A stretch of 64,000 bases of DNA from Microbacterium neungamense. Its GTDB lineage: Bacteria; Actinomycetota; Actinomycetes; Actinomycetales; Microbacteriaceae. The stretch covers positions 682,001-746,000 of the forward strand of contig NZ_CP069717.1 in the NCBI RefSeq assembly GCF_024971095.1, in the 5' to 3' direction. The notes below the pieces were generated by a model, which saw nothing but the letters and a program-made list of their open reading frames with translations, was not told the origin of the DNA and made no database searches. This document shows positions 1-64,000 of the stretch, piece by piece; position 1 is the stretch's first letter, and every line of letters starts with the position of its first letter. The position numbers and the translations under genes were made by a program.

Positions 1-64
1 CGCGACGCGCGGAGCCTCCGCCGGCGGGGACCCCGGAGTCGTGCGTCTCACCCAGGCACGAGAA

Positions 65-103
65 CGGTCGACGCCACCGCCCTGCGGGCGGCGCCGCCGA
101 CCG
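65..103 (-). terminator. Hairpin downstream of the tRNA gene
   Basis: Two 18-base arms (65-82 and 86-103) around a 3-base loop pair at about 15 of 18 positions, directly after the 3' end of the minus-strand tRNA. No clear U tract follows, which is usual in high-GC actinobacteria. It may equally be a processing signal. Confidence 0.45.
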
Positions 104-176
104 TGCCCCCGCTGGGATTCGAACCCAGACTGAAGCGAGTTTAAGTCGCCTGCCTCTGCCGTTGGGCTACGGGGGC
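104..176 (-). tRNA. tRNA with UAA anticodon (nominally Leu), short variable loop
   Basis: The minus strand folds as a full cloverleaf. The acceptor stem is 170-176 with 105-111 (7 bp); the anticodon stem is 146-150 with 134-138 (one G-U pair); the anticodon loop CTTAAAC is at 139-145; the T arm is 112-116 with 124-128 and carries the TTCGAAT loop. Position 73 is A and CCA is not encoded. The anticodon is UAA, which reads the Leu codon UUA. The variable region is only five bases (129-133), so this is class I architecture, whereas bacterial tRNA-Leu normally has a long variable arm. The decoding assignment comes from the anticodon alone; the amino acid it carries is uncertain. Confidence 0.85.
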
Positions 177-231
177 GTGCACCTGCCAGCCTAGGGGGCC
201 TGTCGCCCAGGCGACGCGCAGGACCGCCGCA

Positions 232-237
232 TAGGAT
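232..237 (+). promoter_or_regulatory. -10 box of lemA (TAGGAT)
   Basis: TAGGAT lies 26 bases upstream of the lemA start, leaving room for a short leader that contains the purine-rich Shine-Dalgarno AGAGGGGG at about 250-257. No convincing -35 is visible. Confidence 0.4.
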
Positions 238-263
238 GAAGTGATCCACAGAGGGGGCTTCGC

Positions 264-830
264 ATGGAATGGCTCTGGCCGGTACTGATCGTCGTCGGCG
301 TGCTGGTGCTCGTCGGCGTCTATCTGTGGTCGACCTACAACTCGCTGGTGCAGCTGAACGTGCGCGTCGACGAGGCATGGAGCGGCATCACGGTGCAGCT
401 CAAGCGCCGCGCGGACCTCATCCCCAACCTCATCGAGACGGTGAGAGGGTACGCCGCCCACGAGAAGGCGGTGTTCGAGAGCGTCACACGCGCTCGCGCC
501 GAGACGCTGTCGGCGACCGGCCCCGCCGAAGCCGGAGTCGCCGAGGGCCACCTGCAGCAGGCGCTGCGCAGCCTGTTCGCGGTGGCGGAGGCCTACCCGC
601 AGCTGCAGGCCAGCCAGAACTTCCTGCAGCTGCAGCATTCGCTGGTCGACACCGAGGACAAGATCCAGGCCGCCCGCCGCTTCTACAACGGCGGCGTGCG
701 CGAGCTGAACACCAAGATCAAGGTCTTCCCGAACAACCTGTTCGCCCGCGGGCTGGGTTTCACCGAGCGGGAGTTCTTCGAAGTCGCCGACAACGGCGCG
801 ATCTCCGAACCGCCGCGCGTGCAGTTCTGA
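264..830 (+). CDS. lemA: LemA family protein
   Basis: A 188-residue protein with one N-terminal transmembrane helix (about residues 5-23) followed by the LemA helical domain, whose hallmarks DEAWSGITVQLKRRADLIPNL and a later coiled-coil-rich segment are present. LemA proteins are membrane-anchored with the helical part normally outside or at the membrane face; their biochemical role is not settled. The ATG at 264 follows AGAGGGGG at a good distance. The gene stands alone and ends in a hairpin shared with the convergent glycosylase gene. The family call is firm; the function is not known. Confidence 0.92.
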   Translation: MEWLWPVLIVVGVLVLVGVYLWSTYNSLVQLNVRVDEAWSGITVQLKRRADLIPNLIETVRGYAAHEKAVFESVTRARAETLSATGPAEAGVAEGHLQQALRSLFAVAEAYPQLQASQNFLQLQHSLVDTEDKIQAARRFYNGGVRELNTKIKVFPNNLFARGLGFTEREFFEVADNGAISEPPRVQF

Positions 831-879
831 CAGACGGGGGGATCGGTGCGCGAAGCGCGTCGGGCCCCCTCGTCTGTCA
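828..879. terminator. Bidirectional terminator overlapping both stop codons
   Basis: Arms of about 15-16 bases (from 828 and to 879, TGACAGACG on one side and its complement on the other) enclose a loop and include the lemA stop codon and the stop codon of the convergent gene. One hairpin therefore serves both transcripts. Confidence 0.7.
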
Positions 880-2145
880 GGCGACCGTGCCCAGCTCCGC
901 CTCCCGCGGATGCGTGTGCCGCTCCACCTCCACGTCCCGGCCGTGCAGCGCGCGGGCCACGGCGTCGGCCGCGTCGCCCCAGCCGGAGACGCTGATGCGC
1001 TCGAGTCTCTGCCATCCGGCCGCCCGCAGCAGCTCCCCGGCGATCGCCGCGGCATCCGCGTCCCGTCCCTGCGGCTCCCACCACGCCGACTGCACGCGCA
1101 GGGTCGACACCGCGCGGTCCGCCTTCAGATCCACGCGGGCGACGATCCGGTCCCCGGCGAGCACCGGCAGCGAGTAGTACCCGTAGCGGCGCTTCTCGGC
1201 CGGGACATAGATCTCGATCCGGTAGTCCAGCCCGAACACGCGCAGCGCCCGGTCGCGGAACCACACCAGCGGGTCGAACGGCGTCAGCAGCGCCGCCCGG
1301 CCGATCCGGCGGGGGAGCGCGGCCTCGCGGTGACGCCACGCCGGCAGCGGGCGCCCCGACCGCTCCCAGCCGCGCACGCGCACCGGCTCGAGCTCGCCGG
1401 CGTCCACGAGGTCGGCGATCGCGGCACGCACCGCGGTCCGGTCCCGGAGCCGGTGGTAGTCGTCCAGGTCGGCCTCGGTCGCGACGCCGTACGCGCGTGC
1501 GGCCCGGCGGACCAGCTCGCGCACGGCATCCGCCCGGGGCACGTCCCGGGACCGGACGGCGGCCGGGATCACCTGCTCCGCGAGGCCGTAACGCCGCTCG
1601 AAGCCGTTGCGCCCGGCGATCGCCACGTCGCCGCAGCGCCACAGGTGCTCGAGCGCGACCTTCGCCTCGTCCCAGTCCCACCACGAGCCGCGCTCCCGCG
1701 GAGCGTCGTCGCGGAGGTCGGCCGGACGCAGCGGCCCGTGTTCCCGCAGCTCGGCACGGACCCAGTCGAGCGTCCGGGTGTGCGCATGCATCCACGCCCC
1801 GGGCTTCGCCGCCCGCGCTCGCCAGTCGTCCATGCGGAACCGCCACAGCGCCCAGTCGCCGACCGGGATGAACGCCGCCTCGTGCGCCAGGTATTCGACG
1901 TAGTGCGTCGGGCCGGCGAGGAAGAGGCGGTCCAGCAGCGCCGGGTCGTACGCGCCCAGGCGCGAGAACATCGGCATGTAGTGGGAACGGGCGAAGACGT
2001 TGACGGAGTCGATCTGCAGCACGCCCATCCGGTCCATGGCGCGATGGAGATGGCGGGATGCCACCGCGGCGGGCGGCCGCCGCGAGAAGCCCTGCGCGCC
2101 CAGGGTCATCCGGCGCGCCTCCGCGGCGCTGAGAGTCTCGGTCAC
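877..2145 (-). CDS. Winged-helix DNA glycosylase-like protein (YcaQ/AlkX family)
   Basis: A 422-residue protein of the winged-helix family that includes E. coli YcaQ, which unhooks interstrand DNA crosslinks, and AZL-type glycosylases. The N-terminal part has the family pattern of a helix ending in the segment LQIDSVNVFARSHYMPMFSR, and the middle contains a DNA-reading winged helix. In YcaQ the catalytic motif is QxQ or QxD; the motif LQIDSV at about residue 43 matches the QxD form. I chose GTG at 2145 over an upstream ATG because TACCCT (2152-2157) lies six bases before it, fitting a leaderless start. Substrate is inferred from the family. Confidence 0.78.
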   Translation of the reverse strand: MTETLSAAEARRMTLGAQGFSRRPPAAVASRHLHRAMDRMGVLQIDSVNVFARSHYMPMFSRLGAYDPALLDRLFLAGPTHYVEYLAHEAAFIPVGDWALWRFRMDDWRARAAKPGAWMHAHTRTLDWVRAELREHGPLRPADLRDDAPRERGSWWDWDEAKVALEHLWRCGDVAIAGRNGFERRYGLAEQVIPAAVRSRDVPRADAVRELVRRAARAYGVATEADLDDYHRLRDRTAVRAAIADLVDAGELEPVRVRGWERSGRPLPAWRHREAALPRRIGRAALLTPFDPLVWFRDRALRVFGLDYRIEIYVPAEKRRYGYYSLPVLAGDRIVARVDLKADRAVSTLRVQSAWWEPQGRDADAAAIAGELLRAAGWQRLERISVSGWGDAADAVARALHGRDVEVERHTHPREAELGTVA

Positions 2146-2151
2146 ATCGCC

Positions 2152-2157
2152 AGGGTA
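2152..2157 (-). promoter_or_regulatory. Leaderless -10 box for the YcaQ-like gene (TACCCT)
   Basis: TACCCT on the minus strand sits six bases before the GTG at 2145, so the mRNA would start at or near the start codon. Confidence 0.5.
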
Positions 2158-2216
2158 TCGACGGGCACCGACACCGGGTCGAGGCTCCCGCTTCGGAGCC
2201 GGGGCCGCCCCCGTCG

Positions 2217-2222
2217 TAGACT
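2217..2222 (+). promoter_or_regulatory. Leaderless -10 box for the AI-2E-family permease (TAGACT)
   Basis: TAGACT is followed by six bases and then the ATG at 2229. No Shine-Dalgarno is present. Confidence 0.55.
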
Positions 2223-2228
2223 TGCACA

Positions 2229-3425
2229 ATGAGCGACGAGCGCAGACCGCGGTTCCGAAACCCGTTCCGCCCCGTGCCCCCACCGACCGAGAGGACGGTG
2301 ACCACCGCCGCCGACGAGACGATACCGTTCGGGCTGCGGGTCGCCGCCGGCTATTCGTGGCGGCTGCTGGTGATCGCGGCCGTGATCGGGGTGTTCATCT
2401 GGCTGGTGATGCTGCTGAAGCTGCTGGTCATCCCGCTCCTGGTCGGCATCCTGATCACCGCGCTGCTGTGGCCCGGGTTCGAGCTGATGCTGCGGGCCCG
2501 CTTCCCGCGCTGGCTCGCGATCGCGATCGCCATCCTCGGCACGATCGGCATCGTCACAGGGCTGCTGTGGCTCGTGGTGTGGCAGGTCCGCGCGCAGCTG
2601 CCGGATGTGCAGGAGAAGACCGCGCAGGCGATCGAGACCTTCCGGCAGTCGCTCGTGGACGGGCCGCTGCACCTCAGCGAGCAGCAGATCCAGGACTACA
2701 TCGACCAGGGGATCGCGCTGATCCAGGAGCAGGCCGAATTCCTGTGGAGCGCGGCCGGAGCGCTCGGCGGCACCGCCGCGCACGTGCTCACCGGCGCGCT
2801 GCTGTCGCTGTTCATCCTGATCACCCTGCTCGCCGACGGCGCCGGCATCTGGCGCTGGACGGTGAAGCTGTTCCCGCGCAACGCCCGTCCGGCGGTGGAC
2901 GCCGCGGCACGCAACGGCTGGGCGACGATCGTGAACTACGCCCGGACGCAGGCGCTGGTGGCGGCCATCGACGGCATCGGCATCGGCATCGGCGCCGCGC
3001 TGCTGCAGGTGCCGCTGGCGATCCCGGTCGCGGTGCTGGTGTTCCTCGGTTCGTTCGTGCCGATCGTCGGTGCGGTGATCACCGGCGCCGTCGCGGTGTT
3101 CCTCGCGCTGGTCTACAACGGCCCGCTGATCGCCCTGGCCATGCTCGCGGTGGTGCTCGCGGTGCAGCAGATCGAGGGCCACATCCTGCAGCCCATCCTG
3201 ATGGGATCCGCGGTCAAGGTGCATCCGCTCGCGGTCGTGCTCGTGGTCGCCGGAGGCGCCATGATCGCCGGCATCCCGGGCGCGCTGTTCGCCGTCCCGC
3301 TCGCGGCCTTCATCAACGTCGCCGCGGTGACCATCAGCACGGGGTCGTGGCGGACCGGCGAGAAGCCCCACGCCGACCTGATCTGGAGCACGGTGCCGCA
3401 TCCGCGGCAGAGGAGGAATCGATGA
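2229..3425 (+). CDS. AI-2E family transporter (PerM-type membrane protein)
   Basis: A 398-residue integral membrane protein with the typical layout of the family: two hydrophobic hairpins near residues 35-75 and 90-120, a long amphipathic extracytoplasmic stretch (about 125-175), then a block of hydrophobic helices to about residue 365. The family is named after E. coli TqsA, but most members have no proven link to autoinducer-2 and some export other solutes or act as Na+/H+ antiporters. The stop overlaps the ilvA start (ATGA), so the two genes are co-translated. The luxS gene some 3 kb away does not change the call. Confidence 0.88.
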   Translation: MSDERRPRFRNPFRPVPPPTERTVTTAADETIPFGLRVAAGYSWRLLVIAAVIGVFIWLVMLLKLLVIPLLVGILITALLWPGFELMLRARFPRWLAIAIAILGTIGIVTGLLWLVVWQVRAQLPDVQEKTAQAIETFRQSLVDGPLHLSEQQIQDYIDQGIALIQEQAEFLWSAAGALGGTAAHVLTGALLSLFILITLLADGAGIWRWTVKLFPRNARPAVDAAARNGWATIVNYARTQALVAAIDGIGIGIGAALLQVPLAIPVAVLVFLGSFVPIVGAVITGAVAVFLALVYNGPLIALAMLAVVLAVQQIEGHILQPILMGSAVKVHPLAVVLVVAGGAMIAGIPGALFAVPLAAFINVAAVTISTGSWRTGEKPHADLIWSTVPHPRQRRNR

Positions 3426-4651
3426 GCACGACCCCCAGCCTGGCCGAGTTCGAAGCGGCCGCGGAGAGCCTGGCGGGGGTGATCGCGCACACGCCCGCGC
3501 TGCCGTCGCGGGCGCTCAGCGAGAGACTGGGCGCGCCGGTCGTGCTGAAGATGGAGAACCTCCAGCGCACCGGCTCGTTCAAGATCCGCGGAGCCACCTA
3601 CCGTCTCGCTCAGCTCACGGCGGAGGAGCGCCGCCGCGGGGTCGTCGCGGCATCCGCGGGCAACCATGCCCAGGGCGTCGCGCTCGCGGCGCAGGCTCTC
3701 GGCATCCACGCCACGATCTTCATGCCGCTGGGCGTGCCGGTGCCGAAGCTCCTCGCCACGCGCGGGTACGGCGCCGAGGTGGTGCTGGAGGGGGAGACCG
3801 TCGCCACCTCGCTGCAGCTGGCGGCCGAGTTCGCCGAGCGCACCGGGGCGGTCCTCATCCACCCCTTCGACCACCGCGATGTGGTGATCGGACAGGGCAC
3901 GCTCGGCCTCGAGGTCTACCAGGACGTGCCCGAGGTGGACACCGTGCTGATGGGCATCGGAGGCGGCGGGCTGATCGCCGGCGTCGCCGCCGCCGTCCGG
4001 GCCGCGGCGGCACGGGACGGGCGCCGCGTGCGGATCATCGGCGTGCAGGCCGAGAACGCCGCCGCGATGCCGCCCTCGCTGCAGGCCGGGCACCCGGTGG
4101 AGATCCGCACCCAGCCGACCATCGCCGACGGCATCCTCGTCGCCCGGCCCGGCGACGTGCCGTTCGAGATCATCCGGGAGCACGTCGACGAGGTGGTCAC
4201 CGTCTCCGACGACGACATCGCCCGGGCGCTGCTGGTGCTGCTGGAGCAGGCGAAGGTCGTCGTGGAGCCCGCCGGTGCGGTCGGCGTCGCCGCCATCCTC
4301 GCCGGCAAGGTGCGCGCCACCGGCACGACGGTGTCGATCCTGTCGGGAGGGAACATCGACCCGCTGCTGCTGCAGCGGGTGGTGGCGCACGGTCTCGCCG
4401 CGGCCGGCCGCTACCTCACCATCCGGATCCCGCTGCCCGACCGCCCCGGCCAGCTCGCCCGCGTCTCCGAGCTGCTCGCCGAGGCGGGCGCGAACGTGAT
4501 GGAGGTGCTGCACACCCGGCACGGTCAGGGGCTGCAGATCAGCGAGGTGATCCTGCAGCTGAGCATCGAGACCCGCGGAGCCGAGCACACCGAGCTCACC
4601 CTCGACACGCTGCGTCGCGCCGGCTACGACCCGATCGTCGTCCCCGACTGA
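3422..4651 (+). CDS. ilvA: Threonine ammonia-lyase
   Basis: A 409-residue PLP enzyme that deaminates threonine to 2-oxobutanoate, the first step of isoleucine synthesis. The PLP lysine lies in SFKIRGA (about residues 51-57); SAGNHAQG and the glycine-rich loops GIGGGGLIAG and LSGGNID follow. A C-terminal ACT domain begins near residue 330 and would give allosteric control. At about 410 residues with one ACT domain it matches the short actinobacterial type rather than the 500-residue E. coli IlvA. The ATG overlaps the stop of the preceding permease. The open frame runs far upstream but that extension lacks homology-like features. Confidence 0.93.
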   Translation: MSTTPSLAEFEAAAESLAGVIAHTPALPSRALSERLGAPVVLKMENLQRTGSFKIRGATYRLAQLTAEERRRGVVAASAGNHAQGVALAAQALGIHATIFMPLGVPVPKLLATRGYGAEVVLEGETVATSLQLAAEFAERTGAVLIHPFDHRDVVIGQGTLGLEVYQDVPEVDTVLMGIGGGGLIAGVAAAVRAAAARDGRRVRIIGVQAENAAAMPPSLQAGHPVEIRTQPTIADGILVARPGDVPFEIIREHVDEVVTVSDDDIARALLVLLEQAKVVVEPAGAVGVAAILAGKVRATGTTVSILSGGNIDPLLLQRVVAHGLAAAGRYLTIRIPLPDRPGQLARVSELLAEAGANVMEVLHTRHGQGLQISEVILQLSIETRGAEHTELTLDTLRRAGYDPIVVPD

Positions 4652-4689
4652 GCGCGCTCAGGCATCCGTCCCCACCTCACCCACAGACG

Positions 4690-4758
4690 CGTTCGGGGCG
4701 GATTCTGGCATTCGGGGCGACGCACGCACGCCCCAAGTGTGAGAATCCGCCCCGAACG
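4690..4758. repeat. Nested palindromic intergenic element
   Basis: Perfect 17-bp outer arms (4690-4706, CGTTCGGGGCGGATTCT, and 4742-4758) enclose a second, imperfect inner pair starting ATTCGGGGCG. It lies between the convergent ilvA and greA genes and may terminate both. A related nested element lies at 59971-60042, which argues for a dispersed family. Confidence 0.75.
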
Positions 4759-4786
4759 GGATGGGACCGCGGGGGAGACGGGCGGG

Positions 4787-5275
4787 TCAGCCGGTGTAGG
4801 TCTCCACGCCGAGGATCTCCACCGGGATGGACCGGCCGTTGGGCGCCTCGTAGGAGGCCTTGTCGCCGATCTTCAGGCCGATGATCGCCTGGCCGAGCGG
4901 GCTCGCCTCGCTGTACACGTCGAGGTCGCTGCCGGCCGCGATCTCGCGGCTGCCGAGCAGGAACACCTCCTCGTCGCCGGCGACCCGCGCCGTGACGACG
5001 GTGCCGGGCTCGACGACCCCGCGGCTCTCGGGCGCCTCGCCCACCTTCGCGGTCTTCAGCAGCTGCTGCAGGGTGCGGATGCGCGCCTCCTGCTTGCCCT
5101 GCTCGTCCTTGGCGGCGTGGTATCCGCCGTTCTCGCGGAGATCGCCCTCTTCGCGGGCGGCCTCGATGCGCTTCGCGATCTCGTCGCGGCCTGTCGTGGA
5201 GAGGTACTCCAGCTCCTCCACGAGCCGGTCATAGGCCTCCTGGGTGAGGAACGGTACCTGAGCGTCTGTGGACAC
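4787..5275 (-). CDS. greA: Transcription elongation factor GreA
   Basis: A 162-residue protein with the two GreA parts: an N-terminal antiparallel coiled coil (about residues 1-80, including the acidic loop region REEGDLRENGGYHAAKDEQG that reaches the RNA polymerase active site) and a C-terminal FKBP-like globular domain (LGSREIAAGSDLDVYSEASP, IGLKIGDKA). GreA rescues backtracked polymerase by stimulating transcript cleavage. GTG at 5275 is chosen because AAGGAG at 5282-5287 sits six bases upstream. DUF4307 lies upstream on the same strand, as in many actinobacteria. Confidence 0.95.
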   Translation of the reverse strand: MSTDAQVPFLTQEAYDRLVEELEYLSTTGRDEIAKRIEAAREEGDLRENGGYHAAKDEQGKQEARIRTLQQLLKTAKVGEAPESRGVVEPGTVVTARVAGDEEVFLLGSREIAAGSDLDVYSEASPLGQAIIGLKIGDKASYEAPNGRSIPVEILGVETYTG

Positions 5276-5355
5276 AGCGTGCTCCTTACGTAGCGTGGCC
5301 CCTTCAGGGGCTTCGTGATTCCCGGACACTTCCTGCGAGCCCGGTGATATGCCAC

Positions 5356-5381
5356 GACGCCCCGGCACGGGCCGGGGCGTC
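5356..5381 (-). terminator. Terminator between DUF4307 gene and greA
   Basis: A perfect 11-bp stem (5356-5366 with 5371-5381) with a 4-base loop follows the DUF4307 stop codon on the minus strand and precedes the greA leader. Confidence 0.7.
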
Positions 5382-5398
5382 GGTGTATGGCAACGAGT

Positions 5399-5785
5399 TT
5401 AGGACACCCAGCAGGTGTTCACCAAACCCGTCGTCGCGGTCGCGACGGTCGGGATGGTGACCTCCAGCGCCCGGGAATGCCCCTCCCCGGCGGGGATCCG
5501 GACGATCTTCCAGCCGACCACGCCGAACTCCTCGTCCTGCGCCTCCACCGCGCACACGACGTCTGCTCCGGCGGGCGCGGTCACCTGGAAGCGCAGCGTC
5601 ACACTGTGCTCGTCGACGACCTGGAAGCCGAGCTCGTCGGCGTCCACGGCGTTCATCGCGCCGCTCACGGTCATCCAGCCGAACGCGCCGACGACGACGG
5701 CGGCGGCGACCCCGGCGACGATCCACGGCAGGCGGCGGCGCGCGGTGCGGCCGTAGCGGTCGTCGAGGTCGCGCGCGGTGGTCAC
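5399..5785 (-). CDS. DUF4307 domain-containing membrane protein
   Basis: A 128-residue protein with a short basic cytoplasmic N-terminus (DLDDRYGRTARRRLPW), one transmembrane helix at about residues 21-43 and an extracytoplasmic beta-rich domain with two cysteines (near residues 84 and 125) that could pair. The pattern matches DUF4307, which in actinobacteria is commonly encoded next to greA. No biochemical role is known. The start is GTG at 5785. A strong hairpin separates it from greA. Confidence 0.82.
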   Translation of the reverse strand: MTTARDLDDRYGRTARRRLPWIVAGVAAAVVVGAFGWMTVSGAMNAVDADELGFQVVDEHSVTLRFQVTAPAGADVVCAVEAQDEEFGVVGWKIVRIPAGEGHSRALEVTIPTVATATTGLVNTCWVS

Positions 5786-5930
5786 GGTGCTCCGGGATCG
5801 ATCGGGATCGTGCAGATCGGGCGTGTGCGGATCAGCGGCACGGGGGACCGGGCGGCGGGATCGGCGCGCCGTCCGGGCCGGTTAGGCTGGTGTCTCCAGG
5901 TTATGCGACCTGTGCGGGAAAGGCGGCCAC

Positions 5931-6185
5931 ATGCTCCTGTTCGGCGATCAGACTCCGATGCCGACGCCCTCGATGACCGTCGATCCGGAGGCGGTGACCC
6001 CGGGCTTCGTCGGCTTCGCGGTCGTCGCGATCATCCTCATCGCCGTGGTGCTGATCATCTGGGACATGAACCGCCGCATCCGCCGGGTGCGCTACCGCGC
6101 TGAGGTGCGCGAGGAGCTCGATGCCGAGCAGGCCGCGACGGATGCCGGAGACGACGACACCGGGCGGCCCGACGGGCCCCGCTGA
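5931..6185 (+). CDS. Small single-pass membrane protein, unknown function
   Basis: An 84-residue protein: a Thr/Pro-rich N-terminus, a transmembrane helix at about residues 27-47, a basic cluster (MNRRIRRVRYRAEVREEL) and an acidic tail. Orientation by the positive-inside rule puts the C-terminus in the cytoplasm. TAGGCT at 5883-5888 and GGGAAAGG at 5916-5923 give it its own promoter and ribosome binding site, and codon use fits its neighbours, so it is very likely real. I do not recognise a named family. Confidence 0.72.
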   Translation: MLLFGDQTPMPTPSMTVDPEAVTPGFVGFAVVAIILIAVVLIIWDMNRRIRRVRYRAEVREELDAEQAATDAGDDDTGRPDGPR

Positions 6186-6209
6186 CGGGCCCCGTCGGCG
6201 TCCTCGTCC

Positions 6210-6683
6210 TCACACCCCGACCCGCTCGAACGCGTCCAGGCTGATCCCCTGATCCAGGATGCGGCGCGTCCACTCCTTCGCGCTGTGCAGACTGTGGTCG
6301 CGGTAGTTGCCGCACTCCACGGCCGAGACGCCGGGGACGTCGTCCCACTCCGCCTCCTCGGCGATGAAGGCGAGGCTGTCGCGGATCGCGGTGACGACGT
6401 CGGCGACCGCCGGTTCGCCCCACATGATCAGGTGGAAGCCGGTGCGGCATCCGAACGGCGAGATGTCGATCACCCCGTCGATGCGGTCGCGCAGCTGGCT
6501 GGCCAGCACGTGCTCGATGGTGTGCAGCCCCGCGGTGGGGATCTCGCCTTCGTTCGGCTGCACGAACCGCACGTCGAAGTTCGAGATCGCGTCCCCGCGG
6601 GGTCCGTGCTCCACGCCGATCAGCCGGACGTACGGCGCCTTGACGGCGGTGTGGTCGAGGGTGAAGCTCTCGACGTCGGCCAT
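6210..6683 (-). CDS. luxS: S-ribosylhomocysteine lyase LuxS
   Basis: A 157-residue enzyme that cleaves S-ribosylhomocysteine to homocysteine and DPD, the precursor of autoinducer-2, in the activated methyl cycle. The metal site is visible as HTIEH (residues 54-58) with the distal cysteine in [23 protein letters not shown] carries the catalytic cysteine. Length is normal for the family. GAGGAGG sits just upstream of the ATG. The gene is monocistronic here, and nothing nearby proves a signalling rather than a recycling role. Confidence 0.95.
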
Positions 6684-6752
6684 GCTGCCTCCTCGGGTTC
6701 GTGGCTCGTTGTCCGCATTCAGGATGCCACGCCGCGGCGCACCGCAGCCCGC

Positions 6753-7487
6753 TCAGCCGGGCAGGCCGAGCGAGGGGGAGTGCGGGTCCAGCGAGATCAG
6801 CAGGCACGCGGTCCAGTGGCAGAGGAAGGCGAGCACGGTGCACACGTGGAAGATCTCGTGGAAGCCGAAGTGCCCCGGCCACGGGTTCGGCCGCTTCATC
6901 GCGTACACCACGGCCCCGGCGCTGTACAGCAGGCCGCCGACGCAGACGAGGATCATCATCGCGACGTTCGCGGCCAGCAGGTCGCCGAGGTACATGACCG
7001 CCGCCCAGCCCAGCAGCAGGTAGAGGGCGACGTAGAGCCAGCGCGGCGCGGAGAGCCAGAACACGCGGAACAGGATGCCCACCAGCGCGCCGCCCCAGAC
7101 CAGGCAGAGCAGCAGGACGCCCTTCTGCGGCACCAGGGCGAGCGTGGCGATCGGGGTGTACGTGCCGGCGATGAGCAGCAGGATGTTCGCGTGGTCGATG
7201 CGCCGGAACACCGCCTTCACGGTGGGGCTCCAGTCGATCCGGTGGTAGAGGGCGGAGTTGCCGAACAGCAGCAGCGAGGTCGCCATGAACACCGCGGCGG
7301 CGGTCTTGGCCGGACCGCCCTGGGCGAGCGCGATCAGCACCACGCCGGCGACGATCGCGACCGGGAACGTGCCGGCGTGGATCCAGCCGCGCCAGGACGG
7401 TTTGATGTCGACGGCCGCGTCCTGCGCAGCGGCGTCCATCAGCGGCAGCTCGGGCACATCCGTGTTCTTCGGTCGTCGAGTGCTCAC
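6753..7487 (-). CDS. Hemolysin III family protein (TrhA/PAQR)
   Basis: A 244-residue membrane protein with seven predicted helices and the conserved family residues: SALYHRIDW near residue 78, RRIDHANI near residue 95 and the HEIFHVCT block near residue 218, which together form the metal site of PAQR-type proteins. Bacterial members (YqfA/TrhA) affect membrane energetics and lipid balance; the hemolysin name is historical. GTG at 7487 is preceded by TAGGGT (7494-7499) with six bases between, a leaderless start. It diverges from the Z-prenyl synthase gene, a pairing also common in mycobacteria. Confidence 0.9.
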   Translation of the reverse strand: MSTRRPKNTDVPELPLMDAAAQDAAVDIKPSWRGWIHAGTFPVAIVAGVVLIALAQGGPAKTAAAVFMATSLLLFGNSALYHRIDWSPTVKAVFRRIDHANILLLIAGTYTPIATLALVPQKGVLLLCLVWGGALVGILFRVFWLSAPRWLYVALYLLLGWAAVMYLGDLLAANVAMMILVCVGGLLYSAGAVVYAMKRPNPWPGHFGFHEIFHVCTVLAFLCHWTACLLISLDPHSPSLGLPG

Positions 7488-7564
7488 CTGCTCACCCTAA
7501 GCGCGGCCGCATGCCCGCAGAGGAACATGTCGCGCGCCGCCGGGTGGCGCTCAGCGGCGCGGGG

Positions 7565-7570
7565 TAGCGT
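7565..7570 (+). promoter_or_regulatory. Leaderless -10 box for the Z-prenyl synthase (TAGCGT)
   Basis: TAGCGT then six bases then GTG at 7577. It lies about 66 bases from the opposing TAGGGT of the hemolysin-III gene, so the two promoters share a short divergent region. Confidence 0.5.
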
Positions 7571-7576
7571 AGGCAC

Positions 7577-8359
7577 GTGAGTGCGCGAGAGAGCTCGGGG
7601 CGGGGGCCCCTCTACCGGCTCTACGGGAACCTGCTGCGGCGGCGGCTCGACCCGGCATCCGTGCCCCACCACGTCGCGATGATGATCGACGGGAACCGGC
7701 GCTGGGCGCGTCAGCTCGGCTACGACTCGCCCGCCGACGGACACCGCGCCGGAGCCGCGAAGATGCGCGAGTTCCTGCAGTGGTGCGACGAGCTCGGCAT
7801 CCGCGTGGTGTCGCTGTACCTGCTCTCCAGCGACAACCTGCGCAAACGCGACTCGAAGGAGATCGGCGACCTGATCGAGATCATCGCCGAGCTCGCCGAC
7901 TCGCTGTCGCAGCACGGCACCTGGCGGGTCAAGCACGTCGGCCGGGCCGACATCCTGCCCGCCGAGCTGCGCCGCGTCCTGGAGGGCGCGGAGGAGCGCA
8001 CCCGCGAGCACGCCGGACTGCACGTGAACCTCGCCGTCGGATACGGCGGGCGCAACGAGATCGTGGACGCGGTCCGCAGCATCATCGCCCACCACGACGC
8101 GTCCGGCGGCACGCTGGAGGATCTCGCCGCCCAGCTCACGCCGGAGATGATCGGCGAGCACCTGTACACCGGCGGGCAGCCGGACCCTGACCTCGTCATC
8201 CGCACCAGCGGTGAGCAGCGGCTCAGCGACTTCCTGCTCTGGCAGAGCGCGCACAGCGAGTTCTACTTCGTCGAGGCGCTCGGCCCCGACCTGCGCAAGG
8301 TCGACTTCCTGCGCGCGATCCGGGACTACGCCGACCGCGACCGCCGGTTCGGGCGCTGA
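7577..8359 (+). CDS. Isoprenyl transferase (cis-prenyltransferase, UppS/short-chain Z type)
   Basis: A 260-residue cis-prenyltransferase. The catalytic aspartate and substrate-binding motif MMIDGNRRWAR is at about residues 35-45, and the C-terminal signature RTSGEQRLSDFLLWQSAHSE is intact. It adds isopentenyl diphosphate in Z configuration to an allylic primer. The family includes both long-chain undecaprenyl/decaprenyl synthases and short-chain enzymes such as mycobacterial Rv1086; the neighbouring hemolysin-III gene recalls the Rv1085c-Rv1086 pair, which favours the short-chain type, but chain length cannot be read with confidence. Confidence 0.92.
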   Translation: MSARESSGRGPLYRLYGNLLRRRLDPASVPHHVAMMIDGNRRWARQLGYDSPADGHRAGAAKMREFLQWCDELGIRVVSLYLLSSDNLRKRDSKEIGDLIEIIAELADSLSQHGTWRVKHVGRADILPAELRRVLEGAEERTREHAGLHVNLAVGYGGRNEIVDAVRSIIAHHDASGGTLEDLAAQLTPEMIGEHLYTGGQPDPDLVIRTSGEQRLSDFLLWQSAHSEFYFVEALGPDLRKVDFLRAIRDYADRDRRFGR

Positions 8360-8398
8360 TCGGCACCGGCGCGGCGCCGGCGATGCCAGACTTGCGTC

Positions 8399-9529
8399 AT
8401 GACCGTCTTCGACGACTACGTCGCCTCGTTCGACGCGGAACCCGGGTACCTGAACTGGGCGGCCTTCGGTCCGCTCTCTCCCGCGGTGCGCACCGAGGCG
8501 GCCCTCGACGCCGACCTCCTCGGCGGGGTGCGCCCGTCCTCCCACGCGCTCGTCGCCGAGCGCATCGACCAGGCCCGGGCGGCCGTCGCGGAGCTCCTGG
8601 GCGCGAAGGTCGACGAGGTGACCCTGCAGCCGTCCTCCACCCACGGCCTGATGCAGGCGCTGTACGGCCTGTCCGGGGCCGTCGTCGCGGCTGCCGGCGA
8701 GTTCCCCAGCATCAGCCTCACCCTGGAGCGCGCCGCGCAGGCCTCGCGCGGCGCGCTGGTGCCGCGCTGGATCACGCCGGAGGACGGGCAGGTGACGCCG
8801 GATGCCGTCGCCGCCGTGCTCGACGACGAGGTCTCCGCGCTCGCGGTCAGCCACGTCGACTTCCGCACCGGGTACCGCGCCGACCTCGCCGCGCTGCGCG
8901 AGGTCATCGGCCCGGACCGGCTGCTCATCGTCGACGCCGTGCAGTCCTTCGGCGTGGTCGAGGACGACTACGCCGCCGCGGACGTGGTCGCCGGCCACGG
9001 GTACAAGTGGCTGCGGGCCGGCCGCGGCACCGGGTTCGCCCGGTTCTCCGACCGCGCCCGGGAGCGGATCGTCCCGGTGCTCAGTGGCATCACCGGCACC
9101 GTGGCCGAGGACATGTACGCCGGCGAGCTGCCCGGGCCGGCGGCATCCGCCCGCGCCTTCACGGTGAGCGGCCCCGACCCGCTCGCCGCCGGCCGCCTCG
9201 ACACCGCCGTGCGCGAGGTGCGCGACGCCGGGGTCGCGGCCGTCCAGGACCGCATCGCCGAGCACGTCGGCGAGATCATCCGGATCGCCGACCGGCACGG
9301 CATCCGCGTCGCCTCCCCGCGCGGACGCGCATGGCGCGCCGGCATCGTGTCGCTGCTGCCCGCGGAGCCGGGCCGTCTCGCCGCCTCGCTGGCGAACGCC
9401 GGCGTCGTGGTCACCGCGCGCGGGCCTGCGGTGCGGATCTCCGCGCACGCCGGCACGGATGCGGAGACGCTGCGGATGCTGGACGAGGCGATCGCGGCAT
9501 CCGGCAACGAGACGTTCATCATCGGTTAA
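8399..9529 (+). CDS. Aminotransferase class V-fold PLP-dependent protein
   Basis: A 376-residue fold-type I PLP enzyme of the class V group. The internal aldimine lysine lies in HGYKWLRAGRGTGF near residue 204, and the cofactor aspartate in LIVDAVQSFGV near residue 180. The group covers cysteine desulfurases, serine-pyruvate aminotransferases and kynureninases; no desulfurase cysteine loop is obvious, so the substrate is open. CAGACT at 8387-8392 lies six bases before the ATG, fitting a leaderless start. The gene stands alone between the prenyl synthase and phoH. Confidence 0.8.
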   Translation: MTVFDDYVASFDAEPGYLNWAAFGPLSPAVRTEAALDADLLGGVRPSSHALVAERIDQARAAVAELLGAKVDEVTLQPSSTHGLMQALYGLSGAVVAAAGEFPSISLTLERAAQASRGALVPRWITPEDGQVTPDAVAAVLDDEVSALAVSHVDFRTGYRADLAALREVIGPDRLLIVDAVQSFGVVEDDYAAADVVAGHGYKWLRAGRGTGFARFSDRARERIVPVLSGITGTVAEDMYAGELPGPAASARAFTVSGPDPLAAGRLDTAVREVRDAGVAAVQDRIAEHVGEIIRIADRHGIRVASPRGRAWRAGIVSLLPAEPGRLAASLANAGVVVTARGPAVRISAHAGTDAETLRMLDEAIAASGNETFIIG

Positions 9530-9575
9530 TCGAACGCGCGGCGTGTCGAGGACCGGGCACCGGCGGCGGCGGTCG

Positions 9576-9581
9576 TAGCGT
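9576..9581 (+). promoter_or_regulatory. Putative -10 box of the phoH gene (TAGCGT)
   Basis: TAGCGT would place the transcript start near 9588, at the left edge of the palindrome at 9588-9606, about 100 bases upstream of the phoH start codon. Confidence 0.35.
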
Positions 9582-9587
9582 CAAGGC

Positions 9588-9606
9588 ATCGGGCACCGTG
9601 CCCGAT
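9588..9606. promoter_or_regulatory. Perfect 19-bp palindrome upstream of phoH, possible operator
   Basis: ATCGGGCACCGTGCCCGAT is a perfect inverted repeat with one central base. The one-base centre makes it a poor RNA hairpin but a good dimeric protein site. Its place just downstream of a TAGCGT box suggests a repressor operator for phoH. No regulator is identified. Confidence 0.45.
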
Positions 9607-9688
9607 CGGGTCGGCCTCAAGGATCGCGACTCGTGGCCCTGGTCGACTCGTGGCGAAGCCGGGAGACATCCCGGGTCGGGAGTGGGTC

Positions 9689-11074
9689 GTGACCACACGT
9701 ACAGCGCACCAGTCGTCCACCCGAGGGGACGGACAGTCCCGCCGCAGGGCCGCACAGCTCGGAGCCGTGTCCGATCAGGACACGGCTCTTCGCACATATG
9801 TGCTCGACACCTCCGTCCTGCTGAGCGATCCGCAGGCCCTGTTCCGCTTCGCGGAGCACTCCATCGTGCTGCCGGTGGTGGTCATCTCCGAACTCGAGGG
9901 GAAGCGGCACGACCCCGAGCTGGGCTACTTCGCCCGGCGCGCCCTGCGGCACCTGGACGAGCTGCGCATCGAGCACGGCCGGCTCGACTTCCCGGTCGAG
10001 GTCGGCGAGGGCGGCAGCCTGCGCGTCGAACTGGGCGACGGCGACATGTCGATCCTGCCGGCCGGCATCCGCCTCGGCGACAACGACAGCCGCATCCTCG
10101 CGACAGCGCTGCACCTGGCACAGGACGGCCAGGACGTCACCATCGTGTCCAAGGACCTGCCGATGCGTGTCAAGGCCGCCTCCCTGGGCCTGCGCGCGGA
10201 GGAGTACCTCGCCGAGCAGGCCGTCGACTCCGGCTGGACCGGCATCGCCTCACTCGACCTCTCCGGGGACGAGATCAGCGACCTGTACGAGAGCGAGGTG
10301 GGACTCAGTGACGACGTGCGCGGCCTGCCGGTGAACACCGGGCTCATCATCCACTCCGAACGCGGTTCGGCCCTCGGTCGGGTGACCGGCGACGGCGAGT
10401 TCCGGCTCGTGCGCGGGGACCGCGAGGTCTTCGGCCTGCACGGCCGCTCCGCCGAGCAGCGCATCGCGATCGACCTGCTCCTCGACCCCGACGTCGGCAT
10501 CGTCTCCCTCGGCGGCCGGGCGGGCACCGGCAAGTCCGCCCTGGCGCTGTGCGCGGGCCTGGAGGCGGTGCTGGAGCGTCAGCAGCAGAAGCGGATCATC
10601 GTGTTCCGCCCGCTGTTCGCGGTCGGCGGCCAGGAGCTCGGCTACCTGCCCGGCGACCAGGGCGAGAAGATGAACCCGTGGGGGCAGGCCGTGTTCGACA
10701 CCCTCGGCTCCGTGGTCTCCGGCAACGTGCTCGAGGAGGTCGTCGCCCGCGGGATGCTGGAGGTGCTGCCGCTCACGCACATCCGGGGGCGCTCGCTGCA
10801 CGACGCCTTCGTGATCGTCGACGAGGCGCAGTCGCTGGAGCGGAACGTGCTGCTCACGGTGCTCAGCCGGATGGGTCAGAACTCCCGCGTCGTGCTCACC
10901 CACGACGTCGGGCAGCGCGACAACCTGCGGGTGGGCCGTCACGACGGCATCGCCAGCGTGATCGAGACGCTGAAGGGGCACGAGCTGTTCGGCCACGTCA
11001 CGCTGCAGCGGTCGGAGCGCTCCGCGATCGCGGCGCTGGTGACGGAGCTGCTGGAGGGCGGGGAGCTCAGCTGA
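9689..11074 (+). CDS. phoH2: PIN domain-PhoH family protein (PhoH2)
   Basis: A 461-residue fusion of an N-terminal PIN ribonuclease domain (from [12 protein letters not shown] near residue 36 to about 170, with conserved acidic residues including the DNDSR segment) and a C-terminal PhoH ATPase domain. Walker A is [12 protein letters not shown] near residue 275 and Walker [10 protein letters not shown] near residue 375. PhoH2 proteins are ATP-dependent RNA helicase-ribonucleases, in mycobacteria paired with a small antitoxin; I see no convincing antitoxin ORF upstream. GTG at 9689 follows GGGAG at 9678-9682. The name phosphate-starvation-inducible is inherited and not shown here. Confidence 0.9.
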
Positions 11075-11188
11075 CGGGATCCGCCGGCGCACGGATGCCC
11101 GTGGCAGGGGCGCGGGGCGGCGACCGGATAGAGTCGTAGAGGTCCCGCCCCGGGACCGATTTCACGTGCATGATTCCAGGACGGTGGG

Positions 11189-13423
11189 GTGCGGATGACT
11201 GAGAAGGCTGGAACGGCGGAACGGGAACTCCCGCCCGTCGCCGTCGACGAGAAACCCCGGTGGACCCCGCTGAAGATCGCGGTCTGGGCGGCGATCGCCC
11301 TGCTCGGCGGCGTGGCCTGGACGATGCTCGCGATCGTCCGCGGCGAGACCGTGAACGCGATCTGGTTCGTGTTCGCCGCCGTGTGCACCTACCTGATCTT
11401 CTACCGGTTCTACTCGAAGTTCATCGAGAAGCACCTGGTCCGCCCGGACGACCGCCGCGCCACGCCCGCCGAGTACAGGGCCGACGGCAAGGACTACGTC
11501 GCGACCGACCGCCGCGTGCTGTTCGGGCACCACTTCGCCGCGATCGCCGGAGCCGGACCGCTGGTGGGGCCGGTGCTCGCCGCGCAGATGGGGTACCTGC
11601 CGGGCACGGTGTGGATCATCGTGGGCGTGGTGCTCGCCGGCGCCGTGCAGGACTACCTGGTGATGTTCTTCTCGATGCGCCGCGGCGGCCGCTCGCTGGG
11701 CCAGATGGCGCGCGACGAGCTCGGCCGTTTCGGCGGCGCGGCCGCCATCCTGGCCACGCTGCTCATCATGATCATCATCACCGCGATCCTCGCGCTGGTC
11801 GTGGTGAACGCGCTCGGTGAGAGCCCGTGGGGCGTGTTCTCGGTGGCGATGACCATCCCGATCGCGCTGTTCATGGGCGCGTACCTGCGCTGGATCCGGC
11901 CCGGCCGCGTCACCGAGGTGTCGCTGATCGGCTTCGTCCTCCTCATCGCTGCGATCGTCGCCGGCGGATGGGTCGGCGGCACCGAGTGGGGGCAGGCGAT
12001 CTTCCACCTCGACCGGGTCACGATCGCCTGGGGCATCATCATCTACGGCTTCATCGCCGCGGTGCTGCCCGTGTGGATGCTGCTCGCCCCGCGGGACTAC
12101 CTGTCCACGTTCATGAAGATCGGCGTCATCGTCGCGCTCGCGGTGGCGATCGTCTTCGTCCGCCCCGAGATCACCGTTCCGGCGTTCAGCCAGTTCGCCG
12201 GCGGGGAGACCGGGCCGGTGTGGTCGGGCCCGCTGTTCCCCTTCCTGTTCGTCACGATCGCCTGCGGAGCGCTGTCGGGCTTCCACGCCCTGATCTCCTC
12301 GGGCACGACCCCGAAGATGATCGAGAAGGAGAAGCAGACCCGTTTCATCGGCTACGGCGGGATGCTGATGGAGTCCTTCGTCGCGATCATGGCCCTCGTG
12401 GCCGCGGTCTCGATCGACCAAGGCATCTACTTCGCCATGAACTCCTCGGGGGCCGCCACGCAGGGCACGGTCGAGGGCGCCGTCGCCTGGGTGAACAGCC
12501 TCGGCATCACCGGCGTGAACCTCACCCCGGAGATGCTCACGTCGACGGCCGAGGCGGTCGGCGAGGAGTCGATCGTCTCCCGCACCGGGGGTGCACCCAC
12601 GCTCGCCCTCGGGCTGGCGCACATCATGCAGCAGTGGATCGGCGGCAACGCGATGATGGCGTTCTGGTACCACTTCGCGATCATGTTCGAGGCGCTGTTC
12701 ATCCTCACCGCGGTGGACGCCGGGACGCGCGTGGCGCGGTTCATGCTGCAGGACTCGATCGGCAACGTCGTGCCCCGGTTCAAGGACACATCGTGGCGGG
12801 TGGGCGCCTGGATCTGCACGGCCGTGATGGTGGCCGGCTGGGGCGCGGTGCTGCTGATGGGCGTCACCGACCCGCTGGGCGGCATCAACACGCTGTTCCC
12901 GCTGTTCGGCATCGCCAACCAGCTGCTCGCCGCCATCGCGCTCGCCGTGGTGCTCACGATCGTGGCGCGCCGCCGCACCTTCCGCACGCTCTGGGTGGTC
13001 GCGCTGCCGCTCGCCCTGGTCACGGTGGTGACCGTCACGGCGTCGCTGTTCAAGATCCTCTCGCCGGTGCCGGCGGTGGGGTACTGGGCCAACCACGCCG
13101 CGTTCCGGGACGCACTCGCTGCGGGGGAGACCTCGTTCGGCACCGCCACCTCGGTCGAGGCGATGGAGGCGGTCGTGCGGAACACGTTCATCCAGGGCAC
13201 TCTCTCGATCGTGTTCCTGGTGCTCGCCGTGATCGTGATCGCAGTATCGCTGCTCCGGGTCGTGCAGGCGTTCCGAGGCCACGACGCGGTCGACCACGAA
13301 GACCCCTTCGTCCCGTCGCGCCGATACGCCCCGGCCGGGCTGATCGCCTCGCCCGAGGAGCGCGCGCTCGAGAAGGAGTGGGCGGCGCTGCCGGACGACC
13401 TGAAGCCCGTCCAGGGGCACTGA
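11189..13423 (+). CDS. cstA: Carbon starvation protein CstA (pyruvate/peptide transporter family)
   Basis: A 744-residue protein with about 16-18 hydrophobic helices and the CstA family features GHHFAAIAGAGPLVGPVLAAQ near residue 109 and a CGALSGFHALISSGTTPKMI block near residue 360. E. coli CstA and BtsT import pyruvate and have been linked to peptide use. AGGA at 11178-11181 lies seven bases before GTG at 11189; an ATG two codons later is an alternative start. The small YbdD-type gene follows after three bases, the standard pairing for this family. Confidence 0.93.
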   Translation: MRMTEKAGTAERELPPVAVDEKPRWTPLKIAVWAAIALLGGVAWTMLAIVRGETVNAIWFVFAAVCTYLIFYRFYSKFIEKHLVRPDDRRATPAEYRADGKDYVATDRRVLFGHHFAAIAGAGPLVGPVLAAQMGYLPGTVWIIVGVVLAGAVQDYLVMFFSMRRGGRSLGQMARDELGRFGGAAAILATLLIMIIITAILALVVVNALGESPWGVFSVAMTIPIALFMGAYLRWIRPGRVTEVSLIGFVLLIAAIVAGGWVGGTEWGQAIFHLDRVTIAWGIIIYGFIAAVLPVWMLLAPRDYLSTFMKIGVIVALAVAIVFVRPEITVPAFSQFAGGETGPVWSGPLFPFLFVTIACGALSGFHALISSGTTPKMIEKEKQTRFIGYGGMLMESFVAIMALVAAVSIDQGIYFAMNSSGAATQGTVEGAVAWVNSLGITGVNLTPEMLTSTAEAVGEESIVSRTGGAPTLALGLAHIMQQWIGGNAMMAFWYHFAIMFEALFILTAVDAGTRVARFMLQDSIGNVVPRFKDTSWRVGAWICTAVMVAGWGAVLLMGVTDPLGGINTLFPLFGIANQLLAAIALAVVLTIVARRRTFRTLWVVALPLALVTVVTVTASLFKILSPVPAVGYWANHAAFRDALAAGETSFGTATSVEAMEAVVRNTFIQGTLSIVFLVLAVIVIAVSLLRVVQAFRGHDAVDHEDPFVPSRRYAPAGLIASPEERALEKEWAALPDDLKPVQGH

Positions 13424-13426
13424 GCG

Positions 13427-13645
13427 ATGACGGATGCCACGGCGCCGGGCCCGCGCGCGTCGCTGAAGCGCGCGTGGCGGGCCCTCGCCTGGTACGTCAA
13501 CGGGCTGACCGGGCAGTCGAAGTACGCCTGCTACCTGGAGCACGAGCGCGCCGTGCATCCGGACCGCGAGCCGCTGTCGGAGCGCGAGTTCTGGCGCCGG
13601 CACTACGCGGCGCAGGACGCCGACCCCGGGGCCCGGTGCTGCTGA
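13427..13645 (+). CDS. YbdD/YjiX family small protein
   Basis: A 72-residue basic protein with the family motif around YVNGLTGQSKYACYLEHERAVHP and REFWRRHY. It is nearly always encoded directly after cstA or btsT; YjiX and YbdD are thought to support the transporter. Here it starts three bases after the cstA stop, so it is translationally coupled. The C-terminus ends in two cysteines. Confidence 0.88.
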   Translation: MTDATAPGPRASLKRAWRALAWYVNGLTGQSKYACYLEHERAVHPDREPLSEREFWRRHYAAQDADPGARCC

Positions 13646-13661
13646 CCCGGGACCCCGCCGA

Positions 13662-13743
13662 ACACTCCGGGGGTCGACACGCCACGTGTCGGACGGATCC
13701 CGGGAACCGCACCCCCGGCCCGGCGTGTCGACCCCCGAAGTGT
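13662..13743. repeat. Palindromic element, copy A (3' side of DUF559 gene)
   Basis: Arms of 22 bases (13662-13683 and 13722-13743) match at 21 positions and contain the core GGGGGTCGACACGCC. The right arm ends inside the DUF559 stop codon. The same element recurs in the same orientation at 14681-14761. It also follows cstA-ybdD and could end both transcripts. Confidence 0.8.
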
Positions 13744-14579
13744 CACGCCCGGGCGGCGCTCCGCGCCAGGGCCGCCAGGATCGCGGCCTGCACGGTCGGC
13801 CAGTCGTGCACGATCTGGGCGTAGTCGAAGCGGAGCGTCTCGTAGCCCCGTGCGGATGCCGCCGCATCCCGCATGAGATCCCGATGCCGCCGGGAGGAGC
13901 CGTCGTGGTTCTCCTTGCCGTCGGCCTCGAGGATGAGCCGCCCGCCGATGACGAAGTCGACGCGTCCCACCCCGTCGATCGTGACCTGGCAGTCCACGCG
14001 GATGCCGAGCAGGTGCAGCCGCAGACGCAGCAGCGACTCGAGGCCGCTGTCCGCGTCCGGGCGGGCGGTGTCCACCAGCCAGCGGGCGGATGCCGGCAGC
14101 GCGGCACGGATGCGCAGCCGCGCAGCGGCGGAGAGCAGACGCAGGCGCCACGCCGACTCGAACGACGCGAAGAAGGACTCGTCGCCCTCGCAACGGAACA
14201 GATGCACCAGCGCGGTCTCCACGTCGACGAGGCCGAGCGCGGGCGCGCCGCGGAAGTAGTGGGAGATGCAGCAGCATCCGCCGTGCGGGTAGATGCGGCC
14301 GCGCTGTCCGACCCACACGTGCGGCGGTCCGGCATCCGACAGCACCCACACACCCAGACGCCGGAGCGCCTCGGCGCAGGTGAGCGCCCCGCCGTGCAGC
14401 GCGGCGGAGCGCTGATGCGGGTCGAGACCGGGGACGGCGAACAGCCCAGGACGCAGCCGTTCGATCTCGCCGGCGCGCACGGCCTGCGCCAGGCGGGGAC
14501 GGCTGATCCCGTAGCCCTGCAACTGGACGCCGCGCGCGAGACCGCCGAGCCGGGTGAGGAGCAGGAGCGGGTCGAACAT
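13743..14579 (-). CDS. DUF559 (Vsr-like nuclease fold) protein with AbiEi-like N-terminal domain
   Basis: A 278-residue protein. The N-terminal 60 residues resemble the winged-helix antitoxin domain of AbiEi-type proteins (RLAQAVRAGEIERLRPGLFAVPG). The C-terminal 100 residues form a DUF559 domain of the PD-(D/E)xK fold: VDFVIGGRLILEADGKENH carries the D and ExDGK catalytic pattern and is followed by a conserved RDLMRDAA helix. Such proteins are frequent and variable in Microbacteriaceae; their role is unknown but a nuclease function is plausible. The gene is bracketed by two copies of one palindromic element, and its stop codon lies in copy A, which suggests a movable cargo gene. Confidence 0.75.
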   Translation of the reverse strand: MFDPLLLLTRLGGLARGVQLQGYGISRPRLAQAVRAGEIERLRPGLFAVPGLDPHQRSAALHGGALTCAEALRRLGVWVLSDAGPPHVWVGQRGRIYPHGGCCCISHYFRGAPALGLVDVETALVHLFRCEGDESFFASFESAWRLRLLSAAARLRIRAALPASARWLVDTARPDADSGLESLLRLRLHLLGIRVDCQVTIDGVGRVDFVIGGRLILEADGKENHDGSSRRHRDLMRDAAASARGYETLRFDYAQIVHDWPTVQAAILAALARSAARA

Positions 14580-14680
14580 CCCGACAGCATCCGACGTCGG
14601 CGGCCCCGCCAGCACCCGCAAGCCCGTGGCCTGTGGACAAGCCGGCGGATTCGCCGACGGTGCAGGACGAACGTCCGCGC

Positions 14681-14761
14681 ACAGAACGGGGGTCGACACG
14701 CCGGATGACGGACGGATACGGCGATCCGTTCCGAAATCCGGCGTGTCGACCCCCGAAGTGT
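14681..14761. repeat. Palindromic element, copy B (5' side of DUF559 gene)
   Basis: Arms 14681-14702 and 14740-14761 share the core GGGGGTCGACACGCC and the outer CGAAGTGTCA with copy A, in the same orientation. An inner stem around GGACGGAT is also shared in part. It lies between the DUF559 start and the fumC stop. Confidence 0.8.
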
Positions 14762-14795
14762 CAGGCGGGCGTCAGGCGGCGACCGCGGCGCGGGC

Positions 14796-16190
14796 TCAGC
14801 CCGGGTGCGTCATCGACAGCAGGTCGAGCTTCTCGTCCAGCTGCTCCAGGGTGATCTCCCCGCGCTCGACGTAGCCGAGGTCGATCACGGCGTCGCGCAC
14901 CGTGATGCCCTTGGCCACCGAGTGCTTCGCGATCTTCGCGGCGGCCTCATAGCCGATGACCTTGTTCAGCGGGGTCACGATCGACGGGCTCATGCCGGCG
15001 AAAGCGGCGGCGCGCTCGACGTTCGCCTCCAGGCCGTCGATCGTCTTGTCGGCCAGCACGCGCACGGCGTTCGAGAGCAGGCGGATCGACTCCAGCAGGG
15101 CGGTGCCCATCACCGGGATGGCGACGTTGAGCTCGAAGGAGCCGGATGCCCCGGCCCACGCCACGGTCGCGTCGTTGCCGATCACGCGGGCGCACACCAT
15201 GAGCACCGCCTCGGGCACGACCGGGTTGACCTTGCCGGGCATGATCGAGGAACCGGGCTGCAGGTCGGGGATGTGCAGCTCGCCGAGACCGGTGTTCGGC
15301 CCGGAGCCCATCCAGCGCAGGTCGTTGTTGATCTTGGTGAGCGAGACCGCGATGGTTCGCAGGGCGCCGGATGCCTCGACGAGGCCGTCCCGGTTGGCCT
15401 GGGCCTCGAAGTGGTCCTTCGCCTCGGTGATCGGCAGCTCCGTCTCGGCGGCGAGCAGGGCGATGACCTTCTGCGGGAAGCCGAGCGGGGTGTTGATGCC
15501 GGTGCCGACGGCCGTGCCGCCCAGCGGCACCTCGGCGACGCGGGGGAGGGCCGCCTGCACGCGCTCGATGCCGAGGCGGATCTGGCGGGCATAGCCGCCG
15601 AACTCCTGGCCGAGGGTGACCGGGGTGGCGTCCATGAGGTGGGTGCGGCCGGACTTGACGACGTCCTTCCACAGCTCCGCCTTCGCCTCGAGAGCCACGG
15701 CGAGGTGGTCCAGGGCCGGGATCAGCGTGTCGATCAGCGCCTGGGTGACGGCGATGTGCACCGAGGTCGGGAACACGTCGTTCGAGGACTGCGAGGCGTT
15801 GACGTGGTCGTTCGGGTGGACCTTGTCGCCGAGGATGCGGGAGGCGAGGGTCGCCAGCACCTCGTTCATGTTCATGTTCGAGGAGGTGCCCGAGCCGGTC
15901 TGGTAGGTGTCCACCGGGAACTCGCCGTCGTGCTTGCCGGCGGCGACCTCGTCGGCGGCCTGCGCGATGGCGTCCGCGATGCGGGCGTCCAGGGTGCCGA
16001 GCTCCTTGTTCGCCAGGGCGGCGGCCTTCTTGATCCGCGCGAGCGCGGCGATCTGCGCCGGCTCGAGGCCCTTGCCCGAGATCGGGAAGTTCTCCACGGC
16101 GCGCTGCGTCTGGGCCCCGTACAGGGCGTCGGCGGGCACGCGCACCTCGCCCATGGTGTCGTGCTCGATGCGGTACTCGATATCGGTCAT
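14796..16190 (-). CDS. fumC: Class II fumarate hydratase
   Basis: A 464-residue oxygen-stable fumarase that interconverts fumarate and malate in the TCA cycle. Family marks are intact: [16 protein letters not shown] near residue 97, [22 protein letters not shown] near residue 182 with the catalytic histidine, and the superfamily signature [11 protein letters not shown] near residue 315. The ATG overlaps the carbonic anhydrase stop codon (ATGA). It is the last gene of a five-gene minus-strand run. Confidence 0.96.
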
Positions 16191-16861
16191 GCCGATCCTT
16201 CCTCGGATGCGGGGATGTTCCCCTCGGTGTCGATGCCCACCGTGACGACGGGCACCGCGGTGCCCTCGGCGAGACGGTAGTTGGCGCCCACGATGCCCAG
16301 CCGGCCCTCCTCGACGGCGGCGCTGATCAGCTCGGAGGACTGCAGCAGGTCCTGCACGGTGTTGCGCAGGTGCTCCTTGCCGACCAGCTCGGCGTCGATC
16401 TCGGCGACCGTCGTGCCGCCCTTCTCGGCGAGCACCTTGCGCGCCGCGGGCACGATCGGGGCGATGAGCTTCCAGATGTGCGGCGGGAGCGGCGCCGCGT
16501 CGATCGCGGTGCCGTCGATCGCGGCGCGCACCGCGCCGCAGGAGTCGTGTGCGAGCACCACGATCAGCGGCACGCGCAGCACCTCGACCGCGTACTCCAG
16601 GCTCGCGACGATCGACTCGCCGAGCACCTGGCCGGCGTTGCGGACGACGAACAGGTCGCCCAATCCCTTGTCGAAGATGATCTCCGCGGCGAGGCGCGAG
16701 TCCGCGCAGCCGAACAGCGCGGCCATGGGTGTCTGGCCCTGGGCCAGCTCGTGGCGCTTCTCGACGTCCTGGTGCGGATGCTCGGGCTGCCCGGCGACGA
16801 AACGGCGGTTGCCGTCGAGCATGCCCTGCCAGGCCTGCGCGGGGGTGAGGGTGACGGTCAT
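16187..16861 (-). CDS. Beta-class carbonic anhydrase
   Basis: A 224-residue zinc enzyme that hydrates CO2. The zinc and catalytic residues are visible: CADSRLAAE near residue 51 (Cys and the Asp-Arg dyad) and AHDSCGAV near residue 104 (His and Cys). It starts with an ATGA overlap after the DUF4245 gene and ends in one with fumC, so it is tightly coupled to both. Supply of bicarbonate for anaplerosis alongside fumarase is a reasonable inference. Confidence 0.94.
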
Positions 16862-17493
16862 TCGGCCTCCGAGAGAGTGCGGATCTGCGGGGACAGGCTC
16901 TCGGCCAGCTCGGCGGTGGCCTCCGGGCTGAGCGATCCGTAGAGGAGCACGTAGTCGGGACCGGCCTGGGTGCCGAGAGCGTAGGAGACGTTGGCGTTGC
17001 GGGAAGGGTCGGCGACCTCGTACACGTCCCACTCGCGGCCGTCGATGGTGACGGCATCCGTCGGCGCGACGCCGGAGAGCACCTGCGGGGCCCACCGGGC
17101 ATCCGCGTCGAAGGCCTGCGCGACGTGCACGAACCCGCGCTTCGCGGGCACCATCACGATGTCCCACACGACGGTGGCGCCGCTGTCGAGCTCGGCCGCG
17201 TTCACGCGCCAGCCGTCGGCGACCTCGGGCACGAGCACCTCGCGGTCCATGGTGCTCTCCACGTCCGCGGCGACCGCGGACAGGTCGATGGCGGGACGGG
17301 GCGCGGGCTCGCCGCGCGGGACGGCGAAGACGATCACCGCGACGACGCCGACCGTGACGATCAGCGCGGCGATCAGGTTGCGGAAGGTCTGGCTGGAGCG
17401 GTACACCTGGCTGGCCTCGGCCTTGCGCGCGGCGGTCTCATCCGGGGTCTCCGGGCGGCCCAGCTCGGCGACGATCCGCGGGGCACGGCTCAT
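16858..17493 (-). CDS. DUF4245 domain-containing membrane protein
   Basis: A 211-residue protein with a cytoplasmic N-terminus rich in charged residues (about 1-35), one transmembrane helix near residues 40-60 and an extracytoplasmic domain of about 150 residues that matches DUF4245 ([37 protein letters not shown]). Its function is unknown. In actinobacteria it is regularly found near xseAB and fumarase genes, as here, with four-base overlaps on both sides. Confidence 0.82.
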
Positions 17494-17741
17494 CCCCGCT
17501 CCTCCCGGCCGTCGTCGCCGGATGCTGCGGCACGGGCGGCGTCCAGCCGGCGCTTCGCGCCGAGCAGCCACTCCTCGCAGCGGGCGGCCAGCGCCTCACC
17601 CCGCTCCCACAGGGCGAGGGACTGCTCCAGGGTCGGGGCGCCCTGCTCCAGTTCGGCGACGACGCGGACCAGCTCGTCGCGCGCGTCCTCGAACGACAGG
17701 GATTCCACCGGGGTGTCGTTGGGCGCGGTCACGGCTTCCAT
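17490..17741 (-). CDS. xseB: Exodeoxyribonuclease VII small subunit
   Basis: An 83-residue helical protein with the XseB core ([42 protein letters not shown]). Several copies coat the XseA subunit to form exonuclease VII, which trims single-stranded DNA. It follows xseA after about 96 bases and overlaps the DUF4245 start by four. Confidence 0.93.
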
Positions 17742-17837
17742 CCTACGCGGCGGCGCCGCAGCCCCTCGCCCCGGGCTGCCTCCCGAGCATCGGCATCGTG
17801 CATCGATGCGTCGCCGGCATGCCCGACCGATGGCGGG

Positions 17838-19115
17838 TCAGCCCGCCTCGGGGATCTCGCCCTCCGAGCGCGCGGCGATCGAGCCGCGGTCGACCGTGAT
17901 CGTCAGGGCGGTGCCGGCCGGGGCATCCGATGCGTCGCGCAGGATGACGCCGCCCTCGAGATGCGCGATGGCGTAGCCGCGGGCGAGGGTCGCCGCGGGA
18001 GAGAGGGCGCGCAGCGAGGCGCGCAGCTCGGCGGTGGCGCGCTGGGCGTCGTCGACCCGGCGGGTGACCGTGTCGCGGCCGCGGGCGGAGAGCAGCCAGA
18101 TCTCCTGGGCGCGGCCGTCGACGATGTGCTCGGGGGAGCGCAGCACCGGACGCGAGCGCAGCTGCTCGAGCTGGGCGATGTCGTGCGACACCCGCTGCTG
18201 CAGCCGGGTGGTGGCGCGGGCCCGCAGCTGGGCGATGAGCGCCCGCTGCTCGCCGACGTCGGGGACGACGCGCTTGGCGGCATCCGTCGGCGTCGAGGCG
18301 CGCAGATCGGCGACGTCGTCGAGGAGCGGGTGGTCGTTCTCGTGCCCGATGGCGCTGACGATCGGGGTGGATGCCGCGGCGACGGCCCGGATCAGACGCT
18401 CGTCGCTGAAGCCGAGCAGCGTCTGCGGGTCGCCGCCGCCGCGGGCGATGATGATGACGTCGACGTCCGGGTCGGCGTCCAGCCGCGCGAGGGCGGCGAG
18501 CGTCTCCGGCACGCAGCGGTCGCCCTGCACCGCCGCGTACTCGGTGCGGAAGCGCACCTGCGGCCAGCGCAGCTCGGCGTTGCGGTGCACGTCCTTCTCG
18601 GCATCCGACCGTTCGCCGGTGATGAGCCCGATGCAGTGCGGCAGGAACGGCAGCGGCTTCTTGCGGGCCGCGTCGAACAGGCCCTCCTGGCGCAGCTGCG
18701 CGCGCAGGCGCTCCAGGCGCTCGAGCTGGTCGCCGATCCCGACGTGCTTCATCGCGGACACCGCGAAGCCGAAGTCCCCCGACTTCACGAAGTAGTCGGC
18801 CTTCACCGCCGCGACGACGTGATCGCCCACGCCGAGGTCGTTCGGGATGCGGGGGCGCACGCTCGACCAGATCCGGATGGAGATCTGGGCGTCGGAACGG
18901 GTGTCCTTGAGTCGGGCGAAGATGTTCCCGGCCCGCACGTTCCATGAGGTGATCTCGCCCTCGACCCACACGGTGCCCCACTGCGCCACGAAGTCGCGGA
19001 TCGTCGCGTTCAGCCGCGCCACGGATGTCGGCGCGTCGGGCCGGGAGTCGCGCGGGGCGACGGCATCCGCGGGCGGCGCCTGGCCGGGCACGGCGGCGGC
19101 TTCGAAGACGGGCAT
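17838..19115 (-). CDS. xseA: Exodeoxyribonuclease VII large subunit
   Basis: A 425-residue subunit with an N-terminal OB fold (LNATIRDFVAQWGTVWVEGEITSW) and a catalytic domain (VIIIARGGGDPQTLLGFSDERL, SAIGHENDHPLLDDVADLRASTPTDAA), then a helical XseB-binding region. ATG at 19115 is chosen over an upstream in-frame extension because conserved sequence starts shortly after it and GGGGAG lies upstream. It diverges from ispH with about 73 bases between start codons. Confidence 0.94.
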   Translation of the reverse strand: MPVFEAAAVPGQAPPADAVAPRDSRPDAPTSVARLNATIRDFVAQWGTVWVEGEITSWNVRAGNIFARLKDTRSDAQISIRIWSSVRPRIPNDLGVGDHVVAAVKADYFVKSGDFGFAVSAMKHVGIGDQLERLERLRAQLRQEGLFDAARKKPLPFLPHCIGLITGERSDAEKDVHRNAELRWPQVRFRTEYAAVQGDRCVPETLAALARLDADPDVDVIIIARGGGDPQTLLGFSDERLIRAVAAASTPIVSAIGHENDHPLLDDVADLRASTPTDAAKRVVPDVGEQRALIAQLRARATTRLQQRVSHDIAQLEQLRSRPVLRSPEHIVDGRAQEIWLLSARGRDTVTRRVDDAQRATAELRASLRALSPAATLARGYAIAHLEGGVILRDASDAPAGTALTITVDRGSIAARSEGEIPEAG

Positions 19116-19176
19116 GCCTCCATTCTCCCCGGTGCCGGCGGATGCCGTCTCCCGGGCTTCGGACAGGTGCCGCCGG

Positions 19177-19182
19177 TAGACT
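19177..19182 (+). promoter_or_regulatory. Leaderless -10 box of ispH (TAGACT)
   Basis: TAGACT is followed by six bases and the GTG at 19189. Confidence 0.55.
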
Positions 19183-19188
19183 TCGAGG

Positions 19189-20265
19189 GTGACCTCCACC
19201 GCCGTCTCCCTCCCCGTCCCGCAGGTGCCGGGGCGCCGTCGTGCCGCCGAGCGCGCCCGCCTCGAGGACCGCCCGGTCGACGGTCGCAAGCGCGTGCTGC
19301 TGGCCGCCCCGCGCGGCTACTGCGCCGGGGTCGACCGCGCGGTCGTGGCGGTCGAGAAGGCGCTGGAGCGCTACGGCGCCCCCGTGTACGTGCGCAAGCA
19401 GATCGTGCACAACATCCACGTCGTCACCGAGCTCGAGGCGAAGGGCGCGATCTTCGTCGACGAGGTCGACGAGGTTCCCGAGGGCGCCCACGTCGTCTTC
19501 AGCGCGCACGGGGTCTCCCCGGACGTGGTGAACGCGGCCGCCGAGCGGGGCCTGCACGCCATCGACGCCACCTGCCCGCTGGTGACCAAGGTGCACCGCG
19601 AGGCCGTCCGCTTCGCCCGCGACGACTACGAGATCCTCCTCATCGGGCACGACGGCCACGAGGAGGTCGAGGGCACCGCCGGCGAGGCGCCCGATCACGT
19701 CACGATCGTGAACTCGCCCGAGGAGGCCGACACCGTGCAGGTGAAGGACCCCTCCAAGGTGGTGTGGCTCTCGCAGACGACGCTCTCGGTGGACGAGACG
19801 ATGGAGACCGTGAACCGCCTCCGGACGCGGTTCCCCGAGCTGCACAACCCGCCGTCGGACGACATCTGCTATGCCACGCAGAACCGCCAGGTCGCGATCA
19901 AGAAGGTGGCCGCCGACGCCGACCTCGTCATCGTCGTCGGCTCTGCGAACTCCTCGAACAGCGTGCGGCTGGTCGAGGTCGCGCTCGAGTACGGCGCCAA
20001 GGCGGCGTACCGGGTGGACTACGCCGACGAGGTCCAGCAGGAGTGGCTGGACGGCGTGCGCACCGTCGGTGTCACCAGCGGCGCCTCGGTGCCCGAGGTG
20101 CTGGTGCAGGAGGTGCTGGCGGCGCTCGCCGAGGCGGGCTACGGCGAGGTCGAGGAGGTGCGCACCGCGGAGGAGGACCTGATGTTCTCGCTGCCGAAGG
20201 AGCTGCGCCAGGACGCCTCCGGCCAGCGCGACGGGCGCGCGCTCGGCGGCCGGACCGGCCGCTGA
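19189..20265 (+). CDS. ispH: 4-hydroxy-3-methylbut-2-enyl diphosphate reductase
   Basis: A 358-residue [4Fe-4S] enzyme for the last step of the MEP isoprenoid pathway, producing IPP and DMAPP. The three cluster cysteines are in [11 protein letters not shown] (about residue 45), [11 protein letters not shown] (about 131) and ICYATQNRQ (about 228). The active-site glutamate region and SANSSNS substrate motif are present. The N-terminus has about 30 extra residues typical of actinobacterial versions. The product could feed the Z-prenyl synthase at 7577. Confidence 0.96.
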
Positions 20266-20316
20266 CGGGCGCCCCGACGCCGCCGACACACGCCCGTCCA
20301 CAGGGCCGGCGAGGGC

Positions 20317-20322
20317 TAGGAT
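20317..20322 (+). promoter_or_regulatory. Putative -10 box of the IclR-type gene (TAGGAT)
   Basis: TAGGAT lies 16 bases before the ATG at 20339, with GGAGGG in between. Confidence 0.4.
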
Positions 20323-20338
20323 CGTCGCCGGAGGGACG

Positions 20339-20983
20339 ATGACGGCTCCCGAGCGGGAACAGACGCTGATCGGATCGGTGCAGCGCGCCCTGTCGCTCGT
20401 CGACATCGTCGCGCGGGCCGCCCGGCCGGTGCCCGTGAAGGCGCTCGCCGTGGCATCCGGTCTCACCTCGGGCACGACGTACAACCTCGTGCGCACCCTG
20501 GTGCACGAGGGGTATCTCGCGAACGAGCCGGACGGAGTGATCCTGGGGCCGCGCTTTCACGGATTCCTCACGCCGAACGACAGCAGCGGCGTCTTCCTCG
20601 CCCTCGTGCGGGAGGCGCTCAACGCGGCCAGCGACATCGTCGGCGCGAGCGCCTACTTCGCGCGGTACGGGGATGGTGAGATCCACCTGATCGACATCGT
20701 GGACGCGCCGCGCAGCCCGCGCACCGAGCTGTGGGTCGGCATGCAAGCCAGCGCGCATGCCACGGCCCTGGGCAAGCAGATCCTCGCCGAGCTGCCGCCG
20801 TCGGAGGTGCGCGACTACCTGGCCCGAAATCCGCTGCGCCCCAGTCGAGTCCCCACTCACTGGGGTCGCCGTGTGCGTGGGGGCGTGGACCGGCGAGGAC
20901 CGGACCGGCGGGGACCAGCCCCGCGGGGATCGCGCGGCCGGGGGTCGGCCCTGCCGGCGTCGTTACCATGGACGGATGACTGA
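20339..20983 (+). pseudogene. IclR family regulator with truncated, replaced C-terminus
   Basis: The first 65 or so residues are a good IclR winged helix (SVQRALSLVDIVARAARPVPVKALA, LTSGTTYNLVRTLVHEGYL). The effector domain begins normally and reaches AHATALGKQILAELPPSEVRDYLARNPL near residue 168, where IclR proteins should go on for about 80 more residues. Instead a 45-residue Arg/Gly-rich tail with no family resemblance runs to a stop at 20983, overlapping the start of the next gene. The ligand pocket is therefore incomplete. It may still bind DNA. The break falls near 20840, followed by GC-rich direct repeats of GACCGGCG. Confidence 0.72.
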
Positions 20984-21572
20984 CGACCGCCCCCGCTACG
21001 GCGAGTACGCGAGCCCCGAGGAGCAGCGCGCGCGGGCGGGCCTGCCGCCGTTGCCGCCGCAGGGCGCCGCCGGCCCGGCCGGGCAGGATGCCGCGACAGG
21101 GCTTCCCGGGTCTGCCGGGCATCCGAGTCCCGCGTCTCCCGGGCATCCGTCGTCCTGGTCGGTACCGCCCGACGACCCCGCCGCCCCGGCCAGGACCGGT
21201 CGCGGCGCCGACCGCGTCCTCACGCTCGCCCTCCTGGCCCTCGGGCTGCTGAACGTGCTCTCGTCCATCCCGGGCTTCCTGGATCTCGCGACCACGATGG
21301 ACCGCACCCTGGAGATCCTCGGCCTCCCGGGGGAGTTCACCTCCTACGCCGCCGCCCGGCTCTGGGGAGCGATCGCGACGGTCGTCCTCCTCGGCGGATA
21401 CGCCGCGACGGTGTGGCTGGCTCTGCGGCGGCTGCGCGCGCGGCGGCTCGCCTGGTGGGTGCCGCTCGCCGGTTTCGCGGTCACGATGGTGCTCGTCTCG
21501 GTGTGCCTGTCCATGCCGATGTTCGGGGATCCGGCGTTCCTGCAGGGTCTCGGCGCACCGTCCGCCGGGTAG
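20976..21572 (+). CDS. DUF6264 family membrane protein
   Basis: A 198-residue protein with the family N-terminus MTDDRPRYGEYASPEEQRAR, a Pro/Gly/Ser-rich low-complexity linker (about residues 25-70) and three to four hydrophobic helices (about 80-102, 122-148, 157-178). It is common in Microbacteriaceae with no known function. The ATG at 20976 lies inside the tail of the truncated IclR frame, which supports the view that the IclR tail is not under selection. The TAG stop doubles as the start of the next gene's -10 box. Confidence 0.78.
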   Translation: MTDDRPRYGEYASPEEQRARAGLPPLPPQGAAGPAGQDAATGLPGSAGHPSPASPGHPSSWSVPPDDPAAPARTGRGADRVLTLALLALGLLNVLSSIPGFLDLATTMDRTLEILGLPGEFTSYAAARLWGAIATVVLLGGYAATVWLALRRLRARRLAWWVPLAGFAVTMVLVSVCLSMPMFGDPAFLQGLGAPSAG

Positions 21573-21575
21573 CCT
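21570..21575 (+). promoter_or_regulatory. Leaderless -10 box overlapping a stop codon (TAGCCT)
   Basis: TAGCCT is followed by six bases and the ATG at 21582. Its first three bases are the stop codon of the DUF6264 gene. Confidence 0.5.
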
Positions 21576-21581
21576 CGAAGG

Positions 21582-22922
21582 ATGAAGGCTCCGCAGCTCG
21601 CGTTCCAGGTCCACCACGCCGTCGTCACCGCCGGCGACGGAGCGGATGCCCGGGAGCGGGTGCTCGCGGTGCTCCGCCAGCACCGCATCCTGGCCGCACT
21701 CCGCGGGGGCGGACGGTCCGGCCCGGAGGCCGCGGTGCTGCTGCCGGTGACGCAGGACGGCGCGGTGCTCGCGCTCGCCGCGGACGACCGGCTCAGTTTC
21801 GGGATCACGGTCGCCGACCTGCGGGCCGGGTTCGCCGCGGAGGGGCTGGCCCTCGCGCTCGGCGAGAGCGCGGATGCGGATCCTGTGCCCGGCGGCGATG
21901 AGGGGACGGATGCTGCGCACGTCGACGGCGCCACCGAGGGCCTCACCGACGACGCCACCGAGGACCTCACGGAGGTGCTCGCCGACGACGGGCAGCGCGA
22001 CGAGGATCTTCTCGCCGACGACGCGGCAACGGCCCAGTTCGCGCAGGAGCACGGCGCTTCGGCGGAGCCCGTGCGGGTCGCGGAGTTCTCGCATCGTGGA
22101 CCCTGGGCCGCGCGTCTCACGGCGCAGATCCTCGGCGTCGATGTCGAGTACCTCGAGGACGGCGACTGGTCGCTCTACCGCTACCGCACCGACCGGCCGC
22201 ACGGCGTGATCACGGGCGCCGGCGCGGACGGTCTGGTGGTGGAGCTGAACCTGCCGGTGCACGGCGAGGCCTGGGTGGAGGTGACCGTCCCGGCCGGCGA
22301 GACCGCGTTCTTCTGGCCGAACGCGGAGCGCGAGACCCGGCCGACGCTGGACGTCGAGGCGATCGCGGTCCCCGAGATCGCCGAGCTGTACCGGCGGATG
22401 CTGACCGAGGCCGATGGCCTGGAGGACGAGATCGCGCTGCTCGGGCGGGATGTGGACGCCGAAGCGGTGCGCCGCGCCTGCATCCCCGAGTCTCTCGGCG
22501 GAGTCGCCGGGGAGCGGGAACGGCTGACCGCGTTCCTGACGGCGTTCGGAGTGCCGCCGTCCCTCGCCGCCGCGGCGCTGCCGGACGCGGACTCGCTCCC
22601 GGCACCGGGCGACGAGGCGCCGTCGGCAGCCGCGACCCGCCGATTCGCGCCGCAGGGCTGGCCCGCCGTGATCGGCGGGATCCTCGTCGGCGGCCTGAGC
22701 GAGACCGTTCCGCTCACCGCGCGGAGCCACCCGGTCGCACGGCTCGCGCGTGCGCTGGAGCGCCGACCGCAGCTCGCCGCGGCGGCGAGCACCGCCGAGA
22801 TCGCGGCCGGCGTCGCACTGCTGCGCGGACGGTCGGGTCTCGCCCGCGTGATCGGTGCTCTGGCAGTGCTGGACGGCCTGGCCGACCTCGGCCTCCTCGC
22901 CCTGCGCATCCGCCGGCGCTGA
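21582..22922 (+). CDS. Protein of unknown function, 446 residues
   Basis: I do not recognise a family. The N-terminal 100 residues read as a mixed alpha/beta domain. A strongly acidic linker follows (about 105-155, many Asp/Glu/Thr). A second beta-rich domain around residues 165-265 contains PRHG-free, aromatic-rich motifs such as YRYRTDRPHG and FFWPNAERE. The C-terminal 100 residues are helical and rather hydrophobic, with a final weakly amphipathic segment. Codon use matches the neighbours and the start is supported by a TAGCCT box, so the gene is real. It is likely lineage-specific. Confidence 0.65.
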   Translation: MKAPQLAFQVHHAVVTAGDGADARERVLAVLRQHRILAALRGGGRSGPEAAVLLPVTQDGAVLALAADDRLSFGITVADLRAGFAAEGLALALGESADADPVPGGDEGTDAAHVDGATEGLTDDATEDLTEVLADDGQRDEDLLADDAATAQFAQEHGASAEPVRVAEFSHRGPWAARLTAQILGVDVEYLEDGDWSLYRYRTDRPHGVITGAGADGLVVELNLPVHGEAWVEVTVPAGETAFFWPNAERETRPTLDVEAIAVPEIAELYRRMLTEADGLEDEIALLGRDVDAEAVRRACIPESLGGVAGERERLTAFLTAFGVPPSLAAAALPDADSLPAPGDEAPSAAATRRFAPQGWPAVIGGILVGGLSETVPLTARSHPVARLARALERRPQLAAAASTAEIAAGVALLRGRSGLARVIGALAVLDGLADLGLLALRIRRR

Positions 22923-22990
22923 CTGCGGAGCCGGCCCGCGGCCGCGTCGCTCGCCGCGACGCGGTCCCGGCACGCCGGGGGAGACGACGA

Positions 22991-23031
22991 AGCCCCCGTC
23001 CGGCGGCGACGAGCGCGGCCGGACGGGGGCT
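22991..23031. terminator. Bidirectional terminator
   Basis: A perfect 14-bp stem (22991-23004, AGCCCCCGTCCGGC, with 23018-23031) lies between the convergent unknown gene and fbaA. Confidence 0.75.
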
Positions 23032-23042
23032 CCGTGCGGATG

Positions 23043-24071
23043 TCAGCTCTGCGACTGGCCGTACGAGCCGAGCTGCTTGGTCGACTCGACGACGCGGGCG
23101 GCCATCGCCGACTCGGCGATCTTGCCCCAGGCGCGCGGGTCGTACTGCTTCTTGTTGCCGACCTCGCCGTCGACCTTCAGCACGCCGTCGTAGTTCTGGA
23201 ACATGTAACCGGCGATCGAGCGGGTGAACGCGTACTGCGTGTCGGTATCGATGTTCATCTTGATGACGCCGTTGGCGACCGCCAGCGCGATCTCCTCGTC
23301 GGTGGAGCCGGAGCCGCCGTGGAAGACGAGGTCGAGGGGCTTCGGGCCGGTGCCGTACTTCTCGGCGACCTGGGCCTGGATCTCGCCCAACAGCTCCGGA
23401 CGCAGCTTCACGTTGCCGGGCTTGTACACGCCGTGCACGTTGCCGAAGGTGAGGGCGGCGATGTAGCGGCCGTTCTCCCCGAGACCCAGCGCCTGCACGG
23501 CCTGGTCGACGTCGGCGAAGGTGGTGTAGAGGGCCTCGTTGGAGCCCTCGTGCTTGATGCCGTCCTCCTCGCCGCCGACGACGCCGATCTCGACCTCGAG
23601 GATCGCGTTGATGTTCTTCATCCGGGGGAGCAGGCTCTTGGCGATCTCGATGTTCTCGTCGAGCGGCACCGCCGACCCGTCCCACATGTGCGACTGGAAG
23701 ATCGGGTTGCGCCCGGCCTTGACCTCTTCCTCGGAGGCCGCGATGAGCGGCTCGACGAAGCCGCCGAGCGCGTCCTTCGGGCAGTGGTCGGTGTGCAGCG
23801 CGACCGTGATCGGGTACGACTTGGCGACCTCGTGGACGTAGCGGGCGAAGGCGAGGGCGCCGGTCGCCCGGGCCTTGACGGTGTGGCCGGCGAAGTAGTC
23901 GGCCCCGCCCGTGGTGACCTGGAGGATGCCGTCCGATCCGGCCTCGGTGAGGCCCTGGAGCACCGCGTTGATGGTCTGCGAGCTGGAGACGTTGATGGCC
24001 GGGTACGCGAAGCCGCCGGCCTTCGCGCGGTCGAGCATGTCGGCGTACTGTTCCGGGGTGGCAACGGGCAT
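23043..24071 (-). CDS. fbaA: Class II fructose-bisphosphate aldolase
   Basis: A 342-residue zinc aldolase that splits or forms fructose-1,6-bisphosphate. Zinc and catalytic motifs are visible: HTDHCPKDAL near residue 94, EVEIGVVGGEEDG near residue 165, TFGNVHGVYKPGNVKL near residue 210 and FHGGSGSTDEEI near residue 256. CAGGAG is six bases before the ATG at 24071. It is divergent from glpX, so glycolytic and gluconeogenic enzymes for the same metabolite share one promoter region. Confidence 0.96.
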   Translation of the reverse strand: MPVATPEQYADMLDRAKAGGFAYPAINVSSSQTINAVLQGLTEAGSDGILQVTTGGADYFAGHTVKARATGALAFARYVHEVAKSYPITVALHTDHCPKDALGGFVEPLIAASEEEVKAGRNPIFQSHMWDGSAVPLDENIEIAKSLLPRMKNINAILEVEIGVVGGEEDGIKHEGSNEALYTTFADVDQAVQALGLGENGRYIAALTFGNVHGVYKPGNVKLRPELLGEIQAQVAEKYGTGPKPLDLVFHGGSGSTDEEIALAVANGVIKMNIDTDTQYAFTRSIAGYMFQNYDGVLKVDGEVGNKKQYDPRAWGKIAESAMAARVVESTKQLGSYGQSQS

Positions 24072-24243
24072 GGATTCTCCTGCGGTCGGGGGAGGGATGT
24101 CCTTCCACACTCTAGTGGCGAGGGGGACGGATGCCGGGGGCTGTGTCGCTGGTCACCACCACCGGCCTTCGTCGATGTTAAGAACGTGGAATTCTTCATG
24201 CTCTGACCGGCGAAAATCGCGGGGTCACGTGCGCCGGGCTGGC

Positions 24244-24249
24244 TAGGCT
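24244..24249 (+). promoter_or_regulatory. Leaderless -10 box of glpX (TAGGCT)
   Basis: TAGGCT is followed by seven bases and the ATG at 24257. Confidence 0.5.
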
Positions 24250-24256
24250 GGGCGGC

Positions 24257-25243
24257 ATGGTGAGTCTCACAGGCGATCTCAGCCCCCTCCGCCCCGACCG
24301 CAACCTCGCACTCGAGCTCGTGCGCGCCACTGAGGCGGCGGCGATCCGCGCGGTGCCGTTCATCGGCCGCGGCGACAAGGAGGCGGCGGACGGCGCGGCC
24401 GTGGACGCCATGCGCGCCTTCCTGGGCACCGTGCACTTCCAGGGCCGGGTCGTGATCGGCGAGGGCGAGAAGGACAACGCGCCGATGCTGTTCAACGGCG
24501 AGGTGGTCGGCACCGGCCGCGGGCCGGAGTGCGACATCGCGGTGGACCCGATCGACGGCACCTCGCTCACCGCAGCGGGACGCCAGAACGCGCTCTCCGT
24601 GATCGCGGTGTCCGACCGCGGCACCATGCTGGACGCGTCCAGCGTCTTCTACATGGACAAGCTGGTCACCGGCCCGGCCGGGGTCGGCGTGGTGGACATC
24701 CGCCTGCCCATCGGGGAGAACATCCGGCGCCTCGCCAAGGCGCTCGGCAAGCCGGTGGACGAGATCGTCGTGTCGGTGCTGAACCGTCCCCGTCACGAGA
24801 AGCTGATCGAGGAGATCCGCGAGGCCGGGGCGGGCACCCGCCTGATGAGCGACGGCGATGTCGCCGGCGGCATCAACGCGGCCCGGCACGGCGCCCGCAC
24901 CGACATGTGCGTCGGCATCGGCGGCAGCCCCGAGGGCATCGTCACGGCCTGCGCCATCAAGGCCCTCGGCGGGCACATCCAGGGGCGGCTGTGGCCGCGC
25001 GACGACGAGGAGCGCCAGCGCGGCATCGACGCCGGCCTCGACGTCGACAAGGTGTACGAGGCGGACGACCTCGTCAAGGGCAACAACACGATCTTCGTCG
25101 CTACCGGCGTCACCGACGGCCAGCTGGTCGCCGGCGTCCGCCGGGAGGGCGGTTACCTCTACACCGAGAGCGTGGTGCTGCGCGGGGCATCCGGCACCCT
25201 GCGCCGGATCGCGTCGGAGCACCTCGTCTCCAAGTGGCTCTGA
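24257..25243 (+). CDS. glpX: Class II fructose-1,6-bisphosphatase
   Basis: A 328-residue GlpX-type phosphatase, the main gluconeogenic FBPase of actinobacteria. The metal-binding motifs GEGEKDNAPML (about residue 75) and DPIDGTSLTA (about residue 97) are intact, as are the substrate loops LNRPRHEKL and IGGSPEGIVTACAIKALGG. It has its own leaderless promoter and faces away from fbaA. Confidence 0.95.
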   Translation: MVSLTGDLSPLRPDRNLALELVRATEAAAIRAVPFIGRGDKEAADGAAVDAMRAFLGTVHFQGRVVIGEGEKDNAPMLFNGEVVGTGRGPECDIAVDPIDGTSLTAAGRQNALSVIAVSDRGTMLDASSVFYMDKLVTGPAGVGVVDIRLPIGENIRRLAKALGKPVDEIVVSVLNRPRHEKLIEEIREAGAGTRLMSDGDVAGGINAARHGARTDMCVGIGGSPEGIVTACAIKALGGHIQGRLWPRDDEERQRGIDAGLDVDKVYEADDLVKGNNTIFVATGVTDGQLVAGVRREGGYLYTESVVLRGASGTLRRIASEHLVSKWL

Positions 25244-25400
25244 GCTGAAGGTCCGGCGAAGCCGGACGCGCTGGACGCGGATCGTCACCGAACCGGTATC
25301 CGGCGACCACCGCGGCATCCGGGCATTCCCAGCGGATGCTGGCACAATGTTCCTCGGCCGGTGCGCGTGCATCGGGACAGGCCAGGAACAGGAGATCGCG

Positions 25401-25697
25401 ATGACCTCGCCGGACGAGTCGCCCGCTGGGGCGCCGCGCGTGCAGCACGTGACCACCAAGACCGGCCGCATCGTGCGGGTGACGGAGGCGCAGGCGGCGG
25501 CCGTGGCGGCGCAGACCGCGAAGACGCCGACCGGCTCGACGAAGATCATCATCGACCCCGCGCGCCGCACCGACGTGCTCTTCCGCGTCCGCCGCGACGA
25601 GGGTCACGAGATCAGCTCGTGGTGGATGATCGGCGCGTTCCTGGTCACCTCGGGGATCGTCATCGCCCTGCTGTCCTGGGTGCCCGGCACGGCCTGA
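25401..25697 (+). CDS. Small membrane protein of unknown function
   Basis: A 98-residue protein with a polar N-terminal two thirds and one C-terminal transmembrane helix (about residues 74-93). AGGAG at 25389-25393 is seven bases before the ATG. The region just upstream is also open in this frame but lacks a better start. No family recognised. Codon use is normal. Confidence 0.65.
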   Translation: MTSPDESPAGAPRVQHVTTKTGRIVRVTEAQAAAVAAQTAKTPTGSTKIIIDPARRTDVLFRVRRDEGHEISSWWMIGAFLVTSGIVIALLSWVPGTA

Positions 25698-25732
25698 CCA
25701 GCAACAGGGCCTGACCGGGAACAGGCCGAGCC

Positions 25733-26326
25733 TCAGGCGACGGCGGCCTCCGCAGCCGCGAGCAGCGGCTCGGTGAGCGCGACGCCCGCCGCGGTGGCGA
25801 GCGCGTCCACGTCGTTCGCGCCGAACCGGCGGGCCGCGTCGATGACGATGTGCGCGCAGGCGCGGGCATCCGCGAGCGCGTCGTGGTGGGGGAAGGCGCC
25901 GAACCCGGCCGCCTCGGCCGCCTTCGGCAGCCGGTACGACTCGAGCCGGTAGGTCTTGCGGGCCAGTGCGAGCGAGCAGAGGGAGCGGTAGGGCGGGGCA
26001 TCCGTCCCCGTCGCCTCGCAGGCGCGGCGCAGCACGTTCAGGTCGAAGCCGGCGTTGTGCGCGACCAGGACGTCCGCGCCGGCGAAGGCGCACAGGCGGT
26101 CGAGCTGCTGCGACCAGCCCGGTGCGGACGCGACGTCCTGCGGGCGGATGCCGTGGATCCGGACGTTCCACTCGTTGAACTCGTCGTGCCCGGCGGGCGG
26201 GCGGATGAGCCACCCGGTGGTCGCGACCACCTCGCCGCCGCGCACCCGCACCATGCCGACCGCGCAGGCGGATGCCGGGCTGGAGTTCGCGGTCTCGAAG
26301 TCGATCGCAGTGAAATCCAGGGGCAC
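25733..26326 (-). CDS. DEDDh 3'-5' exonuclease (DnaQ-like)
   Basis: A 197-residue exonuclease of the DEDDh group. The four acidic residues and histidine are visible: AIDFETA near residue 7 (D and E), LVAHNAGFDLNVL near residue 95 (D) and HHDALADARA near residue 145 (H and D). Such stand-alone domains serve in proofreading-like or RNA-trimming roles; there is no fused UvrC or BRCT part. GTG at 26326 is preceded by GAGGGTGGAGAG. Confidence 0.87.
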   Translation of the reverse strand: MPLDFTAIDFETANSSPASACAVGMVRVRGGEVVATTGWLIRPPAGHDEFNEWNVRIHGIRPQDVASAPGWSQQLDRLCAFAGADVLVAHNAGFDLNVLRRACEATGTDAPPYRSLCSLALARKTYRLESYRLPKAAEAAGFGAFPHHDALADARACAHIVIDAARRFGANDVDALATAAGVALTEPLLAAAEAAVA

Positions 26327-26417
26327 CTCTCCACCCTCGCGGCCGTCCGCCGTCGCTGCCGTCAGGCGCGCCGTCGAACGCGCGATCCGGGCCTCGGGCC
26401 CACCGCGTCGCACCGCC

Positions 26418-26511
26418 GGACGCTGAGCCTGTCGAAGCGTCCCGTGGATCCGGACGCTGAGCCTGTCGTAGCGTCGGTCCGTCGCACCGACGCTGAGCCC
26501 GCCGAAGCGTC
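26418..26511. repeat. Three copies of the TTCGACAGGCTCAG-type repeat
   Basis: Imperfect palindromes of about 24 bases at 26418-26442, 26452-26475 and 26489-26511. On the minus strand each reads GACGCTTCGACAGG followed by CTCAGCGTC, with small changes. All three are in the same orientation and are unevenly spaced, between the exonuclease start and the methyltransferase promoter. The same repeat occurs inside gcvP. Confidence 0.85.
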
Positions 26512-26518
26512 ATCCGGG

Positions 26519-26524
26519 TACCGT
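26519..26524 (+). promoter_or_regulatory. Leaderless -10 box of the methyltransferase (TACCGT)
   Basis: TACCGT is followed by six bases and the ATG at 26531, eight bases after the last repeat copy. Confidence 0.45.
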
Positions 26525-26530
26525 GACGGT

Positions 26531-27277
26531 ATGAGCAGTGAGCGAGCGACCTCGTTCGGCGCCGCGGCGTCGAGCTACGAAACCGGACGGCCGGAGTACC
26601 CCGCCGACGCCGTCGCCTGGATGCTGGCGGAGCTCCCGGCAGGATCACGGCGCATCGCCGACGTCGGCGCGGGCACCGGCAAGCTCACGCGCGCCCTGCG
26701 GGCGGTGCTCGACGACGCCGAGGTGGTCGCGATCGATCCGGATGCCGCGATGCTCGCCGTCCTCCAGGATGTGGCGCCGGGGATCCCCACCTTCCTCGGC
26801 ACGGCGGAGTCGCTGCCGCTGCCGGACGCGTCCGTGGACGCCGTCGTGCTCGGCCAGGCCTGGCACTGGGTGGAGCCGGAGGCCGCATCGCGCGAGATCG
26901 GCCGGGTGGTGCGGCCCGGCGGCACCCTCGGACTGATCTGGAACGTGCGCGATGAGCGCGTCGACTGGGTGCGGCGGCTCACCGGCATCATGCACGGCAG
27001 CCCGGCCGAGGAGATGATCGCCGGCGACGGGCCCACCGTGGCCGCCCCGTTCGCGGCGCCCGAGTCCCGGACGTGGGAGTGGCGGCGGCCGATCACCCGG
27101 CCGCGGCTGCACGACATGGCCGGCTCGCGCAGTTATGTCATCACCGCATCGGATGCCGAGAAGCAGCGCATCCGCCGTGACATGGACGCCCTGTTCGACG
27201 ACCTCGGACTCCGCGACGGGCAGACGATCGAGCTGCCCTACCTGACGAAGGCGTTCCGCGCGCGGCGCGCCGGCTGA
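26531..27277 (+). CDS. Class I SAM-dependent methyltransferase
   Basis: A 248-residue methyltransferase of the UbiE/Methyltransf_11 type. The SAM-binding motif I is ADVGAGTGKLTRAL near residue 41, with the motif II acidic residue in VVAIDPDAAML near residue 67 and motif IV in VLGQAWHWVEPEAA near residue 110. The N-terminus (RATSFGAAASSYETGRPEYP) is typical of a broad family whose substrates cannot be told from sequence. It is monocistronic. Confidence 0.85.
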   Translation: MSSERATSFGAAASSYETGRPEYPADAVAWMLAELPAGSRRIADVGAGTGKLTRALRAVLDDAEVVAIDPDAAMLAVLQDVAPGIPTFLGTAESLPLPDASVDAVVLGQAWHWVEPEAASREIGRVVRPGGTLGLIWNVRDERVDWVRRLTGIMHGSPAEEMIAGDGPTVAAPFAAPESRTWEWRRPITRPRLHDMAGSRSYVITASDAEKQRIRRDMDALFDDLGLRDGQTIELPYLTKAFRARRAG

Positions 27278-27387
27278 CCGCGAACGCCCGCATCCCCCTC
27301 GCGTCACGCGTCGCCCATCGTCGTCGAGTCGCCAGGACAGGAAGCGGATGCGGGCATCCGTCGGGTCGGCGCGCAGCATCCCGCCGG

Positions 27388-27393
27388 TAGACT
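27388..27393 (+). promoter_or_regulatory. Leaderless -10 box of ychF (TAGACT)
   Basis: TAGACT is followed by eight bases and the GTG at 27402. Confidence 0.5.
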
Positions 27394-27401
27394 CGACGCC
27401 C

Positions 27402-28475
27402 GTGGCTCTTACTATCGGGATCGTCGGCCTGCCCAACGTCGGCAAGTCCACCCTCTTCAACGCACTCACCAAGAACGACGTGCTCGCGGCGAACTATCCG
27501 TTCGCGACGATCGAGCCCAACGTGGGCGTGGTGAACCTGCCCGACCCGCGGCTGAACACGCTCGCCGAGATCTTCGGCAGCGAGCGCATCGTGCCCGCCA
27601 CCGTGTCGTTCGTCGACATCGCCGGCATCGTGCGCGGCGCCAGCGAGGGGGAGGGGCTCGGCAACCAGTTCCTCGCCAACATCCGTGAGGCGGATGCCAT
27701 CGCGCAGGTGGTCCGGGGTTTTGCCGACGACGACGTGGTGCACGTCGAGGGTGCGATCGACCCGAAGGGCGACCTGGAGACGATCAACGCCGAGCTCATG
27801 CTCGCCGACCTGCAGACCCTCGAGAAGGCGATCGTGCGCCTCGAGAAGGAGGTGCGCGGCAAGAAGACCGACCCGTCCGTGCTGGAGGCGGCCAAGGCCG
27901 CGCAGGACGCGCTCGAGCGCGGGCAGCTGCTGTCCACGAGCGGCATCGATCTGGTGCCGATCAAGGAGCTCGGCCTGCTCACCGCCAAGCCGTTCATCTT
28001 CGTGTTCAACGTGGACGAGCAGGTGTTGACGGATGCTGCCCGCAAGGCGGAGCTCGCCGCGCTCGTCGCGCCGGCGCAGGCGGTGTTCCTGGACGCGAAG
28101 ATCGAGTCGGAGCTGATCGACCTCGACCCGGAGGACGCCGCCGAGCTGCTCGCCTCGACCGGCCAGGAGGAGTCCGGCCTCGACCAGCTCGCCCGCGTCG
28201 GCTTCGACACCCTCGGGCTGCAGACCTACCTCACGGCGGGCCCGAAGGAGGCGCGGGCCTGGACGATCGGGAAGGGCTGGAAGGCACCGCAGGCGGCGGG
28301 CGTCATCCACACCGACTTCGAGAAGGGCTTCATCAAGGCGGAGGTGATCTCCTTCGACGACCTGGTCGCCGCCGGCTCCGTGGCCGAGGCCCGCGCGCGC
28401 GGCAAGGCGCGCCTGGAGGGCAAGGATTACGTGATGCAGGACGGCGACGTGGTGGAGTTCCGGTTCAACGTATAG
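27402..28475 (+). CDS. ychF: Redox-regulated ATPase YchF (Obg-like GTPase family)
   Basis: A 357-residue P-loop NTPase. G1 is GLPNVGKSTLFNALT near residue 8, G3 is DIAGIVRGASEGEGLGNQFL near residue 68, and the base-binding region FVFNVDEQVL replaces NKxD, which in YchF gives ATP preference. A coiled-coil insertion (about 120-180) and a C-terminal TGS domain (LQTYLTAGPKEARAW, to VVEFRFNV) complete the fold. YchF binds ribosomes and affects stress responses. Confidence 0.95.
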   Translation: MALTIGIVGLPNVGKSTLFNALTKNDVLAANYPFATIEPNVGVVNLPDPRLNTLAEIFGSERIVPATVSFVDIAGIVRGASEGEGLGNQFLANIREADAIAQVVRGFADDDVVHVEGAIDPKGDLETINAELMLADLQTLEKAIVRLEKEVRGKKTDPSVLEAAKAAQDALERGQLLSTSGIDLVPIKELGLLTAKPFIFVFNVDEQVLTDAARKAELAALVAPAQAVFLDAKIESELIDLDPEDAAELLASTGQEESGLDQLARVGFDTLGLQTYLTAGPKEARAWTIGKGWKAPQAAGVIHTDFEKGFIKAEVISFDDLVAAGSVAEARARGKARLEGKDYVMQDGDVVEFRFNV

Positions 28476-28714
28476 CGTTATTGACGCCATTCGGTACGTC
28501 CGAGGAGTTCTGGATGAACCTGCAGTCCAACTACGAGCTGCGTCTTGAGCGGCGGGCTCTGCGTGACACGGTGGCCGAGATCACGCCACTGAAGGTCGCG
28601 TGAGCGGGCCTGAACGCCGACTCGTCCGGAAGGTTCGTGCACGAAGAGCGAGGCGCGGCGGCCTCCGTGCATCGTCGGATGCCGGAGGCGCGGTCGAATC
28701 GAGAGGTGAGCCGC
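28476..28714. other. Intergenic stretch with decayed-looking sequence
   Basis: This 239-base stretch has no supported gene. It seems less GC-rich than its surroundings and contains a 29-codon open frame (28514-28603, beginning MNLQSNYELRLERR) with no Shine-Dalgarno of note. It may be the remains of a longer gene. I see no terminator or repeat in it. Confidence 0.4.
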
Positions 28715-29071
28715 ATGTCGTTCGTGCCCGATGAGGTCCTCGCGTTCATCGACGAGGTGTCGGCCCTTCCGGCTGAGTCGCTGCAGCAGGTCCGGCACGC
28801 CGTCGCGGTCGCGACCGCGTCGGGGGCGAGGAAGGCGTCCGATGCGCCGAAGCTCAGCGCTTCGGAGTTGGACGCGCTGATCAAGCGGATCAGTGATGCG
28901 TTCGCCGCGCGTGCCGACGAGCTCCGCGCCTTGACTCCACGTGGTGCGCTGAATGCGGCGATCGTGAACGCCACGGTCGCCTCGCAGGCGATCTGGAAGC
29001 GCGACCGGCTGACGGAGGCACAGTTCGAGTCCTTCGCCGGCATGTACCGCGACGTCGGCATCGCGGTCTGA
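28715..29071 (+). CDS. Unknown 118-residue helical protein
   Basis: A soluble, largely helical protein (LAFIDEVSALPAESLQQVRHAV, LDALIKRISDAFAARADELRAL). It has no cysteines, signal peptide or membrane segment. GAGAGG lies about eight bases before the ATG. It sits between the decayed stretch after ychF and a frameshifted DNA glycosylase gene, in sequence whose codon choice is somewhat looser than the core genes (for example GAT, GCG and GAG mixed). No family recognised; possibly acquired. Confidence 0.55.
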   Translation: MSFVPDEVLAFIDEVSALPAESLQQVRHAVAVATASGARKASDAPKLSASELDALIKRISDAFAARADELRALTPRGALNAAIVNATVASQAIWKRDRLTEAQFESFAGMYRDVGIAV

Positions 29072-29187
29072 CGAGGAGCAGCGGACGGGCCGCGGAGCGG
29101 CGCGGGGTCCGCAGCCCGGCGGTTCCTCCTCGACCTCGGTGCGGATGTCGGACGGTCGATGTCCCCGGCCGGTGGGAGGATGGGCGC

Positions 29188-30031
29188 ATGCCCGAGTCGC
29201 CGGAGGTGCAGGCGCTCGTCGAGTTCCTCGACGAGCAGGTCGACGGCCGTGTCATCGCGGGCGTGGACATCGCGGAGTTCCGTACCGTGAAGACGCGCGA
29301 TCGTCCGCCCGCCACGCTCATCGGCGCGAAGATCGACGGAGTGCGGCGCTTCGGCAAACACGTCGGGTTCGACACGACTGCCGGCTGGCTGATGATCGGG
29401 TTCGGCCGCAACGGCTGGATCCGATGGCTGCCCGGGGGAGACCCGGCCGATGATGAGACGCCCGTGCCCGAGGTCGCCCGGATCGTGCTGGACGGTGATC
29501 GAGACGGCTCATGGAGCGGTGATGCAGATCGTCGACACCGGAGACTTCCTCGCCGTCAGCGCGGCGGTCGTCGACGCCCCCACCCACCTGGCCGCCATCG
29601 CAGGTCTCGGGCCCGACCCGCTCGCACCGGAGTTCTCCCGGGAGGATCTCGAGCGCGCGCTCGGCACCCGGCGGAAGCAGATCAAGGCCCTGCTGCAGGA
29701 ACAGACCTCGCTGGCCGGAATCGGCAACGCCTACTCCGACGAGATCCTGCACCGCGCACGACTGCCGCACACCGTACACGCCGCGGCGCTCGACGCCGCG
29801 GCTCGCGAGCGCCTGTTCCACGCCGTGGTCGAAGTGCTGAGGGGCGCCGTCGCGGACCGCCGCGGGCTGCCGCCCGAGCGGCTCAAGCAGGCGAAGGTCG
29901 ATGCGATGGTCGTGCACGGACGCGGCGGCCAGGCGTGCCCGGTGTGCGGCACGATCATCGTCGATCACGCCTTCGCGGGGGCATCCGCACAATTCTGTCC
30001 GCACTGTCAGCCCGAGCCCGTCCCCGGCTGA
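29188..30031 (+). pseudogene. Fpg/Nei family DNA glycosylase, interrupted by a frameshift
   Basis: The reading frame begins MPESPEVQALVEFL, the usual Fpg/Nei start with catalytic Pro2 and Glu3, and runs in frame 1 to about 29495. From there the homologous sequence continues one base out of phase: QIVDTGDFLAVSA, the helix-two-turn-helix (KALLQEQTSLAGIGNAYSDEILHRARL) and the C-terminal zinc finger (CPVCG and FCPHC). The span is 844 bases, one more than a multiple of three. Restoring the frame would give about 280 residues, normal for the family. Either a true inactivating insertion or a sequencing error near 29490-29510 explains it. Confidence 0.82.
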
Positions 30032-30272
30032 CGAAGCCGGGACGGTGGCGGGGCGCTTGCTGCGCCTCGCAGGGCCCGGTCGCACCCGAACGCTGCGTTC
30101 GCTCGATGCGCTGCTCCTGGCCGCCTCGACGTCGGTGCCCTGGGGCGGCCGGGGTGACATCAGAGAGTGAGCCCCGCCCGGGTTCGACGTCCACCGCCGC
30201 CGTCACGCGTCCAGACCGGCAGGATACGCTGGAATCCGACCCCTGCCCGCCGAGACGAGGAGCCGCACGCCC

Positions 30273-30839
30273 ATGACCGACACCCAGATCTTCGAGCCCG
30301 ACGGACGCGCCATCCCCTTCGTAGACGAAGGCGACGGCCCCGTCAAGCTCGTGCTGATCCAGGAGCACGGTCTGGCCGCCGACGTCCTCAGCGTCGTCGG
30401 GCACTACCTCGCCGAGGAGGCAGGGTTCCACGTGCTGCGCATCGGTCACCGGGCCGACGCGGCGGGCGTCTCGTTCGAGGAGCGGGTGGCGGATGCCCTC
30501 GCGGTCATCGACCACGTCGGCCTCGAGGACACCTGGTTCGGCGGCCACGGGTTCGGCGGGACCGTGGCGCGCGCCCTCGTCGCCGCGCACCCCGACCGCG
30601 CGAACGGGCTGCTGCTGCTCGGCGTCGAGGGGGCCGACATCGAGCTGCCCCCGCACATCCCGGTCCTCATCATCCAGGGCACCGACGACACCACGACGCC
30701 GGCCGAGAACGCCGAGCGTCTCCGCTCGTCGGCCCCCGAGCGCGCCAGCATCAAGACCGTCGAGGGCGACCACCTGTTCCCGATGACGCACCCCATCGAC
30801 ACCGCGGGCATCATCGAGGAGTACCTCGACTGGGACTGA
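30273..30839 (+). CDS. Alpha/beta-hydrolase fold protein lacking the nucleophile serine
   Basis: A 188-residue compact alpha/beta-hydrolase. The oxyanion and core strands are recognisable, and the acid and base of the triad are in QGTDDTTTP (about residue 132) and EGDHLFPMTHP (about residue 169). The nucleophile elbow, normally GxSxG, reads GGHGFGG near residue 92, with glycine where serine should be. Classical esterase or lipase chemistry is therefore unlikely; a lyase, cofactor-free or non-catalytic role is possible. GAGGAG precedes the ATG. Confidence 0.75.
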   Translation: MTDTQIFEPDGRAIPFVDEGDGPVKLVLIQEHGLAADVLSVVGHYLAEEAGFHVLRIGHRADAAGVSFEERVADALAVIDHVGLEDTWFGGHGFGGTVARALVAAHPDRANGLLLLGVEGADIELPPHIPVLIIQGTDDTTTPAENAERLRSSAPERASIKTVEGDHLFPMTHPIDTAGIIEEYLDWD

Positions 30840-30915
30840 TCGGTCCCGCGCGCGAGCATCGCCGCGGAACCCTCGACCGGCGTACGCTGTGGCTGTCGCC
30901 GACGAAGGGAGCACC

Positions 30916-31086
30916 GTGTCCGATCACCTCGAGCATCCCGTGCACGATCACGTCCCCACGCCGGACGAGCCCACGATCCCCGAGCTCGAAGAGGACGAGA
31001 CCGTCGCCCCGCGCCCGGAGGAGGAGATCGCCGACGTGCTCCGCGCCGAGCCCGACGTCGCCGATCACAGCGGTCATTCCGGCTGA
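30916..31086 (+). CDS. Small acidic histidine-rich protein
   Basis: A 56-residue protein with many Glu/Asp and six His residues (SDHLEHPVHDHVP at the start, DHSGHSG at the end) and no hydrophobic segment. GGGAG six bases upstream supports the GTG at 30916; TACGCT at about 30882-30887 is a plausible -10. The His and acidic clusters could bind metal, but this is only a suggestion. No family recognised. Confidence 0.5.
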   Translation: MSDHLEHPVHDHVPTPDEPTIPELEEDETVAPRPEEEIADVLRAEPDVADHSGHSG

Positions 31087-31169
31087 GCCCCGGTCATCTC
31101 GTCGTCATCCTGCGGAGCAGGACCGCGCCGGATCGGTACAGTCGGCACCAGGGATGAGATGAGGGTGCC

Positions 31170-32777
31170 GTGGACGTGATTGCGCTGACGCTGATCGTCG
31201 CCGCCGCGTTCGGCACGCTCGCGCACCTCCTGCGGGTGCCGGCGCTGGTCGGGTTCCTCGCCGCCGGCTTCGTGCTCGGCGCGATGCACATCGAGCCGTT
31301 CACCGGTCTCGAGCGGATCGCCCAGATCGGCGTGACGCTGCTGCTGTTCACGATCGGGCTGAAGTTCGACATCCGGGCGCTGCTGCGCCCCGAGGCCTAC
31401 GGCACCACGGCCATCCACATGATCCTCAGCGTGCTGGTCGGCGCCGGCACCGTCGGGCTCGCCACGGTCATCGGCCTCACCTCGGTGGACGGCTGGCGTA
31501 CGCTCGCGCTGGTCGGCTTCGCCCTGTCCTTCTCGTCGACCGTGCTCTGCGTGAAGGTGCTCGAGGACCGCTCCGACGACGGATCCCTGTACGGGCAGAC
31601 GGCGATCGCCATCCTCGTGCTGCAGGACGTTGCCGCGGTGGCCTTCATCACCGTGAACGCCGACGAGCCGCCGAGCCCGTGGGCGTTCGCGCTGGTTCTG
31701 GTGCTGCCCCTCGCGTGGGCGCTGCGGAAGGTGCTCGGCCTGATCGGCCACGGCGAGCTGCTGGTGCTCTTCGGCGTCGTGATGGCGCTCGGGCCCGGCT
31801 ACCTGGCTTTCGAGTCGGTGGGCATCAAGGGCGACCTCGGTGCGCTGGTGATGGGGCTGCTGTTCGCGACCCACCCCCGCGCGATCGAGATGTCCAAGGC
31901 GCTGTTCAGCGTGAAGGAGCTGTTCCTGATCGGTTTCTTCCTGCTGATCGGCATGGGAGCGGCCCCGACCTGGGCGGATTTCGGCCTCGCCCTTCTGCTG
32001 TGCGTGATCCTGCTGCCGCTGACCTTCATCGGCTTCGTCTGGCTGTGCCGGCTGTTCGGGCTGCGCAACCGCACCGCGATCAGGACCGGCCTCGCGCTGA
32101 GCAACTTCTCCGAGTTCGGGATCATCGTGGCCGCGTTCTGCGTGGCCGCCGGGCTGCTCACCGAGCGCTGGCTCACCGTGATCGCGATCGCCGTCGCGCT
32201 GAGCATGGTCGCCTCGTCCATCGCCAACGCGCACGGCCTCCGTCTGATCACCGCTCTGACCTGGCTGCCGGCCCAGGAGATCTCCAAGCTCCGGCCCGCC
32301 GATCGCCCGATCGACACCAGCGACGCCGACGTCGTCGTGCTCGGCATGGGGCGCGTGGGCCGTGCCGCGTACGAGCGCCTCGTGGACGAGGGCGGCCTGC
32401 GTGTGCTCGGCGTCGACAACGACCACGCCGTGATCACACGGCTCGAGGCCGATGGCCTGAACGTGGTGGAGGGGGACGCCACGGACGTGGAGTTCTGGAG
32501 CCGCCTGGCGTCCGGCGGCTTCGTGAAGACCGTCGTGCTGGCGATGCCGTTCCACGGCTCGAACACGTTCGCGCTGGAACGGCTGCACGAGGCGGGTTTC
32601 GACGGGCGCGTGGTGGCGGTGGCGCAGCATCCCGATCAGGTCGAGCACCTGGCCGCGAGCGGCGTCGACGGCGTCCTCAACATCTACGCCGGCGCCGGCC
32701 ACACGCTCGCCGGCCTCGCGATGGCCGAGGACGAGGACCGCCCCGAAGCCGGGGACCCCGGCCGTCCGGCCGGCTGA
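31170..32777 (+). CDS. CPA2 family cation:proton antiporter with TrkA-N domain
   Basis: A 535-residue protein. About twelve transmembrane helices fill residues 1-370 and contain the CPA2 features (LLFTIGLKFDIRAL, ILVLQDVAAV, GALVMGLLFATHP, SNFSEFGIIVAAFC). A cytoplasmic NAD-binding RCK/TrkA-N domain follows (VVVLGMGRVGRAAYERL near residue 390, then GDATDVEFW). It resembles KefB/C and YbaL; K+ efflux or Na+/H+ exchange is likely and the RCK domain suggests nucleotide control. The start is GTG at 31170. Confidence 0.9.
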   Translation: MDVIALTLIVAAAFGTLAHLLRVPALVGFLAAGFVLGAMHIEPFTGLERIAQIGVTLLLFTIGLKFDIRALLRPEAYGTTAIHMILSVLVGAGTVGLATVIGLTSVDGWRTLALVGFALSFSSTVLCVKVLEDRSDDGSLYGQTAIAILVLQDVAAVAFITVNADEPPSPWAFALVLVLPLAWALRKVLGLIGHGELLVLFGVVMALGPGYLAFESVGIKGDLGALVMGLLFATHPRAIEMSKALFSVKELFLIGFFLLIGMGAAPTWADFGLALLLCVILLPLTFIGFVWLCRLFGLRNRTAIRTGLALSNFSEFGIIVAAFCVAAGLLTERWLTVIAIAVALSMVASSIANAHGLRLITALTWLPAQEISKLRPADRPIDTSDADVVVLGMGRVGRAAYERLVDEGGLRVLGVDNDHAVITRLEADGLNVVEGDATDVEFWSRLASGGFVKTVVLAMPFHGSNTFALERLHEAGFDGRVVAVAQHPDQVEHLAASGVDGVLNIYAGAGHTLAGLAMAEDEDRPEAGDPGRPAG

Positions 32778-32802
32778 TCCCCGGCGTCGGGGCGGTGGTG
32801 TG

Positions 32803-33240
32803 CTACTTCAGCTGCCCGCGCACCTCGCCGCCCGGGTAGGTCTGCGTGTGCACGTTGACGTACCAGTCGCCCGGGTCCTCCTGGATGCCGGCGAGGATCG
32901 ACGGGTCGGTGACGGTCGTGCATCCGTCGACCGCGAAGGACGTCTCGTTCGGGACGTCGAGGTGGATGCGGATCGGCCCGGCCTCTCCGCGCGGGGCGCT
33001 GTGCACGTGCGCGGCGCCGGCCGGGACGGTCAGGCCGGTCACCTCGATGGTGTAGCAGAACTGGTCGCCGTCGATCGTGTAGCTGAACATGCCGTGGGCG
33101 CCGCCCTTGGCATCCGTCGTCTCCTGTCCGTTGTTCAGCGGGATGGCGGGCGCGGCGGTCGCGGCGGACGCGCCTCCGACGGCGAGCAGCGCGAGCGCGG
33201 CGGCGAGGGCCGCCCGGTGACATGGCGCATGATCGGACAC
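32803..33240 (-). CDS. Secreted CHRD domain protein
   Basis: A 145-residue protein with a Sec-type signal peptide (hydrophobic stretch about residues 10-27, ASA-like cleavage site) and one CHRD domain (PLNNGQETTDAKGGAHGMFSYT, TVPAGAAHVHSAPRGEAGPI, WYVNVHTQTYPGGEVRGQL). CHRD domains occur in chordin and in many bacterial secreted proteins of unclear role. Two cysteines could form a disulfide. Its GTG start at 33240 is only 15 bases from the ATG of the divergent lipoprotein gene. Confidence 0.85.
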   Translation of the reverse strand: MSDHAPCHRAALAAALALLAVGGASAATAAPAIPLNNGQETTDAKGGAHGMFSYTIDGDQFCYTIEVTGLTVPAGAAHVHSAPRGEAGPIRIHLDVPNETSFAVDGCTTVTDPSILAGIQEDPGDWYVNVHTQTYPGGEVRGQLK

Positions 33241-33255
33241 GACAGGAGGTTCGAC

Positions 33256-33780
33256 ATGCGATCGAAGACGACCGGCGTCCTTCTCGGCGCCGCCCTCGTG
33301 CTCACCCTCGGCGTTGCCGGGTGCTCGTCCCCGTCACCGGGCGGGGGAGAGGAGCCGGCCGATCCCGGCTACGGCGTCTCTCCTTCGGAGGAGCCGTCGG
33401 AGACGCCCTCCGCAGAGGCGTCCGGCGAGGTCGCGCTGATGACCGCGGACTCGTCACTGGGCGAGATCGTCGTGGACGGCGAGGGCATGACCGTGTACAT
33501 GTTCGACAACGACACGCAGGGCACCGACAGCAGCGCGTGCACCGTCCAGTGCCTGGAGAACTGGCCGATCGTGACGGTCGACAGCGAGACGCCCGAGGTG
33601 GACGGCGTGACCGGCGAGGTCGGCACCATCATGAGCCCCGAGGGCGAGATGCAGCTGACCCTGAACGGCTGGCCGCTCTACTACTTCGCCGGCGACGCGG
33701 CCCCCGGGGACGTCAAGGGGCAGGGCGTCAACGACGTCTGGTGGGTGCTGTCGCCCTCCGGTGAGCGCATGGCCGAGTGA
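33256..33780 (+). CDS. COG4315-type lipoprotein with Yx(F/W/Y)xxD repeats
   Basis: A 174-residue lipoprotein. The signal peptide ends in a lipobox (GVAGCSS, Cys near residue 22) and is followed by an acidic Pro/Ser/Glu linker. The mature domain has the repeat pattern GMTVYMFDND, CTVQCLENWP, NGWPLYYFAGD and VNDVWWVLSP, typical of secreted-repeat proteins of unknown function. Two cysteines (in ACTVQC) may pair. CAGGAGGT lies five bases before the ATG. It shares a minimal divergent region with the CHRD gene. Confidence 0.87.
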   Translation: MRSKTTGVLLGAALVLTLGVAGCSSPSPGGGEEPADPGYGVSPSEEPSETPSAEASGEVALMTADSSLGEIVVDGEGMTVYMFDNDTQGTDSSACTVQCLENWPIVTVDSETPEVDGVTGEVGTIMSPEGEMQLTLNGWPLYYFAGDAAPGDVKGQGVNDVWWVLSPSGERMAE

Positions 33781-33801
33781 GCTGGGCGCCGGGGCCGGGC
33801 G

Positions 33802-34284
33802 TCAGCTGCGCAGCCTCTTGCGCAGGAACACCTGCTCGGTCCCGTCGCCCTGCGGCACGCGCTCCGTCTCGCGGTACCCGCACCGCCGGTACAGCCGCAG
33901 ATTCGCCTCGCTGAGGCTGCCCGTGAACAGCTCCGCCTCCGCGGCGTGGCTCTCGCGTTCGGCGACCTCCAGCAGCATCCGCCCGATGCCCTCGCCCTGC
34001 ATGTCGGGGGCGATCGCGATGCGCCCGATGAGGAGGAGGTCGCCGTCGACCCGCGCGCGGATCGCTCCGACCAGTCGCCCGCCGACACGGGCGGTCCAGC
34101 CGATGCACTCGCGCAGCTCGGCCTCCACCTGCTCCAGCGTCTGCGTCAACGGCGGCATGTCGACGCCGCCGTAGATCTGCGCCTCGGAGACGAACGCCGC
34201 GCGCTGCAGGGTGAGCACCTCTCCGGCGTCCTCCGGCCGGATCGGCGCCAGTTCGACATCCGGCGCGTCCTCGTCCTCGTGCAT
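33802..34284 (-). CDS. GNAT family N-acetyltransferase
   Basis: A 160-residue acetyltransferase. The acetyl-CoA binding motif A is visible as IGRIAIAPDMQGEGIGRMLLEVAER near residues 86-110, and motif B ends in NLRLYRRCGYRETER. The substrate is not predictable. It converges on the lipoprotein gene with about 20 bases between stops. Confidence 0.88.
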   Translation of the reverse strand: MHEDEDAPDVELAPIRPEDAGEVLTLQRAAFVSEAQIYGGVDMPPLTQTLEQVEAELRECIGWTARVGGRLVGAIRARVDGDLLLIGRIAIAPDMQGEGIGRMLLEVAERESHAAEAELFTGSLSEANLRLYRRCGYRETERVPQGDGTEQVFLRKRLRS

Positions 34285-34428
34285 CCGTCGCTCCCTCCTG
34301 CGATCGCCGACGCCCGTACCGTGCCCGAGCGCGAGACCGAAATCAAGCCCCTGGGCTCCGGCCCGAGACGGATGCTACCGTCGCGGCGCGTCCGGAACCG
34401 GGCGATCGAGAACATGAGGTGAACATCC

Positions 34429-34974
34429 ATGGCTGAGAAGCGCACCACCAAGACGACTACGAAGAACGACGCCTCGGGCGCGAAGACGACGCGACGGCAG
34501 AACGCGGAGAAGGGCTTCACGGCCTCCGCGAAGCTGGCCGGCGACCTGCAGGCGGCGCTCGTCGACCTGCTGGAGCTGTCGCTGCAGGGCAAGCAGGCGC
34601 ACTGGAACGTGGTGGGGCGCAACTTCCGCGACATGCACCGCCAGCTCGACGAGATCATCGCGGCCGCGCGCGGCTTCAGCGACACGGTCGCGGAACGGAT
34701 GCGGGCGCTGCACGCCGTCCCGGACGGCCGCAGCGACACGATCGCCCAGTCGACCACGCTGCCGCCGTTCCCGGCCGGCGAGGTGTCCACGGAGGAGACG
34801 GTGGATCTCGTGACCGAGCGACTGGAGGCGACGGTGGCCACCGTGCGCCGGGTGCACGATGAGGTGGACGAGGAGGATCCGACCTCGGCCGACATCCTGC
34901 ACGCGATCATCGAGAAGCTGGAGCAGTTCGCCTGGATGGTGAGCGCGGAGAACCGCACTCCCGCCGGCCGCTGA
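34429..34974 (+). CDS. dps: Dps family ferritin-like DNA-binding protein
   Basis: A 181-residue Dps protein. The intersubunit ferroxidase residues are in KQAHWNVVGRNFRDMHRQLDEI (about residues 56-77). The N-terminal 30 residues are rich in Lys, Thr and Arg, a DNA-binding tail like that of mycobacterial and E. coli Dps. The protein should form a dodecamer that stores iron and protects DNA during stress. GAGGTGA is about nine bases before the ATG. A strong terminator follows. Confidence 0.93.
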   Translation: MAEKRTTKTTTKNDASGAKTTRRQNAEKGFTASAKLAGDLQAALVDLLELSLQGKQAHWNVVGRNFRDMHRQLDEIIAAARGFSDTVAERMRALHAVPDGRSDTIAQSTTLPPFPAGEVSTEETVDLVTERLEATVATVRRVHDEVDEEDPTSADILHAIIEKLEQFAWMVSAENRTPAGR

Positions 34975-35046
34975 CCTGGCCGGGACGCGGCACGACCGAA
35001 CGCCGCCGCAGGACGACCCGGTAGGTGATGAGTCCCGGGTACGCGA

Positions 35047-35084
35047 AGAGCCGCCGCAACCCGCTCAGGGGGTGCGGCGGCTCT
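35047..35084 (+). terminator. Terminator after dps
   Basis: A perfect 12-bp stem (35047-35058, AGAGCCGCCGCA, with 35073-35084) lies between dps and the convergent HesB-like gene and can serve both. Confidence 0.7.
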
Positions 35085-35102
35085 CGGCGTGCCGGTGGGG
35101 GA

Positions 35103-35402
35103 TCAGACCGGCTGCGGCAGGAGCGTGAACGACACCGCCCCCTGCTCGTCGACCCCGGCGTCCAGCGTCTTGTCCGCGAGCGCCTCCGAGGCCTCGTGCT
35201 CGAGGAAGACGCGGGCGCCGCCCTCGCCCTCCACGATGTCGTCGCCCGGCTCGGGCGCGGGAGCAACGGTCAGCGCGAAGCGCGCCTCGTCAGCCGGGCC
35301 GGTGCCGGACGTGTGGATGAGCAGGCCCGCGGACGGGTCGGCGCTCTGCTGCGCGACGATGCTCGTCGCGATCGTGCTGGCGTTGTCGGTCAGGGTGAGC
35401 AT
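35103..35402 (-). CDS. HesB-like small protein without cluster cysteines
   Basis: A 99-residue protein that resembles the HesB/IscA fold in its beta pattern (MLTLTDNASTIATSIV, GLLIHTSGT, ARVFLEHEASEALADKTLDAG). True A-type carriers need three cysteines; this protein has none, so iron-sulfur delivery is unlikely and the common name would mislead. AAGGAG five bases upstream fixes the ATG at 35402. Role unknown. Confidence 0.65.
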   Translation of the reverse strand: MLTLTDNASTIATSIVAQQSADPSAGLLIHTSGTGPADEARFALTVAPAPEPGDDIVEGEGGARVFLEHEASEALADKTLDAGVDEQGAVSFTLLPQPV

Positions 35403-35553
35403 GCGCTCTCCTTCCGGGTCGGGGCACCGCACCGTACGACGCGGTGTCCGGGCCACGATTCCGCACCTGGGCGCCGACCTCAACCCGAGCGCACCCACTC
35501 GCAGGCCTTTCACACCTGCCGCATGCGGACCTCCCAGCCCGGCCGTCCGGCGC

Positions 35554-36042
35554 CTACCGGCGGTCGCGCTCGCGGCTGCGCATCATCAGCGGAAGGCCCG
35601 CCCACAGCGCGAACACGACGACCACCCCGATCCCGGCCGCGATCAGCGCCGAGGTGCGATCGATCGTCACGTCCAGGATGAGGGCGGTCACGCCGACCGT
35701 CACGGCGCCGACGACGATGAGGTTCGCCTTGAGCAGCCGGCTGGTCATCCGCACCAGCTCCGGCTTGCGGCGCTGGGCGAACAGCATCCGGTGCAGCCCC
35801 ACGGGGGCGAGGGCGAGAGCGGTGGCGGCGGCGGCGAGCAGCACCAGCACCACGTACAGGCTGCGCTGCACGTCGTCGAGCTCCGCGAAGCGCGGCTGGA
35901 AAGCGACCGCGAGGAGGAAGCCGGTGAGGATCTGCGTGCCGGTCTGCATCACCCGCAGCTCCTGCATCAGCTCCTCCCAGTTGCGGTCGGCGCGCTCGTC
36001 TGGCGTCTCGTCGCGGCCGTCGGGCATGGCATCCGCCGTCAT
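35554..36042 (-). CDS. DUF6328 family membrane protein
   Basis: A 162-residue protein with four predicted transmembrane helices and a cytoplasmic N-terminus that carries the family segment NWEELMQELRVMQTGTQILTGFLLAVAFQPRF. Its function is unknown. The ATG overlaps the stop of the upstream gene (36039-36042), so the two are translationally coupled. Confidence 0.83.
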   Translation of the reverse strand: MTADAMPDGRDETPDERADRNWEELMQELRVMQTGTQILTGFLLAVAFQPRFAELDDVQRSLYVVLVLLAAAATALALAPVGLHRMLFAQRRKPELVRMTSRLLKANLIVVGAVTVGVTALILDVTIDRTSALIAAGIGVVVVFALWAGLPLMMRSRERDRR

Positions 36043-36617
36043 CGGCGCACCGCCGCGGCCTGGAGAGCGGATGCCAGCGCGGGATCGAGACCGGGCACGT
36101 CGTCCGTCGGCACGGTGAGGGCCAGCAGGGCGCGGCTGAAGTAGTTGCGCGCGGCGGCCGCGAGGGTGATGTCGACGATCTGCCGATCGTCGAAGCCGTG
36201 CGCGCGCAGCTCCTCGGTGTCGGCATCCGTCATCGTCGCCGGGTCGCCGGAGAGCCGGGCGGCGTACCGGATCACGGCCTGCTCGGCCGGCGTGAACGCG
36301 CTGTCGTCGCCTTCGGCGAACCCGCGCAGCCCGGCTTCGTCGGCGACACCGGCCCGCAGCGACTTGCGGGCGTGGGCGAGCAGGCAGTGCGAGGACCCGA
36401 TGGCGCGCGCCGCCCCGAGCGTGGCCGCCTCGTACACGCGTACGCCGATGGAGGGCACGACGGCCCGGATCAGCGCCTCGAACGCGCTGTACGCCTCGGG
36501 GTTCACGGCCATGGCGCGGGTGTGCCCGTACACGACGCCGTCGGCCTCCCTGTCCTCGGCGTACATGCGGGCGACGTCACCGGTCGCGGTCTCGACCGGG
36601 GGAGGAGCGATGATCAT
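36039..36617 (-). CDS. Carboxymuconolactone decarboxylase/AhpD-like protein
   Basis: A 192-residue all-helical protein of the AhpD/CMD superfamily. The active-site helix reads AIGSSHCLLAHARKSL near residue 80. AhpD enzymes use CxxCxxxH; here the first cysteine is serine while the second cysteine and histidine are kept. Peroxidase activity with a classical disulfide is therefore doubtful. ATG at 36617 is preferred because TACCGT (36624-36629) is six bases upstream; an ATG ten codons earlier is an alternative. Confidence 0.78.
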   Translation of the reverse strand: MIIAPPPVETATGDVARMYAEDREADGVVYGHTRAMAVNPEAYSAFEALIRAVVPSIGVRVYEAATLGAARAIGSSHCLLAHARKSLRAGVADEAGLRGFAEGDDSAFTPAEQAVIRYAARLSGDPATMTDADTEELRAHGFDDRQIVDITLAAAARNYFSRALLALTVPTDDVPGLDPALASALQAAAVRR

Positions 36618-36713
36618 GTCGGGACGGTACTCCGGCCGGGCCGGCAAAGGGTAGGGCTTGCGCGCCGGAGCCGGTGCTCGCTAGGGCCCGGAGCCGCTGC
36701 TCGTCTGGGCCCG

Positions 36714-36719
36714 TACGAT
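36714..36719 (+). promoter_or_regulatory. Leaderless -10 box of the 39-residue peptide gene (TACGAT)
   Basis: TACGAT is followed by six bases and the ATG at 36726. Confidence 0.45.
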
Positions 36720-36725
36720 CGGAGT

Positions 36726-36845
36726 ATGGCCGAGACACCCGAACTCCTGACCCCGCTCGTCCCCGGGCTGTCGTCCTCCGCCGGCGCGGACGCCGGCCTG
36801 TGCGCCGACGGGGTGTGCCTGCTGCCGGACGCGGCGGACGACTGA
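36726..36845 (+). CDS. 39-residue peptide with CADGVC motif
   Basis: A very short gene supported by a TACGAT leaderless box six bases upstream and a strong terminator 50 bases downstream. The peptide begins MAETPELLTPLVPG, has a Ser/Gly/Ala middle and two cysteines four residues apart (CADGVC) before an acidic tail. There is no signal peptide. A metal-binding, redox or modified-peptide role is conceivable, but nothing nearby encodes a maturation enzyme. It could also be a regulatory leader for a lost gene. Confidence 0.55.
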   Translation: MAETPELLTPLVPGLSSSAGADAGLCADGVCLLPDAADD

Positions 36846-36895
36846 GCCCGGCGGCCGCCGAGCGTTCCGACGCAGAGGGCGCCCAGGGCGCCGAC

Positions 36896-36932
36896 GCAGA
36901 AGGCCGGGACCCTCGCTGCCCCGGCCTTCTGC
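36896..36932. terminator. Bidirectional terminator
   Basis: A perfect 13-bp stem (36896-36908 with 36920-36932) lies between the small peptide gene and the convergent MFS gene. Confidence 0.75.
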
Positions 36933-36937
36933 TGCGA

Positions 36938-38416
36938 TCAGTGACCGGCGTGGGCGGGCGCCTCGGCGTCCTGGTCCTCGGGCTTGCGGATGAGGAACGC
37001 TCCGACGATCGTCACGGTGGAGATCACCGCGCCGATCAGGAAGGCGACCCGCGAACCGGAGGCGACCGCGGCCGCCACGCCCGTGCCGCCGCCGGCGTTC
37101 ACGATCACGGTGAACACCGCCATCATCACCGCGATGCCCGCCGCGCCGGCGACCTGCTGGATCGTGCCGATCACGGCGCTGCCGTACGAGTAGAACCTCG
37201 GGCTCAGCGACGCCAGCGATGCGGTGAACAGCGGGGTGAACGACAGCGCCAGCCCGACCGACAGCAGCGTCTGCGCCACCAGCACCACCCACACGCTCGT
37301 GCCCACGCTGAGCGTGGTGTAGAACCACAGCATCGTGGCCGCGAGGATCGAGCCGGGGATGAGCAGGATGCGGGTGCCGTGCGCGTCATAGATCCGCCCG
37401 ATCACCGGACCGAGCAGACCCATCGCGAGGGCACCAGGGAGGACGGTGAGGCCCGCGGTCGTCGTGTCCAGCTGCAGCGCGTCCTGCAGGTACAGCGGGA
37501 CGACGGTGATGGTGCCGAAGAACGCCAGGGACAGCAGGAACATCTGCGCCATGGACAGTGAGAACCCGGTCGAGGCGAACACGCGCAGGTCGAGCAGCGC
37601 GTCGTCCTCGCGCTGCAGCCGGACCTGGCGGAGCAGGAAGACCAGCAGCCCGACGACCCCCACGACGAGCGCGATGGCCAGCGGCACCCAGGAGCCGCCC
37701 GCCTCGGCGAGCGAGCCGATCTGGCTCAGGCCGTACACCAGGCCGCCGAAGCCGAACGCCGACAGGATGATCGAGGGCACGTCGATCGGCGCGTGCGTGC
37801 GCTCGCCGACGTTCGTCAGCCAGCGCCAGCCCACGAACATCGCCGCGAGCGCGATCGGCAGCACGACGACGAAGATCGCGCGCCAGCTGAAGTGGTCGAG
37901 CAGGAGCCCGGACAGGGTCGGGCCGATCGCGGGAGCCAGCGAGATGACGATGCTGACCCGCCCCATCATCCGCCCCCGGGCGGCCGGCGGCACGAGGTTC
38001 ATCATCGTGGTCATCAGCAGCGGCATCATGATCGCCGTGCCGGACGCCTGCACCACGCGGCCCAGCAGCAGCATCGGGAAGCCGATGGCGACCGCGGCCA
38101 GGATCGTGCCGGCCGAGAACAGCGCGAGCGCACCGAGGAACATCTGCCGCGTCGTGAAGCGACGCAGCAGGAAGCCGGTGGTCGGGATGACCACGGCCAT
38201 CGTGAGCATGAAGGCGCTGGTCACCCACTGCGCGGCGAGCGGGTCGATGCGCAGATCCTGGATGAGGTGCGGGATCGCCATGCCCATCGTCGTCTCGTTC
38301 AGGATCGCCACGAAGGCTGCCGTCAGCAGCACCCAGATGACCGCCATGTCCTTGCGAGGGATCAGAGGTTCCGCGGATGCGCGAGTGGGCACCGAGCCAG
38401 TGTCGACAGCAGACAT
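36938..38416 (-). CDS. DHA2 family MFS drug exporter
   Basis: A 492-residue transporter with about 14 transmembrane helices, the number expected for the DHA2 (EmrB/QacA) group. The motif A-like loop and motif C (about GPTLSGLLLDHFSWRAIF near residue 155) are present. It is a proton-coupled exporter of drugs or other amphiphiles; the substrate is unknown. The N-terminal 30 residues are hydrophilic. No regulator is adjacent. Confidence 0.9.
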   Translation of the reverse strand: MSAVDTGSVPTRASAEPLIPRKDMAVIWVLLTAAFVAILNETTMGMAIPHLIQDLRIDPLAAQWVTSAFMLTMAVVIPTTGFLLRRFTTRQMFLGALALFSAGTILAAVAIGFPMLLLGRVVQASGTAIMMPLLMTTMMNLVPPAARGRMMGRVSIVISLAPAIGPTLSGLLLDHFSWRAIFVVVLPIALAAMFVGWRWLTNVGERTHAPIDVPSIILSAFGFGGLVYGLSQIGSLAEAGGSWVPLAIALVVGVVGLLVFLLRQVRLQREDDALLDLRVFASTGFSLSMAQMFLLSLAFFGTITVVPLYLQDALQLDTTTAGLTVLPGALAMGLLGPVIGRIYDAHGTRILLIPGSILAATMLWFYTTLSVGTSVWVVLVAQTLLSVGLALSFTPLFTASLASLSPRFYSYGSAVIGTIQQVAGAAGIAVMMAVFTVIVNAGGGTGVAAAVASGSRVAFLIGAVISTVTIVGAFLIRKPEDQDAEAPAHAGH

Positions 38417-38544
38417 GGGTTTCCTTAAAGGGGGTGGTCGGCGCGAATGCGCGGGGGAGCGTCACACCCTAACCGACGGCGTGGAACCGGTATTCCCGAT
38501 CCCGTGAACTCGGTCCCACGCGGCCCCGCCCGCGTCGGCCGCAG

Positions 38545-38550
38545 TAGCCT
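38545..38550 (+). promoter_or_regulatory. Leaderless -10 box of the ABC exporter (TAGCCT)
   Basis: TAGCCT is followed by seven bases and the ATG at 38558. Confidence 0.5.
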
Positions 38551-38557
38551 GAAGGCC

Positions 38558-40444
38558 ATGAACATGGGCGGCATGAGCGGTCGCGTCGGGTTCCGCGGCG
38601 TGGACGAGGAGGCGCAGCGTCGGCTCAACGCGCAGGCGCCCGAGGTGCCCGGTCTGGGCCGGCGGGTGGCGGCGCTGTTCGCCCCCTACCGCGGCCGCCT
38701 GGCGCTCACCGCGCTGCTGGTCGTGATCGGCGCGGGGCTGGCGGTGATCCCGCCGCTGCTGGTGCAGCGGATCTTCGACCACGCCCTGTTCCCCGTGGAC
38801 GGCTCGGCCCCCTCGCTCGGGCTGCTCACGGCGCTCGTCGCCGGCATGATCGGATTGTTCCTGCTCTCCGCCGCCTTCGGCGTGGCCCAGACGTGGCTCA
38901 CCTCCACGGTCGGCAACGAGGTCACCGGCGACCTGCGGGTGAAGCTGTTCGAGCATCTGCAGTCGATGGAGCTCGGCTTCTTCACCCGCACCAAGACCGG
39001 CGTGATCCAGTCCCGGCTGCAGAACGACGTCGGCGGCGTCTCCGGTGTGCTGACGAACACCGTCACCAGCATCCTCGGCAACACCGTCACCGTCGTCGCG
39101 TCGCTGGTCGCGATGATCCTCATCGACCTGCGCCTCACCCTGATCGCGGTCGTGGTGATGCCGATCCTCGTGCTCGTGCAGCGCCGCGTCGGCCAGGTGC
39201 GGGCCCGGATCGCCGGGGAGACGCAGGAGTCGCTGTCGGAGCTGACCAGCATCACCCAGGAGACGCTGAGCGTTTCCGGCATCCTGCTGTCCAAGGCGTT
39301 CAACCGTCAGCGCACCGAGTCGGCCCGCTACCAGCAGGAGAACCGCAACCAGGTGCGCCTGCAGGTGCGGCGGGCGATGAGCGGCCAGGGGTTCTTCGCC
39401 GTCGTGCAGGTGATCATGTCGAGCATCCCCGCCGTGATCTACCTCGTCGCGGGCCTGTTCATCGTGGGCGGCACCGGGGAGATCACCGCCGGGGCGATCG
39501 TCGCGTTCACCACGGTCCAAGCCCGCCTGCTGATGCCGCTGATGGGGCTGATGCGGGTGGCGCTGGACCTGCAGACCTCCCGGGCCCTGTTCGCCCGCAT
39601 CTTCGAGTACCTCGATCTCGTACCGCAGATCCAGGACGCCCCGGACGCGATCGACGTCGCCGACGCCCCCGGCCCGCGCGGCCGCATCGCGTTCGAGGAC
39701 GTCGTCTTCCGTTACCCGGATGCCGCCGCGGACAGCCGCCCGACGCTGGACGGCGTCTCCTTCGTGGCCGAGCCCGGCAGCCATGTCGCGTTCGTCGGGC
39801 CGTCCGGCGCCGGGAAGACGACGATCCTGTACCTCGCGCCGCGGCTGTACGAGGCCACGGCGGGGCGGGTGCTGTTCGCCGGCGCCGACGTGCGGACGCT
39901 GCGGCAGGAGTCGATCATCGACGACATCGGGATCGTCTCGCAGGAGACGTATCTGTTCCACGCCACGATCCGCGAGAACCTGCGGTATGCGAAGCCGGAC
40001 GCCACGGATGCCGAGCTGGAGGCCGCCTGCCGGGCCGCGAACATCCACCACGTCATCGCAGGGTTCGATGACGGCTACGACACGGTCGTCGGGGAGCGCG
40101 GCTACCGGCTCTCCGGAGGCGAGAAGCAGCGCATCGCGATCGCCCGGGTGCTGCTGAAGGACCCGCCCGTGCTGCTGCTGGACGAGGCCACCTCCGCGCT
40201 CGATACGGTGTCGGAGCGGCTGGTGCAGGATGCCCTCGACGAGGCGGCGAAGGGACGCACGACCCTGACCATCGCGCACCGGCTGTCGACCGTGATCGGA
40301 GCGGACGTCATCCACGTGGTGGATTCCGGGCGGATCGTCGAATCCGGCACCCACGCCGAGCTGCTCGCCGCGGGCGGGCTGTACGCGGCGCTCGCCGCGG
40401 AGCAGATGGCCGCCACACGGGTGCTCGACGGCGACGGCCGCTGA
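38558..40444 (+). CDS. ABC transporter, fused permease and ATP-binding subunit (exporter type)
   Basis: A 628-residue half-transporter. Six transmembrane helices occupy about residues 45-345, and an ABC domain follows from about 375 with Walker A GPSGAGKTTI, the Q-loop in SQETYLF, signature LSGGEKQRIAIARVLL and Walker B PVLLLDEATSALD. It would work as a homodimer exporting lipids, drugs or peptides. It converges with the SDR gene with 11 bases between stops. Confidence 0.92.
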   Translation: MNMGGMSGRVGFRGVDEEAQRRLNAQAPEVPGLGRRVAALFAPYRGRLALTALLVVIGAGLAVIPPLLVQRIFDHALFPVDGSAPSLGLLTALVAGMIGLFLLSAAFGVAQTWLTSTVGNEVTGDLRVKLFEHLQSMELGFFTRTKTGVIQSRLQNDVGGVSGVLTNTVTSILGNTVTVVASLVAMILIDLRLTLIAVVVMPILVLVQRRVGQVRARIAGETQESLSELTSITQETLSVSGILLSKAFNRQRTESARYQQENRNQVRLQVRRAMSGQGFFAVVQVIMSSIPAVIYLVAGLFIVGGTGEITAGAIVAFTTVQARLLMPLMGLMRVALDLQTSRALFARIFEYLDLVPQIQDAPDAIDVADAPGPRGRIAFEDVVFRYPDAAADSRPTLDGVSFVAEPGSHVAFVGPSGAGKTTILYLAPRLYEATAGRVLFAGADVRTLRQESIIDDIGIVSQETYLFHATIRENLRYAKPDATDAELEAACRAANIHHVIAGFDDGYDTVVGERGYRLSGGEKQRIAIARVLLKDPPVLLLDEATSALDTVSERLVQDALDEAAKGRTTLTIAHRLSTVIGADVIHVVDSGRIVESGTHAELLAAGGLYAALAAEQMAATRVLDGDGR

Positions 40445-40455
40445 GCCGGCGCCCG

Positions 40456-41079
40456 TCAGTGCACGGACATCCCGCCGTCGACGAACAGGGACTGCCCGGT
40501 GACGTACCCGGAGGACGGGCTCGCCAGGAAGACCGCGGCGCCGGCGAAATCCTCGGGCTCCCCGTTGCGCCCGATAATCGTGCGGGCCGCGAGCGCCTCG
40601 ACCCGTCCCGGCTCCTGCGGCAGGCGTGCGTTCAGCGGGGTGAGCCCGAACCCGGGGACCAGCGCGTTGCTGGTGACGCCGGTCCCGCCCCAGGCCTCCG
40701 CCTCGGACCGGACCAGGGATTCGACCGCGCCCTTCGACATCCCGTACACGCCGCTGCCGACGAACGCGCGGTGCGCCTGCTGCGAGCTGATGTGGATGAG
40801 CCGGCCGTACCCCCGCTCGGCCATCCGTGGCGCGAAGCGCTGACCGAGCAGGAACGGCGCGAAAGCGTTCACCATCATGGTGGCGTCCCAGTCCGCCTCG
40901 GTGATGTCCGGGTAGGGCGGCCGGATGTTGATTCCCGCCGAGTGCACCAGGATGTCCGGCTCCCCGAACGGTGCGGTGACGGCATCCGCCACGGCACGGA
41001 CGCCGTCCCGCGAGCCGAGATCGCCGGTGACGACGGCGGTGCGGCCGGTGAGGGAGAACAGGTCGTCGAGGTAGGTCAT
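40456..41079 (-). CDS. SDR family oxidoreductase with internal deletion of the cofactor motif
   Basis: A 207-residue protein; SDRs are usually 245-260. The catalytic half is normal: the NAG-like motif in LVHSAGI, catalytic Ser in HISSQQAH, YGMSKGAV with Tyr and Lys, and the C-terminal GYVTGQSLFVDGGMS. The N-terminus reads TGRTAVVTG and then jumps directly to DLGSRDGVRAVADAV, so the glycine-rich TGxxxGIG loop and the next strand and helix, about 50 residues, are missing in frame. NAD(P) binding should be lost. It lies two bases downstream of the glycosyltransferase gene. Confidence 0.75.
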   Translation of the reverse strand: MTYLDDLFSLTGRTAVVTGDLGSRDGVRAVADAVTAPFGEPDILVHSAGINIRPPYPDITEADWDATMMVNAFAPFLLGQRFAPRMAERGYGRLIHISSQQAHRAFVGSGVYGMSKGAVESLVRSEAEAWGGTGVTSNALVPGFGLTPLNARLPQEPGRVEALAARTIIGRNGEPEDFAGAAVFLASPSSGYVTGQSLFVDGGMSVH

Positions 41080-41081
41080 GG

Positions 41082-42020
41082 TCACCAGGCCAGGGCGTCG
41101 GCGAGAGCGGGGTCGGGGGCCGTGTCGGCGAACTCGGGGAGCGCGCGCAGCCCGGCCAGGAAGGCGTCCAGTTCCGCCCGGTACGCGGGATCCGGATGCG
41201 CCTGCGCGATGCGCTGCAGCGGCGGCACGTCCATCGCGAGGATGAGGTTGAGCCGGGCGAGCACCGCGGCCGGATGCCCGGCGCGCCCGAGCACCTCGAT
41301 GCCGCCGCGGAGCGCGGCGAGATAGTCGCGCAGCACGGGCAGCGTGTCCTTGCCCTGCGTGATCGAGGTGCCGTCGGCGCGCACCCGCCACGACACCACC
41401 ACCTCCGGGATGACGTCGAAGGCCGCCGCGCGGGTGTACATCAGCTGCGCGACGATCTGGTCCTCGTAGGCGACCCCCTCGGGGAAGCGCAGGTCGTCCC
41501 AGAACTCCGTCCGGCTCAGCTTGGACCAGGCGACGATGTTCGCCGAGGCGTCCGGATGCTCCGCGAGCGTCGTGCCCAGCCGCCGGGGCGAGGTGGCCGC
41601 CGCGACCCACGGCTGGACCTGTCCCGGCCGGTACTCGCCGTCGATCCGCCGGCTGCGCACGTACGCGCCGGCGACGAAGTCGCTGCCGGACTCGGTGAGG
41701 GCGGCGAGCCAGCGGGCGATCGCGTCGGGTGCGAGCTCGTCGTCCGCGTCGAGGAACCCCAAGTACGGGGTGTCCACGAGCTCGAGCCCGGCGTTGCGGG
41801 CGCCGCCCAGGCCGCGCGCCTCCTGGTGCCGCAGCAGCATGAACCGGGGATCGGCGTCCGCGGCTGCGGCGAAGATCGTGCGGGTGTCGTCGGCCGAGCC
41901 GTCGTCGATGAGCACGGCCCGCCAGCGGGACTCGGTCTGCGCCTGCAGGGAGGCGATCGCGGCGGGGGCGTAGGCGGCGATGTCGCGCCCGGGCACGATC
42001 ATCGTCACGAGGGGGGTCAC
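41082..42020 (-). CDS. Glycosyltransferase family 2 protein
   Basis: A 312-residue GT-A fold enzyme. It starts TMIVPGRDIAAYAPAAIASL, has the nucleotide-binding IDDGSADDT near residue 39, GLGGARNAGLELV near residue 70 and the metal-binding DADDELAPDA near residue 91. A C-terminal helical tail of about 100 residues follows. Donor and acceptor are unknown. The start is GTG at 42020. No other polysaccharide genes are nearby, so its pathway is open. Confidence 0.85.
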   Translation of the reverse strand: MTPLVTMIVPGRDIAAYAPAAIASLQAQTESRWRAVLIDDGSADDTRTIFAAAADADPRFMLLRHQEARGLGGARNAGLELVDTPYLGFLDADDELAPDAIARWLAALTESGSDFVAGAYVRSRRIDGEYRPGQVQPWVAAATSPRRLGTTLAEHPDASANIVAWSKLSRTEFWDDLRFPEGVAYEDQIVAQLMYTRAAAFDVIPEVVVSWRVRADGTSITQGKDTLPVLRDYLAALRGGIEVLGRAGHPAAVLARLNLILAMDVPPLQRIAQAHPDPAYRAELDAFLAGLRALPEFADTAPDPALADALAW

Positions 42021-42066
42021 CCGCCGAGTCTACGGCCGCCGCCCGGTCCCCGATGCGCGCACCCTC

Positions 42067-42130
42067 CCGGTCGTTGAGCGAGGACCGCGGAACGGGGCGT
42101 TTCGTCTCGCTTCGGTTGCTCAACGACCGG
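42067..42130. repeat. Palindromic repeat overlapping the nifS stop codon
   Basis: Perfect 13-bp arms (42067-42079, CCGGTCGTTGAGC, and 42118-42130) enclose a core GGGGCGTTTCGTCTCGCT. The right arm supplies the last codons and the TGA of nifS. The core also occurs twice inside nadB at 44418-44522. Confidence 0.82.
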
Positions 42131-43298
42131 AGAACGCTCCGACGGCGGTGACGGCCTCGGCGACGAGGCGTGCGAGGCGCTCCGGGGCGTCCGGGGGCAG
42201 GGGAGCGCGGCCGAAGGTGAAGCGGACCGCGGTCTGCGCGACCTCCGGACGGATGCCGAGGGCCAGCAGCACCGGTGACGGTTCGTCGCTGCCGGCGGCG
42301 CACGCCGAGCCGCTGGAGGAGAGCACCCCGCGCCGTTCCAGCTCGAGCAGCACCGCCTCGCCGCTGGTGCCGGCGAACGTGAAGCTCGCCACGCTCGGCA
42401 GCCGTCCCGGTGCGCCGGCGGCACCGGCATCCGCCGTGTCCGAGTCCGGCGGAGCGCCGGTCAGCGCCGCGCCGGGAGCCTGTGCGAGCACGCCCGTGAT
42501 GAAGGTCCGTGTGGCGGCGCCGACGCGGGCGGCCGCCTCGGCGCGCTCGGCCTCGGCGAGATCGAGGGCGGTGGCGAGGGCGACCGCCCCGGCGACGTTC
42601 TCGGTGCCGCTGCGGCGTCCGCGCTCCTGCCCGCCGCCGTGCAGCACCGGCTCGACCGGGATCCGCGATCGCACCGCCAGCGCGCCGGTGCCCTTGGGTG
42701 CGCCGAGCTTGTGACCGGCGATCGACACCGCATCCGCCCCGAGCCCGGCCAGCGGCAGCCATCCGGCGGACTGCACCGCGTCGAGGTGGAACGGCACACC
42801 GCGTTCCCGGGCCACGGCGACGAGCGCGGCGGCATCCTGCACCGTCCCCACTTCGTTGTTCGCGTGCCCGATGCTGACCAGGGCGGTGTCCTCGCGGACC
42901 GCTGCGGCCAGGTCGCGCGGGTCCACCCGTCCGCATCCGTCGACGGGCAGCACAGTCACCTCGGCGTCGTGGAAGCGCCGCAGGTGATCGGCCGACGCCA
43001 GGATCGACTCGTGCTCGATCGCCGTGGTCACCAGGTGCCGGCGCGAGCCGCCCAGCACGATGCCCTTCACCGCGAGGTTGTTCGCCTCGGTGCCGCCCGA
43101 GGTGAACACGACGTCCCCGCCGCGCATCCCCAGCGCCGCCGCCACACGCGACCGCGCCTGCTCGAGCGCCTCCGCCGCCGCATGCCCGGCGCCGTGGTGG
43201 CTGGACGGGTTGCCGAAGACGTCGGTGAGGTACGGTCGCATCGCCTCGAGCACCTCCGGACGCACCGGCGAGGTGGCGGCGTGGTCGAGGTACAGCAT
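42120..43298 (-). CDS. nifS: Cysteine desulfurase of the NAD operon
   Basis: A 392-residue class V PLP enzyme. The cofactor lysine is in SIAGHKLGAPKGTGAL near residue 198 and the active-site cysteine in SSSGSACAAGSDEPS near residue 328. The N-terminus is MLYLDHAATSPVRPEV. It probably builds the [4Fe-4S] cluster of NadA, as inferred from its place in the nadABC operon. A low-complexity Ala/Gly loop around residues 285-295 is extra. The last four residues (FSGR) and the stop come from the palindromic repeat, so the original C-terminus may have been altered. Confidence 0.9.
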   Translation of the reverse strand: MLYLDHAATSPVRPEVLEAMRPYLTDVFGNPSSHHGAGHAAAEALEQARSRVAAALGMRGGDVVFTSGGTEANNLAVKGIVLGGSRRHLVTTAIEHESILASADHLRRFHDAEVTVLPVDGCGRVDPRDLAAAVREDTALVSIGHANNEVGTVQDAAALVAVARERGVPFHLDAVQSAGWLPLAGLGADAVSIAGHKLGAPKGTGALAVRSRIPVEPVLHGGGQERGRRSGTENVAGAVALATALDLAEAERAEAAARVGAATRTFITGVLAQAPGAALTGAPPDSDTADAGAAGAPGRLPSVASFTFAGTSGEAVLLELERRGVLSSSGSACAAGSDEPSPVLLALGIRPEVAQTAVRFTFGRAPLPPDAPERLARLVAEAVTAVGAFSGR

Positions 43299-44173
43299 CA
43301 GCCGTCCCGCTCGGTGAGGCCCACGTCGAGGCGCACGTCCAGGCCGAGGTCGAGCGCCCGGGCGGAATGCGTGAGCGCGCCGACGGAGATGACCTGCACG
43401 CCGGTCTCCGCGATCGCCCGGACGGTGTCCAGGGTCACTCCGCCGGATGCCTCGGCGGTGGCGCGGTCGCCGATCAGTGCGACGGCCGCCCGGAGGTCGT
43501 CGAGCGTGAAGTTGTCCAGCAGCACCGTGTCGGCCCCGCCGTCCAGCACCTCCGGGATCTGCTCCAGCCGGTCCACCTCGACCACGACATGCGTCGTGTG
43601 CGGCAGCCGCTGGATCCCCTCGCGCAGCGCCGCGGCGACGTCCCTCCCACTCTGGCGCAGCACGGCGAGGTGATTGTCCTTCGCCATCACGGCATCCGAC
43701 AGCGAACGGCGGTGATTGCTGCCGCCGCCGGACACGACGGCGTGACGCTCGAACTCGCGAAGCCCGGGCGTGGTCTTGCGCGTGTCGGCGATCCGCACGC
43801 CGGTGCCGGCCACGGCCTCGACATAGGCGGCGGTGAGCGTGGCGATGCCGGCCATCCGCTGCACGAAGTTCAGGGCCACGCGCTCGGCGGTGAGGACGCT
43901 GCGGGCGTTCCCGCGGACGCTGGCGAGCACGTCGCCGGACTCGAAGCGGTCGCCGTCGCCGACGTGCAGATCGACCTCGACGCCCGGGTCGGTGAGAGCG
44001 AACGCCGCCGCGAACACGTCCCCGCCGCTGAACGTGCCGGACTCACGGGCGACGAGGTCGGCGGTCGCCACGGCTTCCGCCGGCAGCAGGGCGGTGCTGG
44101 TGATGTCGCCCCACGGGGCATCCTCCTCGAGGGCGGCGCGGACGACCCGGTCGAGGGCGGCGGCGGTGATCAT
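43298..44173 (-). CDS. nadC: Nicotinate-nucleotide pyrophosphorylase (carboxylating)
   Basis: A 291-residue enzyme that turns quinolinate and PRPP into nicotinate mononucleotide. Conserved blocks are visible: LNFVQRMAGIATLTA near residue 103, DTRKTTPGLREFERHAVVSGGGSNHR near residue 132 and EASGGVTLDTVRAIAETGVQVISVGALTHS near residue 240. The stop overlaps the nifS start by one base and the start overlaps the nadB stop by four, so nadB-nadC-nifS are coupled. Confidence 0.95.
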   Translation of the reverse strand: MITAAALDRVVRAALEEDAPWGDITSTALLPAEAVATADLVARESGTFSGGDVFAAAFALTDPGVEVDLHVGDGDRFESGDVLASVRGNARSVLTAERVALNFVQRMAGIATLTAAYVEAVAGTGVRIADTRKTTPGLREFERHAVVSGGGSNHRRSLSDAVMAKDNHLAVLRQSGRDVAAALREGIQRLPHTTHVVVEVDRLEQIPEVLDGGADTVLLDNFTLDDLRAAVALIGDRATAEASGGVTLDTVRAIAETGVQVISVGALTHSARALDLGLDVRLDVGLTERDG

Positions 44174-45681
44174 CGGGCTCCGATCAGGGCGGGGGCGTCG
44201 AGGTGGTGTGCGCCGGCGGATTCCGTGCGGGCGAGGGCCGCGGATGCCATGGCGCGGGCGACCGTGAGCAGGTTGGCGTCCTCGAGGTCGTGCACGGTGC
44301 GGATGTCGGGGGCGCGCCAGGCGTCGAGGTCGCGGACGGCGGATGCCAGGCCCTCGGGCGTGCGAAGGAGGCCGACCCGCGTCCACAGGAGGTGCTGGAG
44401 CTGGTCGCGGGCGAGCCGGTGGGGCGTTTCGTCTCGCTGCGCTCGCCCGACGACCGGGGAGGGCGGTCGCCCGATAACGTGGGGCGTTTCGTCTCGCTGC
44501 GCTCTCCCGACGACCGAGGAGGACGTGAGGGCCTGCACGAGACGGGCGGCGAACACGGCGCCCTCGAGGAGGGAGTTCGATGCCAGCCGGTTCGCCCCGT
44601 GCACGCCGGTGCGCGCGGTCTCGCCGACCGCCCACAGCCCGGGCAGCGACGTGCGGCCGTCGACGTCGGTCACCACACCGCCCATCAGGTAGTGCGCGGC
44701 CGGGGTGACCGGCACCGGTTCGCGCGACCAGTCCCAGCCGCGTGAGCGGATCTCCCGGTCGATCGTCGGGAAGCGGCGGGCGAGCTCGGCGGCCCCGAGG
44801 CCGGTCGCGTCCAGTCGCACCGGTGCTCCCTGCGCGGCGGCGCGCCGGGCGACCGCGCGCGCGACGACGTCGCGCGGCGCGAGCTCGGCATCCGGATGCT
44901 CCTCGAGCAGGAAGCGCCGGCCGTCTTCGTCGACCAGCGTCGCGCCGGCCCCGCGGACCGCCTCCGACACCAGGAACCCGGTCCCGCCATCCAGCACCGT
45001 GGGGTGGAACTGCACGAACTCCAGGTCGGCCACCGCCGCCCCGGCCCGCAGCGCCATCGCGATCCCGTCGCCGGTCGTCCCGGCCGGGTTCGTGGTGTGC
45101 GCGAACAGCTGCCCGGCGCCGCCGGTGGCCAGCACCACGGCATCCGCCTCGATCTCCTCACCGCGTCCGATCCCGCCGCCGAGGAGACGGATGCCGTGCA
45201 CGCGGCCGTCGCCTGCGAGCAGGTCTGCGGCGGGGGCGTGCTCGCGCACGCGGACCCGCGCCTCCCGCACGCGCGCGGTCAGCGCGGCCGACACCGCGCG
45301 GCCGGTCGCGTCCCCGCCGGCATGCGCGATCCGGGGCCGACTGTGCGCGGCCTCCAGCCCTCGCGCGAGGGCACCGTCGGCCGCGCGGTCGAAGACCACG
45401 CCGGCGGCGGCCAGCCTCCGCACCGCCGCCGAGGCGCCGTCCACGAGCGCGGCGATGGCGACCGGGTCGCCCAGGCCGTCACCGGCGTGCGCGGTGTCCA
45501 GGGCGTGCAGGGCGGGGGAGTCCCCGGGGCCGTACACACCGGCGATGCCGCCTTGCGCGTGCGGGGTGCACCCGTCGCCGAGCGCTCCCTTCACCAGCAG
45601 CTCCACCTCGTGGCCGCGGGCCGCTGCGAGGAGCGCGGTGCTCAGCCCGGCGATCCCGCCGCCGGCGACCAGGACCCTCAT
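44170..45681 (-). CDS. nadB: L-aspartate oxidase
   Basis: A 503-residue FAD enzyme that makes iminoaspartate for quinolinate synthesis. The Rossmann motif VAGGGIAGLSTALLAAARG opens the protein; HAQGGIAG, ATGGAGQLFAHTTNPAGTTGDG and GVHGANRLASNSLLEGAVFAARL follow. After the FAD domain, residues of about 387-421 hold two copies of PVVGRAQRDETPH, 20 codons apart, encoded by a repeat also found outside genes. This insert lies at the linker before the helical C-terminal domain. The frame is kept, so the enzyme is probably active. Overlaps link it to nadA and nadC. Confidence 0.94.
   Translation of the reverse strand: MRVLVAGGGIAGLSTALLAAARGHEVELLVKGALGDGCTPHAQGGIAGVYGPGDSPALHALDTAHAGDGLGDPVAIAALVDGASAAVRRLAAAGVVFDRAADGALARGLEAAHSRPRIAHAGGDATGRAVSAALTARVREARVRVREHAPAADLLAGDGRVHGIRLLGGGIGRGEEIEADAVVLATGGAGQLFAHTTNPAGTTGDGIAMALRAGAAVADLEFVQFHPTVLDGGTGFLVSEAVRGAGATLVDEDGRRFLLEEHPDAELAPRDVVARAVARRAAAQGAPVRLDATGLGAAELARRFPTIDREIRSRGWDWSREPVPVTPAAHYLMGGVVTDVDGRTSLPGLWAVGETARTGVHGANRLASNSLLEGAVFAARLVQALTSSSVVGRAQRDETPHVIGRPPSPVVGRAQRDETPHRLARDQLQHLLWTRVGLLRTPEGLASAVRDLDAWRAPDIRTVHDLEDANLLTVARAMASAALARTESAGAHHLDAPALIGAR
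44418..44522. repeat. Two in-frame repeat copies inside nadB
   Basis: Copies at about 44418-44463 and 44478-44522 share GGGGCGTTTCGTCTCGCTGC and are offset by exactly 60 bases. Each ends CGACGACCG or a close variant, as in the palindromic repeat at 42067-42130. Confidence 0.85.
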
Positions 45682-46982
45682 CGCGGTCTCGCCGCCAGCA
45701 TCCGCTCGAGCGCGACCCGGGCGGGCTGCGCGACCTCCTCGGCCACGCGGATGCGGTTCGGGGTGCGCCCGGCGACGAGCTCCTCGAGCACCCAGGCCAG
45801 GTAGCCGGGGTGGATGCGGTACATCGTCGAGCACGGGCAGACCACGGGGTCGAGGCAGAAGATCTCGTGCTGCGGATGCTGCGCCGCGAGCCTGCGGACG
45901 AGGTTGATCTCGGTGCCGATCGCGAACACGGTCGGCTCCTCCGCGGCGGCGATGGCGCGACGGATGTAGTCGGTGGAGCCGGCCTCGTCGGCGGCGTCGA
46001 CGACCTCCATCGGGCACTCGGGGTGCACGATGACCCGCACGTCCGGATGCTCGGCGCGCGCCTTCGCGATCTGGTCGACCGTGAACCGGCGGTGCACCGA
46101 GCAGAAGCCGTGCCACAGGATCACGCGGCCCTCGCGCAGCTCGTCCTCGGTGGCGCCGCCGAGCGGCCGGCGCGGGTTCCACATCGGCATCCGCTCCAGC
46201 GGCACGCCCATGGCCTTGGCCGTGTTGCGTCCCAGGTGCTGGTCGGGGAAGAAGAGCACCCGGCGCCCGCGGGTGAACGCCCATTCCAGCACGGTCGCCG
46301 CGTTCGACGACGTGCACACGATGCCGCCGTGGCGGCCGACGAAGCCCTTGATCGCCGCGGAGGAGTTCATGTACGTCACCGGCACCACGGGCACGAGCCC
46401 GTCGGCGTCCGGCTCGTCGAGGGGACCGAGCACCTCCGCCAGCTGCTCCCAGCAGTCCTCGACCTGGTCGATGTCCGCCATGTCCGCCATCGAGCACCCG
46501 GCCGCCAGGTTCGGCAGGATCACCGCCTGCTCCGGGCGGGAGAGCAGGTCCGCCGTCTCGGCCATGAAGTGCACGCCGCAGAACACGATCGCCTCGGCAT
46601 CCGGATGCTCCAGCGCGGCGTTCGCGAGCTGGAACGAGTCGCCCACGTAGTCGGCGTGCCGCACGACCTCCTCGCGCTGGTAGAAGTGCCCGAGCACGAC
46701 GACGCGCTCGCCGAGGGTCGCGCGGGCGGCGCGGATGCGGGCGTCCAGCTCGTCCTCGCCGGCCTCGCGGTACGCGGCGGGGAGCTCGCCCTGCCGTGGC
46801 GCGCCGACCGGGATCACGTCGCCCATGGACGAACCGGGACCGTACCCGGGGCGGGTGTCGAAGTCCCACGGGCCGGCGGCGAGGTCGGTCGAGCAGGTCG
46901 CCTCGGTCGAGGCGCCCGACACGATCGCGCGGATGGCGTGGTCGACCGAGGGATCGGTCAGCGGAAGCGAGGAGGTGGGCAT
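45678..46982 (-). CDS. nadA: Quinolinate synthase
   Basis: A 434-residue [4Fe-4S] enzyme that condenses iminoaspartate with DHAP. Three cluster cysteines can be placed in VFCGVHFMAE, HGFCSVHRRF or HPECPMEVVD, and VVCPCSTMYRIHP; other family motifs are GHFYQREEVV and YMNSSAAIKGFVGRHGG. ATG at 46982 is preferred over a farther start because AAGGGCGG lies just upstream and because conserved sequence follows. It is the first structural gene of the nad operon and sits behind a promoter with a likely NrtR operator. Confidence 0.94.
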   Translation of the reverse strand: MPTSSLPLTDPSVDHAIRAIVSGASTEATCSTDLAAGPWDFDTRPGYGPGSSMGDVIPVGAPRQGELPAAYREAGEDELDARIRAARATLGERVVVLGHFYQREEVVRHADYVGDSFQLANAALEHPDAEAIVFCGVHFMAETADLLSRPEQAVILPNLAAGCSMADMADIDQVEDCWEQLAEVLGPLDEPDADGLVPVVPVTYMNSSAAIKGFVGRHGGIVCTSSNAATVLEWAFTRGRRVLFFPDQHLGRNTAKAMGVPLERMPMWNPRRPLGGATEDELREGRVILWHGFCSVHRRFTVDQIAKARAEHPDVRVIVHPECPMEVVDAADEAGSTDYIRRAIAAAEEPTVFAIGTEINLVRRLAAQHPQHEIFCLDPVVCPCSTMYRIHPGYLAWVLEELVAGRTPNRIRVAEEVAQPARVALERMLAARPR

Positions 46983-47015
46983 CGGGCACCGCCCTTTTGG
47001 TCGGGGTGACACTTA

Positions 47016-47031
47016 CTGTGCTCGAGACCAG
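47016..47031. promoter_or_regulatory. Likely NrtR operator (CTG-N2-CTCGAG-N2-CAG)
   Basis: CTGTGCTCGAGACCAG is a symmetric site with half-sites CTG and CTCGAG, placed between the end of nrtR and the start of nadA. It lies just downstream of the TAATCT -10 box, where a bound repressor would block initiation. Assignment to NrtR is by context. Confidence 0.55.
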
Positions 47032-47058
47032 ATTATGTCGAACTGACCAGAAGTGCAA
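47030..47058 (-). promoter_or_regulatory. nadA promoter (TTGCAC-17-TAATCT)
   Basis: On the minus strand TTGCAC (47053-47058) and TAATCT (47030-47035) are 17 bases apart, a good sigma70-type promoter. It is among the few places in the window with a clear -35. Confidence 0.55.
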
Positions 47059-47092
47059 TCAGGTGTGGAGGCGCGGGGCGGGGCGCGCCGGA

Positions 47093-47758
47093 TCACGCCT
47101 CCGCGATGTAGCGGTACAGCCGTGCCGGGCGGTGCTTGCCGGTGCGGAAGTGCTCGGTCGGCACGAGCTCGTCCGAGCCCTCGAGGAGGCGCCGGAAGTT
47201 GGACGGGTCGAGGCGCCGGCCGAGCACGGTCTCGTACACCTCGCGCAGCTCGGTGAGGGTGAACTCGTCCGGCAGCAGGCCGGCGGCGATGCGGCTGTAG
47301 CCGACCTTGTTGCGCAGCCGCCACAGCGCGTACTCGGCGATGCGGTTGTGGTCGAAGGCGAGAGCGGGCACCGCGTCCACGTCGAACCACTCCACGTTCT
47401 CCGGTGCGCCCTCGGACGCCCGCTGCGCGTCGACGAGGTCGGAGCGCAGCAGCGCCCAGTACACCACCGAGATCACCCGCGACGGGGAGCGGTCGACGTC
47501 CCCGAACGTGTACAGCTGCTCCAGGTAGCTCGGGGTGAGCGCCGTGGTCTCGGCGAGGGTGCGGGATGCCGCGGCGTCGAGGTCCTCGGCGGGGTCGAGC
47601 CAGCCGCCGGGGAGCGCCCACATGCCCCGGTGCGGATCGCGGGTCCGGCGCACCAGCGGCAGCATCAGCCGGTCGCCCTCCGGCGCCGACCGCAGCGAGA
47701 AGATCACCGCCGACACGGCGACGCGGATCGCGTCCTGCTCGCCGTTCGCCGCTGTCAC
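47093..47758 (-). CDS. nrtR: NUDIX-winged helix regulator of NAD synthesis (NrtR)
   Basis: A 221-residue protein. The N-terminal NUDIX-like domain (about 1-145) has a recognisable Nudix box, GGWLDPAEDLDAAASRTLAETTAL, with some departures from the hydrolase consensus. The C-terminal domain (about 150-221: DEFTLTELREVYETVLGRRLDPSNFRRLLEGSDELV, then KHRPARLYRY) is the winged helix typical of NrtR. NrtR senses ADP-ribose or NAD and represses NAD genes. Its place directly upstream of nadABC supports this. GTG at 47758 has TAGGCT (47766-47771) seven bases upstream, a leaderless start. Confidence 0.87.
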   Translation of the reverse strand: MTAANGEQDAIRVAVSAVIFSLRSAPEGDRLMLPLVRRTRDPHRGMWALPGGWLDPAEDLDAAASRTLAETTALTPSYLEQLYTFGDVDRSPSRVISVVYWALLRSDLVDAQRASEGAPENVEWFDVDAVPALAFDHNRIAEYALWRLRNKVGYSRIAAGLLPDEFTLTELREVYETVLGRRLDPSNFRRLLEGSDELVPTEHFRTGKHRPARLYRYIAEA

Positions 47759-47765
47759 AGGAACG

Positions 47766-47771
47766 AGCCTA
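47766..47771 (-). promoter_or_regulatory. Leaderless -10 box of nrtR (TAGGCT)
   Basis: TAGGCT on the minus strand ends seven bases before the GTG at 47758. Confidence 0.5.
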
Positions 47772-47825
47772 AGGCCGGTACGCGCCCCGATCCGACGCGC
47801 GACCGGGTCCGGCGCGCCGACGCGG

Positions 47826-47831
47826 TAGAGT
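47826..47831 (+). promoter_or_regulatory. -10 box of the gcv operon (TAGAGT)
   Basis: TAGAGT lies about 25 bases before the first riboswitch aptamer, the right place to start the leader RNA. It is about 55 bases from the opposing nrtR box. Confidence 0.5.
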
Positions 47832-47849
47832 GATCCCGACAATCGAACA

Positions 47850-48040
47850 CAGGCCGAACGTCTCGTGCGGGAGAGCCCGGTGAAGCAGGCCGGGCACCGA
47901 AGGAGCAAGCCTCCCCGCCAATCTCTCAGGTACCCCCACCGCGCGGGTCCGGCCGCTCTGGAAAGCGATGCTCCGGCATCCGCCGACGGTGAAAGCCCTC
48001 CCCGGAGGGCGAAGCTCTCAGGCACATGACAGAGGGGGAG
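47850..48040 (+). promoter_or_regulatory. Tandem glycine riboswitch
   Basis: The leader holds two consecutive glycine aptamers. The first has GTGCGGGAGAGCCCG, CCGAAGGAGCAAGCC, AATCTCTCAGGTACC and CTCTGGAAAG; the second, after a short linker, has CGACGGTGAAAGCC, GGGCGAAGCTCTCAGG and CATGACAGAGGGGG. These are the conserved cores of the family. Glycine binding should turn on gcvTHP expression. In a GC-rich actinobacterium control at translation or Rho-type termination is likely; no obvious intrinsic terminator follows. Confidence 0.93.
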
Positions 48041-48092
48041 TTCCGCGGTGCAGCGCCGATGCTGCCCGCCCGACCCTGACCGGGAGAACTCC

Positions 48093-49238
48093 GTGACCGA
48101 ATCCCCGACGACGCGCGACAGCGCGGCGCAGCCCCAGCGAGCCACCCCGCTCCGTGAGCGCCACGAGGCGCTCGGAGCGTCCTTCACCGACTTCGGCGGC
48201 TGGCAGATGCCGGTGCGCTACACCTCCGACCTCGCCGAGCACCACGCCGTGCGCCAGGCCGCGGGCATCTTCGACATCTCGCACATGGCCGAGTTCACCG
48301 TCCGCGGCGCCGGCGCGGCCGACTTCCTCGACTACGCCCTCGCCGGACGGCTGTCCGCGCTCGCCGTCGGCAAGGCGAAGTACTCGCTGCTGCTCGCGGA
48401 GACCGGCGGCATCATCGACGACGTCATCGTCTACCGGATGCAGGAGGACGACTTCCTGATCATCTCGAACGCGGGCAACCGCGATGCGGTGCGGGCGGCG
48501 CTCACGGCGCGGACCTCGGGGTTCGAGGTCGAGGTCGCCGACGTGTCCGACGACTACGCCCTCATCGCCGTGCAGGGCCCGGCCGCCGAGGCCATCGTCG
48601 CGGCCACCGCCGGCATCGAGGAGGTCGGCGTGCCGTGGAGCGACCAGAAGGGCTACGCCTGGGCGTCGGCGAGCTTCGCCGGGCGCCCGCTGCTGCTCGC
48701 CCGCACCGGCTACACCGGCGAGGACGGCTTCGAACTGCTGGTGGACGCCCGCGACGCCGTCGCGCTGTGGGACGCGCTGCTCGTCGCCGGTGAGGGGCAC
48801 GGACTGGTGCCCGCCGGTCTCGCCGCCCGCGACACCCTGCGCCTGGAGGCCGGGATGCCGCTGTACGGGCACGAGCTCACCCTCGACACCACGCCGGTGC
48901 AGGCCGGGCTCGGCCGCGTCGTCGTCGCCGACAAGGAGCGCTTCGTCGGCAAGGAGGCCCTGGCCGATGCCGCGGGCGCCGGCGGCCGGGTGCTCGTCGG
49001 GCTCACCGCCGAGGGCCGGCGCGCCGGCCGTGCCGGGTACCCGGTCCGAGACGCGGACGGCGCCCAGATCGGCGAGATCACCAGCGGCGCGCTCAGCCCG
49101 ACGCTCGGACACCCGATCGCGATGGCCTACGTCGACGCCGGTTCCGCCGCCGAGGGAACCGGAGTATTCCTTGATGTGCGGGGCACCCTCATCCCCGCGA
49201 CCGTGACCGCCCTGCCTTTCTACCGGAGGAAGAAATGA
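48093..49238 (+). CDS. gcvT: Glycine cleavage system T protein (aminomethyltransferase)
   Basis: A 381-residue tetrahydrofolate-dependent enzyme that releases ammonia from the aminomethyl-lipoyl group and forms methylene-THF. Key segments are [10 protein letters not shown] near residue 35, [13 protein letters not shown], the catalytic Asp region [20 protein letters not shown] near residue 206 and the C-terminal barrel. GTG at 48093 is preferred over an earlier GTG because GGGAG lies seven bases upstream and the earlier start falls in the riboswitch 3' flank. The stop overlaps gcvH by four bases. Confidence 0.95.
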
Positions 49239-49612
49239 CCGATCTCACCGCCCTCAAGTACAGCGAAGAGCACGAATGGGTCGCCGCTGACGGCGCCGTG
49301 GCCACGGTCGGGGTGACCGACTACGCGGCCGACAGGCTGGGCGACGTCGTCTTCGTGGAGCTGCCGGCCGTCGGCACGGCGATCACGGCGGGCTCCGTGG
49401 TCGGCGAGATCGAGTCCACGAAGTCGGTCGGGGAGCTGTACGCCCCCGTCTCCGGCACCGTGGTCGAGGTCAACGACGCCGTCGTCGACGACCCGTCGCT
49501 GGTGAACTCCGCGCCGTTCGAGGGCGGCTGGCTGATCAAGGTCGAGGTGGCCGACGGCGCCCTCGACGGGCTGCTCGACCGCGACGCGTACGTCGCGCTC
49601 ACGGAGGGCTGA
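49235..49612 (+). CDS. gcvH: Glycine cleavage system H protein
   Basis: A 125-residue lipoyl carrier. The lipoylated lysine is in [18 protein letters not shown] near residue 64, and the N-terminus [10 protein letters not shown] is typical. It shuttles the aminomethyl group between GcvP, GcvT and lipoamide dehydrogenase. An ATGA overlap joins it to gcvT, and gcvP starts two bases after its stop. Confidence 0.96.
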
Positions 49613-49614
49613 GA

Positions 49615-52602
<2,988 letters not shown>

Positions 52603-52620
52603 CATCCGCACGAGCCATCT

Positions 52621-52662
52621 GCGAGAGCCCGCCCCGGCACGCGTCCCGGGGCGGGCTCTCGC
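52621..52662 (+). terminator. Terminator of the gcv operon
   Basis: A perfect 17-bp stem starting GCGAGAGCCCGCCCCGG (52621-52637), with an 8-base loop, begins 18 bases after the gcvP stop. Confidence 0.85.
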
Positions 52663-52677
52663 GCCTTCCCGAACGCC

Positions 52678-52699
52678 GGTTCAGTAACGGTTCATTAAC
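52678..52699 (+). promoter_or_regulatory. Putative PHO box: two 11-bp direct repeats
   Basis: GGTTCAGTAAC and GGTTCATTAAC are adjacent 11-bp direct repeats. Actinobacterial PhoP sites are built from 11-bp repeats with a GTTCA core. The pair ends 29 bases before the TAGTCT -10 box, a position suited to activation. It is unlike the surrounding sequence in its AT content. Confidence 0.6.
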
Positions 52700-52728
52700 G
52701 GAGCCTGTGCGGGGCGCGGGCATCCGAC

Positions 52729-52734
52729 TAGTCT
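52729..52734 (+). promoter_or_regulatory. -10 box of the peptide ABC operon (TAGTCT)
   Basis: TAGTCT would start transcription near 52741, leaving a leader of about 50 bases with AGGAGG before the GTG at 52793. Confidence 0.5.
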
Positions 52735-52792
52735 CGGAGCATCGACGCGCTCGACGATGAGCGTGTGCTTGTACGGTCCACAGGAGGACACA

Positions 52793-54430
52793 GTGAAGCG
52801 AAACAGGATCACCCTGGCGGGACTCGCGCTGATCGCGGCGAGCGCCCTGGCTCTCTCCGGCTGCGCAGGAGGCGGCGACAACCCCGATGCCGGTGACGAC
52901 GGCGGATCCGGTGCCGACAGCACCGCGATCATCAAGGTCAACGGCTCGGAGCCGCAGAACCCGCTCATCCCGACCAACACCAACGAGGTCGGCGGTGGCA
53001 AGATCCTCGACGCGATCTTCGCCGGCCTGATCGGCTACGCGGCCGACGGCTCGGTGTTCAACGACGTCGCGGAGGAGATCGTCGTCGACGACCCGCAGCA
53101 CCTGACCGTGAAGCTCCGCAAGGGCCTCACCTTCACCAACGGCGAGGAAGTCACCGCCGACAACTTCATCAAGGCGTGGAACTACGGCGCGCTCGCCTCC
53201 AACGAGCAGCTCTCCAGCTACTTCTTCGAGGACATCGAGGGCTTCAGCTACGACGCCGACTCCGAGCTCACCGGCCTGGAGCAGGTCGACGACCACACCT
53301 TCACCATCACGCTGAACAAGCCGGCCTCCGACTTCGCCCAGCGGCTCGGCTACTCCGCCTACTACCCGCTCCCGGATGTGGCCTTCGAAGACATGGAGGC
53401 CTTCGGCGAGAACCCGATCGGCAACGGCCCGTACATGCTCGACGGCGAAGGCGCGTGGCAGCACGACGTCGGCATCAACCTGGTCGTGAACCCCGACTAC
53501 GACGGCCCGCGCAAGCCGGTCAACGGCGGGCTGGACATCGTGTTCTACGCCACTCAGGACGCGGCGTACTCCGACCTGCTGGCGAACGAGCTCGACGTGC
53601 TGGACGCGGTTCCGGACTCCGCATACGAGACCTACGAGTCCGACCTCGGCGACCGCGCGGTGAACCAGCCGGCCGCGGTGTTCCAGTCCTTCACGATCCC
53701 CGAGCGGCTGCCGCACTTCAGCGGTGAGGAGGGCAAGCTGCGGCGCCAGGCGATCTCGATGTCGATCAACCGCGAGGAGATCACCGACGTCATCTTCCAG
53801 GGCACGCGCACCCCGGCCAGCGACTTCACCTCCCCGGTGATCGACGGCTGGACCGACGAGCTCGAGGGCGCCGAGGTGCTGGGGTACGACCCGGAGAAGG
53901 CGAAGGAGCTGTGGGCGCAGGCCGACGCGATCAGCCCGTGGAGCGGTGAGTTCCAGATCGCCTACAACGCGGACGGCGGGCACCAGGCGTGGGTCGACGC
54001 GACGGTCAACTCGATCAAGAACACTCTCGGCATCGAGGCATCCGGTGCGCCCTACCCGACCTTCGCCGAGCTGCGCAGCAAGGTCACCGACCGCACGATC
54101 CAGACGGCGTTCCGCACCGGCTGGCAGGCCGACTACCCTGGTCTGTACAACTTCCTCGGCCCGCTCTACGCCACCAACGCCGGCTCGAACGACGGCGACT
54201 ACTCGAACCCGGAGTTCGACAAGCTGATCGCCGAGGGCATCTCGGAGACCGACCCGGACAAGGCGAACGAGCTGTTCCAGCAGGCGCAGGAGATCCTGCT
54301 GCAGGACCTGCCGGCGCTGCCGCTGTGGTACTCGAACGTCGTCGGCGGCTACGCCGAGACGGTCAGCAACGTCGAGTTCGGATGGAACTCGGTCCCGCTG
54401 TTCGAGAAGATCGAGAAGAAGGCGGAGTAA
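52793..54430 (+). CDS. Peptide/nickel-type ABC transporter substrate-binding lipoprotein
   Basis: A 545-residue family 5 solute-binding lipoprotein. The signal peptide ends in a lipobox (ALALSGCAGG, Cys near residue 23), followed by an acidic Gly/Asp linker. The fold then has the family marks VTVKLRKGLTFTNGEEVTADNF near residue 105 and a long second lobe. It catches oligopeptides or similar solutes outside the membrane. GTG at 52793 is preceded by AGGAGG. It is the first gene of a complete importer operon with a PHO-box-like site upstream. Confidence 0.92.
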   Translation: MKRNRITLAGLALIAASALALSGCAGGGDNPDAGDDGGSGADSTAIIKVNGSEPQNPLIPTNTNEVGGGKILDAIFAGLIGYAADGSVFNDVAEEIVVDDPQHLTVKLRKGLTFTNGEEVTADNFIKAWNYGALASNEQLSSYFFEDIEGFSYDADSELTGLEQVDDHTFTITLNKPASDFAQRLGYSAYYPLPDVAFEDMEAFGENPIGNGPYMLDGEGAWQHDVGINLVVNPDYDGPRKPVNGGLDIVFYATQDAAYSDLLANELDVLDAVPDSAYETYESDLGDRAVNQPAAVFQSFTIPERLPHFSGEEGKLRRQAISMSINREEITDVIFQGTRTPASDFTSPVIDGWTDELEGAEVLGYDPEKAKELWAQADAISPWSGEFQIAYNADGGHQAWVDATVNSIKNTLGIEASGAPYPTFAELRSKVTDRTIQTAFRTGWQADYPGLYNFLGPLYATNAGSNDGDYSNPEFDKLIAEGISETDPDKANELFQQAQEILLQDLPALPLWYSNVVGGYAETVSNVEFGWNSVPLFEKIEKKAE

Positions 54431-54439
54431 CCCTTCGCG

Positions 54440-54472
54440 ACGAGGCGGTGGAGTCGTGCTCCACCGCCTCGT
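54440..54472 (+). terminator. Intercistronic hairpin between binding protein and permease
   Basis: A perfect 14-bp stem (54440-54453 with 54459-54472) and a 5-base loop are followed by TTCTCTCTG. It probably acts as a partial terminator or RNA-stabilising structure, giving more binding protein than permease. Confidence 0.65.
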
Positions 54473-54526
54473 TCTCTCTGCCCCCGCGGCGCGCGCTGCG
54501 CGCTCGTACCCGAAGGGAGGTCGAGG

Positions 54527-55459
54527 GTGGCCTTCTACATCCTCAGACGCATCCTGCAGGCGGTTCCGGTGTTCTTCGGAGCGACCCTGCTGATCTACTT
54601 CATGGTCTTCCAGATGCCGGGCGACCCGATCGCTGCGCTGTTCGGCGACCGGCCCCCGAACGAGGCGCTGCTGCAGCGGCTGCGCGCCGAGTACCACCTG
54701 GACGAGCCGTTCCTGGTGCAGTACTTCTACTACATCGCCGGCATCTTCCAGCTGGACTTCGGCACCAGCTTCTCCGGGCAGCCGGTCATCGACGTCCTCG
54801 CCCGCACGTTCCCGGTGACGCTGCGGCTGGCGGTGATGGCGGTCGCGATCGCGTTCGTGCTGGCGATCGTGATCGGCCTGTTCTCGGCGCTCGACAAGGG
54901 CGGTGTGTTCGACAACGCCATGCTCGTGCTCGCGCTGATCTTCATCGCGGTGCCGATCTTCGTGCTCGCGTTCCTCGCCCAGTACTTCCTGGCAGTGCAG
55001 TTGGGCTGGTTCCGGCCGACCGTCGGGGCCCGCAACGACTGGGGGGACCTCTGGCTGCCGGCCATCGTCCTCGGCGTGAGCGTGTACGCCACCAGCATGC
55101 GGCTCACCCGCGCGTCGACGATCGACACCCTGAACCAGGACTGGGTGCGCACGGCGTACAGCAAGGGCCTGCCGCGGCGCCGAGTGCTCCCGGTGCACGT
55201 ACTGCGCAACTCGCTGATCCCGATGGTCACCGACCTCGGCACCGTGTTCGGCATCCTCATGGTCGGCGCCACGGTGACCGAGGGCATCTTCAACGTGCCG
55301 GGCGTCGGCAACACGCTGTACGAGGCGATCATCCGCGGCGAGAACCCCACCGTGGTGTCGTTCGTCACCGTGTTCGTCGTCGTCTACGTCTTCGTCAACA
55401 TCATCGTGGACCTGCTCTACGGCCTGCTCGACCCGAGGATCCGCTATGTCTCGTCTTGA
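54527..55459 (+). CDS. ABC transporter permease (DppB/OppB type)
   Basis: A 310-residue permease with six transmembrane helices. The N-terminus FYILRRILQAVPVFFGATLLIYFMVFQMPGDP is typical of OppB, and the EAA loop for contact with the ATPase is near residue 210 (RTAYSKGLPRRRVLPVHVLRNSLIP). It pairs with the next gene. The start is GTG at 54527; the stop lies inside the next coding region. Confidence 0.93.
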   Translation: MAFYILRRILQAVPVFFGATLLIYFMVFQMPGDPIAALFGDRPPNEALLQRLRAEYHLDEPFLVQYFYYIAGIFQLDFGTSFSGQPVIDVLARTFPVTLRLAVMAVAIAFVLAIVIGLFSALDKGGVFDNAMLVLALIFIAVPIFVLAFLAQYFLAVQLGWFRPTVGARNDWGDLWLPAIVLGVSVYATSMRLTRASTIDTLNQDWVRTAYSKGLPRRRVLPVHVLRNSLIPMVTDLGTVFGILMVGATVTEGIFNVPGVGNTLYEAIIRGENPTVVSFVTVFVVVYVFVNIIVDLLYGLLDPRIRYVSS

Positions 55460-56389
55460 CCAGCAGCAGCGGGAGCACTACGTCGCTCCCGTCGACACGA
55501 CCGCGGTGCCGGTCGACGTCGTCCGCATCGACCCGAAGCCGAGCAACCTCTGGCTGGACGCGTGGCGCGACCTGCGCAGCCGTCCGCTGTTCTGGATCTC
55601 GGTCGCGTTCGCCGTGCTGATCATCGTCGTCGCCCTCTTCCCGTGGCTGTTCACCCAGGTGCCGCCGAACAACGGATGCCAGCTGTCGAACAGCAACGGC
55701 GGGCCTCAGTCCGGGCATCCGCTCGGCTTCACCCGTCAGGGGTGCGACGTGTACTCCCGGGTGATCTGGGGCACCCGCACCTCGGTCGTCGTGGGCGTGC
55801 TGGCCACGCTGATCAGCACCGTGATCGGCGTCGTCATGGGCGCGCTCGCGGGGTTCTACGGCGGCTGGCTCGACTCGCTGCTCTCGCGCGTCGGCGACAT
55901 CTTCTTCACGATCCCGTACATCATCGCCGGCGTGGTGGTGATGTCGGTGATGCCGGTGCGCAACGAGTTCGTGCTCGCCTTCGCGATCGGCGGGTTCTCG
56001 TGGGCCGCCACCGCGCGGGTCATGCGGGCCGAGGTGCTGCGGGTGAAGCAGGCCGACTTCGTGATGGGGGCGGAGGCCGTGGGCATGTCCCGGTTCAAGA
56101 CCCTGCTGTATCACGTGCTGCCCAACGCCATGGCGCCGGTGATCGTCGTCGCGACCCTGAGCCTCGGCGCCGCCATCGTGGCGGAGTCGGTGCTGTCGTT
56201 CCTGGGCGTCGGGCTCGGCGGCAGCACGATGTCGTGGGGCAATGACATCAGTCAGGCCCAGACCAGCATCCGCACCGCCCCGATGGCGCTGTTCTGGCCG
56301 TCGCTGGCGCTGACGATCACGGTGCTGGCGTTCATCACCCTCGGCGAGCTGCTCCGCGACGCCGTCGACCCGAAGGCGAGGGCACAGCG

Positions 56390-56393
<4 letters not shown>
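55446..56393 (+). CDS. ABC transporter permease (DppC/OppC type)
   Basis: A 315-residue permease with an N-terminal cytoplasmic segment of about 40 residues, one helix, an extracytoplasmic loop with two cysteines (NNGCQLSN and RQGCDVYS) and five further helices. The EAA loop reads GAEAVGMSRFKTLLYHVLPNAMAP near residue 215. It overlaps the upstream permease by 14 bases and the ATPase start by four. Confidence 0.93.
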
Positions 56394-58039
<1,646 letters not shown>

Positions 58040-58053
58040 CCGGAGGACGATCG

Positions 58054-58707
58054 GTGATCGACCGGCCCGCCCCCGGCACCGCCGCCCCGTTCCGCAATCG
58101 GGGCGGGGTGGCGCTGCTGGTGATCGGCGCGGTGCTCGCGGCCCTGCTGCTGGCTGACGCGGTGGTCCGCGCCGGGGTGGGCACGGCGCTGCTGCTCGTC
58201 CCGTGGCTGCTGCTCGTGCTGTGGGGACTGCATGTGGCCGGCGTGGCATCGGGCATCCGTCCGGGCGCGGACGGGGTGCTGGTGCAGAACCTGCTGCGGC
58301 GTACCTTCGTCCCCTGGTCGAGGGTGTGCCGGATCGGCATGCGCTGGCAGGTCGAGATCGAGCTCGACGACGGCTCCACCCTCACCTGCTTCGGCGGTCC
58401 GGTGCGCAGCCGGCCGCAGCGGCTGGGCCCGGGGCGCCGGCCGGAGGACACCACGGGAGCGGCGGAGGACGCGGTGGCCATGCTGCGTCGGATGAAGGCG
58501 GATGCCGCAGGGACGACGCCTGCGGATGCCGCGGGGACGACGCCTGCGGATGCCGCGGGGACGACGCCTGCGGATGCCGCGGGGACGACGGCCGGGGGGA
58601 CGACGGACGCGGATGCGCCGATCCGGCGCGGCTGGGACGTGCCCGCGCTGGTCGCGCTCGCCGTCATCGTGGCGTGGGCGGTGGTCGCGGTGCTGCTGAC
58701 GCGGTGA
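58054..58707 (+). CDS. Bacterial PH domain-like membrane protein with octapeptide repeats
   Basis: A 217-residue protein. Two N-terminal hydrophobic helices (about 25-65) precede a PH-like beta domain (GIRPGADGVLVQNLLRRTFVPWSRVCRI, VEIELDDGSTLTCFGG), a repeat region with ADAAGTTP units and a C-terminal transmembrane helix (about 195-214). The repeats are encoded by four 24-bp units at 58498-58593. GTG at 58054 is chosen over an earlier GTG since GGAGG (58042-58046) precedes it. Function unknown. Confidence 0.75.
   Translation: MIDRPAPGTAAPFRNRGGVALLVIGAVLAALLLADAVVRAGVGTALLLVPWLLLVLWGLHVAGVASGIRPGADGVLVQNLLRRTFVPWSRVCRIGMRWQVEIELDDGSTLTCFGGPVRSRPQRLGPGRRPEDTTGAAEDAVAMLRRMKADAAGTTPADAAGTTPADAAGTTPADAAGTTAGGTTDADAPIRRGWDVPALVALAVIVAWAVVAVLLTR
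58498..58593 (+). repeat. 24-bp tandem repeat, four units, in frame
   Basis: Four units of 24 bases, each starting GCGGATGCCGC, encode ADAAGTTP repeats in the membrane protein. Each unit carries the GGATGC hexamer that is over-represented across the window. Units differ at a few bases only, so copy number may vary between strains. Confidence 0.85.
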
Positions 58708-58785
58708 GTCGCCGGGGAGGTGAGTGTCGCGAAGCCGGCGAGCGTCGCGGAGCCGGTTCACAGGTGCGGATGCTTGGCTGATCGC

Positions 58786-59118
58786 ATGCTTTGCCCCGCA
58801 GATGGATCCACGCTGGTGATGAGCGAACGCAGCGGCATCGAGATCGACTACTGCCCGCAGTGCCGTGGCGTGTGGCTCGACCGCGGTGAGCTCGACAAGA
58901 TCATCGACCGCTCCGTCTCAGCGCCGCAGCCGGCGGCGTACCGGCCGGAGCCGGGCCCGGCCGCGCCGTCGGGCTATGAGCCGCCGCGCTACGACGAGCC
59001 GCGATACGACCAGCGCCGCTACGACGAGCCGCGCTACGACGACCGCCGCTACGACGACCGCGGCCACCGCCCGCACAAGCGCAAGCGCGAGAGCTGGCTC
59101 AGCGAGCTGTTCGACTGA
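58786..59118 (+). CDS. TFIIB-type zinc ribbon protein with RYD repeats
   Basis: A 110-residue protein. The N-terminal zf-TFIIB domain has one CxxC pair in DYCPQCRGVWLDRGELDKII and an incomplete first knuckle (LCPADG, with aspartate where the second cysteine is usual). A Pro/Tyr-rich linker and five to six RYDE/RYDD repeats follow, then a basic segment and the conserved tail SWLSELFD. It is a small family of unknown function, often linked to nucleic-acid or membrane-stress contexts. ATG at 58786 is the likely start; a GTG at 58720 would add 22 residues. Confidence 0.78.
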   Translation: MLCPADGSTLVMSERSGIEIDYCPQCRGVWLDRGELDKIIDRSVSAPQPAAYRPEPGPAAPSGYEPPRYDEPRYDQRRYDEPRYDDRRYDDRGHRPHKRKRESWLSELFD

Positions 59119-59125
59119 TCCGCGA

Positions 59126-59156
59126 CGGCGGTACGGCCGGCCGCCGAGTACCGCCG
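59126..59156. terminator. Bidirectional terminator
   Basis: Perfect 9-bp arms (59126-59134, CGGCGGTAC, and 59148-59156) lie between the zinc-ribbon gene and the convergent CPBP gene. Confidence 0.6.
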
Positions 59157-59169
59157 CTCTCCGAACGCG

Positions 59170-59940
59170 TCAGCCGGGCAGCCCGAACAGCTCGGGCCAG
59201 GTGTCTGCCGCCCACGGGTAGCCGACGAACGCGACCGCGTCGATGACGAAATGCGCCACCAGGAACGGCAGCAGCCGGCCGGTGCGCGCGAACAGCCAGC
59301 CGAACAGCAGCCCCATCGCCAGGTTCCCCGCGAACGCCCCCGGCCCCTGGTACAGGTGGTACGTCGCCCGCAGCACGGCCGTGGCCAGGACGATCGGCCA
59401 CGGTCCCCAGCCCAGGGTGCGCAGCCGGGAGAACAGGTAGCCCAGCAGGACGACCTCCTCGATGATCGAGGCGCGCGCCGCGGACAGCAGCAGCACCGGC
59501 ACGGTCCACCAGTGCGCGTCCAGCCCGGACGGGTCGATCGCGACGAACAGGCCCAGCGCGCGGCCGGCCAGGTACACGCCGAGTCCGGGGACGCCGATCG
59601 CGATCACCAGCAGGAGTCCGGCGCCGAGGTCCCGGCCGGCGCGGTCGCCGTCCAGGCCGAGCGCCCCCAGCCGCGGGCGGGCGGGCCGCCAGAGCAGGAA
59701 GCAGACCAACAGCACGGGCACGATCGAGAACCCGATCGAGAGCAGCTGGTAGACGAGGTCGAACACCTCGCGGTCGCTGCGCGAGGGGTTCAGCGTCGCG
59801 GTCTGTTCGGCCAGCGGCGTGGCATCCGTGAGCCGGTAGGCGAGCTGCACCACGGCGTACACCGCCGACTGCCCGAGCCCGAGCGCCAGCACGATCGCGA
59901 TCTCCCACCACAGCCGGGATCGCGACGGAAGCTGCTGCAC
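59170..59940 (-). CDS. CPBP family intramembrane glutamic protease
   Basis: A 256-residue membrane protein with about eight helices. The first catalytic motif reads IIEEVVLLGYLFSRL near residue 160 (EExxxR in the classical form, with leucine at the arginine position), and the histidines lie in RATYHLYQG and LVAHFVIDAV. CPBP or Rce1-like proteins cleave or bind membrane substrates and are linked to bacteriocin immunity or signalling. The substrate is unknown. It diverges from typA across a region holding a palindromic repeat. Confidence 0.85.
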   Translation of the reverse strand: MQQLPSRSRLWWEIAIVLALGLGQSAVYAVVQLAYRLTDATPLAEQTATLNPSRSDREVFDLVYQLLSIGFSIVPVLLVCFLLWRPARPRLGALGLDGDRAGRDLGAGLLLVIAIGVPGLGVYLAGRALGLFVAIDPSGLDAHWWTVPVLLLSAARASIIEEVVLLGYLFSRLRTLGWGPWPIVLATAVLRATYHLYQGPGAFAGNLAMGLLFGWLFARTGRLLPFLVAHFVIDAVAFVGYPWAADTWPELFGLPG

Positions 59941-59970
59941 AGCCCCGATGCTAACCCGTTTCCCCCTCGG

Positions 59971-60042
59971 GGGTTTGGGGCGGGATCTCGCGTTCGGGGC
60001 GGGGGAGACCCGCCCCGAACGCGAAAATCCGCCCCAAACCCG
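59971..60042. repeat. Nested palindromic element between CPBP and typA
   Basis: Outer arms beginning GGGTTTGGGGCGGGAT and inner arms GCGTTCGGGGCGGG (59990-60003 with 60009-60022) form a nested palindrome related to that at 4690-4758. It lies between two divergent start codons, so it is not simply a terminator. Confidence 0.75.
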
Positions 60043-60125
60043 GGGGAGGGAGCGCGCGGGGGACGTACGTTATCCTGGAACGTCGGCATCCCGGCGCATC
60101 CCACACCTTCTTAGGACACATCTGC

Positions 60126-62039
<1,914 letters not shown>

Positions 62040-62351
62040 CCCCCGGGCTCGCGCGTCGACGTTCCGGTTCCCCCGGCGATGGAGGAGCGGCGGGGGGTGA
62101 GCGCCGGACGGGGGAGCGGCGGAGGAGCGGCGCGGAGCGGCGGGGCGCGGCGGGGCGGGGCGCGGCGGGGCGCGGCGTTGCAGGCATTCACGGGGAACGT
62201 TGACGGGATGCCCAGGCGATGCGCCTGATCCGTCCAGATCCGTCGTGAAGGCTGGAGGCTGCGCCCGGGCGAGCGGTCCCCGATGGATCGCCCTGCACGT
62301 CGTTCCGCACGGCAGGACCGGGCCGACGACGACCCGGAAGTCGAATCCTCC
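62040..62351. other. Intergenic stretch of 312 bases with G-rich tract
   Basis: The stretch begins with very GC-rich, G-heavy sequence (62083-62178) that has several GGGG runs, then changes to more mixed sequence before the secreted protein gene. I see no gene, no clear terminator and no riboswitch fold I can defend. The latter half may hold the promoter of the downstream gene. Confidence 0.5.
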
Positions 62352-63260
62352 ATGCCCGAAACCCAGAACACCCGTGCGTCCCGGCGCGCCGCCGCGGCAT
62401 CCGCCGACGCCACTTCGAACCTCGACACCACTCCGAACCTCGACATCCCCTCCAGTGCCGATCGCTCCCGCCGCACCCATCGCCGTCTCGCCGGGATCGG
62501 CGCCGCCGCGGCTGTCGGCATCGCCCTGACCGCCGGCCTGGTGCAGGCGCCGTCCGCCATCGCCGCCCTCACCTCCGCGCCCTCTGAGGCGCAGCTGCGC
62601 AAGGGCGCGGCCGTCGCCCAGGACGCCGGCATCGTCCTCACCAACGCGCAGGCTCTCAACAACGTCGTCGTGGCATCCGGCCTCGACGTGCCGGCCGCGC
62701 CGGTCGACCTCGCCGAGCTCACCGGCGACGTCAAGGCGCTGCAGTCGGACGACCTCACCGCCGACCGGCTCACCGCCCTGACCGCGAGCGCCGCGAAGGA
62801 GACCGACGAGGTCCTCGCGGACACCGAGACCCTCCAGAACGCGCTCACCCAGGCGCGCGAGGCCGAGGCGCAGCGCATCGCGGCCGAGGAGGCGGCCCGG
62901 ATCGAGGCGGAGCGCGCCGCGGCGGAGGCGGCGGCGCTCGCGTCCGCGAACACCGTCGAGGGCGCCAAGGCCACCGCGCGCGAGATGGCCGCCTCGCAGT
63001 ACGGCTGGGGGGAGGGCGAGTTCTCCTGCCTCGAGTCGCTGTGGAACAAGGAGTCCGGCTGGAACTACCAGGCCTACAACGACTCCAGCGGCGCGACCGG
63101 CATCCCGCAGGCCCTCCCCGGCAGCAAGATGGCCTCGGCCGGCGCGGATTGGCAGACGAACGCCGCCACCCAGATCGCCTGGGGCCTCGGCTACATCGAC
63201 GCCGTGTACGGCAGCCCGTGCGCGGCGTGGGGCCACTCGCAGGCCACGAACTGGTACTGA
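62352..63260 (+). CDS. Secreted lytic transglycosylase-like protein
   Basis: A 302-residue protein. The N-terminal 35 residues are polar, followed by a transmembrane or signal segment (about 44-70, ending ALTSAPS). A helical, charged middle (about 80-215) contains Ala/Glu-rich coiled-coil sequence. The C-terminal 85 residues are a lysozyme-like domain (SCLESLWNKESGWNYQAYNDSSGATGIPQALPGSKMASAG, with catalytic Glu in NKESGW and two cysteines that may pair). It resembles actinobacterial cell-wall hydrolases. A start 23 codons earlier is possible; the chosen ATG fits the usual family N-terminus. Confidence 0.83.
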   Translation: MPETQNTRASRRAAAASADATSNLDTTPNLDIPSSADRSRRTHRRLAGIGAAAAVGIALTAGLVQAPSAIAALTSAPSEAQLRKGAAVAQDAGIVLTNAQALNNVVVASGLDVPAAPVDLAELTGDVKALQSDDLTADRLTALTASAAKETDEVLADTETLQNALTQAREAEAQRIAAEEAARIEAERAAAEAAALASANTVEGAKATAREMAASQYGWGEGEFSCLESLWNKESGWNYQAYNDSSGATGIPQALPGSKMASAGADWQTNAATQIAWGLGYIDAVYGSPCAAWGHSQATNWY

Positions 63261-63352
63261 GCACGCGGCGGCGCCGTGAGGCGCGCCGCGTCGGGTGCCG
63301 GGAAGGCGCCCGGATGCCGTGCGACGCCCGGTCCGGATGCCGGGAAGGCCCA

Positions 63353-63409
63353 CGGATGCCGGGAAGGCACACTCGCTCTCGCCAGCGGGCCGGGCCTTCC
63401 CGGCATCCG
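63353..63409. terminator. Bidirectional terminator with repeated arms
   Basis: A perfect 16-bp pair (63353-63368, CGGATGCCGGGAAGGC, with 63394-63409) separates the convergent transglycosylase and regulator genes. The left arm is itself the last of several tandem-like copies of CCGGGAAGGC starting at about 63292. Confidence 0.75.
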
Positions 63410-63414
63410 GTGTC

Positions 63415-63962
63415 TCAGCGCAGCTCGGACAGCAGCACCGCGCTCGTCCCGGGCTCCAGCGCCTCGAACACGTGCGCGGCGTCGCCCGGATAGGACATGT
63501 AGTCGCCCGGATGCAGGACCTCGGGGGCCTCGGCGGGACCCAGCCGCGCCGAGCCGCTGAGGAGCACCACGTGCTCGGTGGTGCCGCGATGGTGGGGGAG
63601 CGATCGCCGCGCCTCGCCGGGCTCCGCCTGGATGATGTAGATGTCCCGCCGCGCTCCGGGAGGGCAGGCCGACAGCAGGGTCGCCACGTACGGGGCGGCG
63701 GCCGACGGGATGCCGGCGTGCTCGTCCGCCCGGATCAGCCGTGACGGACTCGACTGCTCCTCCACGAGCGTCGCGAACGGCACGCCGAGCGCGTCGCCGA
63801 GGGCCCACAGCGTCTCCACGCTGGGATTGCCCGATCCGCTCTCAGCTGCGACACCGTCGCTTTGGAGACGCCGGCGCGCCGGGCGAGCTCGGACACGGAG
63901 ATCCCGTGCGCCTCGCGCTCGCGGCGCAGCGACCGGGCGATGCGTGCGCGAAGGTCTGCCAT
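63415..63962 (-). pseudogene. XRE-cupin transcriptional regulator, interrupted by a one-base frameshift
   Basis: The start is at 63962 with a helix-turn-helix of the XRE type (ISVSELARRAGVSKATVSQL near residues 22-41). Just after VSQL the frame is lost at about 63836-63846. One base inserted there would restore ESGSGNPSVETLWALGDALGVPF, a textbook XRE continuation, leading into a cupin domain (IYIIQAEPGE, HHRGTTEHVVLLSGSA, LHPGDYMSYPGDAAHVFEAL). The span is 548 bases, one short of a multiple of three. Repaired, it would be about 182 residues, normal for the family. It may be a real pseudogene or a sequencing error. Confidence 0.82.
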
Positions 63963-64000
63963 CCGTCCCTCACCTTCGTTCGACTTGACGGCGGTCCGCC

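Follow-up and report, generated by a model that had tools for sequence, protein, structure and literature searches.

Short palindromic repeats within genes are known from Rickettsia, where they are called RPEs (Ogata et al. 2000, 2002, as cited in PMC10969869 and PMC3733652). Intragenic palindromes are established in that genus and, as REPs, in several other bacteria (PMC3733652, PMC10969869). REPs of the GTAG and CGTC super-families (Di Nocera et al. 2013) are stem-loops located mostly between convergent or unidirectional genes and sometimes within ORFs, including those of repair genes; repeats of the GTAG type often provide a stop codon (PMC3733652). The layout of CGTC repeats comprises a CGTC tag, a stem of 8-9 bp starting with A/T pairs, a loop of 4-5 nucleotides and a CCA-like tail; these repeats are listed in five phyla without Actinobacteria, a word absent from the main text of that paper (PMC3733652). 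MITEs are non-autonomous dispersed repeats able to fuse in frame with genes, the in-frame elements of Rickettsia are considered unusually frequent, and similar protein evolution elsewhere in prokaryotes is regarded as conceivable (PMC10969869). In the open-licence literature, judged by titles and the beginnings of abstracts, we recognised no report of such repeats in Microbacterium or other Actinobacteria, in agreement with a preliminary description of the present locus that knew of none in Microbacteriaceae.

The genome of Microbacterium neungamense is a single contig of 2,546,128 bases, and the window, the whole stretch of 64,000 nucleotides that we analysed, covers its positions 682001-746000. 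The homologues nearest to its NadB carry Microbacterium annotations. It contains a nadA-nadB-nadC cluster followed by a cysteine-desulfurase-like gene, and nadB harbours the segment of interest (Table 1). The score of NadB against TIGR00551 is 480.8 bits (cut-off 452.75), identifying it as full-length. The preliminary description had placed two repeat copies, 60 bases apart and in frame, at the linker of this protein, and both are found there: they are direct, 47 nt each, 94% identical, and 60 nt apart from start to start. They share the encoded peptide VVGRAQRDETPH; the longer peptide claimed to be encoded twice does not hold at its beginning, since the residue before the first copy is S, not P. 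A third, more diverged copy (77%) occupies positions 42092-42138. The copy at 42067-42130 that includes its core was described as lying outside genes, which is mostly the case, but its right end provides the last two codons and the TGA of the desulfurase-like gene. Allowing up to three mismatches, the 18-nt core of the repeat matches the window three times, always exactly (mean of 0.19 matches in shuffled sequences; 0 of 100 shuffles reach three). The structure prediction for NadB is modest (mean pLDDT of 66.9, 145 of the 503 residues below 50). Residues 390-419 fall below 50, as do other parts of the model, so the low confidence at the linker is not specific.

Table 1. Features of the nadB region in the window, and copies of the repeat that supply stop codons elsewhere
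Feature	Position	Strand	Remarks
nadA	45678..47012	-	NF006884 above cut-off
nadB, L-aspartate oxidase, 503 aa	44170..45681	-	TIGR00551 above cut-off; residues 3-500 align with 1CHU
NadB linker, residues 386-424, FAD domain to helical domain	44410..44526	-	hypervariable among homologues; coil in model
Repeat copy, first in gene order	44479..44525	+	minus strand encodes residues 390-401 with the shared peptide; shortest insert class, which lacks the small hairpin
Repeat copy, second in gene order	44419..44465	+	minus strand encodes residues 410-421 with the shared peptide; shortest insert class
nadC	43298..44173	-	ATG overlaps nadB stop codon; TIGR00078 above cut-off
Cysteine-desulfurase-like (NifS/IscS family) gene	42120..43298	-	3' end within repeat; best model TIGR03402, below cut-off
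TGA stop of the cysteine-desulfurase-like gene	42120..42122	-	from repeat (GGT CGT TGA = G R stop)
Repeat copy, mostly between genes	42067..42130	+	core match 42094-42111; perfect 13-bp inverted arms at 42067-42079 and 42118-42130
Other stop-supplying copies, G000:C1	230739, 773361, 2311392, 2446488		

The preliminary description took the segment for a dispersed repeat, and its core is indeed abundant elsewhere in the genome. With up to two mismatches it is found at 65 places, and a fuller pattern, GTTTCGTCTCG followed by up to 30 nt and CTCAACGACC, has 78 exact copies; the reversed control gives 0 in both searches. The repeat is built of two conserved boxes, GTTTCGTCTCG and CTCGCTCAACGACC, that flank a variable insert, and its core spans about 30-44 nt. 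Insert lengths, taken between boxes trimmed slightly, fall into classes from 9 to 22 nt, and the nadB copies belong to a class without a stem above 2 pairs. Among the insert types of at least 12 nt (n = 31), the best stem averages 4.1, compared with 3.1 in shuffles, single types often not being significant. The longest common class, of 21 nt (10 distinct variants), can form six pairs, five of them stacked and one beyond a usual T-T mismatch. The pairs are formed in 96.7% of cells, and 15 cells have changed on both sides. In the tested register, which was chosen from the same ten sequences, the covariation score is 0.707, whereas shuffles average 0.258 and 0 of 500 reach the observed value; sliding the register gives at most 0.248. 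Because this covariation exceeds that of the shuffles, we conclude that the longer insert classes keep a small hairpin through compensatory change.

Copies of the repeat often pair with inverted neighbours, and occur singly or in local arrays: 18 of the 39 intergenic clusters hold two or more. Classified by their flanking genes, 23 clusters are unidirectional, 12 convergent and 4 divergent. Spacing varies among the intergenic copies, and both orientations occur. There is no strand bias by contig half: the first half has 30 copies on the plus and 24 on the minus strand, and the second has 15 on each. The GC skew of the fetched stretches was too weak to place origin and terminus. Between unidirectional genes, 23 of 37 intergenic copies have the reading direction of the genic copies by hand count, which is not convincing.

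With genes called by our own codon-usage caller, trained on 25 ORFs of the window and applied to the fetched stretches, 72 of 84 copies are intergenic and 12 lie within seven predicted genes. Pfam domains were found in six of the seven (five of six excluding NadB), the remaining one being an unassigned ORF without a Pfam match, which carries two copies in its C-terminal third. In NadB, in a CydDC fusion and in a PxpB-PxpC fusion, the copies are located between domains: two in the NadB linker, one between the CydD model (16-538) and the CydC model (586-1119), and those of the PxpB-PxpC fusion between its two domain models. A heavy-metal CopA-like P-type ATPase has one copy in the stretch after SEHPIARAVA, which many relatives lack, and a VWA protein has one near its N terminus, before the VWA match. 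The three tandem copies in a UvrD/PD-(D/E)XK RecB-like protein fall within the nuclease domain match, not between domains. The same dispersed repeat is therefore both intergenic and in frame in functionally unrelated genes, as RPE-like repeats are. A likeness to the elements of Rickettsia had been proposed from nadB, and with in-frame copies in six further genes, five with Pfam domains, the comparison holds as one of behaviour.

All seven genes are read from the strand bearing GGTCGTTGAGCGAG...CGAGACGAAAC. By eye, the left box is translated as RSLSE or the close variant WSLSE in six of the seven genes and as VVGRA in nadB, so one frame is preferred. It is not the only frame accepted, as had been supposed: the genic copies of this genome use two open frames of one strand, and forward frames occur in the NadB of other species, where the preference does not hold. 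The third frame of the minus strand contains TGA in 40 of 43 variants and supplies stops. Five genes, the desulfurase-like gene of the window included, end exactly at a TGA inside a copy (...GR-stop; Table 1). Mean hydropathy is -1.58 and -1.66 for the two open minus-strand frames and -0.59, -0.23 and +0.40 for the plus-strand frames. As the open minus-strand frames encode the more hydrophilic peptides, selection on the encoded peptide would suffice for the strand bias of genic copies.

Compared with the described systems, the repeat resembles RPEs in being short and dispersed in a genus, between genes as well as in frame in unrelated genes. It is set apart from them by description, since its core measures about 30-44 nt and RPEs about 150 bp and since its host is an actinobacterium, and is not a Rickettsia RPE proper; a further difference is that one and the same linker is taken up by several families, depending on the species. 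Intergenic placement, presence within ORFs and the supply of stop codons are common to the present repeat and REPs. Unlike GTAG REPs, the ten aligned variants and the consensus contain no GTAG, and there is no RAYT. The string CGTC is present, but the stem has 5+1 mostly G-C pairs and the loop 3 nt, in contrast to the CGTC super-family. Like MITEs, the repeat is non-autonomous, dispersed and capable of in-frame gene fusion; unlike them, it is much shorter, and single copies show no long terminal inverted repeats. In its behaviour the present repeat is like the Rickettsia elements and REPs, but its layout is neither that of GTAG/RAYT nor that of CGTC repeats.

Both nadB copies have two substitutions off the family consensus, GCTCAACGACC having become GCCCGACGACC or TCCCGACGACC. 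Among the 84 listed copies, no other has both substitutions and one copy has one of them. These shared changes favour one old arrival followed by a 60-bp tandem duplication, which is probably the simplest history and fits better than two independent insertions; the second copy was thus probably not inserted, contrary to the preliminary description. P0002, the closest relative and a NadB 90% identical to the present one, has differences scattered outside the linker. Its linker is largely different and holds one degenerate copy (VVERAKRGETH). Comparisons of this kind suggest insertion.

The linker was parsed in 117 of 120 NadB homologues and is 28-70 aa long (median 35; 40 in the present protein), with no common sequence, and the segment is not a conserved element of NadB. 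In E. coli NadB, the linker at the same place is about as long and lacks the repeat. Since homologues lacking the repeat have a linker of similar length, the repeat occupies the native linker and does not add a new segment. An inverted repeat score of at least 12 is reached by 24 of 101 NadB linkers and by 7 of 1050 control windows of the same genes (p = 4.6e-21), and the arms are 20 nt or longer in several species. The 101 NadB loci with DNA represent 99 distinct genomes, two of them (L067, L073) outside the genus; L092 and L094 were taken as duplicates of G226 and G199, without which the count is 23 of 99, and L208, L236 and L108, with unparsed linkers, were left out. Among 71 loci outside Microbacterium by title, 5 of the 47 parsed linkers reach a score of 12, so the genus is not alone in this enrichment; one of the 71, L100, matches G026, which was counted within the genus in the genome set.

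Several palindrome families share the NadB linker in the genus, differing by species. The present repeat is found, for example, in G022, G239, G135 and G101, in several frames and orientations, forward frames included, and the same-strand rule of the genic copies fails in the NadB of other species. Palindromes of the TTCAGGTCGC...GCGACCTGAA type (family C) occupy the linker in G226 among others, a TATGAGTTCGT type that of G014, and a CCTGAGC type those of G118 and G273. Both boxes of the present repeat occur in 7 of 89 linkers, the reversed motifs in 0; this census leaves out the named loci and also G016, G023, G069 and G071, absent from the 247-genome census. The genomes of the seven have a median of 32 copies against 1 (p = 0.0037; 0.012 without the present genome). 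Exceptions are G034, with both boxes and 0 exact copies elsewhere, and G186, with just 2. Single-box matches remain at the control level (5 against 4). Exact arms of family C are found in 16 of 247 genomes, with at most 11 copies, and the nadB copy of G226 is the sole exact one of that genome. At that locus (L188) and at other NadB loci, family C forms palindromes of 58-59 bp whose ends, TTCAGGTCGC/GCGACCTGAA, are fixed and whose interior varies. The linkers of L234 (G135) and L235 (G101), of 101 and 92 aa, contain many copies of the repeat in both orientations and several frames.

A similar pattern emerges at two of the other sites. Among 120 homologues each, the interdomain linker of PxpBC and the loop before ESFQN in CopA vary in length; the long forms contain peptides derived from repeats, and by eye the short forms look unfilled. 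We counted element 5-mers, that is all those encoded by the 43 variants of the present genome, with the reversed element as control. At least three are found in 14 NadB, 24 PxpBC and 7 CopA linkers of 120 each, against 0 in each control. The numbers with at least two are 16 for NadB (control 4), 31 for PxpBC (7) and 7 for CopA (2), and those with any are 26 (22), 51 (23) and 11 (11). By the last counts NadB barely exceeds its control and CopA does not, and single matches discriminate in PxpBC only. Outside the linkers, element 5-mers are rarer than control ones in NadB (113 against 273) and near or somewhat above them in PxpBC (207 against 193) and CopA (64 against 46).

The genome contains a second dispersed repeat, CCTGAGCYYGTCGAAGG, with 54 copies (0 in the reversed control). 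Eighteen of these lie within 13 predicted genes, none of them among the seven that hold the first repeat. They are translated as PSTGSG in 14 cases (one of them PSTSSG), as PEPVEG in 2 and as TLRQAQ in 2. Ten of the 13 host genes were run against Pfam, and a domain was matched in every one of them (E up to 1e-5). The hosts include a PASTA kinase, UvrC, an acyl-CoA dehydrogenase, a P450, an ABC ATPase and a histidine kinase (example loci L270 and L256). This repeat was found in 58 of 99 genomes of the genus. Only 2 exact copies are present in G118, and G273 is outside the 99-genome sample.

In sets comprising one genome per species, 115 of the 247 genomes from the genus contain the exact pattern of the first repeat, with up to 242 copies, leaving 132 non-carriers. 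From the rest of the order 284 genomes were sampled, 12 of which belong to the same family, and the pattern is found in 0 of them. In the genomes sampled, the repeat is confined to the genus. A RAYT gene (Y1_Tnp, PF01797) was considered as a source of mobility. None was found in the present genome, and a Y1 transposase occurs in 1 of 59 genomes of the genus, one without an exact copy of the repeat. RAYT-driven spread is rejected for the genus sample, the transposase not accompanying the repeat.

We consider it highly probable that the nadB segment represents two copies of a non-autonomous, REP/RPE-like dispersed repeat that is kept in genes where it encodes a polar linker. The repeat would spread, or be locally amplified, by a route other than RAYT, and genic copies would be retained only where their polar peptide is able to serve as a linker or tail. 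One copy would have entered or overwritten the native nadB linker, a frame-preserving tandem duplication of 60 bp would have followed, and the effect on NadB activity may be near neutral. A different role could be assigned to the palindromes themselves: the hairpin in the nadB linker might be functional as an RNA or DNA stem-loop, for instance in tuning the expression of nadC, and palindromes would be recruited to maintain it there. The strong enrichment of long inverted repeats from several families in NadB linkers speaks for such a function. This reading is nevertheless improbable, as 77 of the 101 linkers, including the weak one of the window (score 9), are below the threshold, as the linkers of CopA and PxpBC are also filled with repeat-derived sequence, and as an Rfam search of window positions 41900-44700 gave no match at E up to 0.1. 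Rfam searches of 6 other loci gave none at the gathering threshold. Slightly less credible still is site-specific insertion by a recombinase targeting motifs that linkers such as that of NadB happen to have. It would account for repeats occupying the same NadB linker in different species, and likewise the linkers of PxpBC and CopA; against it, the NadB site is common to several unlike repeat families, and the intergenic copies vary in spacing and lie in both orientations.

That the peptide is a conserved functional element of NadB could be supposed from its being in frame and open within an enzyme otherwise intact in appearance. With no common sequence in the parsed linkers, and a largely different one with a single degenerate copy in a relative as close as P0002, we regard this as very hard to believe. 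Chance has the least in its favour. The high G+C content of the genome makes spurious open frames and weak inverted repeats common, but the reversed-pattern controls give 0 matches in every genome listed, which refutes a compositional artefact and leaves such an origin with almost no probability. A polar linker encoded by copies of a dispersed repeat is the reading that we retain for nadB.

A broader proposal is that dispersed palindromic repeats are a standing, genus-wide source of linkers in Microbacterium. Unlike families would refill the NadB linker, the PxpB-PxpC linker and the CopA loop, and their favoured frames would encode flexible peptides (PSTGSG; RSLSE...RDETR). To our mind the case for this proposal is evenly balanced. 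If it is true, the linker repertoire of an entire bacterial genus would be a home for repeats that at the same time go on remodelling it. One actinobacterial genome of 2.5 Mb has two repeat families in 20 predicted genes, and the linkers of known enzymes are filled differently by species. Microbacterium is a culturable genus; the entry of repeats into proteins becomes directly testable, with a natural set of tolerated linkers on offer.

Two further loci drew our attention. The NadB linker of Agreia sp. Leaf210 (L131) contains a strong inverted repeat; its translation, PELVEG...LRQAQ, is the one expected of the CCTGAGC family. At G000:C1:339773-341237, a NadB-related flavoprotein is matched as two adjoining pieces in different open frames, possibly the result of a frameshift.
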